Shown in pieces: positions 1 through 45,239 of a stretch of 45,239 bases of DNA (the first letter of the stretch is position 1; the number at the start of each line of letters is the position of its first letter). The position numbers and the translations under genes were made by a program. Source of the DNA: an uncultured Propionibacteriaceae bacterium (GTDB taxonomy: Bacteria; Actinomycetota; Actinomycetes; Propionibacteriales; Propionibacteriaceae); NCBI GenBank assembly GCA_902805915.1, contig CADCUO010000082.1:1-45239 (forward strand), read 5' to 3'. The notes under the pieces were generated by a model, which saw nothing but the letters and a program-made list of their open reading frames with translations, was not told where the DNA came from and did not search any database.

Positions 1-1
1 C

Positions 2-139
2 CGCGGCAACTACACCCGAGAAATGCCCGGCTGGCAGATCCGCCTCGACGACCCCGGCAACAACAGCCAGCCCCACACCGTCACCACCACCACCCCCACC
101 GGACACACCTACACCAGCCAAGCACCCCAACCGCCGTGA
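2..139 (+). CDS. C-terminal end of a DUF222/HNH endonuclease-family protein (partial)
   Basis: An open frame enters from the left edge and ends at a TGA at 137-139, giving the last 45 residues of a protein. The tail reads MPGWQIRLDDPGNN, then a Thr-rich stretch and PTGHTYTSQAPQPP. A PTGHxYxSxAP ending is typical of the large actinobacterial family that joins an N-terminal DUF222 (13E12 repeat) to a C-terminal HNH nuclease domain. Such genes are often multicopy and their role is poorly defined. The HNH residues lie outside the window, so assignment rests on the tail motif alone. Confidence 0.65.
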   Translation, partial: RGNYTREMPGWQIRLDDPGNNSQPHTVTTTTPTGHTYTSQAPQPP

Positions 140-191
140 CTTCGTTCAGCGCTGGTGTAACAGTCACGCTCAGTGATCAGATTGCCGCGCG

Positions 192-2057
192 TCAGAACGC
201 CTCTTCGGCCAGGTCCATCACGGCGTTGTCGGTACCTTCGGCGATGGCCCGCTCGGCGCCGATCTTGGTCAGCACCGTCCGGGCGAACCAGCGAGCCGCG
301 GCCACCTTCCCCTCATAGAAGTGCTTCTCAGCCAACGGAAGCTCGTGGGCGAGCGCCTGCAGCGCGATCTCGGCGCTGCGCAGCAGCAGCCAGCCACAGA
401 TGAGGTCACCCAGGACCATCAGCAGCCGGGTCGTATTGAGACCAACCTTGTAGACATTGCGTGGATCGCCCAGGACTGAGGTCGCGACTGAGGATTCCAG
501 CTGCCCCAGCATGGCGGCGACGATCGCACCGACATCCTGCAGCGCCTGATGGAGCTGCTCGCGCTCATCCTTCAGCTGGCCGTTGCCGGCGCCGCTGGCG
601 ATGAACTGGGCAATCTCGGCCGACAGCCAACCCAGCGCCCGACCCTGGTCCCGGACGATCTTGCGGAAGAAGAAGTCCTGGCCCTGGATGGCGGTGGTGC
701 CCTCGTACAGGGTGTCGATCTTGGCGTCGCGCACGTACTGCTCCAGTGGGTAGTCGGCGAGGAAACCCGATCCGCCGAAGGTCTGCAGCGACTCAGTGCC
801 CAGCAGCACCCATGACCGCTCGGATCCGTAGCCCTTGACGATCGGCAGCAGCAGGTCGTTGAGCCGCTCGGCGTCAGGGTCGGTCGTGCCGGCATGCGTG
901 GCCAGCCAGATCCGGTCCTGAATGCTCGCCGTATAGAGCACCAGCGAGCGCATGCCCTCAACGAAGGACTTTTGTGTCATCAGCGAACGGCGAACATCGG
1001 GATGGTGGGTGATCGTCACCCGAGGGGCCGTCTTATCCGAGGCGCAGGTCAGGTCAGCACCCTGCACCCGGGTCTTCGCGTACTCGAGCGCGTTGAGGTA
1101 ACCGGTCGACAAGGTTGCGATTGCCTTGGTCCCGACGAGCATCCGCGCGTGCTCGATCACCTGGAACATCTGAGCAATACCGTCGTGCACGTCGCCGAGC
1201 AGGTACCCCATGGCGGGGATCTCGTCTGCCCCGAAGGTCAGCTCACAGGTGGTGGACACCTTGATACCCATCTTCTTTTCCACACCGGTGGCGAACACGC
1301 CGTTGCGCTGGCCGGTCAGCTCCCCGGTCTCGATGTCGAAGTGGTACTTCGGCACCACGAACAACGACAGACCCTTGGTGCCAGGTCCGCCCGCCCCGGG
1401 AACACCCTGCGGCCGCGCGAGCACCAGGTGCACGATGTTCTCCGTCAGGTCGTGCTCGCCGGAGGTGATGAAGCGCTTGACCCCCTCGAGATGCCAGGTC
1501 CCGTCCGGCTGCGGGAACGCTCTGGTACGGCCGGCGCCGACGTCGGATCCAGCCTCCGGCTCGGTGAGGGCCATCGTGCCGGCCCACTGCCGATCCACCA
1601 TGAACCGACCGATCCGCTTGTCGCGCTCAGTCCCGTTCAACCAGATGACGTGTCCCATCCCCGGCCCGGAGGCGTAGATGTACGTCGCGGGGCTGGCTCC
1701 CAGGACAAGTTCGGCGACGCTCCACTGCAGGGAGGATGGAGTGGGTTGGCCGTCCAGCTCTGCGGGCAGCTCCAGCCGATACCAGCCGGCGTCCAGGTAT
1801 GTCCGAAATGACCGCTTGAATGAGGCCGGGAGCGTCACAGAGTGCGTCTGCGGGTCGAACACCGGGGGGTGAGCGTCGGAGTCGGCGAACGACTCGGCCA
1901 GCTTGGTCCGCGCCAGCCGGTCCACCTCCTCCAGAACGGCGACTGCGGTGTCGGAGTCCATGTCCTGGTACGGACCCTTCCCGAGCACCTCGCCCCGCCC
2001 CAGCAGCTCGAAGAGGTTGAAGGTGATGTCGCGCAGGTTGGATCTGTAGTGCGTCAT
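192..2057 (-). CDS. Acyl-CoA dehydrogenase, FadE5-like
   Basis: A flavoprotein for the first oxidation of acyl-CoA in fatty acid beta-oxidation. The start was placed at the ATG at 2057, giving 621 residues, because [10 protein letters not shown] followed by [10 protein letters not shown] matches the N-terminus usual for the mycobacterial FadE5 family (about 610 residues). An upstream in-frame ATG would run into the operator region. Visible motifs are [11 protein letters not shown] at about 162-172 (FAD/substrate loop) and [11 protein letters not shown] near 448-458, whose Glu (about 452) sits where the catalytic base is expected. The length and extra C-terminal domain separate it from the 380-residue short-chain enzymes. 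The gene stands alone, and two palindromes lie upstream at 2085-2126. The family is clear; the chain-length preference is not readable from sequence. Confidence 0.9.
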
Positions 2058-2084
2058 GCCGTGCCGCCTCTGGGGAGACCGTAT

Positions 2085-2100
2085 GTTACTGACCAGTAAC
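2085..2100. promoter_or_regulatory. Operator-like palindrome 1 upstream of the acyl-CoA dehydrogenase
   Basis: GTTACTGACCAGTAAC is a perfect inverted repeat (7-bp arms GTTACTG/CAGTAAC, 2-bp centre). It begins 28 bp upstream of the dehydrogenase ATG. Its size and symmetry suit a TetR-family repressor, the usual regulator class for fatty-acid degradation genes in actinobacteria. No regulator gene is adjacent, so the cognate protein is unknown. Confidence 0.6.
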
Positions 2101-2110
2101 ATAATCAAAT

Positions 2111-2126
2111 GCTACCCGTCGGTAAC
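2111..2126. promoter_or_regulatory. Operator-like palindrome 2, variant of palindrome 1
   Basis: GCTACCCGTCGGTAAC is also 16 bp and shares the pattern GYTACY-N4-RGTAAC with the site at 2085-2100. The two centres are 26 bp apart, about 2.5 helical turns. This second copy lies nearer the divergent nucleotidyltransferase-fold gene (start 2160), so one regulator could act on both promoters. Observed in sequence; function inferred. Confidence 0.5.
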
Positions 2127-2159
2127 AAGTCTTAGCCGACCTGACCTAAAGTCGCTCGG

Positions 2160-3251
2160 GTGAGAGTCGGTGACGCCCGAGAAGTGGCCGCAGCCTGGGT
2201 CCGGACAGCGGCGGCCGACCGCTTAGACGTCGTCGGCGCCTTCTTCAGTGGTTCCACGGTCGGTGCTGATCCTGAGCTTGAGCTGCCGGCAACCTCCGAC
2301 GTGGACGTAGTCGTCGTGCTCCAGCGGGACCGGGTCCCCGCGAAGCCCGGCAAGATCGAGCTGGAGGGGATCTTGATCGAGGTGACCTACCTCCCCTACG
2401 CGGAGCTGGCCGACCCGGAGGCGGTGGCAGGCGCCTACGTACTGGCGGCCAGCTTCGCCACCGACACGATCATCCACGACCCCACCGGTGCTCTGGAGTC
2501 GCTGCATCAACACATCGCCGCGGATTTCGCCGACCCGAGAAGGGTGCGCCGCCGAGTTGACGCGGTCCGGACCAAGATCATCAACGGGCTGGCACAGTTC
2601 AATACCCGGGCGCCGTGGCATCAGCAGGTGCTCCAGTGGCTGTTTCCCAGCAGTCTGGCCACCCATGCCGTCCTGGTGGCCGGCTTGCGCAACCCGACCG
2701 TACGGCTGCGCTATCCGATGGCCCGGCAGGTCCTTCAGCAGCACGGAGTCCTGGACGACTATCCGCGGCTGGTCGATCTGATCGGTTGCACCCAGGTGAC
2801 TCCGCAGCTGGTGCAGCAGCACCTGGACGCACTCGCGGTCTGCTTCGACCAAGCCGCCGCCCTGGGCCGCACGCCGTTCCCCTTCTCCACCGACATCACC
2901 CCCCAGGCGCGTCCGATCGCCATCGACGGATCACAGGCACTGATCGCCGCCGGTGATCATCGGGAAGCGGTGTTCTGGATCATCGCCACCTTTGGCCGCT
3001 GCCAGCAGGTTCTCGCCGCCGACGCTCCGGCGCAGGTCACGACGGCGGCGGAACCGGCGTTTCGGGCTGCAGTCTCCGATCTCTGTGGGATGCGTGAGCC
3101 AGCTGACTTGCTCCGCGGTGCGGAACGGGACCGCGATGCCTGGCCAGCCATACAAGCGGTCGCGGAAGAGATCATCGCCCGGCGGACCATCGCCCGACCT
3201 CATGGTGTCGGGGCTAGTGGTGGCGGGGCGCGGCGACCGAACTCCGACTGA
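2160..3251 (+). CDS. Nucleotidyltransferase-fold domain protein
   Basis: A 363-residue soluble protein with an N-terminal polymerase-beta-like nucleotidyltransferase signature: GS at residues 31-32 followed by SDVDVVVV at 46-53, where two Asp residues would bind metal. This matches the GS...DxD core of minimal nucleotidyltransferases, as in antibiotic adenylyltransferases and MNT antitoxins. The remaining 300 residues are probably helical, and I cannot assign a substrate. Translation starts at GTG 2160 with no strong Shine-Dalgarno sequence. The gene diverges from the acyl-CoA dehydrogenase, and its 3' end overlaps the convergent LacI gene by 38 bp. No HEPN-type partner lies next to it, so a toxin-antitoxin role is not indicated. 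Confidence 0.65.
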   Translation: MRVGDAREVAAAWVRTAAADRLDVVGAFFSGSTVGADPELELPATSDVDVVVVLQRDRVPAKPGKIELEGILIEVTYLPYAELADPEAVAGAYVLAASFATDTIIHDPTGALESLHQHIAADFADPRRVRRRVDAVRTKIINGLAQFNTRAPWHQQVLQWLFPSSLATHAVLVAGLRNPTVRLRYPMARQVLQQHGVLDDYPRLVDLIGCTQVTPQLVQQHLDALAVCFDQAAALGRTPFPFSTDITPQARPIAIDGSQALIAAGDHREAVFWIIATFGRCQQVLAADAPAQVTTAAEPAFRAAVSDLCGMREPADLLRGAERDRDAWPAIQAVAEEIIARRTIARPHGVGASGGGARRPNSD

Positions 3252-4212
3252 CCAGCTGCGGCGGGATCGAGACAGCCCGTGGCGGGGAGCCCGCTAGCAA
3301 ATCCAGCATCAGCTGCATGGAATGGCGGCCCAAGTCCGCGAAGTCCTGGCGGATCGTGGTCAATGGCGGGAGGAAGTGCTCGGCTTCCGGGATGTCGTCG
3401 AATCCCACCACGCTGATATCTGTGGGGACCGAGATGCCGGCGTCGGAGAAGGCGTGGATCAGCCCGAGCGCCATCTGATCGTTGGCACTGAACACTGCGG
3501 TGAAGTCCAGGTCCTTGACCAGTCGGCCACCGACCTCATACCCCGCCTTGGCCGACCAGTCACCGGCTAGGGGGACCCGTACCTGCAGGCCGTTCCGCCG
3601 CATGGCCGACTCCCATCCAGACCGCCGCATCACCGCATCGGCAAACTCCGCCGGTCCGCCAAGATGGACGATGGATCGGTGGCCGTGGCCGATCAGATGC
3701 TCGGTGCCAAGCTGGGCGCCTGCCGCCTGCTCGACGGCCACTGTGGCCAGGCGTGGCGCCGATCCGCTGCTGAGCACGACGAGCGGCTGGCTGATGGACA
3801 CATCCAGCGCCGCTGCGAGCTCAGCGGTTCGTGCTGCGACGACGACCACGCCGTCCACCCCACGGCCGACCAGGTCACCCACCGCGGCATGCAGCGACGC
3901 TGCGTCGATATCGGGCACGGTGGCGACCTGAACTGCGTACCCTGCGTCCCGACAGGCTGTGGTGAAGCCTGACATGGTGCTCGATGGACCATAGTGCGGG
4001 TCTCCACTGGAGACCACACCTAGAGTCATGCTGGTACGGGTCGCCAACGTGCGCGCGGTGTTGTTCGGCCGGTAACCAAGCTCGGCGATCGCTGCTAGCA
4101 CCCGGTCCCGGGTGTCGGGGCGAAGGCTGGGGTGTCCGTTGACAACCCGGGACACGGTCTGATGGGAGACTCCGGCACGCCGCGCGACGTCGTGAAGATT
4201 GGCAGGTTTCAT
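3214..4212 (-). CDS. LacI/GalR-family transcriptional regulator
   Basis: A 332-residue repressor, normal length for the family. The start at ATG 4212 is set by the DNA-binding helix-turn-helix, which begins at once (NLHDVARRAGVSHQTVSRVVNG, residues 4-25), followed by the hinge region with NNTARTLATRTS. The rest is a periplasmic-binding-protein-like sugar sensor with FSANDQMALGLIHAF and SVVGFDDIPEA, both typical of the effector domain. It is divergent from the GH36 alpha-galactosidase with 193 bp between starts, so control of that gene by an alpha-galactoside or galactose effector is the natural inference. An in-frame upstream extension to 4494 exists but overlaps the galactosidase start and is not credible. 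Confidence 0.93.
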   Translation of the reverse strand: MKPANLHDVARRAGVSHQTVSRVVNGHPSLRPDTRDRVLAAIAELGYRPNNTARTLATRTSMTLGVVSSGDPHYGPSSTMSGFTTACRDAGYAVQVATVPDIDAASLHAAVGDLVGRGVDGVVVVAARTAELAAALDVSISQPLVVLSSGSAPRLATVAVEQAAGAQLGTEHLIGHGHRSIVHLGGPAEFADAVMRRSGWESAMRRNGLQVRVPLAGDWSAKAGYEVGGRLVKDLDFTAVFSANDQMALGLIHAFSDAGISVPTDISVVGFDDIPEAEHFLPPLTTIRQDFADLGRHSMQLMLDLLAGSPPRAVSIPPQLVSRSSVAAPRHH

Positions 4213-4236
4213 AGCCGGACTGAACACCCCTGACGG

Positions 4237-4246
4237 GTACGCGTAC
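4237..4246. promoter_or_regulatory. Candidate operator palindrome near the LacI-type gene
   Basis: GTACGCGTAC is a perfect 10-bp palindrome 25 bp upstream of the repressor ATG. LacI-family sites are usually longer (14-20 bp), and the flanks here do not extend the symmetry, so this is a weak candidate for autoregulation. Confidence 0.3.
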
Positions 4247-4328
4247 TCACAATGTGATGCCCATGCTAACCGCGGGGCCGCCGTCGGCAGCCGTTCCGCG
4301 CGCCCCAAGAGCTCGTCGTCGGAGCCGC

Positions 4329-4339
4329 TGGTGACACCA
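4329..4339. promoter_or_regulatory. Candidate operator palindrome upstream of the alpha-galactosidase
   Basis: TGGTGACACCA is an odd-centred perfect palindrome (5-bp arms) lying 66 bp before the alpha-galactosidase ATG. It could be a repressor site for the divergent LacI-type regulator. The evidence is symmetry and position only. Confidence 0.3.
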
Positions 4340-4405
4340 CCGGCCTGATCGTTATCGTCGGGAGTCCAACCGGGGCCACCAAGGCGCGTCCAGCAAGGAG
4401 AACCG

Positions 4406-6514
4406 ATGGCACGCAGTATCACGTTCGGCCATGATCGACTTCGCGTTGATGTCGGCATCGCAGACGACGGCTCGGTACGGCTGGCGCATCTCAACGCGGA
4501 CGGTGTCGTGCTCCCGGTTCACGCGCAGCAACCCCTGGTCGAGGTGCTGACGGTCGAGGACGGGCATGGCCCTCCCTCGGAGCGGCTGGTGGGAAGCGTG
4601 GTCGGCGGCATGCTTCGCTACGTCGGCCACGAGGACCTCAGCGACTCCGACCACTCCCGGCTCGAGGTACACCTGCACGATCAAGCCTCGAACCTGTCGG
4701 CCACCGTTCGGCTCTCCGCCCACCGCCAGGTGGCTGCACTGTCGATGCAGGCCACGGTGACCAACGCCGGTAGTGCCCCGCGGACACTACAGGCCGTCAC
4801 CTCGCTGGTGCTGCGGCTAGGCAGCCCGGAGCGGCCGGTGCCGCTGGAGGAGATGGATTTTCTCAGCGGGACCAGTGAGTGGATCAGTGAGAGTCGTTGG
4901 TCACGCCGACCCGCCCGCGAGCTGCTGGGCAAGCTTGACGCAAAAGTGCACGGCCAGGACTCCAGGGGGTCAGTGCTGGCTCGGTCGCTGGGCAGCTGGT
5001 CAACCGGACGCGACCTCCCCGTCGGCGGCGCGCTGCACCAGCACGGCGACTTCGCCGTGCTCTGGCAGATCGAGCACAACGGTGGCTGGCGCTGGGAGGT
5101 CGGCGAGCAGCAGTACGGGCTGACTATCGGGCTGAGCGGTCCCACCGACCTTGATCATCAGTGGACAGAACGGCTCCAGCCAGGCGAGTCGTTCAGCACA
5201 GTAGTGGCCACTCTCGGCATCGGCACCGATCTGGACAGTGCGCTGGCTGAGCTGACCGACCACCGCAGACGCGGGCGTCGTGCGCACCACGACAACGAGG
5301 TGCAGCACCTGATCTTCAACGACTACATGAACACGCTGATGGGCGACCCGACGACCGAAAAGCTGCTGCCGTTGATAGACAACGCCGCCGCCGCGGGTGC
5401 GGAGGTGTTCTGTATCGACGCCGGCTGGTACGACGACGGCGGCGACTGGTGGCCTAGTGTCGGCGCCTGGCAGCCATCCACCGTACGCTTCCCCGGCGGC
5501 CTGGCTGAGGTCATCCAGCACATCACCGACACCGGGATGGTGGCTGGTCTGTGGCTGGAGCCGGAGGTTGTCGGGGTGGACAGCCCGATGGTCGAACGGC
5601 TGCCGTTGGAGGCGTTCCTGCTGCGCAACGGCGTACGTGTCCGAGAGGCGCAGCGGTTCCATCTGGATCTCAGCCACCCAGCGGCGAGGGCCCATCTGGA
5701 CGAGGTGGTTGACCGGCTCGTGAACGACTTCGGTGTCGGATATTTCAAGATGGACTACAACATCAACCCTGGTGCGGGCAGCGACCGTGACCAGCGGAGC
5801 CCCGGTGCCGGGCTGCTCCGGCACAACCGGGCGCAGCTGGACTGGCTCGACTCGGTACTGGACCGACACCCGAAGTTGATCATCGAGAATTGTTCCTCCG
5901 GGGCGATGCGGATGGATCCAGCGACCATGTCGCGGCTGCAGCTGCAATCCACCTCCGACCAGCAGGATCCAGTCAGGTACGCCACCATCGCCGCTGCCGC
6001 ACCGATGTCGATCTTGCCCGAGCAGGCTGGCAACTGGGCGTACCCCAATGTCGAGATGGATGACGAAACCACCGGTTTTGCCTTGACCAACGGGATCCTC
6101 GGGCGGTTGTACCTGTCCGGCTATCTGAACCGGCTGCAGGACTTCCAGCTATCGCTGGTCAACGAGGCAATTGCCGTGCACAAAGAGATTCGGACCGAGA
6201 TTGTCACGTCCTACCCGTCCTGGCCGCTGGACCTGCCGCAATGGGAGGACCCGGTGGTAGCGCTGGCGCTACACGCCGGAACCGCCACCTATGTTGCCGT
6301 ATGGCAGCGGGCCGAGACGGCGTCAGTGAGTCTTTCGCTGCCGGCTTTGGCCGGTGATCGTGTCCGGGTCTCGACGCTGTTCCCAACACGGCTTCCCCAA
6401 TGGGGCAGCGACTGGGATCCGTCGGCCGCGCTGCTGACGGTGCAGCCGACGTCGCCGAGCCCGTCAGCCCGGGTATTCAAGATCATCACCGAAGGCAGCC
6501 CGGAGTGGAACTGA
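4406..6514 (+). CDS. Alpha-galactosidase, GH36 family
   Basis: A 702-residue glycoside hydrolase that releases terminal alpha-linked galactose from melibiose/raffinose-type sugars. It has an N-terminal beta-sandwich (about 1-290), a central TIM barrel (about 300-620) and a C-terminal beta domain, the usual GH36 order and length. Key motifs are FCIDAGWYDD (335-344), GLWLEPEVV (381-389), YFKMDYN (446-452) with the nucleophile Asp450, ENCSSGAMRMD (494-504) and STSDQQD (515-521) with the probable acid/base Asp518. There is no signal peptide, so it acts on imported sugars. A good Shine-Dalgarno AAGGAG lies 5 bases before the ATG. The divergent LacI repressor probably controls it. No sugar transporter is nearby. 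Confidence 0.93.
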   Translation: MARSITFGHDRLRVDVGIADDGSVRLAHLNADGVVLPVHAQQPLVEVLTVEDGHGPPSERLVGSVVGGMLRYVGHEDLSDSDHSRLEVHLHDQASNLSATVRLSAHRQVAALSMQATVTNAGSAPRTLQAVTSLVLRLGSPERPVPLEEMDFLSGTSEWISESRWSRRPARELLGKLDAKVHGQDSRGSVLARSLGSWSTGRDLPVGGALHQHGDFAVLWQIEHNGGWRWEVGEQQYGLTIGLSGPTDLDHQWTERLQPGESFSTVVATLGIGTDLDSALAELTDHRRRGRRAHHDNEVQHLIFNDYMNTLMGDPTTEKLLPLIDNAAAAGAEVFCIDAGWYDDGGDWWPSVGAWQPSTVRFPGGLAEVIQHITDTGMVAGLWLEPEVVGVDSPMVERLPLEAFLLRNGVRVREAQRFHLDLSHPAARAHLDEVVDRLVNDFGVGYFKMDYNINPGAGSDRDQRSPGAGLLRHNRAQLDWLDSVLDRHPKLIIENCSSGAMRMDPATMSRLQLQSTSDQQDPVRYATIAAAAPMSILPEQAGNWAYPNVEMDDETTGFALTNGILGRLYLSGYLNRLQDFQLSLVNEAIAVHKEIRTEIVTSYPSWPLDLPQWEDPVVALALHAGTATYVAVWQRAETASVSLSLPALAGDRVRVSTLFPTRLPQWGSDWDPSAALLTVQPTSPSPSARVFKIITEGSPEWN

Positions 6515-6536
6515 CGCCGCAGCAGCGGCGAAGTAG

Positions 6537-6782
6537 CTAGCGGAGTCCCTGGCCCTGGGTGACCGCGGCCTCGGCCTGGTCCCTCGGCACGTCGATCACC
6601 CGCCCGCACACTGAGCACGTGTCCAGATACTTGGTGCTGATCGGGATCAGCGGGATGAAGAACAGCGAGATCTTCCGTGTCCGTCGCACCAGATGATGTG
6701 GGGCCGTGTTCCCACAGTTGTTACAAGGAAAGACCAGCGTCCCCAGAACAGTGTCGCGGGCGGTCAGGCCGAAGATCAGCAC
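6537..6782 (-). CDS. Small zinc-ribbon protein
   Basis: An 81-residue protein starting at GTG 6782, with an AAGGG-like ribosome site upstream. It has two Cys pairs, CNNC at residues 20-23 and CSVC near 56-59, spaced as in a zinc ribbon, with a short hydrophobic stretch (ISLFFIPLIPIS) between them. It belongs to a group of short zinc-ribbon proteins common in actinobacteria with no known function. It lies downstream of the coiled-coil gene on the same strand, separated by a hairpin. Confidence 0.8.
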   Translation of the reverse strand: MLIFGLTARDTVLGTLVFPCNNCGNTAPHHLVRRTRKISLFFIPLIPISTKYLDTCSVCGRVIDVPRDQAEAAVTQGQGLR

Positions 6783-6866
6783 AGCTGCTCGCCCTTTGTG
6801 TTGGTAGCCATGGGGTCGACATACCCAGGTAGGAAGTTATCTACACCCTCGGCCAGTACCTGGACG

Positions 6867-6905
6867 GAGGTCCACCCACAGCCCCGAGACATGTGGGTGG
6901 GCCTC
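6867..6905 (-). terminator. Strong hairpin downstream of the coiled-coil gene
   Basis: The left arm 6867-6880 (GAGGTCCACCCACA) pairs with 6892-6905 (TGTGGGTGGGCCTC) through 14 base pairs, one of them G-T, around an 11-base loop. It lies 45 bp beyond the stop of the coiled-coil gene and before the zinc-ribbon gene on the same strand. No T-run follows, which is common for terminators in high-GC actinobacteria. A leader structure of the zinc-ribbon mRNA is the alternative. Confidence 0.5.
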
Positions 6906-6949
6906 ATGATCAGTATGGCGTTCATGCGGGTCACGACACGACCCCGAAT

Positions 6950-7849
6950 CTATGCATTCAGGCGGGCATCGTCCAGCACGGCGGCGGCCTGCTCGAGGAC
7001 AGTTCTTGCAGCCCGGACCCGACCCTCGGCCGCGCTCAACACCTGCTGCGCGTCCTTAGCATGCTCGGCAGCGGCACGCTGGCGCTCTTCCGCCTCCGCC
7101 AGCTCTGCACGAAGCCGCGCCACCAGCTCGCCCGCCGCGGTGGCCGCAGCGCTGGCCCGCTCCGCCTCCGCAGCCCTGGCTTCCCGATCGACCTCCGCGT
7201 GGCTGAGCAGATCCTGCGCGGCCGCCAACGCCTGTACGGCCTCGCGGCGCCGACGGTCCAGCTGTGCCTCCGCCGCATCCTCCGCCGCATCCACGGCGCC
7301 GGCCGGCTCGGGCTCCGGCGCCGGCTCCGCCGAGCGCTCGGCTGTTCGCTGCAATGTTGGCACCGGCCCCAGGTCGATGGTGCCGAAACCGCCGTAGCTG
7401 ATGCTCTGTACGACCCGACCGGCGCGCACCACGTCGGCTGCGCTGTGATCGGCCAGTGCCGCCTGGAGCGTCTGGACCACCTCCTGACGCGTAGCTTCGG
7501 TGGCAGCGTGCCCGCGGTCCGCAGCGAGCTCGGCGGCGTGGCGGGCCAGAGCCTCCACGACCCGGTGCCGTTCAGCGGACAGCCGGCGCAGATCCGGGCC
7601 GGACATGTTCTGCTGCGCCTCGCGAAGTGCTGTGCCGAGGTCGAGCAGGCCTTGCAGCTCCTCGGGTGCCTCCCGGGCCAGCAGGTTGACCAGCCACGCC
7701 GAGCGCGTTGGTTTGCGGAGCTGGCCGATTTCCTTGGCCAGGGCACGATCGCTTGCCTTCTTGGCTGCCGCAACCCGCTCGCTTCGCAGCGACATGAAGT
7801 CCTCCGGCGCGGCGGCGTACAGCTCCTCGGACACCGAGTTCAGGTCCAT
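6950..7849 (-). CDS. Coiled-coil protein of unknown function
   Basis: A 299-residue soluble protein. The N-terminal 90 residues (LYAAAPEDFMSLRSERV, then RKPTRSAWLVNLLAR) resemble an actinobacterial family in which a short N-terminal domain precedes long coiled coils. Residues from about 165 to the end are dominated by Ala, Glu, Arg and Gln in heptad-like order (RRREAVQALAAAQDLLSHAE and similar), indicating an extended coiled coil. There is no signal peptide or membrane segment. It stands between the Lrp-type regulator and the zinc-ribbon gene, all on the minus strand. The function is not known to me. Confidence 0.75.
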   Translation of the reverse strand: MDLNSVSEELYAAAPEDFMSLRSERVAAAKKASDRALAKEIGQLRKPTRSAWLVNLLAREAPEELQGLLDLGTALREAQQNMSGPDLRRLSAERHRVVEALARHAAELAADRGHAATEATRQEVVQTLQAALADHSAADVVRAGRVVQSISYGGFGTIDLGPVPTLQRTAERSAEPAPEPEPAGAVDAAEDAAEAQLDRRRREAVQALAAAQDLLSHAEVDREARAAEAERASAAATAAGELVARLRAELAEAEERQRAAAEHAKDAQQVLSAAEGRVRAARTVLEQAAAVLDDARLNA

Positions 7850-7873
7850 GCGGCCATCGTGCCTGAATGTCGG

Positions 7874-8302
7874 CTAAAGGTGTGAGAGGACGATCGCGCT
7901 GCGGGTGCGGCTGACCCCAGGATAGTTCCGGATGATGCCGAGGATCTCCTCGAAGTGGGCTGGCCCTTCGGCCCGTACGACGACGATGCCGTCCGCCTCA
8001 CCCGTCACCGTGTACGCGTCCACCACCTCAGGGATCGAGCGGGCCATCTCGCGCATCTTGTCCGGTGGGACCCGACCTTCGCAGTAGAGCTCCACGAACG
8101 CCTCGATGGTCCAGCCCAGCGCGCCAGGATCGATCTCGGCGGTGAACCGCCGCACCACCCCGCCGCGCACCAGCCGGTCCACCCGTCGTTTCGTTGCCGG
8201 CGTGGAGAGCCCGATCTGGTGGCCGATGCTGGCGAAGCTCAGCCGGCCGTCTGCCATGAGCAACGCAATGATCTTGCGGTCCAAGTCGTCAACGCGCAAC
8301 AT
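7874..8302 (-). CDS. Lrp/AsnC-family transcriptional regulator
   Basis: A 142-residue regulator of standard family size. The N-terminal winged helix includes LDRKIIALLMADGR and IGLSTPATKRRVDRLV (about 7-45). The C-terminal ligand-binding RAM domain includes DAYTVTGEADGIVVV and the closing YPGVSRTRSAIVLSHL. The ATG at 8302 is 64 bp from the divergent dimethylargininase gene. This arrangement of AsnC regulator, dimethylargininase-like gene and rocD also occurs in Mycobacterium tuberculosis (Rv2324-Rv2321c), so arginine or ornithine sensing is the likely role. Confidence 0.92.
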   Translation of the reverse strand: MLRVDDLDRKIIALLMADGRLSFASIGHQIGLSTPATKRRVDRLVRGGVVRRFTAEIDPGALGWTIEAFVELYCEGRVPPDKMREMARSIPEVVDAYTVTGEADGIVVVRAEGPAHFEEILGIIRNYPGVSRTRSAIVLSHL

Positions 8303-8347
8303 AAACGCCTCCAGTCGATAGCGAACTCATCGTAGTTGCACATCTGT

Positions 8348-8365
8348 CGCTCATAGACTTGAGCG
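8348..8365. promoter_or_regulatory. Inverted repeat abutting the dimethylargininase-like start codon
   Basis: CGCTCA-TAGACT-TGAGCG is a perfect inverted repeat (6-bp arms, 6-bp spacer) that ends at the base before the GTG at 8366. It lies in the 63-bp divergent region and would cover the translation start of the catabolic operon. It could be an Lrp/AsnC site or an mRNA hairpin over the ribosome-binding region. Confidence 0.45.
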
Positions 8366-9274
8366 GTGACCACAACACTGGGGGTCTCGGAAGCAGCGGT
8401 GCAGCGCCACGCCCGGCGGCGGCATTTCCTGATGTGCCCACCGCTGCACTTCGACGTCATCTACGCCATGAACCCGTGGATGAATGTCGGAGTCCCGGTC
8501 GACCGCGGCCGGGCCCTGGCACAGTGGACCACCCTGGTGGAGACGTACCGCCGCTACGGCCACCAGGTTGACCTGTTGGACCCAGTGCCCGGGCTGGTGG
8601 ACATGGTGTTTGCCGCCAATGGCGCGACGGTGGTCGATGGCAAGGTGCTGGGAGCGAGGTTCGCCTCCCCGTACCGGCAGGGGGAAGCGGAGTTCCACAA
8701 CGCCTGGCACCGGGCCCACCACAGTGCCTACGCATTGCCCGGCACATCCCTCACCACGGCGGTTGCCGAGCCGGGCGCAGTGAACGAAGGCGAGGGCGAC
8801 TTCGCGATCCTGGCCGACCGGATCCTGGCCGGGTACGGTTTCCGGACCAGCCGGGAGGCGCACCAGGAGCTGGCAACACTGGCCGGGAGCCAGGTGGTCA
8901 GCCTGCAGCTGGTCGATCCTCGCTTCTACCACCTCGACGTCGCTCTCGCTGTGCTGGACGATCTGGCCGAGCACATCGCCTACTACCCGCCGGCCTTCAG
9001 CCCCGCCAGCCAGCGCACCCTGCAGCGGCTCTACCCTGACGCCGTCATCGCCACTGAGCCCGACGCCGTGCTGCTCGGTCTGAACGGGGTCAGCGATGGT
9101 CTCCATGTCTTCGTGCCCGCGGGGGCAGGGCACCTGATCGAGGAGCTCGGCAGAGCCGGGTACGAGACCATCCCCATCGACCTGAGCGAGCTGGCCAAGT
9201 CCGGCGGCAGCATCAAGTGCTGCACTCAGGAGATCCGCCCCGCCCCGCGACGTGACCCCCAAAGGACATCATGA
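8366..9274 (+). CDS. ddaH: Dimethylargininase-like amidinotransferase-fold hydrolase
   Basis: A 302-residue cytosolic enzyme of the guanidino-group-modifying superfamily. It probably hydrolyses dimethylarginine or arginine to citrulline. The family N-terminus FLMCPPLHFDV (21-31) and NPWMN, the segment MVFAANGATVV (80-90), His189 in FYHLD and the C-terminal GGSIKCC (280-286), whose first Cys (285) aligns with the catalytic Cys, are all present. It starts at GTG 8366. Its stop overlaps the ATG of the ornithine aminotransferase by 4 bp, so the two are translationally coupled. The N-terminal 18 residues are basic and poorly conserved, leaving some doubt about the exact start. Confidence 0.85.
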   Translation: MTTTLGVSEAAVQRHARRRHFLMCPPLHFDVIYAMNPWMNVGVPVDRGRALAQWTTLVETYRRYGHQVDLLDPVPGLVDMVFAANGATVVDGKVLGARFASPYRQGEAEFHNAWHRAHHSAYALPGTSLTTAVAEPGAVNEGEGDFAILADRILAGYGFRTSREAHQELATLAGSQVVSLQLVDPRFYHLDVALAVLDDLAEHIAYYPPAFSPASQRTLQRLYPDAVIATEPDAVLLGLNGVSDGLHVFVPAGAGHLIEELGRAGYETIPIDLSELAKSGGSIKCCTQEIRPAPRRDPQRTS

Positions 9275-10557
9275 CCGCCGTTGAGACCGACCTGACCCGT
9301 ACCCAGGCTGCGACCCGGACCGAGACGCTGATCGCGCAGACCGAGCAGCACGTGGCGCACAACTACCATCCGCTCGAGGTGGTGGTGTCCGAGGCAACGG
9401 GCGCCACTGTGACCGACGTGGAGGGGCGTCGGTATCTCGACTTTCTGGCCGGCTACTCCGCCACCAACTTCGGGCACCGACATCCCGCCCTGGTGGCGGC
9501 CGCCCAGGAACAGCTCCGCCGCGTCACCTTGACCAGCCGCGCCTTTTACAACGACCAGCTGGGACCGTTCGCCACCGAGCTGGCGGCGCTGGTCGGGAAG
9601 GAGATGGTGCTACCGATGAACACCGGCGCCGAGGCGGTTGAGTCAGCGGTCAAGGTTGCCCGCAAGTGGGGCTACCAGGTCAAGGGCGTCCCCGACGGCT
9701 GCGCGCAGATCATCGTCGCCGCCGGCAACTTCCACGGTCGTACCACCACGATCATCAGCTTCTCCGGCGACGAGACAGCCCGGGCGGACTTCGGCCCGTA
9801 CGCGCCCGGGTTCGTCACCGTCCCGTACGGCGACCTGGCAGCGCTGGAGCAGGCGATCACCCCGCACACCGTCGCCGTCCTGCTCGAGCCGATCCAGGGC
9901 GAGGCCGGGGTGTTGATCCCGCCGGCCGGCTATCTGACGGGGGTACGCCAGTGCACCCGGCGCAATAACGTGTTGTTCATCGCCGACGAGATCCAGTCGG
10001 GTCTGGGCCGGACGGGCAGGACCCTGGCTTGTGAGCACGAGGGCGTCGTCGCCGACATGTACCTGCTCGGCAAGGCGCTGGGCGGCGGCATCGTGCCGGT
10101 GTCGGCGGTGGTGGCCGGTGAAGACGTGCTCGGCGTGCTGCACCCGGGCGAGCATGGCAGCACGTTCGGCGGGAACCCGCTGGCCTGCGCCGTCGGGCGT
10201 GCGGTGGTCAGCCTGCTGCGAACCGGGGAGTACCAGGAGCGAGCGGCGCTGCTGGGGGACCAGCTGCGGGCAGGACTGGACCGGCTGCTGGGCCACGGTG
10301 TGGTAGCCGTCCGCAGTCGGGGTCTGTGGGCTGGCATCGACATCGACCCCGACCTGGCCACCGGCCGCGAGGTCTGCGCCCGACTAGCCGGGTACGGTGT
10401 GCTGGCCAAGGACACCCACGGCTCCACGCTGCGGTTCGCCCCGGCGATCGTGATCCAGAAGGACCAGCTCCAGTACGGGGTCGACCAGCTCGCCCGGGTG
10501 CTCGGCGACCTCCGCAGCACACCTGTCAGGGCTGGGGGCGCAGCGCGTCGTAGTTGA
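9271..10557 (+). CDS. rocD: Ornithine--oxo-acid aminotransferase
   Basis: A 428-residue class-III PLP aminotransferase that moves the delta-amino group of ornithine to 2-oxoglutarate, yielding glutamate semialdehyde for proline and glutamate. PLP-site residues are visible: NTGAEAVE (117-124), FIADEIQSGLGRTG (236-249) with the Asp that contacts the pyridine nitrogen, and LGKALGGG (266-273) with the Schiff-base Lys268. It is translationally coupled to the upstream hydrolase and is probably controlled by the divergent Lrp-type regulator. It is one intact reading frame, unlike the split rocD1/rocD2 of M. tuberculosis. Its 3' end overlaps the convergent MFS gene by 32 bp. Confidence 0.93.
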   Translation: MTAVETDLTRTQAATRTETLIAQTEQHVAHNYHPLEVVVSEATGATVTDVEGRRYLDFLAGYSATNFGHRHPALVAAAQEQLRRVTLTSRAFYNDQLGPFATELAALVGKEMVLPMNTGAEAVESAVKVARKWGYQVKGVPDGCAQIIVAAGNFHGRTTTIISFSGDETARADFGPYAPGFVTVPYGDLAALEQAITPHTVAVLLEPIQGEAGVLIPPAGYLTGVRQCTRRNNVLFIADEIQSGLGRTGRTLACEHEGVVADMYLLGKALGGGIVPVSAVVAGEDVLGVLHPGEHGSTFGGNPLACAVGRAVVSLLRTGEYQERAALLGDQLRAGLDRLLGHGVVAVRSRGLWAGIDIDPDLATGREVCARLAGYGVLAKDTHGSTLRFAPAIVIQKDQLQYGVDQLARVLGDLRSTPVRAGGAARRS

Positions 10558-11815
10558 GGAACCGGCGCTGCAGCGCTATCACCGCAACGACCAGCACAGC
10601 ACAGCTCAGACCGCCGATGACCGCTGCCCCTCCTTCGCCGACCCAGGACGCCTCAGCACCCAGTACCAGGTCACCCAGCCGCGGGCCACCGGCCACCACC
10701 ACGATGAAGACGCCCTGTAGCCGGCCCCGCATGTTGTCGGGAGTGGCCGACTGCAGGATCGTCTGTCGGAACACCGAGCTGATCGCATCGGCGGCCCCGG
10801 CCAGCGCGAGGAACACCAGTGCGGCGACCAGCGCACCGACTAGGACCTGGTCGGGTGAGCCCTGCCCCACCCAGACCAGTACCAACCCGAATCCGGCGAC
10901 TGACAGCCCGTAGCAGAAGATCGAGACGCCGATGATGCGTCCCTGCCGTCGCTGCCGGACCAGCCCGCCGGAGAACAACCCGGCAAGCACCGCGCCGACC
11001 GCGAAGGCGGCACTCAGGATCCCGGTGGTCGCTGCGCCCCCGCCGAGGAACACCACCCCTACCGCGGGGAAGAGCACCCGCGGCATCGCCAACACCATGG
11101 CGATCAGGTCGACGACGAAGGTCATCCGCACGTTCGGCCGGGTCGCCAGGTACCGCAGCCCCTCCAGCACCGAGGCAAAGCCACGCTTGCCCTGGCTGGC
11201 GTCGGAGTCCCCGCTCAGCACCGGTGGCAGATCCGGCAGCCGCCACAGGGCCCACAGCGTCGCGGTGAACAGGACGACGTCGATGGTGTACGCCTCGGCG
11301 TAGCCCCACGTCGCCACCAGGAACGCTCCCAGCAGTGGCCCGACCGTGAGGGCGATGTTCCAGGCGATGGTCTGCAGCACGTTGGCCGCCGGCAGCAGCC
11401 GGGCATCGACCAGCCGTGGCACGATCGCTGACCGCGCCGGGTTGTTGATCGCGAACCCCGCTGACTGCAGCGCCACCAGCCCGTAGAGCAGCAGCACCGA
11501 GTCGACCTCCAGCCAGGCCTGCACCGCCAGCGCAAGGGCCACAACCCACAGGCCAGCCGAGGAGAACAGGGCGACCTTGCGCCGGTCGTACGCGTCGACC
11601 AGGGCTCCGCCGTACAGACCGAGCGCCACCAGCGGCACCAGGGCGCAGATGCCCAGCACCCCGACCGACAACGTCGAGGACGTGATCTCATAAACCTGGA
11701 GTCCGACCGCAACAACGGTCAGCTGGGTGCCGAGGTTGGAGATGCCGAGCCCCCACCAGAGGCGGCGGAACGCCGGGCTGGAACGCAGCGGGGTCAGGTC
11801 GAGCAGCAATGCCAT
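10526..11815 (-). CDS. MFS transporter, EntS-like exporter group
   Basis: A 429-residue integral membrane protein with about 12 hydrophobic segments. LRSSPAFRRLWWGLGISNLG at the start and the cytoplasmic loop VDAYDRRKVAL (A-like motif DxxxRR between segments 2 and 3) are typical of the MFS_3 group, which includes the enterobactin exporter EntS and macrolide exporters. The substrate cannot be read. It lies 41 bp downstream of the tagD-like gene on the same strand, so the two may be cotranscribed. Confidence 0.88.
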   Translation of the reverse strand: MALLLDLTPLRSSPAFRRLWWGLGISNLGTQLTVVAVGLQVYEITSSTLSVGVLGICALVPLVALGLYGGALVDAYDRRKVALFSSAGLWVVALALAVQAWLEVDSVLLLYGLVALQSAGFAINNPARSAIVPRLVDARLLPAANVLQTIAWNIALTVGPLLGAFLVATWGYAEAYTIDVVLFTATLWALWRLPDLPPVLSGDSDASQGKRGFASVLEGLRYLATRPNVRMTFVVDLIAMVLAMPRVLFPAVGVVFLGGGAATTGILSAAFAVGAVLAGLFSGGLVRQRRQGRIIGVSIFCYGLSVAGFGLVLVWVGQGSPDQVLVGALVAALVFLALAGAADAISSVFRQTILQSATPDNMRGRLQGVFIVVVAGGPRLGDLVLGAEASWVGEGGAAVIGGLSCAVLVVAVIALQRRFLNYDALRPQP

Positions 11816-11856
11816 CAGCGAGACGCCGACCTGTCAGTCAGGGTGTGGGCGCGACG

Positions 11857-12261
11857 TCAGCTGGCTGAGGTGGAGATGTGCTCGATGATGCCGGTGGTGG
11901 AGATGGACGGCGTACGGGGCAGGTACACCACCTTGCAGATGTCGTTGAGAAAGTCGAACTTGCCTTCCCAGTCGTCCCCCATCACCAAGACGTCGGCGCG
12001 GTGCTCCAGCACGTACTCCCGTTTCAGCTCGAGGCTCTCCTCAACGAAGACGGCGTCCACCACCTTCAGGTTGGCGACGATCTCCAGCCGCTCGTCCTGG
12101 TCGAAGATGGGCTTTCGCCCCTTCTTGGAAAAGTTCAGCGCGTCAGAGGAGACGCCGACGACCAGCCGGTCCCCGAACTCGGCGGCCCGGTTCAGCACGC
12201 GCACGTGCCCGACGTGCAGTACGTCGAATGTCCCGAATGTGATCACCGTGGTCTCGGCCAT
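11857..12261 (-). CDS. tagD: Glycerol-3-phosphate cytidylyltransferase-like protein
   Basis: A 134-residue nucleotidyltransferase of the TagD family, which makes CDP-glycerol from CTP and glycerol-3-phosphate. Motifs are TFGTFDVLHVGHVRVL (8-23) with the HxGH signature, DERLEIV in the middle and SISTTGII near the end, corresponding to the family's ISTT motif. The length matches TagD (about 130). In actinobacteria close relatives may transfer AMP or CMP to other phospho-sugars, so the substrate is less certain than the family. It precedes an MFS gene; no other teichoic acid genes are visible. Confidence 0.88.
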   Translation of the reverse strand: MAETTVITFGTFDVLHVGHVRVLNRAAEFGDRLVVGVSSDALNFSKKGRKPIFDQDERLEIVANLKVVDAVFVEESLELKREYVLEHRADVLVMGDDWEGKFDFLNDICKVVYLPRTPSISTTGIIEHISTSAS

Positions 12262-12344
12262 GAATGTGCGTCCCTCAGTCGTCGTGATGTCGGTTCACCC
12301 TAATGCCTGTTCCGACACTTCGCGGGCCTAAGCCGACCGGTGCG

Positions 12345-12360
12345 CCTGCAGCTGTGCAGG
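12345..12360. other. Short perfect hairpin in the tagD-tetR divergent region
   Basis: CCTGCA-GCTG-TGCAGG is a 6-bp stem with a 4-base loop in the 231-bp region between the divergent tagD-like and TetR genes. A TATGAT hexamer at 12369-12374 could be a -10 element for the plus strand, but no matching -35 is evident. Nothing else stands out in this gap. Confidence 0.25.
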
Positions 12361-12492
12361 GGCTGAACTATGATCAAGACACAGTCGTCATCGCCGTGAT
12401 GGTTCTCGACGCTCGACGACTGCGTAACTGTTGCAGCACCCAACATTCCATGAGTTCGGCTGGCACCTGAACAGATGGATTGGACGTGAGAC

Positions 12493-13221
12493 ATGAACCG
12501 CGATGGCGTCGGAGGGGCGGCCCCCGACCTGCGCGCCCGCCCGACCGACGAGCAACCGACTGCCCGTGGGTCGCTGGACCGAGGACTGATCCTTGCCGAG
12601 GCGGTCAAGTTCATCGACGAGCGGGGGTTGACCGAACTCACCATGCGCCGCCTGGGCAAGGAGCTCGGGGTCGAGGCGATGGCGTTGTACCGGTACGTAC
12701 CCAGCCGGCAGGATCTGCTGGACGGGGTGGTCGACTGCATCCTCGAGGACTACGTCGATCCCGACGACCTGCCGGCACCCTCGTGGCAGCACTACCTGCA
12801 GCGGGTGGCGCACGGCGTCCGTACGGTGGCTGTTGCTCATCCGAACATCTTCCCGCTGGTGGCATCCAGGCCACCCGAGGCGCCCTGGCTCCGCCCCCCA
12901 CTGCGGAGCCTCGCGTGGGTGGAGTCATTCTTGAGCCGCCTCAACTCCTACGGCTTCGATGACGTGGGCACGGTGGCCGTCTACCGGGGGTTCTCCAGCT
13001 TCCTGCTCGGTCACCTGCTGCTCGAGGTGTCCATCGGCGGCGGCGACCTGGGTTCCGCTATGGACGAAGCACCCGAGTCCAAGGAGGTTCCGCTGAGCCG
13101 CTACCCGGTGTTGGAACGGCTGTCCCCGCAGCTGGCGGAGAACGCCTTCGGAGAGGAGTTCGAGGACTCCCTGGAGAACCTGCTGGAGCGTTTGGGACGC
13201 CTCCTTCCCACGGAGAGCTGA
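12493..13221 (+). CDS. TetR-family transcriptional regulator
   Basis: A 242-residue regulator. Residues about 27-75 form the TetR DNA-binding domain (LILAEAVKFIDERGL, then LTMRRLGKELGVEAMALYRY). The ligand-binding part, with VAHPNIFPLVASRP and FLLGHLLLEV, resembles the TetR_C class found in tetracycline-repressor-like proteins. The first 26 residues are a disordered Pro/Arg/Ala-rich leader, so a later start is possible. It is divergent from the tagD-like/MFS pair, which makes that exporter a plausible target. Its stop lies 10 bp from the end of the convergent secreted protein gene. Confidence 0.9.
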   Translation: MNRDGVGGAAPDLRARPTDEQPTARGSLDRGLILAEAVKFIDERGLTELTMRRLGKELGVEAMALYRYVPSRQDLLDGVVDCILEDYVDPDDLPAPSWQHYLQRVAHGVRTVAVAHPNIFPLVASRPPEAPWLRPPLRSLAWVESFLSRLNSYGFDDVGTVAVYRGFSSFLLGHLLLEVSIGGGDLGSAMDEAPESKEVPLSRYPVLERLSPQLAENAFGEEFEDSLENLLERLGRLLPTES

Positions 13222-13231
13222 GCGCCTTGGC

Positions 13232-14254
13232 TCAGCTGCGCCGCAACGGCAGCCGCGTGATCCAGTAGTCGGCGGTGTCCGGCGACGACACCCCGAAGCG
13301 GGCATTGACCGCCCAGAGCGCGCCGGCTGCCACGGTGGCCGTGCTGGGCACGTCCAGCGTCTCGTCGGTGAGGGCGCCGAGCCAGCGCGCCGTCCACGAC
13401 CGCTGGCATCCTGAGCGCTGTCCGTGGTCCTGGCGTCGAGGTCTGAGCCGAAGGACCGCTATCTGGTCCGGCCCGCTGCCGCGGACGTTGAAGAGCAGGT
13501 TGCCGGCGATCTCCAGACCGTCGCCGCCGATGAGGCCGGGCCCACCGACGACGCGGATCCTGGTGGTGTCGCCGGTGTCGGTCGCAACCTGCCACAGCCC
13601 GCCCACTCTGCTGTTGTTGAGTACCAGACTGCCGTCGGGTAGGAAACGAATGCCGTTCGCGTTGATCGCGGGGGTGATGTCGGTGGGCCAGTCGCCGGTA
13701 AGGGCGAGGAAGGTGGGCGCAGCCCCGGACGGTTGGCCGCAACGGGTCAGCCGGATCCTGGTCAGCCGATCCACTTGGGAGTCGGTCACCCAGACCGACC
13801 TCCGGGTCACGACCAGGTCGTTGAGGAACACCCCGCCCGGCACCACCACGTCAGCCACGATCGCCCCGCTGCGGGCGTGGACAGCCCAGACATGGGCTAC
13901 GGCGCCGACATTTCCGGCAGCCCAAACGAGCCGCGTCCGACAGTCGTAGTAGAGACCCCGGATCTGACGGCCCGCCGCGCCGGGCAGCAGGACCCGGGGC
14001 GCACCTCCGTAGAGGTCGCCGGTGACGATCCGGCCGTCGGCCAGCGAGCCGACGTAGTAGGTGGTGCCCCGGCCGGAGGTGATGCCTTCGGGACGCAGTC
14101 CGTCGGGCAACGGGACCGTGTCGGGGGCGGGGCGAGGGTCGGTGCGATGCGATGCCGCGGCGGGCTCAGCGGTGAGCGGGACGGTTGCCATCGCGGTGGT
14201 CGCCGCAGCCGCCGCGAGCATGGTCCGGCGAGAAAAAGCTTGTGTGGTGTCCAT
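13232..14254 (-). CDS. Tat-exported SMP-30/NHL-like beta-propeller protein
   Basis: A 340-residue predicted exported protein. The N-terminus has a twin-arginine signal (FSRRTMLAAAAATTAMA) with a likely cleavage near EPAAASH. The mature part shows repeated beta-strand units such as PEGITSGRGTTYYVGSLADG, GLYYDCRTRLVWAAGNVG and NGIRFLPDGSLVLNNS, as in the SMP-30/gluconolactonase/NHL propeller families. No catalytic metal site can be assigned with confidence. It lies 69 bp downstream of the P450 gene on the same strand; shared transcription is possible but unproven. Confidence 0.8.
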   Translation of the reverse strand: MDTTQAFSRRTMLAAAAATTAMATVPLTAEPAAASHRTDPRPAPDTVPLPDGLRPEGITSGRGTTYYVGSLADGRIVTGDLYGGAPRVLLPGAAGRQIRGLYYDCRTRLVWAAGNVGAVAHVWAVHARSGAIVADVVVPGGVFLNDLVVTRRSVWVTDSQVDRLTRIRLTRCGQPSGAAPTFLALTGDWPTDITPAINANGIRFLPDGSLVLNNSRVGGLWQVATDTGDTTRIRVVGGPGLIGGDGLEIAGNLLFNVRGSGPDQIAVLRLRPRRQDHGQRSGCQRSWTARWLGALTDETLDVPSTATVAAGALWAVNARFGVSSPDTADYWITRLPLRRS

Positions 14255-14323
14255 GCGTCATTGTGAACGGATGCCAGCGGCGTTGACCAGCCTTCAGTCG
14301 AGGCCGCGTTCGGCCGGCACTTC

Positions 14324-15553
14324 TCAGCTGCGGCGTCTGATCCGGAACCGGTCAAGGTTGTATCCCTGGGTGACCTCGTTCCACTGCACCCGGGGTGGAC
14401 CGTCGGACACCACGTCGTACCGCAGCAACGTGGTGACGAAGATCTCGGTCTCCATGATCGCGAGTGGTCCACCCGGGCAGCGGTGGTGGCCATCACCGAA
14501 GCTCATCAACGTCGCTGGTACCGACGCGGGCAGCTGCCGGTCGGCGCGAAGTCCCGTCGGGGCGGCGCCCACGGTCGCCTCGTCGGCGTTGACCGCGCGG
14601 ATGTCGATGTTGATCAGCGAACCGGCCGGCAGCTGGACAGCACTGTCGCCGGCACCGAGAGTGACCGGAGCAGTCGTCCTGCGGAAGAGGTGTCCGATGA
14701 CCGGCTCCAGCCGCAGGATCTCGTGCAGGATCTGAAGCCGCTGGTCCATATCGCCACGTCGGTAGCGGTCCAGCAGGTCCGGGTCGTCCAGCAGGTGCCA
14801 GACAGCGACCGTGATGAACTCCCGGGTCGTGACCATTCCCGCCGCACCGTAGGTGACGCACTCGGTCAGGATGTCGGTGTCGCTGAAGTCTGCGTCCAGC
14901 AGCAGGCTGATCACGTCGTCACCTCGCCGCCGGCGCCGCGCCCGAATGGCGGGCTTCACGTCGAGGTAGTAGAAGCGCAGCAACGCGGTGTTACGCCGTA
15001 CGGATCGCAGGACCGAGATCGGGTCGCGCCCGATCTCGGTGATATCGCCTTCGAAGAACGTGTCCAACCGCCGAGTCATGCCGGAGATGGATGAGTTGGT
15101 GAGACCGACCACCTGGGCGGCAACCTGGACGGCCATGCGGAGCGACAGCTGGCTCAGGTCACTCGACCGGTTCGTACCCACGGTGGCGACGAGCTTGTCG
15201 CTCAGCTGCTGCATCATGCCGCGGTAGTCCTCGGTCACCTTGGGGGCGAACAGCCGGGCCGCGGCCTTGCGCTGGGTACGGTGCGGCTGGCCCTCCAGGT
15301 AGATGACCGGGGGGCGCATGCCCGACCCCGCGCCGTTGACGATGTCGGCGCCGAAGCCGGCCTGCCGGACGGCCTCAGAGCGCAACACCTGGCGAGCGGC
15401 CTCGAAGGAACGCACCACCCAACGCTGCTCCTTGCCGTCATGGCGGTGTTCCACCGGCGGGAAGAGGGCGTCTTCTGGTCGGGTCAGCTTTCGCATCGGG
15501 CAGCCACCGGCTGCTGCTGCCCGGACAGATTCGGCTGGGCCTTGGGCGCTCAC
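14324..15553 (-). CDS. Cytochrome P450
   Basis: A 409-residue soluble bacterial P450. The I-helix oxygen-activation motif AAGMVTT is at 237-243, the ExxR pair is EILR at 278-281, and the haem loop FGDGHHRCPG is at 352-361 with the axial Cys359. All three are needed for a working haem monooxygenase. No ferredoxin or ferredoxin reductase gene is adjacent, so electrons must come from partners elsewhere. The substrate is unknown. A second possible start is Met20. The broken MarR gene lies 40 bp upstream on the same strand. Confidence 0.92.
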   Translation of the reverse strand: MSAQGPAESVRAAAAGGCPMRKLTRPEDALFPPVEHRHDGKEQRWVVRSFEAARQVLRSEAVRQAGFGADIVNGAGSGMRPPVIYLEGQPHRTQRKAAARLFAPKVTEDYRGMMQQLSDKLVATVGTNRSSDLSQLSLRMAVQVAAQVVGLTNSSISGMTRRLDTFFEGDITEIGRDPISVLRSVRRNTALLRFYYLDVKPAIRARRRRRGDDVISLLLDADFSDTDILTECVTYGAAGMVTTREFITVAVWHLLDDPDLLDRYRRGDMDQRLQILHEILRLEPVIGHLFRRTTAPVTLGAGDSAVQLPAGSLINIDIRAVNADEATVGAAPTGLRADRQLPASVPATLMSFGDGHHRCPGGPLAIMETEIFVTTLLRYDVVSDGPPRVQWNEVTQGYNLDRFRIRRRS

Positions 15554-15592
15554 CCGGCCAGCGTAGTGCGCGTTCCGGCGAGATGGCGGCCC

Positions 15593-16047
15593 TCAGCCGA
15601 GCGGTTCGGTGCCGGCGGTGATAGCGGAGGACACGGCTCTCAGGTCCTCCGCGATCATGACCAGCACATCGGCGATCTGTGGCACGTCGCCGGCCGGGAT
15701 CCGCTGGAAGGCCCCCGCCAGCCAGATGTGGCTCTGGTCGACGCTGCCGTGGCCCTTGCTGGTCAGCCGCACCAAGGTGCGACGACGATCAGATGGGTGC
15801 GGATAGCGGCTGGCGATCTCAGTTGCCTCCAGCCGGTCGACCGAAGCCGTTGCGGCGCTGGTGGTGATCCCGAGGTCCCCGGCAAGGTCGCTCTGGCCGG
15901 TCACCGTTGACGGCCAGATAGCTGATGGCCTGGGTTCTCGGTGATGCCGAGTCCGTACTGGTCGGCCAGCGCCTGCCGATAGCGCTCACCAGCCAAGATC
16001 ATCGCGCGCAGAGCACGCACAGCTTCGCTTCCCGGGGTTTCACTCAC
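15593..16047 (-). pseudogene. MarR-family regulator interrupted by two frameshifts
   Basis: The intact C-terminal part (103 residues from 15904) carries the MarR winged helix: DLGITTSAATASVDRLEA, then HPSDRRRTLVRLT. Its N-terminal helices are found in other frames. From GTG 16047 the frame encodes SETPGSEAVRALRAMILAGE and then RYRQALADQYGLGITE. The matching TQAISYLAVNG is in the next frame (junction near 15936), and VTGQSDLAGD is in a third (junction near 15904). Each junction is explained by one extra base. Either the gene is decayed or the sequence has two single-base errors. The GTG overlaps the stop of the preceding 88-residue gene by 8 bases, so the original pair was coupled. Confidence 0.75.
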
Positions 16048-16306
16048 CGCTGCTCTCCTCCGGTTTCCGGTAGGGCGCCCGGGGTGGCGGCGGCAGCTCC
16101 GAGAGTCGTTCGTTGACTGCCTGGGCCAAGACGTTGTGCTGGTGTGGGCTGAGCGGCATCAAGCCGTTCAGATAGGCCTCGACCTCGTACCTGCCGGCAG
16201 CCCCGCCGAGGGCGAAGTACCGCAGCCACAACTCACCCACATCGATCTGGGCGGCGCGGTACGCCTTGACCAAGCGGTCGCGGTCCTCCTCCGGGGAGTG
16301 CTGCAT
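16040..16306 (-). CDS. Small conserved actinobacterial protein of unknown function
   Basis: An 88-residue soluble protein. The start at ATG 16306 was chosen because AGGAG lies 6 bases before it; the ATG at 16312 touches the AGGAG. The core DVGELWLRYFALGG and YEVEAYLNGLMPLSPHQHNVLAQAVNERL is helical and resembles a short protein family I have seen only in actinobacteria. No enzyme motif is visible. Its stop overlaps the start of the MarR-like gene, which suggests a shared regulatory function. Confidence 0.7.
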   Translation of the reverse strand: MQHSPEEDRDRLVKAYRAAQIDVGELWLRYFALGGAAGRYEVEAYLNGLMPLSPHQHNVLAQAVNERLSELPPPPRAPYRKPEESSGE

Positions 16307-16434
16307 GCTCATCTCCTGTTGCCGGGAGGGGATCTGGGGAAGCCGGCTCAGGGACAACCGTACGTCCGTTCCAGCAACAACCGTACGACCGATGTGGCGA
16401 GCCCGGCTAGTCGCCAGCCTCTAGGCTGACCTGT

Positions 16435-17574
16435 ATGGCTGATACCACCCCACGACGAGTAGCGATTCTTGGCGCCGGCATGATCGGCGACGTCCATCGA
16501 CGAGCGGCCCAGCTGGCCGGAGCTGACGTGGTGGGAGTGATGGCATCCACCCCGGAGCGGTCCCGTGAGGTGGCCGCGGCTTGGCGGGTGGAACAGGCAT
16601 TCGGAAGCATTGCAGAGGTCGCCGCCTCCGATGTCGACGTCGTGCACATCTGCACCCCCAACGCCTCGCACGTGCCGTACGCGATCGAGCTGATGGAGGC
16701 AGGCAAGCACGTCATCTGCGAGAAGCCCTTGGGCGTGAACCTGGCTGACGCGCAGCAGGCCGCCGCTGTCGCGGAGCGGACGGGCGTGGTCAACACGATG
16801 CCGTTCGCCTACCGGTTCCACCCGATGGCCCGGGAGATGCGGGCGCGGGTGCGCAGCGGGGAGTTCGGTGAGGTCAACCTGATTCACGGCAGCTACCTGC
16901 AGGACTGGCTGCTCAACCCGCTGGCCACCAGCTGGCGGGTGGACCCGGCGGCTGGTGGACCGTCCCGGGCATTCGGCGATATCGGGTCGCACTGGTGCGA
17001 CCTGGCCGAATGGGTGACCGGTCAACGGATCACCGACCTGGTCTCCACCATCTCCATCACGATTCCGCAGCGCCCGGCCGCAACCGCCGCGAGCTTCAGC
17101 GCCGTCAGAAGCGACGCACCGCTGGTCGACGTGACCACCGAGGACAGCGCCTTGATCCTGTTCCGCACCGATGCTGACGTGGCTGGGTCCGCTGTCATCT
17201 CCCAGCTCAGCGCCGGCCGCAAGAACCGGCTCTGGGTCGAGGTCGACGGTGGCAGCCAGAGCGCCGTCTTCGACCAGGAGCTGCCAGAGCAGCTGTGGAT
17301 CGGGTCCGAGGCGGGAGCGACCATCCTCGTCCGCGACCCGAACCACGGCTCGACGGAGCAGCGCCGCCTGGCCACCCTTCCGGCTGGACACGCGCAGGGA
17401 TACGCGCAGTGCTTCGAGGCGTTCGTGGCCGACTCGTACGCGGCAGTGGATGCCCACGGCGGCCAGGGCGAGGTGCCAGACGGTCTGCCGACGTTCCCCG
17501 ATGGTGCCCGGGCCGCCGCCATCTGCGACGCGATGCTGCGTTCGGCCAGCGAGAAGCAGTGGGTCACCGTCTGA
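16435..17574 (+). CDS. Gfo/Idh/MocA-family oxidoreductase
   Basis: A 379-residue NAD(P)-dependent sugar or inositol dehydrogenase-like enzyme. The N-terminal Rossmann fold shows GAGMIGD (13-19) and the family motif CEKPLG (95-100) with the active-site Lys97. The C-terminal domain has GDIGSHWCDLAEW, which supplies the catalytic His of the family. Several members act on glucose, inositol or derivatives; the substrate here is not determinable. It starts 129 bp upstream-to-upstream from the small minus-strand gene and is followed 20 bp later by the glycosylase gene on the same strand. Confidence 0.9.
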   Translation: MADTTPRRVAILGAGMIGDVHRRAAQLAGADVVGVMASTPERSREVAAAWRVEQAFGSIAEVAASDVDVVHICTPNASHVPYAIELMEAGKHVICEKPLGVNLADAQQAAAVAERTGVVNTMPFAYRFHPMAREMRARVRSGEFGEVNLIHGSYLQDWLLNPLATSWRVDPAAGGPSRAFGDIGSHWCDLAEWVTGQRITDLVSTISITIPQRPAATAASFSAVRSDAPLVDVTTEDSALILFRTDADVAGSAVISQLSAGRKNRLWVEVDGGSQSAVFDQELPEQLWIGSEAGATILVRDPNHGSTEQRRLATLPAGHAQGYAQCFEAFVADSYAAVDAHGGQGEVPDGLPTFPDGARAAAICDAMLRSASEKQWVTV

Positions 17575-17594
17575 GCGCGGCCGGCGGCATCTGC

Positions 17595-18167
17595 ATGGGC
17601 ATGGATCTCTCCGGGCCGGTCGCCACCGCCGCGCCGACCTTGCTGGGGGCCACGTTGCGGCACCGCGGGGTGGCCGTACGAATCACGGAGGTGGAGGCGT
17701 ACGACGGCCCGAACGACCCAGCTTCGCACGCCTACCGTGGTCCCACGGCCAGGAATCTGGTGATGTTCGGTCCCCCCGGACACCTGTATCTGTACTTCAC
17801 CTACGGCATGCACTGGGCCGCCAACGTGGTCTGCGGGGCGGACGGCCACGCCAGTGGTGCCCTGCTGCGGGCGGGGGAGGTGGTGGAGGGCATCGAGCTG
17901 GCGAGGAGCAGGCGGGGCGGTGCTTCGGACCGGGACCTCGCCCGCGGCCCTGGCCGGCTGTGTCAGGCGCTGCAGCTCAGTGGCGAGCAACGCGGCACGT
18001 ACCTGTTCGGCGGAGGTGACGTCACCCTGGAGCCGGCCGAAATGACCGTGGCGGCGGTTGGCAGCGGTCCGCGCGTCGGTGTGTCGGTGGAGGCTGACCG
18101 ACCTTGGCGGTACTGGATCACCGACGACCGGTACGTCTCCGACTATCGCCGCAGCCCGCGGGCCTAG
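17595..18167 (+). CDS. DNA-3-methyladenine glycosylase (AAG/MPG family)
   Basis: A 190-residue base-excision-repair enzyme that removes alkylated purines such as 3-methyladenine. The start at ATG 17595 follows the preceding stop by 20 bp; an alternative ATG is at 17601. Diagnostic motifs are ITEVEAYDGPNDPASHAYRG (30-49), with Glu32 at the catalytic-base position, then NLVMFGPPGHLYLYFTYGMH (54-73). The C-terminal RVGVSVEADRPWRYW completes the fold. The length is normal for bacterial members. Confidence 0.93.
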   Translation: MGMDLSGPVATAAPTLLGATLRHRGVAVRITEVEAYDGPNDPASHAYRGPTARNLVMFGPPGHLYLYFTYGMHWAANVVCGADGHASGALLRAGEVVEGIELARSRRGGASDRDLARGPGRLCQALQLSGEQRGTYLFGGGDVTLEPAEMTVAAVGSGPRVGVSVEADRPWRYWITDDRYVSDYRRSPRA

Positions 18168-18182
18168 CCACCCCGGCGCGGC

Positions 18183-19541
18183 TCAGCTGTCGAGCTGGCG
18201 CAGCCCCCCCAGCATGGAGGGGATGAACTCCGCCACCGTGGGGTGGATCGGCAGCGCATCCCGTACGCCGGGGTAGGTGACCCCGTTCTGCATCGCCATC
18301 CCGATCAGCTGGGCCAGGTCATCGCCGTGCATGCCGAAGAACGTTGCTCCGAGGAACTCCTCGGAGTCGGCGTCGACCAGTATCCGCATCAGACCGATCG
18401 TCTCGCTGTCGAGGACGGCACGGCTGACCGATGACATCGGCACCTCCGCCTTGAGCACCCGTCGCCCCGACTCGCGAGCCTCCCGTTCGGTGAGTCCCAC
18501 CCGGCCCAGCGGTGGATCGGTGAACATCGCGTACGCGGTGATCCGGCCGTCGACGCTCCGACCGCTGTCCAGCAGGATCTGGCTGTCCTGGTACGCGGTG
18601 TGGGTGAACGCGCCATGACCGTTGACGTCGCCGAGTGCCCAGACTCCTTCCACTGAGGTCTGGAATCGGGAGTCGATGACGACGAAGTCCCGATCGTCGA
18701 GCTGCAGACCGTGCTTGTCGCCGATCAGGTCGATGTTCGATCGCCGGCCGGTGGCCAGCAGCAGGTGGCTGCCGGTGACCGTCGTACCGTCGGCCAGGGT
18801 GACCGCCACCCCGGACTCAGCTGACGCCACCTGCTCCAGTCGGGAGTTGAGAATGGTGATGCCTTCGTCGGTCAGCATGTCGGACAGGGCCGCTGAGATG
18901 TCGGCGTCCTCGCTCGGGGCGATGCCGCCGCCAGCGATGATGGTCACCTCGGACCCGAACCGGCGAAACATCTGGCCGAACTCGAGTCCGATATAGCTTC
19001 CACCGGCCACCACCAGATGTTTCGGCAGCTCCTCCAGGGACAGCAGCTCCACCTCGGTCAGGTACGCGACCGTGTCCACCCCCTCAATGGGCGGCACCAG
19101 AGCCCGACTCCCCAGATCCAGATAGATCGCCTCGGCCTCCAGCGTCTCGTCGGCCAGGTAGACCCGGTGCGGCTCACCTGGAGGAGTCGTCTCCAGCGTC
19201 GCGGTGCCGTCCAGCAGCTCCAGGTTCTCCACCCCAGCCAGATAGCGGGCCAGCGACTGCCGCATCGAGTCGGTCATCGTGTGGACCCGGCGGATCGCCT
19301 CGCCGAAGTCGACTCGAACCTCGCCGGTGTGGACGCCGTACTCGCTGGCGCGCCGGGCCTGGTGGGCCACGACCGCGCTAGCCCGCAGCGCCTTGGTCGG
19401 TCGGCAGCCATGGTTGAGGCAGGTGCCGCCAACCCGGTCCATCTCGATCAGCGCGACCCTCTTTCCCTCACCCGCCAGCGCGGCCGCCATACCGGGTCCT
19501 GCCTGCCCCGCGCCGACCACGATGGCGTCATAGCTCGTCAT
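18183..19541 (-). CDS. FAD/NAD(P) pyridine-nucleotide-disulfide oxidoreductase
   Basis: A 452-residue flavoprotein of the mercuric reductase/lipoamide dehydrogenase class. The start ATG 19541 directly precedes the FAD-binding VVGAGQAG (8-15). The redox-active disulfide is GGTCLNHGCRPTK (38-50), with Cys41 and Cys46. The NAD(P) motif is VVAGGSYIGLEFGQ, and the C-terminal dimer part carries IHPTVAEFIP, equivalent to the family's active-site His-Glu motif. No merR or mer operon genes are adjacent, so mercury reduction is not implied. RclA-like or other disulfide/quinone reductase functions are equally possible. Confidence 0.88.
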   Translation of the reverse strand: MTSYDAIVVGAGQAGPGMAAALAGEGKRVALIEMDRVGGTCLNHGCRPTKALRASAVVAHQARRASEYGVHTGEVRVDFGEAIRRVHTMTDSMRQSLARYLAGVENLELLDGTATLETTPPGEPHRVYLADETLEAEAIYLDLGSRALVPPIEGVDTVAYLTEVELLSLEELPKHLVVAGGSYIGLEFGQMFRRFGSEVTIIAGGGIAPSEDADISAALSDMLTDEGITILNSRLEQVASAESGVAVTLADGTTVTGSHLLLATGRRSNIDLIGDKHGLQLDDRDFVVIDSRFQTSVEGVWALGDVNGHGAFTHTAYQDSQILLDSGRSVDGRITAYAMFTDPPLGRVGLTEREARESGRRVLKAEVPMSSVSRAVLDSETIGLMRILVDADSEEFLGATFFGMHGDDLAQLIGMAMQNGVTYPGVRDALPIHPTVAEFIPSMLGGLRQLDS

Positions 19542-19707
19542 ACTTCGACACCCTATGCGCGCCGGCTTCCGCACTCGATGAGCCCGTGGAGGTGACGAAG
19601 TGCACACGGCCGCCGGTGGCCGGCAATTCGTCGATCAAACAGACAGCCCCCTACACTCCTCCGGAAGGTAACGAATTGGTATCGACTGTCGGGGATGGTG
19701 TTTTACG

Positions 19708-20901
19708 GTGGACTCTGTCCGCAGAGCAGGTGCGTCGAGACGCTCACGAGGAGGACGACTGAGGCGTATCGGCGCACAGGCGGTGGCGGCTGTGGTGGTG
19801 TCCGCCGGAATCGCGGTAGCCGCGGCACCGGGCACCCAGCGGACGGTGGTGGCCGACCCGGCTCCGGTAACCGACCTCGGTGACACGCTCGGGTCGTACG
19901 TAATGAACAAACCCAGCTCGATCCGCGACGATGAACGGGACCGGGCCAGCCGGAGTCAGGCTGGTAGCACTCGACCGGCGCTCCCGACGCCCTCGCCGAG
20001 CGCGACATCCGACTTCGACCGAGCGTCCGCCGCGGCGGCAAGGGCCGCCAAGGTTGCGGCAGCCAGGGAGAGGGCTGCAGCTCGGGCCAAGTCCCTTGCG
20101 AAGCAGCAGGCCGCAGCCGCCCGTGCTGCGGCCGTGCGCAAGCAGGCCGCTGTCCAGCAAGCTGCGGATGAGAGGGCCGCCGCCAAGAGGGAGGCCGCTA
20201 ACCGGGCAGCTGCTGCGCGGCGCGCCGCGGCGGCCCGCAAGGCCGTCGCCAGGCCCCCCGTACCGCCCCGCGCGGTGGCGACCCGGTTCAGCACCGCTGC
20301 GCTCAACGTTCGCACCGCAGCATCCGGATCGGCGTCGGTCATCACTGTGCTGGCGGCTGGACGAAGGGTTGCAGTCACCTCGGCGAAGGACGGCCAGTGG
20401 CAGCAGATCATCCTCAACGGCAAAACCGGTTGGGTTCGGGGAGCATATCTAGGAAGCAGGCAGCCCAGGTCTGCCAAGGTCGTCAGCAAGCCGACCCCGC
20501 CGAGAATCTCCGGCGGCATCTCCAGCGCAAGGTGCTCCTCCGGGTCGGCCGTCGAGGCAGGGCTGACCCGTGACGCCATCCGCGTACACCGAGGTATCTG
20601 CGCCAAGTTCCCTCAGGTCACCTCATACGGCGGGGTCCGGGCGGACTCGCTGCCGGCCCACCCCTCCGGCCGGGCGCTGGACGCGATGGTGTCCAACTCG
20701 TCGGTGGGATGGCAGATTGCCAACTGGGTGCGAAGTAACCGCAAGCAGTTCGGCGTCAGTGAGGTGATCTACTCCCGCAAGATCTGGACAGTCCAGCGCG
20801 CCAGTGAGGGGTGGCGCTCCATGTCTGACCGTGGCTCGGCGTCGGCGAACCACTACGACCACGTCCACATAACCGTTTATGGCAGCGCCGGCACCGGGTA
20901 G
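19708..20901 (+). CDS. Secreted SH3b protein with a C-terminal M15/ARB_07466-like domain
   Basis: A 397-residue predicted cell-wall protein with four regions. They are a basic leader and hydrophobic export segment (about 20-42, AVAAVVVSAGIAVAAAPG), an Ala/Arg/Lys-rich coiled coil (about 100-190), a bacterial SH3 domain (about 193-253, ALNVRTAASGSASVI through GKTGWVRGAYLG) and a C-terminal domain (about 272-395). The last has HPSGRALDAM and NHYDHVHI, resembling the zinc ligands of M15-type peptidoglycan carboxypeptidases. A role in peptidoglycan binding or trimming outside the cell is inferred. The start is GTG 19708. No RNA regulatory element was recognised in the 166-bp gap upstream. Confidence 0.82.
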   Translation: MDSVRRAGASRRSRGGRLRRIGAQAVAAVVVSAGIAVAAAPGTQRTVVADPAPVTDLGDTLGSYVMNKPSSIRDDERDRASRSQAGSTRPALPTPSPSATSDFDRASAAAARAAKVAAARERAAARAKSLAKQQAAAARAAAVRKQAAVQQAADERAAAKREAANRAAAARRAAAARKAVARPPVPPRAVATRFSTAALNVRTAASGSASVITVLAAGRRVAVTSAKDGQWQQIILNGKTGWVRGAYLGSRQPRSAKVVSKPTPPRISGGISSARCSSGSAVEAGLTRDAIRVHRGICAKFPQVTSYGGVRADSLPAHPSGRALDAMVSNSSVGWQIANWVRSNRKQFGVSEVIYSRKIWTVQRASEGWRSMSDRGSASANHYDHVHITVYGSAGTG

Positions 20902-20948
20902 GATAGAGACTTCTTGCGGAGCCTTGTGGCCAGTCTTAGGGTTTATTC

Positions 20949-21407
20949 ATGGTGGACACGTATCAGGTGGTCCTCGGCGCAGTAGCCGTGGCCTGCTTGA
21001 TCTGCGTGCCCGTCGCCTTCGTGCTGTGCTATGACGCGATCGCTGGGCGCTGGGACGACCGGCTCCAGAAGTTCCGGCAGCGGCGCACCGAGTCACTGGA
21101 ACACCGCCGGCAAATACGCGCGCTGCGCAACCAGAGCGGTGTGCCGATCGAGCGGATTGCCGCTGACCTCCGGCGGCTCCGAGCGGTGATTGCCGTCGAC
21201 GCTGGACGATCCGCGGCTCATCAGATCGGCAACCGGCTGGCCTACGACCGAGTGCTGACCCAGGCGTGCGCCATGTTGGACATCGAGCACGACCTCGACA
21301 CCGAATGCAGTGGGATGGCGCGTGATATCGAGCGTCTCCGGGTCGAGGCGGAGCTGGAGCGCGCTGGCGTAGTCATCTCAGCCCCCGGCTATGGGCAAGC
21401 GGCCTGA
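20949..21407 (+). CDS. Small membrane-anchored protein of unknown function
   Basis: A 152-residue protein with one N-terminal transmembrane helix (about 7-28, VVLGAVAVACLICVPVAFVL) and a long charged helical cytoplasmic part (FRQRRTESLEHRRQIRAL, later LDIEHDLDTECSGMARDIERLR). No enzymatic motif is seen. It starts 47 bp after the secreted SH3b gene and may be in its transcript. Its 3' end overlaps the convergent serine hydrolase gene by 30 bp. Confidence 0.7.
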   Translation: MVDTYQVVLGAVAVACLICVPVAFVLCYDAIAGRWDDRLQKFRQRRTESLEHRRQIRALRNQSGVPIERIAADLRRLRAVIAVDAGRSAAHQIGNRLAYDRVLTQACAMLDIEHDLDTECSGMARDIERLRVEAELERAGVVISAPGYGQAA

Positions 21408-22592
21408 GGTCGTTTCCGCTCTCGCGGGATAGCTCGCCGCCACGACACTGTGCAGCCGGCGACGGAAGTGGTTGAGATCTGCCCACTCACGCGTCGGGTG
21501 CACCCGGTTGGTCAGCAGCGCCACAACCAGGTTTCGAGCGCCGTCGATCACCAGCGAGGTGCCGGTGAAGCCGGTGTGGCCGTACGCCTGTGACGTCCCG
21601 GCCAGATCACCCATGAAGGAGACGTCGTCGATCCGGAACCCGAGGCCGGATTGGTACGCGTTCAGGCCGCGCGGCAGCTGCGGTGTAAGCATGGCCGCGA
21701 CGCCGGCTCGGGTAAGTCCTAGTCCCCCGTCGTCGGCGGTTCCGATCAGGCCGTCGAGGAAGGCCCGACCGAACCTGACCAGGTCTGCCGCGTCGGCGAA
21801 GATGCCGGCGTTGCCCGCAATCCCGTCCAGGGAGGCGGCGTTCTCGTCGTGCACCACACCGCGATGATCTGATGAGCCCTCGCCGCCGACAGACGCCGCC
21901 TGCATCGCCGACATCTGGGGTGACCAGCTGATCGGTCGTATCTCGGTGGCGGCGATCGGGCTGGTCACCTCAAGCTGATCCAGCGGCCGGTACCCGGTAG
22001 CCTGAAGCCCGAGCGGGCCAGTGACCAGGTCGGTCACCAACCGGTCAAGTGGCATCCCGGTCAGGCGCTCCGCTAGCAAACCGAGGGTGAGGTAGCCGAC
22101 GCAGGAGTATCGGAACTGGCTGCCGGGCGGTGCCTCCAACGCGCAACCCAGCACCGCAGCCCGCCGATCCCGCTGGTCGCTGAAGTCTCGCCACACGAAG
22201 ATCTCCGCCGGGAGCCCGGAGGTGTGGGTCAGCAGCTGGCGTACCGTCACCTGCAGCTTGTCGGCGTCCCGGTACTCCGGGAGGTGGGTCGCGACCCGGT
22301 CGTCCAGATCGAGCAGCCCTCGTTCGACCAGCTTCATGACCATCGTCGCGGTGAACAGCTTGGTCAGCGACGCACAGTCGTACCGGGTGTCTGCGTGGAC
22401 CGGCTCCCTCAGCTCCGGCGGCAGCAGCGTGCCCTCCCCGTCGGCGTACCGGAAAGCCTGGCCGCAGTAGCGGACGACGCTGGACTCGCCGTCGTCGACG
22501 GCGCAGACGGCACCGGGGAAGAGGGGCCGCGGCTGGGCGGCGACCCCTTCGGCGAGCAGGTGGTCGATGGCGTCCACCAGCGCTGGGTTCAC
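21378..22592 (-). CDS. Beta-lactamase-fold serine hydrolase
   Basis: A 404-residue protein of the class C beta-lactamase/penicillin-binding-protein-like group. The nucleophile motif SLTK is at 75-78, a YSC triad at the usual YxN position follows QFR, and a late HTGFTG replaces the KTG box. It has no signal peptide, which argues against a secreted antibiotic-degrading enzyme and for a cytosolic esterase or amidase. It is divergent from the nagZ gene with 19 bp between starts. In Bacillus a beta-lactamase-fold gene (ybbE) also sits in the muropeptide-rescue operon beside nagZ, so cell-wall recycling is a reasonable inference. Confidence 0.85.
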   Translation of the reverse strand: MNPALVDAIDHLLAEGVAAQPRPLFPGAVCAVDDGESSVVRYCGQAFRYADGEGTLLPPELREPVHADTRYDCASLTKLFTATMVMKLVERGLLDLDDRVATHLPEYRDADKLQVTVRQLLTHTSGLPAEIFVWRDFSDQRDRRAAVLGCALEAPPGSQFRYSCVGYLTLGLLAERLTGMPLDRLVTDLVTGPLGLQATGYRPLDQLEVTSPIAATEIRPISWSPQMSAMQAASVGGEGSSDHRGVVHDENAASLDGIAGNAGIFADAADLVRFGRAFLDGLIGTADDGGLGLTRAGVAAMLTPQLPRGLNAYQSGLGFRIDDVSFMGDLAGTSQAYGHTGFTGTSLVIDGARNLVVALLTNRVHPTREWADLNHFRRRLHSVVAASYPARAETTSGRLPIAGG

Positions 22593-22611
22593 AGCGCGAC
22601 TCTATGAGCGG

Positions 22612-24219
22612 ATGCGGGGCATCGCCAGTAACGTGAGCGAAGTGACGACTGCCCGGGAGATCGTCGACACGCTGACACTGGACCAGAAGATCGGTCAGGT
22701 GCTCTGTACCAGTGTCGGCCACCACTCGTCGGTGCAGATCAGCCCGGGTGGCGCAGCGGGGGCGAGCGAGTCTGACCATCGGCGCGCGCTGTTGGCCGAC
22801 TGCGACCGGGTGGTCGAGGAGGTCGAGCGCTACCAGCTGGGTGGGGTCTGCTACTTCCCGGGTCGGCCCGACGGCAACCTTCCCGAGGACGTCGCCGAGA
22901 TCACCGAGAGACTGCAGCACGCGGCGCCGCTCGGTCTCCTGGTCTCCACCGACCAGGAGGGCGGAAATGTCGCCCGGCTCCGCCGCGGGTTCACCACCTT
23001 CGGGTCGGCCATGTCAATGGCGGCACTGGGCGACCCGACCGCCGTACGGGATGCCGCAGCGATATCCGGTCGGGAGATGCGTGCCGTCGGCATCAACCAC
23101 GTGTTCGCACCCGTGGCCGACGTCAACTCCAACCCGGCGAACCCGGTGATCGGGACCCGGTCCTACGGCAGCGACCCGGCGCGGGTCGCGGAATGCGTCC
23201 TGGCAGCGATCTCCGGTTACCGCGCTGCCGGCGTGGCAGCCACGGTGAAGCACTTTCCCGGGCACGGTGACACGGCCACCGACTCACATCTCGGCCTGCC
23301 GGCGGTCGGGCGGACCGAGGCGGAGTGGCGCCGGTACGACCAGCCCACCTTCGCCGCCGCTATCGCCGCCGGCGTGGACGCGGTGATGTCGGGCCACCTG
23401 GTGCTGCGGTGGGCCGCACCGGACGGGACGGACGTTCCGGCGACCTACTCGGCGCCCATCCTGACCGACCTGCTGCGGACCGCGATGGGGTTCGCCGGGC
23501 TCGTCGTCTCCGACGCCTTGGAGATGACCGGTGCGGTACAGGGCCGCGACCCGGCGACTGCTCCGGTCGATGCGCTCCTTGCCGGGGTGGACCAGCTGCT
23601 GATGCCGGTGGACATCCCTGCCACTGTCGCCGCCCTCAAACAGGCAGTCGACAGCGGCCGGGTGTCGATGCAACGGCTGGACCAGGCCTGCCGACGGGTG
23701 CTCGCAGTGAAGGAGCGGCTGGGGCTGCTGGCCGGTGCCAGGGTCGGGCACGATCTCACCGATGTGGGAGCGGGACAATCGGGGGCGGTCGAGCTCGCCG
23801 CCCGGGCTGTCACCGTTCTCGGCCCAGCCTTCGTTGCCCCGTCCGCTGGGCGGATGCTCGCGGTGGTCGGTCAGGAACCCGCTGCGGGGAACCTGGCCCG
23901 CGCTCTGGAACGGCGCGGCCGTGTCGTAAGCGGCGCCGATGACGCCTTCCGGGCCGATGCTGCGGTGTTCGTCGTATCCTCCGACCTGCGCCGCGGCGGC
24001 GAGTTTGATGAAGTCCGTCAGCTGCTGGGGACATACCCGAACGCGGTGCTGATCGTCGCGGGCAGCCCGTACGGAGCCGAGGCAATCGGCGGGCACCGCA
24101 CCGTACTGTTGAGCTACGGCGACGCCACGGTCCACATCGAGGGGCTCGCGGTGTCGCTGACTGACTCGTCCCGGCCGCCAGCTGGACAGCTGCCGGTCAG
24201 GCTCATCCCGACGCCGTAG
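22612..24219 (+). CDS. nagZ: Beta-N-acetylhexosaminidase, GH3 family (NagZ-like)
   Basis: A two-domain glycoside hydrolase of about 535 residues that removes N-acetylglucosamine from muropeptides. It contains STDQEGGNVARLR, GINHVFAPVADVN, KHFPGHGDTATDSH (the Asp-His dyad typical of NagZ) and VVSDALEMTGA, which supplies the nucleophile Asp. A C-terminal GH3_C-like domain of about 180 residues is present, as in Bacillus NagZ. The ATG at 22612 was chosen because the ATG at 22567 lies inside the divergent serine hydrolase gene; GTGs at 22633 and 22642 are alternatives. No export signal is seen, so it is probably cytosolic. Confidence 0.88.
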   Translation: MRGIASNVSEVTTAREIVDTLTLDQKIGQVLCTSVGHHSSVQISPGGAAGASESDHRRALLADCDRVVEEVERYQLGGVCYFPGRPDGNLPEDVAEITERLQHAAPLGLLVSTDQEGGNVARLRRGFTTFGSAMSMAALGDPTAVRDAAAISGREMRAVGINHVFAPVADVNSNPANPVIGTRSYGSDPARVAECVLAAISGYRAAGVAATVKHFPGHGDTATDSHLGLPAVGRTEAEWRRYDQPTFAAAIAAGVDAVMSGHLVLRWAAPDGTDVPATYSAPILTDLLRTAMGFAGLVVSDALEMTGAVQGRDPATAPVDALLAGVDQLLMPVDIPATVAALKQAVDSGRVSMQRLDQACRRVLAVKERLGLLAGARVGHDLTDVGAGQSGAVELAARAVTVLGPAFVAPSAGRMLAVVGQEPAAGNLARALERRGRVVSGADDAFRADAAVFVVSSDLRRGGEFDEVRQLLGTYPNAVLIVAGSPYGAEAIGGHRTVLLSYGDATVHIEGLAVSLTDSSRPPAGQLPVRLIPTP

Positions 24220-24943
24220 CCAGCAACGCCGCGGCCACCCGCGGCAGCAGCAGCGCCACGCCGACCGCCAAGCCGGCCATGTTCGCTGCCAGGAACAGCC
24301 AGGTCCAGATGACGCCCGGCACCGAGGTCAGTCGAGCCAGCTGGTCGGCGTCGGAGGAGCCCCGGCCGCCCCGGCGGCGTTGCGCCATCAGCTCAAGCAC
24401 CGGCTTCGGAGCTGCAATGAGCAGAGTCCAGGTGATCAGGTATGCCACTGCAGACTGGGCGGTGGGGGACAGATACCAGGTGACTGCGAACATCAAGAGT
24501 CCACCACCGGCCAGGACAGCGAACCCGTAGGCGTTCCGGATCTGCAGCAGCATCAGTCCCAGCACGGCCAGCAACAGCCAGAGCAGGCCCACACTGCGAC
24601 CCGCCACCAGTAGCAGCGCCGCACCGAGGCCCACCAGAGCCGGCCCCAGGTAGCCGGCCGCCAACATCATCACCATCCCGGGCCCGCTGGCTCGCCCCTT
24701 CGACACGGTCAGTCCCGAGGTGTCGGAGTGCACGCGGATGCCGCGTAGCCGTCGACCCGCCAGGACCGCTGCAATGGCGTGGCCGCCTTCGTGGGTGATC
24801 GTGACCAGCATCCGGGTGACTCGCCAGAGCGCCGGAACCAGTACGGCAACCAGGGCGGCCAGGGCGAGCGCGGCCACCGTCCCGGCTGGAGGGACCGGCT
24901 GAACCGACACAGCTCGACGCCAGGCCTCCTCGATGATCTCCAC
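24203..24943 (-). CDS. M50-type membrane metallopeptidase-like protein
   Basis: A 246-residue multi-pass membrane protein with about six hydrophobic segments. The zinc motif HEGGH (HExxH) is near residues 51-55 in VTITHEGGHAIAAVLAGRRL, within or next to a membrane helix as in site-2-type or M50B-like proteases. There is no PDZ domain, and the second Asp ligand motif of classical M50 enzymes is not obvious. It therefore belongs to the small M50B-like group common in actinobacteria, with unknown substrates. It starts at GTG 24943; its 3' end overlaps nagZ by 17 bp. Confidence 0.82.
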   Translation of the reverse strand: MEIIEEAWRRAVSVQPVPPAGTVAALALAALVAVLVPALWRVTRMLVTITHEGGHAIAAVLAGRRLRGIRVHSDTSGLTVSKGRASGPGMVMMLAAGYLGPALVGLGAALLLVAGRSVGLLWLLLAVLGLMLLQIRNAYGFAVLAGGGLLMFAVTWYLSPTAQSAVAYLITWTLLIAAPKPVLELMAQRRRGGRGSSDADQLARLTSVPGVIWTWLFLAANMAGLAVGVALLLPRVAAALLATASG

Positions 24944-24984
24944 GGCTCAAGCATGCGCTGATATTTCGCTACCAGCCGCGGACA

Positions 24985-25446
24985 CTAGTCTGCTGAGCCC
25001 TTTCGAGCGCGGAGCAACAGCGCGATACCAGCGGCCAGCACCGCAGCAGCGACCAGGTTCCACACCACGTCGTAGACCAACACCTCCGGCACATAGCGGA
25101 TCTGGTGCAGGCGCAACAGCTTGTGCTGGACCAGACCGTCGTATAGCTGGAACCCACCCGTGCCGATGAGCAACCCAGCCAACCACAGCTGGCGATGGAA
25201 GGCCCGCCGCCGTCGCAGATCAGCAAACATCAGCAGCGCCACCACAGTCGCGACCCAGCTGACGGCGTGAAACAGGCCGTCGGACACCAGGCCTATTGCG
25301 GGAGTGGCGCGGTCGTAGAAGTGGTGCCAGTGCAGCAGCTGGTGGAACACCACCTCGTCAATGAAGCCGGCGAGCCCGACGCCGAAGAACACGCCCGACC
25401 ACACGTTGCGGGTCGACTGCGAGGACCCGACAGATCTTGGTGTCAT
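24985..25446 (-). CDS. DUF2243 membrane protein
   Basis: A 153-residue protein with four predicted transmembrane helices. FFGVGLAGFIDEVVFHQLLHWHHFYDR near the N-terminus and later GGFQLYDGLVQHKLLRLHQIR are the signature segments of DUF2243, rich in conserved His and Asp. The function of the family is not established. The start at ATG 25446 was preferred to the ATG at 25482 because the extra 12 residues look non-native. It lies 41 bp upstream of the M50-like gene on the same strand. Confidence 0.85.
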   Translation of the reverse strand: MTPRSVGSSQSTRNVWSGVFFGVGLAGFIDEVVFHQLLHWHHFYDRATPAIGLVSDGLFHAVSWVATVVALLMFADLRRRRAFHRQLWLAGLLIGTGGFQLYDGLVQHKLLRLHQIRYVPEVLVYDVVWNLVAAAVLAAGIALLLRARKGSAD

Positions 25447-25537
25447 GAACCGCCCATGCCCGAGGGGTGGAAGCCATCGCAACCACCCGGACGTCTAGAA
25501 GCTGACCGCTCCAGCCATGCTCTGGTGCTTCCCCCGA

Positions 25538-25615
25538 GAATGTCACAGTAGTTCCCTGGTGGCCGGCACCGGCACGCCTGGCGGAGACGCAGCCGGCTCA
25601 ACTGGTGTGACATTC
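25538..25615. repeat. Widely spaced inverted repeat in the DUF2243/dNTPase gap
   Basis: GAATGTCACA at 25538-25547 is the exact reverse complement of TGTGACATTC at 25606-25615, with 58 bp between. A further GTCACA lies just after the right arm (25624-25629), making three copies of the TGTGAC/GTCACA hexamer in about 90 bp. It may be a set of regulator half-sites upstream of the DUF2243 gene. Nothing else is visible in this 178-bp gap. Confidence 0.35.
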
Positions 25616-25624
25616 CTGGGTTCG

Positions 25625-27151
25625 TCACAGTGCCCCGGTGGTCCACAGCAGGCCGCTGGCGCCGCTGAGCCGGCCGGCGAAGGCCACCGCCTGCTCGTCG
25701 GTCAGACCGCTGACGAAGTCGATGATTCCCCGGCCCCGGCCCATCCGGGCGACCTCCAGCTCGGAGGTCTTGGCGTCCAGCCACTCCGGGTGCTGCGCGG
25801 CGATCCGCTCGTAGCCGAAGGTTGCGGCGTTCACCAGGTCGATCAGTCGGCGCGGGGCTCGGCCGCCGTCGGTCCGGTCAGACAACCAGTGGTCGAACCC
25901 GGCCACCAGCCGCTCGATGGTGTCGGCCTGGCCGCGCTGGAACATGGCGAGGTCTGGCCGGTCCAAGATGAAGTACTGGTGGACGAATTTCAGAACTGAC
26001 ACCTGATGCCACGCGTCGGGGCCCAGCATCACATAGCTGGAGCGGACGGGCGGGTGGGCGTCCAGCACGACGGAGGAGATCAGGTGCTGGATCCACCGCG
26101 CGGTGAAACCGGAGATCGCCCGGTCCGCGGCCATGGAGCCGTCATAGGGAACGGCCAGCACGCCGTCGACGAATTCCTCGCCCACCGTGACCACGGCCTC
26201 GGCGAATCTGTTCTCGTCGAAGATCCAAGCGTCCTTGGTGGCCAGCCGACGACGCAGCCGTTCCAGGCCCGCGCCCGGCGTCTGTCCCAGCCCGCGCAGC
26301 TCTTGGGCGTCGCGGTCGGCAAAGCCCTCGCGGTCCGCGGCCCAGGATCGGAACTCGCCGGAGACCGGTGAGAACTGCAGCACCCCGGACCGGTGGAAGT
26401 CCTCGACGTCGTGGAGGGAGTATGCGATGTCGTCGGCCAGGTCCATCACCGAACACTCCAGGGTCTGCCGCGCCGCGGGTAGTCCGGGAAAGGCCGCCAG
26501 CGCATCCAGCATGTCAGGTAGGTCGATGGTGTAGGCCGAGAACTTCGCCGCTCCAGGCCCCTCCACGCCGTGCCCGGCGCCGCGTGGCGGCTCGTCCCAG
26601 CCTGTCGGGTGCGGCTCCGGGTGGTGAAACCGTCCCCAGGGATACTTCAGCACCGCGGCGCGGACGGCAGCGGTCAGGTTCAGCCCTTCGTCGCCGGGCC
26701 CGCGGACGGCTAGCTCGGTCAGGATGCGGAAGGTCTGGGCGTTGCCCTCGAAACCATCCGTCAGACCGAACCGGTTCCGGGCTAGCCGGTCAAGCGCCCG
26801 CTCGCCCAGGTGGCCGAACGGAGGATGCCCCAAATCATGGGCGCTGGCCGCGGCCTGCACCACGACCTGGTCCAGCCGGCCCAGTCGATGCAGCAGTGCC
26901 CGGTCCTCGGCCCGCAGCAGCCGTACGGCGATGGCACGAGCCACCGCCGTGACCTTGATGGTGTGGGTCAGCCGGTTGTGCACCACTCCGCTGGTCGCGC
27001 CGGCCGTCACAACCTGAGTGACCTCGGCGAGCCGGGAGAACGGGGCTGCGAACCGGATCCGTTCCAGATCGGTACGGAAGTCCGACTCCATCCCCGCTTC
27101 ATGAGCAGCGGCGGCTGACTCTGCTCGGGCCCGAGCCAGACGCGGATCCAT
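25625..27151 (-). CDS. dgt: dGTPase-like HD-domain deoxynucleotide triphosphohydrolase
   Basis: A 508-residue metal-dependent phosphohydrolase that cleaves dNTPs to deoxynucleosides and triphosphate. The HD-domain residues are clear: [11 protein letters not shown] with His63, then [15 protein letters not shown] with His105 and Asp106. A later [17 protein letters not shown] supplies the last metal Asp. The start at ATG 27151 gives the usual [12 protein letters not shown]-type N-terminus; the ATG at 27169 adds six residues. In many actinobacteria this gene is linked to dnaG, but no dnaG is seen here. Confidence 0.88.
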
Positions 27152-27274
27152 AGCGGCCAACCTACCCACCGGGGCGCCGCTGGGCCGAGTGGTCCCGGTG
27201 TCGGGGTGGTTGAGCCCCGCCGGAGGGCCTCAGTAGGCTGCCAGCGTTCACACTCGAGGCAGATGAGGTTCCCG

Positions 27275-28951
27275 ATGACCAGTCCGGTAGATCCCGCCAC
27301 CACGTCCGCCTGGAGGACCCTGGCCAAGCTGCAGTCCTCGCTGGAACCGGATCTGCGGGGTTGGTTCGACGCGGATGCTGACCGGGCCGCGAAGTTCACC
27401 TTCAGCGCCGGCGACCTCTATGTCGATCTGTCCAAGAACCTGCTCACGACCGAGGTGCTGGACGCGCTGCTCGGGCTCGCCGACGAGGTGGGGCTGGCCG
27501 CGCGGACCGAGGCGATGTTCACCGGCGAGCACATCAACGTGACCGAAGACCGCGCGGTGCTGCACACCGCCCTGCGGACCCCGGCCGGCACGTCGCTGGA
27601 GGTGGATGGCACCGACGTCATCCCTCAGGTGCACCAGGCCCTGGCAAAGGTCTACGGCTTCGCGGAGCAGGTGCGCAGCGGGGAATGGACCGGGGTGACC
27701 GGCGAGCGGATCCGTACGGTGGTCAACATCGGCATCGGCGGTTCTGATCTCGGCCCGGTGATGGCGTACGAGGCGCTGATTCCGTACGTGCCGGAAGGCA
27801 TCGAAGCGCGGTTCGTCTCCAACATCGACCCCACCGACGTGGCGGAGAAGACCAGGGGCCTGGACCCGGCGACCACCTTGTTCATCGTCGCCTCGAAGAC
27901 GTTCACCACCTTGGAGACGCTCACCAACGCTCGGCTGGCCCGCGCCTGGCTGCTGGATCAGCTGCGGGCGTCCGGCGCCATCGACGACTCCGAAGACGCC
28001 GCCAAGGAGGCGGTGGCCAAGCACTTCGTGGCCGTGTCCACCGCCCTCGACAAGGTCGCTGACTTCGGTATCGACCCCGACAACGCCTTTGGTTTCTGGG
28101 ACTGGGTGGGTGGCCGCTACTCGGTGGACTCCGCCATCGGTACCTCACTGGTGGTGGCGATCGGCCCGGACAACTTTTCCGACTTCTTGGCCGGATTCCA
28201 CGCCATCGACGAGCACTTCCGCAACACCGAGCTGAGCCGGAACGTACCGGCACTGATGGGTTTGCTGAACGTCTGGTACGTCAACTTCCACGGCGCAGCG
28301 ACGCACGCGGTGCTGCCGTACGCGCAGTACCTGCACCGGTTTCCGGCCTATCTGCAGCAGCTCACGATGGAGTCGAACGGCAAGAGCGTGCGCTATGACG
28401 GCACCCCGGTCACCACCGACACCGGTGAGATCTTCTGGGGCGAGCCGGGTACGAACGGGCAGCACGCCTTCTATCAGCTGATCCACCAGGGCACCCGGCT
28501 GATCCCGGCCGACTTCATCGCCGTAGCCACGCCAGCAAACCCGCTTCGCGACGGCGACGCCGACGTACACGAGCTCTTCCTGGCCAACTTCTTCGCCCAG
28601 ACGGCGGCGCTGGCGTTCGGGAAAACTGCCGACGAGGTGCGCGCCGAGGGCACCGACGAGGCGATCGTGCCGGCCCGGGTCTTCCCTGGGAACCGGCCGA
28701 CCACCTCGATCATGGCGCCTGCGCTGAGTCCGTCGGTGCTCGGCCAGCTGATTGCGCTGTACGAGCACATCACCTTCACCCAAGGCGTGGTGTGGGGTAT
28801 CGACAGCTTCGACCAGTGGGGTGTCGAGCTGGGCAAGCAGCTAGCCCAGCAGGTGACCCCGGCGGTTGCCGGCGACACCGAGGCGCTGAAACAGCAGGAC
28901 CCCTCGACTCAGTCGTTGATCACCTACTACCGCGAGCACCGCGCCACCTGA
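27275..28951 (+). CDS. pgi: Glucose-6-phosphate isomerase
   Basis: A 558-residue enzyme interconverting glucose-6-phosphate and fructose-6-phosphate in glycolysis. The phosphate-binding [10 protein letters not shown], the catalytic-site [18 protein letters not shown] and RLIPADF, and the C-terminal signature [12 protein letters not shown] are intact. The length matches the long bacterial/eukaryotic form. The ATG at 27275 gives the standard N-terminus; one at 27263 with GAGG before it is an alternative. It is divergent from the dNTPase gene and ends 28 bp from the convergent ribbon-helix-helix-like gene. Polyphosphate glucokinase at 37.3-38.1 kb supplies its substrate. Confidence 0.96.
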
Positions 28952-28978
28952 CCTGCCGCCCGAAGGGCTGGTGGACAG

Positions 28979-29608
28979 TCAGAACCGCGGTCCCTCCGAC
29001 CGGAGCTTGTCGACCTCGGTCATCGCGTTGCGGAGATCCGCCAACCAGCTGTCCGCGTGTTCGCCGACCAGCTTGACTGCCCAGGCGAGCGCCTCAGAGC
29101 GGGACCGAGCCACGCCGGCGTCAACGAGGGTGTCCAGGACCCGACGCTCCGGCTGGCGTAGCCGCGTCATCACCGGTACGGAGATGTGGGTGAACAGTGC
29201 CTGCTGCTGCCCCAGCCGGGCCCCCCAGGAGACCTTCCGGCCGTAGCGCGCCTGCGCCTCGTCCGCGATGTCCATCCGTGTGCCACGGGTTTCGGCCCGG
29301 AATCGGCTGATCCGGCCCTCGACTGCCGCGGCGTCCGTGACCTGGTCGTCCGCGAGCGTGCCCATCACGATGATCTCTTCTCGGTCGACGGTCACGGTGA
29401 CATCGGTGAACCAGTCATCGGGAAGCCGCCCCTCGAACCAGGCCTGGGCGTCGTCGGCGGGCGGGAGGTCGACGTTCTGCCAGCCGCCAGGGCGGCCGAA
29501 ACCACGCCCGCGCCCACCCCGATGGGGACCGTCGTGGCCTCGCGGGCCCTCTTCTCCGTGGGACCGGTGGTCCCAGGGCCCTTCCCTGCGGAGATGTGCG
29601 TGCTTCAT
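28979..29608 (-). CDS. His/Gly-rich protein with a ribbon-helix-helix-like C-terminus
   Basis: A 209-residue protein. Residues 1-45 are rich in His, Gly and Arg (HLRREGPWDHRSHGEEGPRG), suggesting a flexible, possibly metal-binding tail. The middle has a beta-rich segment (WFTDVTVTVDREEIIVMG), and the C-terminal part ISVPVMTRLRQPERRV followed by VARSRSEALAWAVKLV resembles a ribbon-helix-helix DNA-binding unit. The ATG at 29608 has GAGGAG six bases upstream; the GTG three bases earlier is too close to it. The promoter region is unusually AT-rich with tandem repeats at 29628-29642. A regulatory role with autoregulation is inferred. Confidence 0.65.
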   Translation of the reverse strand: MKHAHLRREGPWDHRSHGEEGPRGHDGPHRGGRGRGFGRPGGWQNVDLPPADDAQAWFEGRLPDDWFTDVTVTVDREEIIVMGTLADDQVTDAAAVEGRISRFRAETRGTRMDIADEAQARYGRKVSWGARLGQQQALFTHISVPVMTRLRQPERRVLDTLVDAGVARSRSEALAWAVKLVGEHADSWLADLRNAMTEVDKLRSEGPRF

Positions 29609-29627
29609 CACTTACTCCTCTCAAACG

Positions 29628-29642
29628 ATTACACAATTACAC
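29628..29642 (-). promoter_or_regulatory. Tandem heptamer repeats in the promoter of the RHH-like gene
   Basis: Read toward the gene, the sequence is GTGTAAT-T-GTGTAAT: two identical heptamers with an 8-bp period, in an AT-rich island unlike the rest of the window. Upstream, TTGTGC and TAGTGT are separated by 17 bp and could be -35 and -10 boxes, the -10 overlapping the first repeat. Direct repeats of this spacing suit a ribbon-helix-helix repressor bound in tandem. Confidence 0.45.
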
Positions 29643-29769
29643 TAACTCTATCTTTGCTTCTGCACAAGTGTCTGCGTGCTCTTAGATGGTGGCCCGATGA
29701 TGGACTTCCGGGGTAGCCGGGTCGAGGATGGGAGTCCCGCAACGTCCCGTATCCCAAGGGAGTGCCGTC

Positions 29770-30180
29770 GTGAACGATGTACTCGAGCGCCTGCTGGTAG
29801 CCATGAACTCTCATGACCTCGAGGGCGCCGCCGGGCTGTTCCATCCCGACTATCGCAGCGAGCAGCCAGCGCATCCGGAGCGTGCCTTCGTGGGACGTGA
29901 CCAGCTCCGCGCCAACTGGACCGCCATGTTCGCGGGCATACCCAACTTCAAGGCTGAGCTCCTCAGCTCAGTCGACGACGGCGACACCACCTGGACCGAA
30001 TGGCTCTGGTCAGGCATCCGAGACGACGGCCTACCTTTTGAAGCCCGTGGCGTAGCCCTGTTCCAGATTGCCGACGGCAAGATCGCCGCCGGCCGGATCT
30101 ACATCGAGGATGTTGAGCGCGAGACCGGTGGGATAGATGAAGCAGTCCACACCCGCTCAGGCCACCGACCGCGACAGTGA
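29770..30180 (+). CDS. SnoaL-like (NTF2-fold) protein
   Basis: A 136-residue protein of the NTF2-like superfamily. LLVAMNSHDLEGAAGLFHPDYRSEQP near the start and GRDQLRANWTAMFAGIPNF in the middle are typical of SnoaL-like polyketide-cyclase-related domains, which act as hydrolases, isomerases or ligand binders. The start at GTG 29770 is chosen because AAGGGAG lies 7 bases before it. The last codons overlap the GTG start of the following phosphotransferase-like gene (GTGA overlap), indicating a coupled pair. Confidence 0.82.
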   Translation: MNDVLERLLVAMNSHDLEGAAGLFHPDYRSEQPAHPERAFVGRDQLRANWTAMFAGIPNFKAELLSSVDDGDTTWTEWLWSGIRDDGLPFEARGVALFQIADGKIAAGRIYIEDVERETGGIDEAVHTRSGHRPRQ

Positions 30181-31187
30181 ATGAACTGTCGTCGGTGCCC
30201 GATCCTGAAGGGCCCACTGAACGGCTGAACCGGGTACTGGCGGCAGCACGTCTGCGGCCGACGCTCCCGCCCGTTCCGGTACCGAGCGACTCCAACGACG
30301 CCTGGATAATCCATGATCAACACCACGGCGACCTGGTGCTGCGCGTCGGCTGGCAGGGAGACACCTCGCGGCTGCTGCGGGAGGCAGAGGTGGCGCGGAC
30401 CCTGCCACCGGCGGTGGGGTATCCCGACGTGATCAACTTCGGCCGGGGGGACGGTGCAGGTGCACTCACCTGGGCGCTGACTCCGGCGGCTGCCGGGCCG
30501 ATCGTTGGGAGAAGCGTGGCCCGACCTGGACGGCAGATCTCAGGCTCGCGCTTGTGCACAGGTCGCCACGATGATCACTGCATTGCACCACTGGAAGCCG
30601 CCAGCCCGCCTGCACCCCGTGCTCCTTCCCACACCGCTGGGTGCACATCCGACGGCGAGCACCGTCGTGGGCCGTACGATACTTCCCTTGCCTGACGGGA
30701 TTTGCGTGCTGGTGGAGAGCTTGCGCGACTCCGGCGGCCGACTAGACCTGGGACGGGAGGCCGCAAGGCTGCTCGACCGCGATGCAGATCTGGCGCCGCA
30801 ATGGGACAACCCTTCGACCGGGGTGGTGCACGGCGATCTCCATCTAGGCAACGTCTGGTGGGACGGAACCCACGTCAGCGGAGTTCTGGACCTGGAGTGG
30901 GTCAGGGCAGCGCCACCCACGTGGACCTGGCGCGGACCAAGGACAACGCCGACGCCGACGAAGCCGATGGAATCCAACGACATGAGCTGCTCCTGGCCGT
31001 GCTGGTCCGGGACTGCCCCGACATGGCTGCGGTGAATCGGTTGCCCGAGCGGATCCGGCTGCTGCAGGTGGCGCACCAGCTCCGCCAGCTCTGGGTTGAT
31101 GGAGTGCCCTCGGACGAGGCTGCCACGTTGCCGAGTGATCATCCGGTGTCGGCGCTGACATCGCTGCTAGGAGCTGCGTCAGCGTGA
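30177..31187 (+). pseudogene. Aminoglycoside-phosphotransferase-fold gene with two compensating frameshifts
   Basis: An APH-family protein can be assembled across two frames. The first (from GTG 30177) encodes the N-lobe with DLVLRVGWQGDTSRLLREAE and ends in AAAGPIVG. It shifts near 30509 to another frame encoding EAWPDLDGRSQ, then the Brenner motif HGDLHLGNVWWDG (His-Gly-Asp...Asn) and VLDLEWVR. Near 30915 the original frame resumes with HVDLARTKDN and runs to the stop at 31187. One extra base at the first junction and one missing C in a C-run at the second explain the pattern; total length stays divisible by three. As written, translation from 30177 stops at 30695 before the catalytic loop. 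Either it is a pseudogene or both indels are sequencing errors. Confidence 0.75.
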
Positions 31188-31900
31188 TCGCCCAGCATCG
31201 GCGTCCGCGATGTCAGCAGATCCATCATGGTCTTTACGCAGGCCACCTGGTCTCGGGCCCAACCCTTCAACCAAGCCCGCTTGGCACATCGCACGGTGTC
31301 ATCGCCCACTCCGCTGGCGTCGATCCCGAGCAGACGCGCCGTGGCTACGGCGCGAGGCAGGTGGTAGCTCTGGCTGACGATGATCATCTTCTGCACTCCG
31401 AACACCGTGCGAGCCCGATAGCAGGAGTCGTAGGTGTCGAATCCGGCGTAGTCGCACACCACTCGATCAGCCGGTACGCCAGCCGCGATCAGATAGCGAC
31501 GCATCGCCGCCGGCTCGTTGTACTCCTTCGCCCCGTGGTCGCCGGAGACCAAGATCAACTCCACGGTGCCGTCCTGGAACAGCAGCCGAGCCAGGTCCAG
31601 CCGGGCCGCCAGAAACGACGACGGGGTGCCGTCGGGATAGACCTGGGCCCCGAGCGCAAGGGCGACCGGAGCAGCGGCCACAGTGGCGGGGGAGAACAGG
31701 TGACCGGCCGCCTTGACCCGTACGACGGCGGTGGCGAGAGCGACAACGGCGGCAGACGACACTGCAGCACCCAGTGTGGCGCGGGCACTGCCGCGCAGGG
31801 CAGTCGATAAGACAGTCGACGGGCGCGGCACCGGGCTAGCGTAGACGGCGGCAGGGCGGGCTCGTTGCGGAGCCTCCCTGGTGTGCTCGAATGGGTGCAT
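31139..31900 (-). CDS. SanA/ElyC-like DUF218 membrane-anchored protein
   Basis: A protein of about 253 residues with one N-terminal membrane helix (TLGAAVSSAAVVALATAVVRV) and a DUF218 domain outside the cytoplasm. Domain motifs are ALALGAQVYPDGTPS, ILVSGDHG, VCDYAGFDTYDS and VSQSYHLPRAV, the same order as in SanA/YdcF/ElyC proteins linked to envelope integrity. The start is uncertain. ATG 31900 overlaps the divergent Nei ATG by two bases, while GTG 31762 would give about 207 residues and still keep the helix. Its 3' end overlaps the broken phosphotransferase gene by 49 bp. Confidence 0.82.
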   Translation of the reverse strand: MHPFEHTREAPQRARPAAVYASPVPRPSTVLSTALRGSARATLGAAVSSAAVVALATAVVRVKAAGHLFSPATVAAAPVALALGAQVYPDGTPSSFLAARLDLARLLFQDGTVELILVSGDHGAKEYNEPAAMRRYLIAAGVPADRVVCDYAGFDTYDSCYRARTVFGVQKMIIVSQSYHLPRAVATARLLGIDASGVGDDTVRCAKRAWLKGWARDQVACVKTMMDLLTSRTPMLGDHADAAPSSDVSADTG

Positions 31901-32687
31901 GCCTGAGGGAGACACCGTCTGGCGGGCGTGCCAACGCCTGCACTCAGTCCTGGCCGGGCGCCGCCTGACCAGGGGCGAGCTGCGGGTACCACGGTTCGCG
32001 ACCACCAACCTCACCGGCACGGAGGTGGCGGAGGTGGTCTCCCGAGGCAAGCACCAGCTGTTCCGGCTGAGCAGCTCCTACACGCTGCACGTCCACTTCA
32101 GGATGGACGGTACCTGGCGGATCTTCGGCAAGCGAGCCAAGTGGAGCGGTGGTGAGGAGTTCCAGATCCGCGCCATCCTCGGCACCGACGAGCATGACGT
32201 CGTCGGATACCGGCTGCCCGTCGTGGAGCTGGTGGAGACGTCGGCGGAGGACACGGTGGTGGGCCACCTGGGTCCCGACCTGCTGGGCCCCGGCTGGGAC
32301 ATCGAGGAGGCGCTCCGCCGGCTGAGGAAGCACCCAGAATGCACCATCGGGGAGGCGCTGCTGGATCAGCGCAACCTGGCCGGGATAGGCACCTTCTATC
32401 GCGCCGAAGTGCTGTTCCTCCAGGGCGTCCACCCCCGGACCGCGGTCGGGAACGTCCCCAGGCTGGAGCGCCTAGTCATGCGGGCCCAGCAGCTGCTGTA
32501 CGCCAATCGCTGGCGGCCGGAGCAGACCACCACCGGTGATCTGCGGTCCACCAAGCGGGCATGGGTCTTCGAGCGCAGCAGGCAGCCGTGCCGTCGATGT
32601 GGGACCCAAATCCAGACAGAGGACTTCGGGCCGACAGGTCAGGAGCGGCGTAGCTTCTGGTGTCCGCGCTGTCAGCCGCGACTCTGA
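31899..32687 (+). CDS. nei2: Endonuclease VIII-like DNA glycosylase/AP lyase (Nei2 type)
   Basis: A 262-residue base-excision-repair enzyme that removes oxidised pyrimidines and cuts the AP site. The start at ATG 31899 is fixed by MPEGDTVWRA, since Pro2 is the catalytic nucleophile and Glu3 the proton shuttle of the Fpg/Nei family. The helix-two-turn-helix segment includes LLDQRNLAGIGTFYRAEVLF. A C-terminal zinc finger has CRRCG and FWCPRCQ. VVGHLGPDLLGPGWD matches the actinobacterial Nei2 group. Its 3' end overlaps the convergent glucosidase gene by 16 bp. Confidence 0.93.
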   Translation: MPEGDTVWRACQRLHSVLAGRRLTRGELRVPRFATTNLTGTEVAEVVSRGKHQLFRLSSSYTLHVHFRMDGTWRIFGKRAKWSGGEEFQIRAILGTDEHDVVGYRLPVVELVETSAEDTVVGHLGPDLLGPGWDIEEALRRLRKHPECTIGEALLDQRNLAGIGTFYRAEVLFLQGVHPRTAVGNVPRLERLVMRAQQLLYANRWRPEQTTTGDLRSTKRAWVFERSRQPCRRCGTQIQTEDFGPTGQERRSFWCPRCQPRL

Positions 32688-34612
32688 GCAGCGGCGTCGG
32701 CTCCAAGTGCTGTGGCGACCACCACGGCAGCCGCGGCGGACCACGCCTGAGGTCGGCACGCCGCGGGATAGGGGACGGGCCTCCCTTCGCCGGACCACAG
32801 TTCAGGGAGACGCTGCTCGAAGGCCACTGATGCGCGTAGGAGCCCCTGCACCAGACCGCGGGCCTGTTCGGTCAGACCGGAGCGGGTCAGACCGGCGATC
32901 ACGATCGCGGTGTCGTGCGGCCAGACCGAGCCGCAGTGATAGCTCAGCGGGGAGTAGCCGCCGTCGGCGGACGACATCGTGCGCAGGCCGAGCCCTGAGT
33001 CCATGTCCGGCTCTGCCAGGCGCCGCGCCACCCGCAGCTCCTCATCGGCGTCGAGGATCCCCGTACCGATCAGGTGCCCGATGTTGCTGGTAACGGAGTC
33101 GACCTTCCGCTTCTGTCCGTCCAACGCCAGCGCCGGATAGCTGTCCAGACCGCTTCCGCACCAGAACGCGTCCCGAAACCTTCGGGCCAGGTCGCCGGCC
33201 CAGGCCCGGTACCGGTCGCCCCCTGCCACCCCGTACGCGTCCAGGAGCGCAGCACCGGAGATCGCCGCTTCGTAGGCATACCCCTGCACCTCACATAGGG
33301 CTACCGGCCCGTCGGCGATGGCGCCGTCAGAAAACCGGATCGAGTCGCCGGAGTCCTTCCACCCCTGGTTGGTGAGCCCGTGCCCGCTGTCGTCGACGTA
33401 CTCGCAGAAGCCGTCGCCGTCCGGGTCGCCGTAGTCGATCACCCAGTCCAGGGCGGCCTGAGCGGTCGGTACCAGCTCACGGACGACCTCCGGGTTGAGA
33501 CCTGCCCGCCAGGCGTCGTGCAGCAGGCACACCCACAGCGGGCTCGCGTCGATCGTGCCGTAGTACAGCGGAGGCAGCGAGGTGTCGTTGAAGGAGAACT
33601 CACCCCGCCGCAGCTCGTGCATGATCTTGCCGGGCGCCTCGGCGGTGTCTGGATCGATGCGGGTACCGGCCAGTCGGGCCAGCGTACGCAGCGTGCCTGC
33701 GGCGTGCTCCAGGTCAACCGGCAGGAGCATCCGCGCAGCCCACAGACTGTCCCGGCCGAAAAGCGTGAGATACCACGGCGCTCCAGCAGCGAAGAAGGTG
33801 TCGGTCGGCATGCTGGGGGTTGCCATCCGGAGGCTGTTCAGGTCCGACAGCGACCGTTCCAGCCAGGGCTGCAGCCGGTGCTCGACCACACCGAACCGGC
33901 GGGCGTCAGCGACGACCCGGTCAGCTAGCTCACTGGCTCGCAGCGGTGCCGTGGTAGCCGCAACCACGGCACCACCGGAGTCGGTGATCTGGAGCGTCCA
34001 GCCCACCGTGACCTCCCCGCGAGATGGCACCACAACCGGCCACTCCAGCAGCAGTGCCCGATGGTCGGCGGTGAAGCTCGTTGCTGCGTCAAGTGCATGC
34101 AGCGTCAGCGACACAGGTCCTGACGCCCATACCCGAGCGCCGTCGACCACGGCCGGATCCAGGGTGACCGGCTGGGAAGGCAGTCCGACCTTGATCTGCT
34201 CGATGGAGCTGAAGTCACTCCCGAGCTCGACCCCGACCGTGGCATGAACGTCACCCGGCAGCAGTGAGGCGATGGTGATGGTTTCGCTCACCAGCCCTGG
34301 CGACACCTCACGCCGACGATCCAGCCGCACCGCTGGGTCCGGGACCTGCGCCACGTCGGCGCCGAGATGGCGCAGCAGGCCGCTGAACACGGCACTGGTC
34401 GACCCTGCTTCGGTGGCGATGTGCTCGACAGCGCGTCCGTCCACGGTGACCCGTACCTGCGACAGCACCCGGATGTCAGCATGCAGCACCCCCTGCGCGC
34501 ACGGTCCATGCTCGGCCGGCACGATATCGCCGGTCCGGTCCGAAAGCACCTGGGTGGGAGCCGCGAAGGTGGTGACCAGGTCATGCAGGAACGGCTGCAG
34601 GTGCAGCGGCAT
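32672..34612 (-). CDS. Glycogen-debranching-type amylo-alpha-1,6-glucosidase family protein
   Basis: A 646-residue cytosolic protein with an N-terminal GDE_N beta domain (about 1-230, including VLHADIRVLSQVRVTVDG) and a C-terminal (alpha/alpha)6 glucosidase barrel. The barrel shows WYLTLFGRDSLWAARMLLP, then PLYYGTIDASPLWVCLL, NQGWKDSGDSIRF and YHCGSVWPHDTAIVIAGL. These motifs fit the GH63/GH133-like family often annotated as amylo-alpha-1,6-glucosidase. The exact substrate (glycogen branches, trehalose-type or glucosylglycerate-type sugars) is unclear. TAGGAGG lies before the ATG. It follows the aldo/keto reductase by 27 bp on the same strand and is likely cotranscribed with it. Confidence 0.85.
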   Translation of the reverse strand: MPLHLQPFLHDLVTTFAAPTQVLSDRTGDIVPAEHGPCAQGVLHADIRVLSQVRVTVDGRAVEHIATEAGSTSAVFSGLLRHLGADVAQVPDPAVRLDRRREVSPGLVSETITIASLLPGDVHATVGVELGSDFSSIEQIKVGLPSQPVTLDPAVVDGARVWASGPVSLTLHALDAATSFTADHRALLLEWPVVVPSRGEVTVGWTLQITDSGGAVVAATTAPLRASELADRVVADARRFGVVEHRLQPWLERSLSDLNSLRMATPSMPTDTFFAAGAPWYLTLFGRDSLWAARMLLPVDLEHAAGTLRTLARLAGTRIDPDTAEAPGKIMHELRRGEFSFNDTSLPPLYYGTIDASPLWVCLLHDAWRAGLNPEVVRELVPTAQAALDWVIDYGDPDGDGFCEYVDDSGHGLTNQGWKDSGDSIRFSDGAIADGPVALCEVQGYAYEAAISGAALLDAYGVAGGDRYRAWAGDLARRFRDAFWCGSGLDSYPALALDGQKRKVDSVTSNIGHLIGTGILDADEELRVARRLAEPDMDSGLGLRTMSSADGGYSPLSYHCGSVWPHDTAIVIAGLTRSGLTEQARGLVQGLLRASVAFEQRLPELWSGEGRPVPYPAACRPQAWSAAAAVVVATALGADAAAQSRG

Positions 34613-34639
34613 GCGTACCTCCTACGGTGTGAGAAGCCC

Positions 34640-35464
34640 TCAGTTGAACTCCTCCGGGTGGCTCCCGGTGCGGTTGCCGCGGTCAAGGGCGTCGATCGAG
34701 GCGATGTCATCACCGGTCAGCTCGAAGTCGAAGACGTCGAAGTTCTCCTTGATCCGGGACGGCGTGACCGACTTCGGGAAGACAATGTAGCCCTTCTGCA
34801 GGTGCCAGCGGATGATCACCTGCGCCGGGGTGCGCTGGTAGGACTTGGCCAGGCCGACGATGGTGTCGTTGTTCAGATCCTCCGACAGGCCCAGCGGGCT
34901 GTATGCCTCTGTCTTGATGCCCAGCTCGTCGTTCACCTTCACCAGATCGGTCTGGGTCAAGGTGGGGTGCAGCTCGATCTGGTTCACGGCCGGCACCACC
35001 GAACCCTCCGCTACCATCCGACGGAGGTGGCCCTCCAAAAAGTTGGAGACACCGATGCTTCTGGCCCAACCTTTGCTCTGGATCTCCTCGAGTGCCAGCC
35101 AAGCCTCGACGTAGTTGTCCTTGGCCGGTGTTGGCCAGTGGATGAGGTAGAGGTCGACGTAGTCCAGCCCCAGCTTCGCCAGGCTCTCCTGCACGGCAGC
35201 GATAGCAGCGTCATGGCTGTGGTGGGAGTTCCACAGCTTGGTGGTGACGTACAGCTCCTCGCGGGGGATGCCGGAGTCGGCAATTGCCTTGCCGACGCCT
35301 TCCTCGTTGCCGTAGATGGCTGCGGTGTCGATGTGGCGGTAGCCGACCTCGAGGGCCGTGCCCACCGCGGGAATGATGTCTTCGGTCGATACCTGCCACA
35401 CGCCGAAGCCGAGCTGGGGGATCAGTGATCCATCGTTCAATGTGACCGTTGGCACCTGGGTCAT
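34640..35464 (-). CDS. Aldo/keto reductase (2,5-diketo-gluconate reductase type)
   Basis: A 274-residue NADPH-dependent TIM-barrel reductase of normal length. The family signatures are GYRHIDTAAIYGNEEGVG (catalytic Asp and Tyr), VTTKLWNSHH with the catalytic Lys, LIHWP with the catalytic His, IGVSNF and the C-terminal IVFPKSVTPSRIKEN that binds NADPH. The sequence is closest in pattern to DkgA/DkgB-type and prostaglandin-F-synthase-like bacterial members, which reduce many aldehydes. A good AAGGAG precedes the ATG. It is the first gene of a probable two-gene operon with the debranching-type glucosidase and diverges from argS. Confidence 0.92.
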   Translation of the reverse strand: MTQVPTVTLNDGSLIPQLGFGVWQVSTEDIIPAVGTALEVGYRHIDTAAIYGNEEGVGKAIADSGIPREELYVTTKLWNSHHSHDAAIAAVQESLAKLGLDYVDLYLIHWPTPAKDNYVEAWLALEEIQSKGWARSIGVSNFLEGHLRRMVAEGSVVPAVNQIELHPTLTQTDLVKVNDELGIKTEAYSPLGLSEDLNNDTIVGLAKSYQRTPAQVIIRWHLQKGYIVFPKSVTPSRIKENFDVFDFELTGDDIASIDALDRGNRTGSHPEEFN

Positions 35465-35563
35465 GGGAACTCCTTACGAATCGGGTTTGATCTGCGGTGT
35501 CCAGTTACCCAGGAGCCGGCGCATAAACGCGAACGGTCGTCCGGCGGTGTCGATCGCTGACAG

Positions 35564-37219
35564 GTGAAATACTTCTCTCTTGTGTCCTCACTTTCCTCCC
35601 TGCTGAGCTCCAGAATCGAAGCCGTCGCCGGCGTCGACCCGGAGCTGCGGCCCGCCACCAAGCCCCAGTTCGGTCACTTCCAGTCCAACGTCGCGTTGCG
35701 TCTGGCCAAGACCGAGGGGAAGCCGCCGCGCGAGGTTGCTGCGCGGATAGTGGCCGAGCTGGACGTGAGCGACCTGTGCGAGCCGCTGGACGTCGCTGGG
35801 CCCGGATTTCTCAACTTCCGGCTCAAGTCGGAGGTGCTGGCGCGCTCGGTTACCGAGCAGCTGGCAGATCCGTCGGCCGGGGTGGCGCCCGCGGCGAATC
35901 GGCAGGTGGTGGTGATCGACTACTCAGCACCCAACGTCGCCAAGCAGATGCACGTCGGTCACCTCCGCTCCACCATCATCGGAGACTGCTTGAACCGGGT
36001 GCTGAGGGCAGTCGGTCATCAGGTCATCGCGCAGAACCACATCGGCGACTGGGGTACCCAGTTCGGCATGCTGGTGGAGCAGATCCTCGAGGACTTCACC
36101 GATGTGTCCGGCCTCTCGCTGGCCGACGCGGAAGCCTTGTATCTCAAGGCGAACGCGCACTTCAAGGTCGACCCCGACTTCGCAGCCCGTGCTCGGAACC
36201 GGGTCGTGGCGCTGCAGGCCGGCGATGCGGAGACCAGGAAGATCTGGCAGCAGCTGATCGAGATCTCGCTCGCCGGTTTCAACGAGGCCTATGAGCGGCT
36301 CGGGGTTCTCCTCACCGATGCCGATCTCGCCGGTGAGTCCACCTACAACGACGACCTGCCCCAGGTCGTCGCCGAGCTGGAGGCTAGCGGGGTGGCAGTC
36401 ATCGACGACGGCGCGTTGTGCGTATTCGTTGAGGGCTTCAACTCCCCGATGATCGTCCGCAAGTCCGATGGTGGCTTCGGCTACTCCGCCACCGATCTGG
36501 CCGCGATCCGGCGGCGCGTCCGGGAGTTCGGTGCGGACCGGCTGATCTACGTCGTCGGTGCACCTCAGCTGTTCCACTTCGACCAGGTGTTCGCGGTCGC
36601 CCGGAAGGCCGGGTTCCTGCCCGAGAACGTCGCCGCCGAGCACATCGCGTTCGGGCAGGTGCTCGGACCCGATGGAAAGAAGTTCTCCACCCGGGAGGGA
36701 ACAGCCGTCAACCTGAACAGCCTGCTGGACGCGGCTGAGGAGAAGGCGGCGCCGCCCATCGCCCTGGCTGCGATCAAGTACGCCGACCTGTCGAACGGTC
36801 TCAACAAGGACTATGTCTTCGACGTCGACCGGATGGTGGCAACGGTCGGCAACACCGGTCCGTACCTGCAGTACGCGCACGCCCGGCTGACCCAGGTACT
36901 CCGGAAGGCCGAGGCCGACGGGCTCAGTCTGGAGACGACTGTCACTGTGCTGACAGAGCCGGCCGAGGAGACGCTGGCGCTGCTGCTGTCGAAGTTCGGC
37001 GGGGTCGTGGCCGAGGTGGCCGAGGGCCTGCAGCCGCACAAGCTCTGCTCCTACCTCTACGACCTGTCTGGGGCGCTGTCGGTGTTCTACGAGCAGTGCC
37101 CGGTATTGAAGTCCGAGGGAGAGGTACGCAGCTCGCGGCTGGCGTTGTGCCTGGCTACCAAGCGGGTGCTGGCCTCAGGCCTGGACATGCTCGGCATCGA
37201 GGCCCTCGAGCGGATGTAG
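35564..37219 (+). CDS. argS: Arginyl-tRNA synthetase
   Basis: A 551-residue class I aminoacyl-tRNA synthetase that charges tRNA-Arg. The N-terminal Add-1 domain binds the tRNA D-loop. The active site has DYSAPNVAKQMHVGHLRSTI, containing the HIGH-like HVGH, and NHIGDWGTQFGML. The region KFSTREGTAVNL stands at the KMSK position, and the C-terminal DALR anticodon domain ends with VLASGLDMLGIEALERM. The start is GTG 35564 or GTG 35582, with little to decide between them. Its 3' end is 50 bp from the convergent ppgK. Confidence 0.96.
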   Translation: MKYFSLVSSLSSLLSSRIEAVAGVDPELRPATKPQFGHFQSNVALRLAKTEGKPPREVAARIVAELDVSDLCEPLDVAGPGFLNFRLKSEVLARSVTEQLADPSAGVAPAANRQVVVIDYSAPNVAKQMHVGHLRSTIIGDCLNRVLRAVGHQVIAQNHIGDWGTQFGMLVEQILEDFTDVSGLSLADAEALYLKANAHFKVDPDFAARARNRVVALQAGDAETRKIWQQLIEISLAGFNEAYERLGVLLTDADLAGESTYNDDLPQVVAELEASGVAVIDDGALCVFVEGFNSPMIVRKSDGGFGYSATDLAAIRRRVREFGADRLIYVVGAPQLFHFDQVFAVARKAGFLPENVAAEHIAFGQVLGPDGKKFSTREGTAVNLNSLLDAAEEKAAPPIALAAIKYADLSNGLNKDYVFDVDRMVATVGNTGPYLQYAHARLTQVLRKAEADGLSLETTVTVLTEPAEETLALLLSKFGGVVAEVAEGLQPHKLCSYLYDLSGALSVFYEQCPVLKSEGEVRSSRLALCLATKRVLASGLDMLGIEALERM

Positions 37220-37269
37220 CTCGAGCGATCTGGTCTGATCCGATGTGGCGCGCTGAAGTCGGCGCCTGC

Positions 37270-38058
37270 TCAGGGCTTTGATCCGACCAGCAGGTCCTGA
37301 TGCTGGAAGCGATCCACCGCCAGCCATGCTGCGCCGACGATGCCGGCGGAGTTCAGCAGCTTGGCTGGGACGATCTCCGCCTTCAGTTTGAGCAGGGGAA
37401 GGAACTTCTCGGCGTCCTTGCTGACCCCGCCGCCCACAACGATCAGGTCAGGTGAGAAAAGCTTCTCGATCACGTCGTAGTAGCGCTGGAGCCGCTTGGC
37501 GTACTTCTCGTAGGACAGACCCAGTTTGTCCTTGACGCTGGACGCGGCCTGGGTCTCGGCGTCGTGGCCGTCGATCTCGAGGTGGCCGAGCTCGGAGTTG
37601 GGGACCAGCACCCCGCGGTAGATGATCGCGCTGCCGATCCCGGTGCCCAAGGTGGTCAGCAGCACTAGACCGGGGTGGTCCTTGGCCGCGCCGTAGTGAG
37701 CCTCGGCCGCACCCGCGGCGTCGGCGTCGTTCACCAGGTAGATGTCGCGACCGAGCGCCTCCTCGAAGATCTTCTCCGCCGGGGCGTCGATCCAGGACTT
37801 GTCGATGTTGGCGGCGGACCGGGTCACCCCGTGGGTCACCACGGCGGGAATCGTCACGCCGATAGGGCCTTCACCGATCTGGTCAGCGAAGTTTGCGACG
37901 ATCTCGGCGACCACCTTCGCCACGTTCTCCGGTGTGGACTTCTTCGGCGTCTCGATCCGCAGCCGCTTGGAAGCAAGCTCTCCGGTGTCCAGTTTGACGG
38001 GGGCACCCTTGATGCCGCTACCGCCGATGTCGATGCCAAGCACAGGTCGATCGCTCAT
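37270..38058 (-). CDS. ppgK: Polyphosphate glucokinase
   Basis: A 262-residue ROK-type kinase that phosphorylates glucose with inorganic polyphosphate or ATP, a hallmark of actinobacteria. [14 protein letters not shown] (8-21) is the phosphate-binding loop, and [12 protein letters not shown] and [15 protein letters not shown] (catalytic Asp) form the sugar site. [12 protein letters not shown] and [11 protein letters not shown] complete the ATP and polyphosphate region, and the length matches characterised PpgK. Lone transcription is likely: its neighbours are convergent argS and a divergent SRPBCC gene. It feeds glucose-6-phosphate to Pgi encoded at 27.3-29.0 kb. Confidence 0.95.
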
Positions 38059-38155
38059 GGGCCCGAGCCTATCCAGAAGCCGGTCGGGTCGGGATGCCGG
38101 CTCGAAAAGACGGTCCCAGGCTGCACCGGTTGGGGCCGGCGGTCAGACTGGGCGC

Positions 38156-38608
38156 GTGCCAGCCCCAAGAGTTGCCGAAGCCAGCCGTCTCATTCCCGCT
38201 CCCGCGTCAGCGATTTTCGACCTGTTGGCCCGACCGGCTCAGCATGCGTTGATTGACGGCTCCGGGACTGTGCGGGACATCCAGCCTGGCACTCCGGAGC
38301 GGTTGTCCGCCGGCGCCCGGTTCGGGATGCAGATGCGCTGGGGGCTGCCGTACAAGATCCTGAACGAGGTGGTGGAGTTCGAGCCGGACCGTCGGATTGC
38401 CTGGCGACACTTCGGCGGACACGTGTGGCGCTACATCCTGGAACCGGTGGACGAGCACCGGACTCGGGTGACGGAGCAGTTCGACCATCGCGGATCGAGG
38501 TCGCCGCTGTTCTTGTCACTGATCAGAGCCCAGCGGCGCAACCAAACCTCGATGGAGCGGACGCTGCTGCGGCTGGAGCGGTGGGCGGCGGGCCGTCCTT
38601 CGAGCTGA
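38156..38608 (+). CDS. SRPBCC (START-like) family protein
   Basis: A 150-residue protein of the polyketide-cyclase/dehydrase-like SRPBCC fold. ASRLIPAPASAIFDLLARPAQHALIDGSG at the start and VVEFEPDRRIAWRHFGG and WRYILEPVDEHRTRVTEQFDH in the middle are characteristic strands of this hydrophobic-ligand-binding fold. The start at GTG 38156 trims a long upstream in-frame extension that lies opposite ppgK and is not coding-like. It may bind or modify a lipid-like molecule; no specific role is visible. Confidence 0.82.
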   Translation: MPAPRVAEASRLIPAPASAIFDLLARPAQHALIDGSGTVRDIQPGTPERLSAGARFGMQMRWGLPYKILNEVVEFEPDRRIAWRHFGGHVWRYILEPVDEHRTRVTEQFDHRGSRSPLFLSLIRAQRRNQTSMERTLLRLERWAAGRPSS

Positions 38609-38647
38609 CTCCATTTATCGGACGCTCATCGGGTCCAGTCGGCAGTA

Positions 38648-38662
38648 GCCGCGACACGCGGC
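38648..38662. terminator. Hairpin between convergent genes
   Basis: GCCGCG-ACA-CGCGGC is a perfect 6-bp stem in the 69-bp space between the stops of the convergent SRPBCC and PH/kinase genes. It is nested inside a wider pair GTAGCCG (38645-38651) and CGGCTAC (38675-38681). It could act as a bidirectional terminator, although no T-run follows on either strand. Confidence 0.4.
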
Positions 38663-38677
38663 GATGTAGCTGATCGG

Positions 38678-41107
38678 CTACGACGAGGGGCCGATAACTG
38701 GACTGGGTCGCAGCTGCTCCAGGCACCAGGCATACAGCCGCTGGTCGAACCGGTGCGCTGAAGAGAAGTAAAATCCGTAGAACCGCCGATACACCGCGAT
38801 CCAGGGCCGAATGTCCTCACCTAGCTGGGCTACCGCCTGCTCGGTCAGCCAGGCGGCGTCCTCAGCCGCGGCGGGATAGGACTCCAGCTCCAGGAAGCAG
38901 ATGGCTCCGGTCACGTCCAGCAGCGGGTCGGCCGCCAAGGTGTGCGGACTGAAGTCGACCACTCCGGTGACCACCGGTGTTTCGTCCGGACCGCGGCTGA
39001 CGAAGGCATTCGCCGGGCAGAAGTCCCCGTGCACCACGTACGGCAGGCTAACCCGCCCTGCGATGTCGGTGTGCCACTGCGCCCACACCTGCGCCACCTC
39101 GGGCAGGTCGGCCGTCAGCCGGGCCTGGCTGGCGCCGATCACCCGGTGCAGCTGAGCACTCAGCACAGCGGCTAGGGACGGGAAGTGCTCCGGGGCGCCG
39201 TCGCCGACCAACCGGGCGAAGCCGGCGACCGGCGAGGGCAGCCGGTAGATCGAGGAGGCAACCCGGAGATAGCTGAGCAGGGCGACCCTGCGCTCCGACT
39301 CAGGTGCCTCAGCGAGCCAGCCGGAGAAGTTCCGGCCGGACATCCGCCGATCCACATTGTAGAAGCGCCCGGCGCACTCACCTGCATCCACGATCCGGGG
39401 TACCTCGAACCCCGGGTCGGTTGCGGCCCAGTAGTCATACAGCGCGCGCAGCTGGGCGGCGACCTGAACGGGACCCTCGTGGTCCTCGCGGTACAGCCGC
39501 AGCACATGATCAACGTCGAGGGCGAACACCCGGGACTCGCTGCCAGCGCCGAGGAACGCGTCGTCGGCGATGCCCAAGTGTGCCAGCACGGCGGCCTCAC
39601 TTCGCTCCGGTGAGTCCCCGCTCCGCTCGGGCAACGTTTGGCCGAGCTGGGCTGCGGGGCGGGGGGAGCGGCGGGCGGCCAGCCGGTTCCGGTCCAGCTT
39701 CCGGGCAGCCCTTGCCCGGTCGAGCTGGCTCATCGCCAGCGCTCGGGCGTCCGCCTCGTCCAGCTCGCGAGCGACCGCGTTGACCGGTCCTCTGGGGGTG
39801 TCGATGTGAACGTCGGCGAGTCGTAGCCGGCATTGCAGGGGGCCTTGCTGGATCCGCACCGACTGTGTCTTCGCGTGCGGTACGACGTTGCGTACCCGGG
39901 ACAGCAGACCGTGTTCGGTGATCAGCACCGCGTCGTCCCAGCCGTAGCGGAGGGTGTGCGCGGTGAACCAGTGGAGCCAGCGAGCACGCGGTGGTGATCG
40001 ATGCAGCTCGATGGCGTCGAGGTCGATGTCAGGCAGAACCTCGTCCAGGGCACGCTGGACCTCGACCGAGGTGGCGACCGGCAACAGCACGCTGGTGGCG
40101 TCGGACTCGTTGTTCTCACCCGCGGATGCGCCGTACCCAAGGATGTCCACGTCCACCCGGTACCAGTCGAATGGGCGCCACAGCAGCGGTTGGGACACCT
40201 TGATGCCCTGGATGCGGTCCACCGGCACGGACTGGCTGGTCAGGTTGGTGAGTCCGCGGGTGACCCTGAGCCCTCGTGGTGACTCAGCCAGCGTGAAGTG
40301 GAACATCGCCACCACCCGACGGCCGATCATCGAGACGCTGCCGATGAGCAACGGGATCAGGCCGGGCAGGGCGTACGTGACAACCCCGTTCAGTGCCGCC
40401 ACCCCCAGCGCCACCACAGTGATGGTCACCGTGACCAGCCACTCGCTGGAGAGCAGGAAGCCGCCCACCAACCGCTGCGGTGTGATCGTGACGATCGGGC
40501 GGTCAGAGGCGGTCAGATCGGTCAGCGGACTGGCGGCCGGCCCCAGGGTCGCCTGCGCCCGGCTGGCCCGTTCTCCCGACGCCCGCGCCAGGAGATAGTC
40601 GCGCAGTTGGGTGGCGTTGCTGCGGGAGAGGTAGCGCAGCTTGATGGTGCTGTCCCCGGCTCCCACCTCCAGCCGCAGCTCGGCCAGCCCGAACATGCGG
40701 GCGGCGAACGGCTGGATGACATCGATCGACTGCAGCCGTTCGAACGCCACCCGCTTGGAGTTCTTGAACAGGGCGCCGGTCTCGATCCGTAGCTCTTCGT
40801 CGTCGATGACGAAGCGGGTGAAGTACCAGGACATGAACCCGATCAGACCGGCACCGAGCACGACCAGCGACAGCACCGGAAGCACCCAGGCCAGGTCCGA
40901 TACGGAGAGGTCGCGGTCGTTGGACCCGTTGGGGAGCAGGTCGCGTCCGAAGCCCACGATGATCGCGACCAGAACGAGCCATCCCCGGATGAAGGGGGTG
41001 AGCGGATGGGGTCGCTCGGTCTGCTTCACGGTGGGTGCACCCGACACCGGCGGCGCCACCCCCGTAGCTTGCGTACCGGGAGGTGGGCTGTGGTCCTGCT
41101 GAGTCAT
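38678..41107 (-). CDS. Double bacterial-PH membrane protein fused to an APH-fold kinase domain
   Basis: An 809-residue protein in one open frame. Residues about 30-470 match a YdbT-like architecture: helix pairs at 40-58 and 73-95, a first bPH_2 unit (about 100-175, RFVIDDEELRIETGALF), a second helix pair (about 212-256) and second and third bPH-like units (about 265-460, FTLAESPRGLRVTRGLTNL; VLITEHGLLSRVRNVVPH). A Pro/Arg/Glu linker (about 471-506) leads to an APH-like kinase (507-809) with FLGAGSESRVFAL, VLRLYR, the Brenner motif HGDFCPANAF (693-702) and VVDFS (Asp718). It is the last gene of a four-gene operon; its ATG overlaps the previous stop by 4 bp. GTG 39589, with GTGAGG upstream, could start the kinase separately. 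A one-base indel near 39661-39666 could also create the fusion artificially. Confidence 0.8.
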   Translation of the reverse strand: MTQQDHSPPPGTQATGVAPPVSGAPTVKQTERPHPLTPFIRGWLVLVAIIVGFGRDLLPNGSNDRDLSVSDLAWVLPVLSLVVLGAGLIGFMSWYFTRFVIDDEELRIETGALFKNSKRVAFERLQSIDVIQPFAARMFGLAELRLEVGAGDSTIKLRYLSRSNATQLRDYLLARASGERASRAQATLGPAASPLTDLTASDRPIVTITPQRLVGGFLLSSEWLVTVTITVVALGVAALNGVVTYALPGLIPLLIGSVSMIGRRVVAMFHFTLAESPRGLRVTRGLTNLTSQSVPVDRIQGIKVSQPLLWRPFDWYRVDVDILGYGASAGENNESDATSVLLPVATSVEVQRALDEVLPDIDLDAIELHRSPPRARWLHWFTAHTLRYGWDDAVLITEHGLLSRVRNVVPHAKTQSVRIQQGPLQCRLRLADVHIDTPRGPVNAVARELDEADARALAMSQLDRARAARKLDRNRLAARRSPRPAAQLGQTLPERSGDSPERSEAAVLAHLGIADDAFLGAGSESRVFALDVDHVLRLYREDHEGPVQVAAQLRALYDYWAATDPGFEVPRIVDAGECAGRFYNVDRRMSGRNFSGWLAEAPESERRVALLSYLRVASSIYRLPSPVAGFARLVGDGAPEHFPSLAAVLSAQLHRVIGASQARLTADLPEVAQVWAQWHTDIAGRVSLPYVVHGDFCPANAFVSRGPDETPVVTGVVDFSPHTLAADPLLDVTGAICFLELESYPAAAEDAAWLTEQAVAQLGEDIRPWIAVYRRFYGFYFSSAHRFDQRLYAWCLEQLRPSPVIGPSS

Positions 41108-41595
41108 AGCCCGGACGCTTGCGATTCGCCCAGTTCCGTCAGCCGGTCACGCAGCCGGGCTGCCTCCTCGGGCGTGAGCCCTGGGATGGTGGCGTCCGTG
41201 CTGGCGCTCGCTGTGTGCAGGCTCACCGAGGCTAGGCCGAAAGCCCGTTCCAGCGGCCCAGACTCCACCTCCACCAGCTGCATTCGGCCGTACGGCACCG
41301 CGACGAGGGTGCGGAAGAGGACCCCGTGGGTGATGTAGAGGTCGTCCTCTCGCTCCGCGTAGCCCCAGGAACGCCAGTTGCGCTCCACCAGGAGCAGCCG
41401 GAGCACCACGATCACGGCGGCGCAGCCCCAGATGATCGCGGAGATCCACCACTGGCCGGTCAGCACTCCCACCAGGATGGCGGGGATGCTGAAGAGGATG
41501 GGGGCTACGAGGACGGTGGTGAGCCGACGCAGCGACCGGTACTTGGGGGACAGGCGCTTCCACTCGTACGCGGGTGGAGCGAAGAGTTCTTCCAT
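41104..41595 (-). CDS. Small bacterial-PH membrane protein (YdbS-like)
   Basis: A 163-residue protein starting at ATG 41595 with two adjacent membrane helices (VLVAPILFSIPAILVGVLTG and WWISAIIWGCAAVIVVLRLL). A bPH_2 (DUF304) domain follows, with LYITHGVLFRTLVAVPYGRM and QLVEVESGPLERAFGLASV. Small and large bPH proteins encoded side by side (ydbS-ydbT) are common in Gram-positive bacteria. In Bacillus this pair is linked to resistance to an antimicrobial peptide. It overlaps the following PH/kinase gene by 4 bp and follows the DUF1707 gene by 8 bp, so it is tightly cotranscribed. Confidence 0.85.
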   Translation of the reverse strand: MEELFAPPAYEWKRLSPKYRSLRRLTTVLVAPILFSIPAILVGVLTGQWWISAIIWGCAAVIVVLRLLLVERNWRSWGYAEREDDLYITHGVLFRTLVAVPYGRMQLVEVESGPLERAFGLASVSLHTASASTDATIPGLTPEEAARLRDRLTELGESQASGL

Positions 41596-41603
41596 GACGA
41601 ATC

Positions 41604-42215
41604 TCAGGTTAGAGCCCGCATCCAACCTGGACTGCGTCTGGGCCCACGGACCTTGACCTCGCCGAGGATGTTGGTGCCCGTGATCACGACGGTGGGTCGA
41701 TCCGGCTGCGGGTCTCCGATCCCCCGAATCGAGGTGCTGCCGAGCACATTGGTGGTCTCGTCTCGGATGGTGACGCCGAGCGGCACCCGGAGCAGCAGAG
41801 TGCCGCAGAACTGCGTGGTGTTGACCTCGACCACCGGGGCGTCGAACGTGGCCTCCGTCAGATCGAGGTTGACGGTGCCGAGCAGGTTGTTCGCGACGCT
41901 TCGGGCCCGTACCCGCCAGTTGCCGTTGCGCTTCACTGTGGACAGCACTGCCGACATCCGGTCCGGTTCCCCGAGCGGACCGGCGCTCGGCACCAACGGT
42001 GAGGAGCCTGAGGAGCTGTGCTGGACCGAAGTCGGGATGGGTACCAGGTCGGCGGTCAGCGGGAGCAGGTCGGCGAAGGTCTTGGCGGCCAGCGCTGCCT
42101 CCAGACGCTCGGTGTGCTCCTCCCGGGTGATCCGGCCCTCGACGTAGGCCAGCTGGAGGACGGCGGCGACCTGGTCACGGTCCGCGTCCGAGGCGCGGAT
42201 GTCGGGAGTACTCAT
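41604..42215 (-). CDS. DUF1707 protein, second tandem copy
   Basis: A 203-residue protein starting at ATG 42215. The N-terminal DUF1707 domain (about 5-57) has IRASDADRDQVAAVLQLAYVEGRIT, then EEHTERLEAALAAKTFADL. The C-terminal beta-rich region (about 85-200) is like the cell-wall-active antibiotic response (LiaF C-terminal) domain, with VNLDLTEATFDAPVVEVN and repeated beta-helix-like turns. No membrane helix is predicted. It overlaps the upstream paralogue by 4 bp (ATGA). It shares domain order with that copy but has diverged strongly, suggesting an old tandem duplication. Confidence 0.87.
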   Translation of the reverse strand: MSTPDIRASDADRDQVAAVLQLAYVEGRITREEHTERLEAALAAKTFADLLPLTADLVPIPTSVQHSSSGSSPLVPSAGPLGEPDRMSAVLSTVKRNGNWRVRARSVANNLLGTVNLDLTEATFDAPVVEVNTTQFCGTLLLRVPLGVTIRDETTNVLGSTSIRGIGDPQPDRPTVVITGTNILGEVKVRGPRRSPGWMRALT

Positions 42216-42871
42216 CGGTCCTGCTGCATTGCTGACCCTGGGCCACGAACGGACACGCCACCGAACAGGGAAAGCCCCTTGATCACCAGTGTCGGGGCGC
42301 CGGGCTGCGGCCGGCCCAGGTCGCGGATATCCGTGCCGCCGAAGACGCCGGCCGTCTGGTCGCGCACCTCCATCCCTTCCGGGAGCTTGACCTGCATGCC
42401 GCCGAAGCACCAGAAGCCTGCGATCTCCACTACGGGGTTCTCGAAGAACGCGTCGCGCAGGTCGAGATCCACGCCGCCGAAGAGAGCGAGGGACTTGATC
42501 TGCCGGCGAACGCGCCACTGACCCGACCGTCGGATGCCGCCAAAAACGGCGATGATTCGGTCCGGCTGGCTCTGTGGGTTGGAGTCGTCGACGGCGACTG
42601 TGCTGGCGGGGGCCGGCGGGCGGGTGAGGTCGCGCACCGACGGGCCGGGGGAGACGTCCACCAGATCGCGGGTAATCGGGATCAGGTCGTCGAACGTCTT
42701 GGCGGCAAGCACCTGATGCAGCCGCTCGTCATGCTCCTCACGGGACAGCCGCCCCTCGGCGTACGCGGTGCTGAGAACGGTGGCGACCTGGTCGCGATCA
42801 GCGTCAGCGGCCCTCAGGTAGCCCCTAGCCACGGGGCTGGCGGGAGGTAGTTCGGGTGTGCTCGGATTCAC
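42212..42871 (-). CDS. DUF1707 protein, first tandem copy
   Basis: A 219-residue protein, first gene of the operon. The DUF1707 domain (about 15-68) reads YLRAADADRDQVATVLSTAY and EGRLSREEHDERLHQVLAAK. The C-terminal LiaF-like beta domain has FGGIRRSGQWRVRRQIKSLA, FGGVDLDLRDAFFENPVVEI and FGGTDIRDLG, with a recurring FGG turn about every 25-40 residues. The GTG at 42871 was chosen because the protein motif begins soon after. ATG 42913 is an alternative that would lie on the inverted repeat at 42911-42930. No good ribosome site is seen for either. Confidence 0.87.
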   Translation of the reverse strand: MNPSTPELPPASPVARGYLRAADADRDQVATVLSTAYAEGRLSREEHDERLHQVLAAKTFDDLIPITRDLVDVSPGPSVRDLTRPPAPASTVAVDDSNPQSQPDRIIAVFGGIRRSGQWRVRRQIKSLALFGGVDLDLRDAFFENPVVEIAGFWCFGGMQVKLPEGMEVRDQTAGVFGGTDIRDLGRPQPGAPTLVIKGLSLFGGVSVRGPGSAMQQDR

Positions 42872-42910
42872 CGGACCACGGTAACGCCGCCGTCGACCGT
42901 CCACGAGGAA

Positions 42911-42930
42911 CATCTGGCCTGAACCAGGTG
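42911..42930. promoter_or_regulatory. Imperfect inverted repeat upstream of the DUF1707-PH-kinase operon
   Basis: CATCTGG-CCTGAA-CCAGGTG pairs 6 of 7 positions in its arms and lies about 40 bp before the operon's GTG. It is the clearest symmetric site in the 226-bp gap to the divergent gene at 43098 and so the best candidate operator. The assignment is by position and symmetry only. Confidence 0.35.
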
Positions 42931-43097
42931 AGCACCGGGTGGCGTCGGGGGCAACCCTGAGCCGGTCCCCCGCGTACGGCGGCCATCACGGGGCAGTACA
43001 GTCCAACACTCAGACAGCTCGGTTGGTGCGACCCGATGTGGCCACGTGACGGATGCGAACCCCGATGATGGTAGTCCCGGAGAATGAGGAGGCAGCT

Positions 43098-43448
43098 GTG
43101 CAGTTTCGGGTGACGGTGGGGCTGGGCCAGGACAGCGTGGACGCGGCGGTGCTCGAGAACCGTGCGGCCGTACTCCAGCAGCGTGTGGGTGGCCAGGGTG
43201 AAGGTGCCGGATCGGTCGTAGTCGTGGATCTGGTCAAGGCCGCCGTACAGCTGGTCGTTGTGGTGCAGGCAGAGGATGCGCTGGCCGCCGCACAACGGGC
43301 GCTGCAGGATGCCGGTCGCGGGCTTGAGGAAGCCGAGCTGAGCGCCCCCGGGAGCATCGTCACCGTGGAGGCGGAAGCCATTCCGGCGCCCGCGCAGGAC
43401 CACCCGCTGCGCCCACACCCGGCCCAAGGTGGCGCCGGCCAGGGTTGA
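43098..43448 (+). CDS. Small hypothetical protein
   Basis: A 116-residue protein of unknown function. The start at GTG 43098 is supported by a strong Shine-Dalgarno GAGGAGG five bases upstream, which decides this frame over overlapping minus-strand frames. The sequence has alternating beta and helical character (QFRVTVGLGQ, SVVVVDLVKAAVQLVVVVQA, EDALAAAQRALQDAG) and looks like a small alpha/beta protein. The last 20 residues are Pro/His/Gln-rich and low in complexity. It diverges from the DUF1707 operon and ends 7 bp from the convergent AraC gene. No family is recognised. Confidence 0.6.
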   Translation: MQFRVTVGLGQDSVDAAVLENRAAVLQQRVGGQGEGAGSVVVVDLVKAAVQLVVVVQAEDALAAAQRALQDAGRGLEEAELSAPGSIVTVEAEAIPAPAQDHPLRPHPAQGGAGQG

Positions 43449-43455
43449 GCCTGAT

Positions 43456-44307
43456 CTAGTGGGCATGCAGGGCAGCGAACGCTCCCGGCGTCATCGACGT
43501 CACTTTCGAGAAGTCGCGGATGAAGTGCGGCTGGTCGGCATATCCCAGCACCGCTGCCACCTCCCCCAGCGTCGTGGAATGACCTCGGAGCCTTTCGGCC
43601 GCCTCCTGCAATCTGCGACGCTGGATGAGCCACTTCGGCGTCAGCCCGAGCCGGCGGTGCACGAGCCGCTGCAGCGCGCGCTCGGACAGATCGAACTCGG
43701 CACAGACCTGCGCCACCCGAGTGACGTCGCTGTTCGTCTCGACGAAGGCCACCAGTTCGTTGACGAGCTTCCCCTCGGGATCGACCGGGAGAAACGGTCG
43801 GACTGCGTCGTTGTAAGCCGCCATGGCGCGTCGGTGCCCGTCAGGCGAGTCGGGGTCGGCGGCCATCGCGTCCCGGACCCGGTTGACGAGCAGTTCGCCG
43901 CTGGCGCCGAGGACATCAAACAGGTTGACGTATCTGTCGGTGAATGCGGCGACAGGTGCTTTTGCGATCAGGAAGCCAGCGGCCGGCGCACACATCACCC
44001 CGACGGCCCAGCCGTCACCGCTGAGGGTGGTCGTAGACAGACCCGATGTGACGCCGTAGAAGCGCGCGTACTCCTCGGAGACCACGAGCAGACATATGGG
44101 GTACTGCAGCACCTTCTGTGGCGCCTCCAGGCCGGGCGGTACCGACCAGGTCGGAATCCAGAACCGCTGCAGCAGGCCATCGAACTCAGGGCTTGCCTGG
44201 TAGCGATACATGACATGCGACGCGTCTCGCGGGTCCTTCAGATGCGCGCGTTCGATCTTGTCCAACGGGGTCGGGGGAGCATCGGTCGGGTCGCTGTCGG
44301 GTTTCAT
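43456..44307 (-). CDS. AraC-family transcriptional regulator
   Basis: A 283-residue regulator starting at ATG 44307 with TGAGG upstream. The N-terminal 150 residues (YRASPEFDGL-like start, FWIPTWSVPPG, VLQYPICLLVV) resemble the effector domain found in many actinobacterial AraC proteins. The C-terminal two-helix-turn-helix domain has FDLSERALQRLVHRRLGLTP, then LGEVAAVLGYADQPHFIRDF and a final VTSMTPGAF, the standard AraC signature. It is divergent from the TIGR03086-type gene with 36 bp between starts, making that gene the likely target. Confidence 0.92.
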   Translation of the reverse strand: MKPDSDPTDAPPTPLDKIERAHLKDPRDASHVMYRYQASPEFDGLLQRFWIPTWSVPPGLEAPQKVLQYPICLLVVSEEYARFYGVTSGLSTTTLSGDGWAVGVMCAPAAGFLIAKAPVAAFTDRYVNLFDVLGASGELLVNRVRDAMAADPDSPDGHRRAMAAYNDAVRPFLPVDPEGKLVNELVAFVETNSDVTRVAQVCAEFDLSERALQRLVHRRLGLTPKWLIQRRRLQEAAERLRGHSTTLGEVAAVLGYADQPHFIRDFSKVTSMTPGAFAALHAH

Positions 44308-44343
44308 CAATACCTCAGGTGTCGCACGACCTAGGTTCTTACC

Positions 44344-44892
44344 ATGAACAGCACAATGACACAGTACGAAGTAGCCCACCGGCCGCTGGCCGCCATCATC
44401 GACGCGGTACCTGCAGAGCGCTGGACGAACCCGTCACCGTGTGAGGACTGGTCGGCCCGCGACGTTGTTCGGCACCTGATGGAGACCCAACGGGACTTCT
44501 TCAGCGGCCGGGACATCGATATGGGTGCGGCGCCAGACGTCGACGCTGACCCGGCTACGGCATGGCGGGAGCACGCCAAGCGTGTCATCGAGGTGATCTC
44601 CGATGACGCTGTTCCGGGGACCGCGTACGACGGCTACTTCGGTCCGACCACCATCGGCGCAACGTTCGAGCAGTTCTACATCTGGGACATGGTGGTGCAC
44701 CGCTGGGACATCGCCCAGGCAGTCGGTGCGGACCCAGGTCTGTCTGAAGCCGAGCTCGACCGGATCGAGGGTGGTGCGGACAGCTTCGGCGAAGCGCTCT
44801 ACATGGACGGGATCTGCCGGCCAGGTGTCGAGCCACCCGCGGACGTGGACCGACAGGTACGTGTCCTTGCCCGGCTAGGAAGAAGGCCCTGA
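44344..44892 (+). CDS. TIGR03086-type DinB-fold metal-binding protein
   Basis: A 182-residue protein of the mycothiol-dependent maleylpyruvate isomerase-like group. RWTNPSPCEDWSARDVVRHLME (27-48) is the family signature, in which His44 would be a metal ligand. The later FEQFYIWDMVVHRWDIAQAVG supplies a second metal His and the closing helix. Members are thought to be mycothiol-linked transferases or of unknown function; mycothiol use is consistent with an actinobacterium. It is divergent from the AraC regulator and is followed 6 bp later by the end of a convergent dehydrogenase gene. Confidence 0.88.
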   Translation: MNSTMTQYEVAHRPLAAIIDAVPAERWTNPSPCEDWSARDVVRHLMETQRDFFSGRDIDMGAAPDVDADPATAWREHAKRVIEVISDDAVPGTAYDGYFGPTTIGATFEQFYIWDMVVHRWDIAQAVGADPGLSEAELDRIEGGADSFGEALYMDGICRPGVEPPADVDRQVRVLARLGRRP

Positions 44893-44898
44893 CAAGCC

Positions 44899-45239
44899 TT
44901 AGAAGCCGTCAGGGTGCTCGACGTGGTGGGGAACCATGTCGAAGCTGAGCATGGCAACGTCTCCAGGCAGCAGCAAGCTGTTGACGACGGTTTCGGCCAC
45001 GATGGTGGGATTCAGCATCCAGGGAGAGCGGTGCTGATGAAGACCGGTGTGCATCCCTCCGGGGTTGCTCACCAGCGTTGTGATGTCGTACTCGCGCAGC
45101 TCCAGGAACAGGCCTCGGGCGAGGGCGTTGAGATAGGACTTGGCGGCGGCATACATGGCGAGCCCCGCAGTTCCGGTGCGATGCATCGAGCCGGTGAAGA
45201 CGATCCGCCCGGCTCGTCGGGCACCCATCCGTTCCGCGA
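44899..45239 (-). CDS. Short-chain dehydrogenase/reductase, C-terminal part (runs off the window)
   Basis: The frame continues past the right edge (AERMGARRAG before GRIVFTGS), so only about the last 113 residues are seen. GRIVFTGS has the catalytic Ser region, and YAAAKSYLNALARGL carries the YxxxK catalytic pair. VSNPGGMHTGL follows at the cofactor-binding PG motif. These identify an NAD(P)-dependent SDR enzyme. The N-terminal Rossmann glycine motif is outside the window. The ATG at 45228 is internal and is not the start. Confidence 0.88.
   Translation of the reverse strand, partial: AERMGARRAGRIVFTGSMHRTGTAGLAMYAAAKSYLNALARGLFLELREYDITTLVSNPGGMHTGLHQHRSPWMLNPTIVAETVVNSLLLPGDVAMLSFDMVPHHVEHPDGF

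Follow-up and report, generated by a model that had tools for sequence, protein, structure and literature searches.

The window, that is, the whole stretch of 45,239 nucleotides that was analysed, carries on its reverse strand a gene in which a YdbT-type half and an APH-fold kinase half are joined in one open frame of 809 residues (Table 1). We consider it practically certain that this fusion itself is real. Our explanation as a whole, mechanism included, is that of a fused, YdbS-paired, membrane-tethered active kinase that derives from one ancestral joining, and we give it about an even chance (roughly 0.5). Both halves belong to known families, and the novelty is best filed as a genus-wide joining of known parts. 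The YdbT-APH architecture goes unmentioned in the titles and abstract openings of the open-access papers that the literature searches listed.

Table 1. Fusion gene, its parts and its neighbours; positions are those of the window
Feature	Position	Strand	Basis
YdbT~APH fusion gene, 809 aa	38678..41107	-	Open frame; Pfam bPH_2 and APH; same-frame conservation
Predicted membrane hairpin 1, residues 37-96	40820..40999	-	Model helices 37-57 and 69-96 (moderate confidence); hydropathy peaks
bPH_2 domain 1, residues 94-172 (in the model ~98-176)	40592..40828	-	Best Pfam stretch
Predicted membrane hairpin 2, residues 210-268	40304..40480	-	Model helices 210-218, 221-239 and 243-268; hydropathy
bPH_2 domain 2, ~residues 271-357	40037..40297	-	Model strands and helix (limits from the model); Pfam stretch
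bPH_2 domain 3, ~residues 387-450	39758..39949	-	Model; Pfam count of three stretches
Helix and variable unstructured linker, residues 451-499	39611..39757	-	pLDDT <50 at 475-498; linker alignment
APH-fold kinase half, residues 500-809	38681..39610	-	Pfam APH; model pLDDT 90.5; Foldseek APH(4)-Ia, TM 0.70
Catalytic motif HGDFCPAN, residues 693-700	39008..39031	-	D695 and N700 in 19/19 fused proteins and in 25/25 kinase domains, five of them stand-alone
Motif DFS with putative metal-binding Asp, residues 718-720	38948..38956	-	D718 and S720 in 25/25 kinase domains; metal binding assigned by analogy with APH kinases
YdbS-like partner, 163 aa, one bPH_2, two hydrophobic helices; ATGA overlap with the fusion	41104..41595	-	Pfam, hydropathy
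DUF1707 gene b (start inferred from ATGA overlap)	41604..42215	-	Pfam
DUF1707 gene a	42212..42913	-	Pfam
Polyphosphate--glucose phosphotransferase (PPGK), conserved downstream neighbour	37270..38058	-	NF045942, 341.3 bits against a cut-off of 250
Polyketide_cyc2 (SRPBCC) gene between fusion and PPGK, convergent	38180-38608	+	Pfam

Comparison with Pfam detected both halves in the one protein. The bPH_2 domain (PF03703) was matched in three stretches, with E 1.4e-39 and 134.6 bits against a gathering cut-off of 22, and the APH domain (PF01636) at residues 519-743, with E 3e-11 and with 44 and 46.4 bits against a gathering cut-off of 23.2. A preliminary description of this DNA had reported the two domain signatures and the continuous frame; both signatures lie above their cut-offs and the frame is present exactly as given. 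The motifs that it had listed, namely the glycine-rich FLGAGSESRVFAL, VLRLYR, HGDFCPANAF and VVDFS, were all found in the translation. Its label "double-PH" has to be corrected, as Pfam and the structure model alike show three bPH stretches in the YdbT half instead of two. All 11 fused proteins scanned had a bPH_2 match, and APH was matched in 18 of 21 kinase domains (E 0.01) and in seven of 11 full-length proteins (E 0.001). The first half is named YdbT-like on the strength of its domain order and gene pairing: it has three bPH_2 domains and membrane hairpins, and a YdbS-like gene adjoins it.

The genome from which the window comes is an assembly of 250 contigs that is 83.9% complete, so an assembly error had to be weighed. 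The kinase half was sought in 96 relatives, and each of the 20 genomes searched from the window's genus, its own among them, has it. Kinase and ydbT lie in the same frame in 19 of the 19 other genomes, nine of which are single-contig assemblies, and the two separate genes that had been set beforehand as evidence against a fusion were found in none of them. Since close relatives carry the same joined gene, the fusion is a real and conserved one. One genome, G014 (locus L046), has a contig that starts inside ydbT and leaves only its last ~54 residues visible; this locus is absent from the full-length alignment of 19 rows but is included in the kinase alignment. A TGA lay inside the matches of G008 and G043 when these were first listed, and the profile search lists both without stops. 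The linker of the 19 aligned proteins varies from 9 to 34 residues and is always in frame. Given such linkers and the nine single-contig genomes, a base error near 39661-39666 is very unlikely, and a frame error or a false assembly join was rejected. The pN/pS ratio, estimated for seven pairs among the 19 aligned genes, ranged over 0.17-0.37 for the bPH half and 0.20-0.45 for the kinase half; the short linker gave 0.39-1.07. Judged by these values, both halves are under purifying selection.

Could the frame still be an artefact of assembly or base calling, or could its halves be made as two proteins by internal initiation? The state of the window's assembly would allow the first, and the second could draw on the in-frame GTG or TTG found in the junction stretch of 17 of 19 members and on a Shine-Dalgarno-like word present there in eight of 19. 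However, the same frame recurs in the 19 other genomes, including the nine single-contig ones, ATG occurs in the junction stretch of no member (0/19), L033 and L037 have no in-frame ATG, GTG or TTG there, and the Shine-Dalgarno-like words stand at differing places. Two proteins through an internal start are not supported by these codons and words, and we hold artefact and internal initiation together to be highly improbable. The product would be one chain of ~87 kDa.

Modelling of the kinase half, also proposed in the preliminary description, gave an APH fold (pLDDT 90.5 and pTM 0.89 when this half is modelled alone). The best match of this model among solved structures in a Foldseek comparison with the PDB was APH(4)-Ia, a hygromycin-B kinase, with E 1.8e-10, TM 0.70 and 20% identity. 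A profile search of PDB sequences with the kinase half placed 3w0r first (E 6.9e-10), and a single-sequence search of the PDB returned no kinase at E up to 1. As APH(4)-Ia is only ~20% identical, the match to a hygromycin-B kinase is not predictive of the substrate. The APH(3') aminoglycoside kinase was rejected as a named function, because NF033068 (aminoglycoside O-phosphotransferase APH(3'), NCBIfam) gave 13.9 and 17.1 bits, far below its curated cut-off of 205. A link to phage defence was rejected as well: neither the fusion nor its kinase half nor YdbS matched any PADLOC defence model up to E 0.1.

Conserved residues were compared in 25 kinase domains, 20 of them fused and five stand-alone. 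D695, N700, D718, D727 and D731 are found in all 25. Of the 20 fused domains, 19 retain the glycine of the HGD motif (L049 has A); the five stand-alone domains have L, A, V, N or L at this place. All 25 domains carry Arg in place of the third-strand Lys, which is present in six more distant kinases. Since APH(4)-Ia shares this Arg, the replacement is no sign of a dead enzyme. Three further residues, S720, H722 and Y780, are likewise present in all 25 domains and differ in the six distant kinases. Their occurrence in both fused and stand-alone kinases suggests one shared chemistry that is older than the fusion, and this chemistry may not need the membrane. Most likely the kinase half is active and is kept next to YdbS, on the inner side of the membrane.

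The model of the whole chain had a mean pLDDT of 71.9 and a pTM of 0.44, with low confidence between domains and moderate confidence in the membrane part. It places membrane-type helices at residues 37-57, 69-96, 210-239 and 243-268 and a long helix that extends up to residue 479, and the hydropathy profile is consistent with two membrane hairpins in the YdbT half. When the full-length model was compared with the PDB, the 50 matches listed were all kinases of APH fold, with no bPH protein among the matches listed. At a pTM of 0.44, and with no bPH protein among these matches, the docking of the parts and the bPH folds are here without backing from solved structures.

It is useful to compare the fusion with the ydbT loci of other genera of the family, of which we fetched 11 from 10 genomes. 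All had ydbS, PPGK was on the fetched stretch in nine of 11 and DUF1707 in eight of 11, and the kinase half lay beside ydbT in none of the 11 (all match pieces, E up to 0.01). A genome-wide search for the kinase half (E up to 0.001) drew a blank in nine of these 10 genomes; in the tenth, G043, the kinase lies on a different contig. The genome G024, from another genus, has two ydbS-ydbT pairs, L054 and L055, and only the L054 pair lies beside PPGK and ArgRS. The tails of unfused YdbT proteins vary, and several are rich in Pro and Ala; with tails so variable, a kinase could be added to a free tail and leave both parts intact.

Across the family, the kinase was detected by profile search (E up to 1e-10) in 28 of 198 genomes, namely the 20 of the genus and eight of the 178 others. 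The latter eight belong to five genera; two of their matches are weak and none lies in a frame of more than 434 residues. For the stand-alone kinases L052 and L106-L111 (genera g25, g18, g28 and g12), the DNA that was fetched, some of it from short contigs, contains no ydbT. A contig scan with the kinase half as a single sequence returned nothing. The corresponding profile scan returned 13 loci, ten fused and three not, and reached M. speluncae, M. parietis, M. flavus, M. kandeliicorticis and M. endophyticus as well as MAGs titled Propionibacteriaceae bacterium, Friedmanniella sp. and Microlunatus sp.; the window's genus is thus probably Microlunatus. Farther out, samples from the class (394 genomes), the phylum (396) and the order (293) contained no fused match outside the genus. 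In these samples six to eight candidates per genome were scored at strict E cut-offs, and a different kinase fused to bPH_2 would escape them.

Long kinase frames (748-776) in four order genomes were rejected as bPH fusions, the bPH match being absent. In the order genus g34, positions 355-2409 of L025 hold an adenosine deaminase (PF00962, E 1.4e-96) and an APH kinase (E 5.2e-15) in one frame, according to Pfam; L026 and L027 of this genus look by eye like the same adenosine deaminase-kinase frame. The long frame of L024 looks by eye like a chance frame.

A tree was built from 35 kinases. One branch, with support of 73/94, separates the 20 that are fused from the rest, which corresponds to one change, found in 74% of 200 bootstrap trees. 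The tree fits a single fusion event with moderate support.

The genes around the fusion are closely packed on its upstream side. ATGA overlaps at 42212-42215 and 41104-41107 and an 8-base gap from DUF1707 gene b to ydbS make up a chain. Elsewhere in the genus, 18 of 19 loci have DUF1707, ydbS and the fusion side by side; the odd one out is L046, whose contig is cut. A scan for promoters and terminators found nothing above shuffles. The tandem DUF1707 genes have weak, below-cut-off LiaF-like matches at their C-terminal ends (Pfam), and several relatives seem to have only one DUF1707 gene, judged from the positions of best matches.

This arrangement bears on the possibility of a regulatory kinase, one that phosphorylates YdbS, YdbT itself or a neighbour such as DUF1707 and thereby switches the YdbST module. 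The fusion brings the kinase within reach of YdbST, the three kinds of gene are chained by overlaps or the 8-base gap, and the weakest matches of the PDB profile search (E 0.03 and above) include eukaryotic protein kinases. However, fold and motifs are those of the APH group, whose characterised members act mostly on small molecules, and Pfam returned no protein-kinase family for the window protein. We therefore regard a regulatory role as quite unlikely.

On the downstream side, PPGK follows the fusion on the same strand in 18 of 18 genus loci that cover this part (19 examined). The gap between them is 10-139 bases in seven of these loci and 422-2215 in eleven; in four genus genomes (L043-L046) it amounts to ~1.9-2.2 kb. 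In the window PPGK lies 619 bases downstream, with a convergent gene in between. A relative of this Polyketide_cyc2 gene was matched only in L033, L035, L039, L041 and L049. If M. phosphovorus NM-1 is among the genomes with the fusion, as may be the case, the adjoining PPGK gene there may be MLP_RS02595, a guess from the tag number. MLP_RS02595 is reported to be more strongly expressed in the anaerobic phase (PMC6754071).

So constant a neighbour, with seven loci at 10-139 bases, could mean that the kinase works with the adjoining polyphosphate glucokinase in one operon. Yet PPGK follows ydbT in the kinase-free genera too, where it starts 3-106 bases after ydbT in eight of nine measurable loci (1231 in one) out of the 11, so this neighbour need not concern the kinase. 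The gap of 422-2215 bases in 11 of 18 loci, and of 619 bases with the convergent gene in the window, also speaks against such a link, which we judge improbable. Polyphosphate kinase was rejected as a distinguishing trait; it occurs in 21 of 21 relatives and is therefore uninformative.

If the fusion is an active, membrane-tethered kinase, then we can ask: How could it have arisen, and what would it do? In the order of events that we infer, a stand-alone APH-fold kinase gene came behind ydbT in the ancestor of the genus, upstream of the polyphosphate glucokinase gene, and was then joined in frame to the loose YdbT tail. The product would be one membrane protein, the YdbT part of which, with two membrane hairpins and three presumably cytosolic bPH domains, would pair with YdbS and keep the kinase flexibly tethered to the inner side of the cell membrane; tethering would be the purpose of the joining. 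The use of ATP and the presence of bPH domains both suggest the cytosolic side. The kinase, if catalytically active as proposed, would spend ATP or GTP on the phosphorylation of a small or amphipathic molecule whose synthesis, entry or exit takes place at that membrane.

The YdbT part may be more than a holder. YdbST may carry an amphipathic compound through the membrane or extract it from there while the fused kinase phosphorylates the same compound, so that both act as one processing unit. The YdbS/YdbT-like DdE and DdF of Enterococcus faecalis are reported to be needed for export of a leaderless bacteriocin, enterocin DD14 (PMC8657885). Similarly, PH-domain proteins occur in leaderless-bacteriocin clusters of Actinomycetota, including a member of the Propionibacteriaceae (PMC11580447, in excerpt), B. 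subtilis ydbST is placed in the sigma-W regulon (PMC3498285, in excerpt), and in ACAD10/11 a kinase domain is fused to the enzyme that acts next in the pathway (PMC12440821, in excerpt). However, the claim of transport comes from one system, and the stand-alone kinase homologues have no link to ydbT, so we regard tagging coupled to transport as rather unlikely. By analogy, the export role of DdE and DdF, the PH-domain proteins of leaderless-bacteriocin clusters and the sigma-W control of ydbST make an amphipathic or envelope-linked substrate plausible for the tethered kinase.

A more definite form of the tethered-kinase reading is a genus-wide unit at the inner membrane face, in which YdbST captures an amphipathic membrane compound and the tethered APH-type kinase phosphorylates it there. 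We offer it as a tentative proposal whose chances we put low. If true, such a capture-and-phosphorylate unit would give YdbST, whose role is poorly known, a directly assayable chemical readout. An enzyme fused to a protein of this poorly known pair is in any case a clue, as the substrate of the kinase would be a candidate cargo or partner of YdbST. The locus also offers a clear case in which a gene entered an older neighbourhood and then fused, probably once, within one genus.

The fusion resembles known systems in each of its halves. The likeness to YdbS/YdbT (COG3402/COG3428, PF03703) lies in the three bPH_2 stretches, the membrane hairpins and the overlapping single-bPH YdbS-like gene upstream; YdbT is described with three PHb2 domains and YdbS with one in PMC8657885, where the YdbT-like proteins whose sizes were noted have 458-527 aa. 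In contrast to these, the fusion adds a kinase of ~300 residues after the third bPH domain, and it has four, not six, predicted membrane helices. With APH(4)-Ia (3w0m, 3w0r; PF01636) the kinase half shares the fold (TM 0.70), the HxDxxxxN and D..DP motifs and the Arg in place of Lys in the VLR strand, but it is only ~20% identical, has invariant residues of its own in DFSPHT and in the C-terminal helix, and is fused to a membrane protein. The kinases of ACAD10 and ACAD11 we take to be APH-type. In these two proteins and in AAC(6')-Ie/APH(2'')-Ia a kinase also forms one half of a two-part protein (PMC12440821, in excerpt; PDB titles), whereas the partner there is another enzyme and here a membrane bPH protein. 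The adenosine deaminase-APH frame of genus g34 (L025-L027) is likewise an in-frame fusion, of a more distant APH kinase, and differs in having another partner and, in the tree, another kinase branch.
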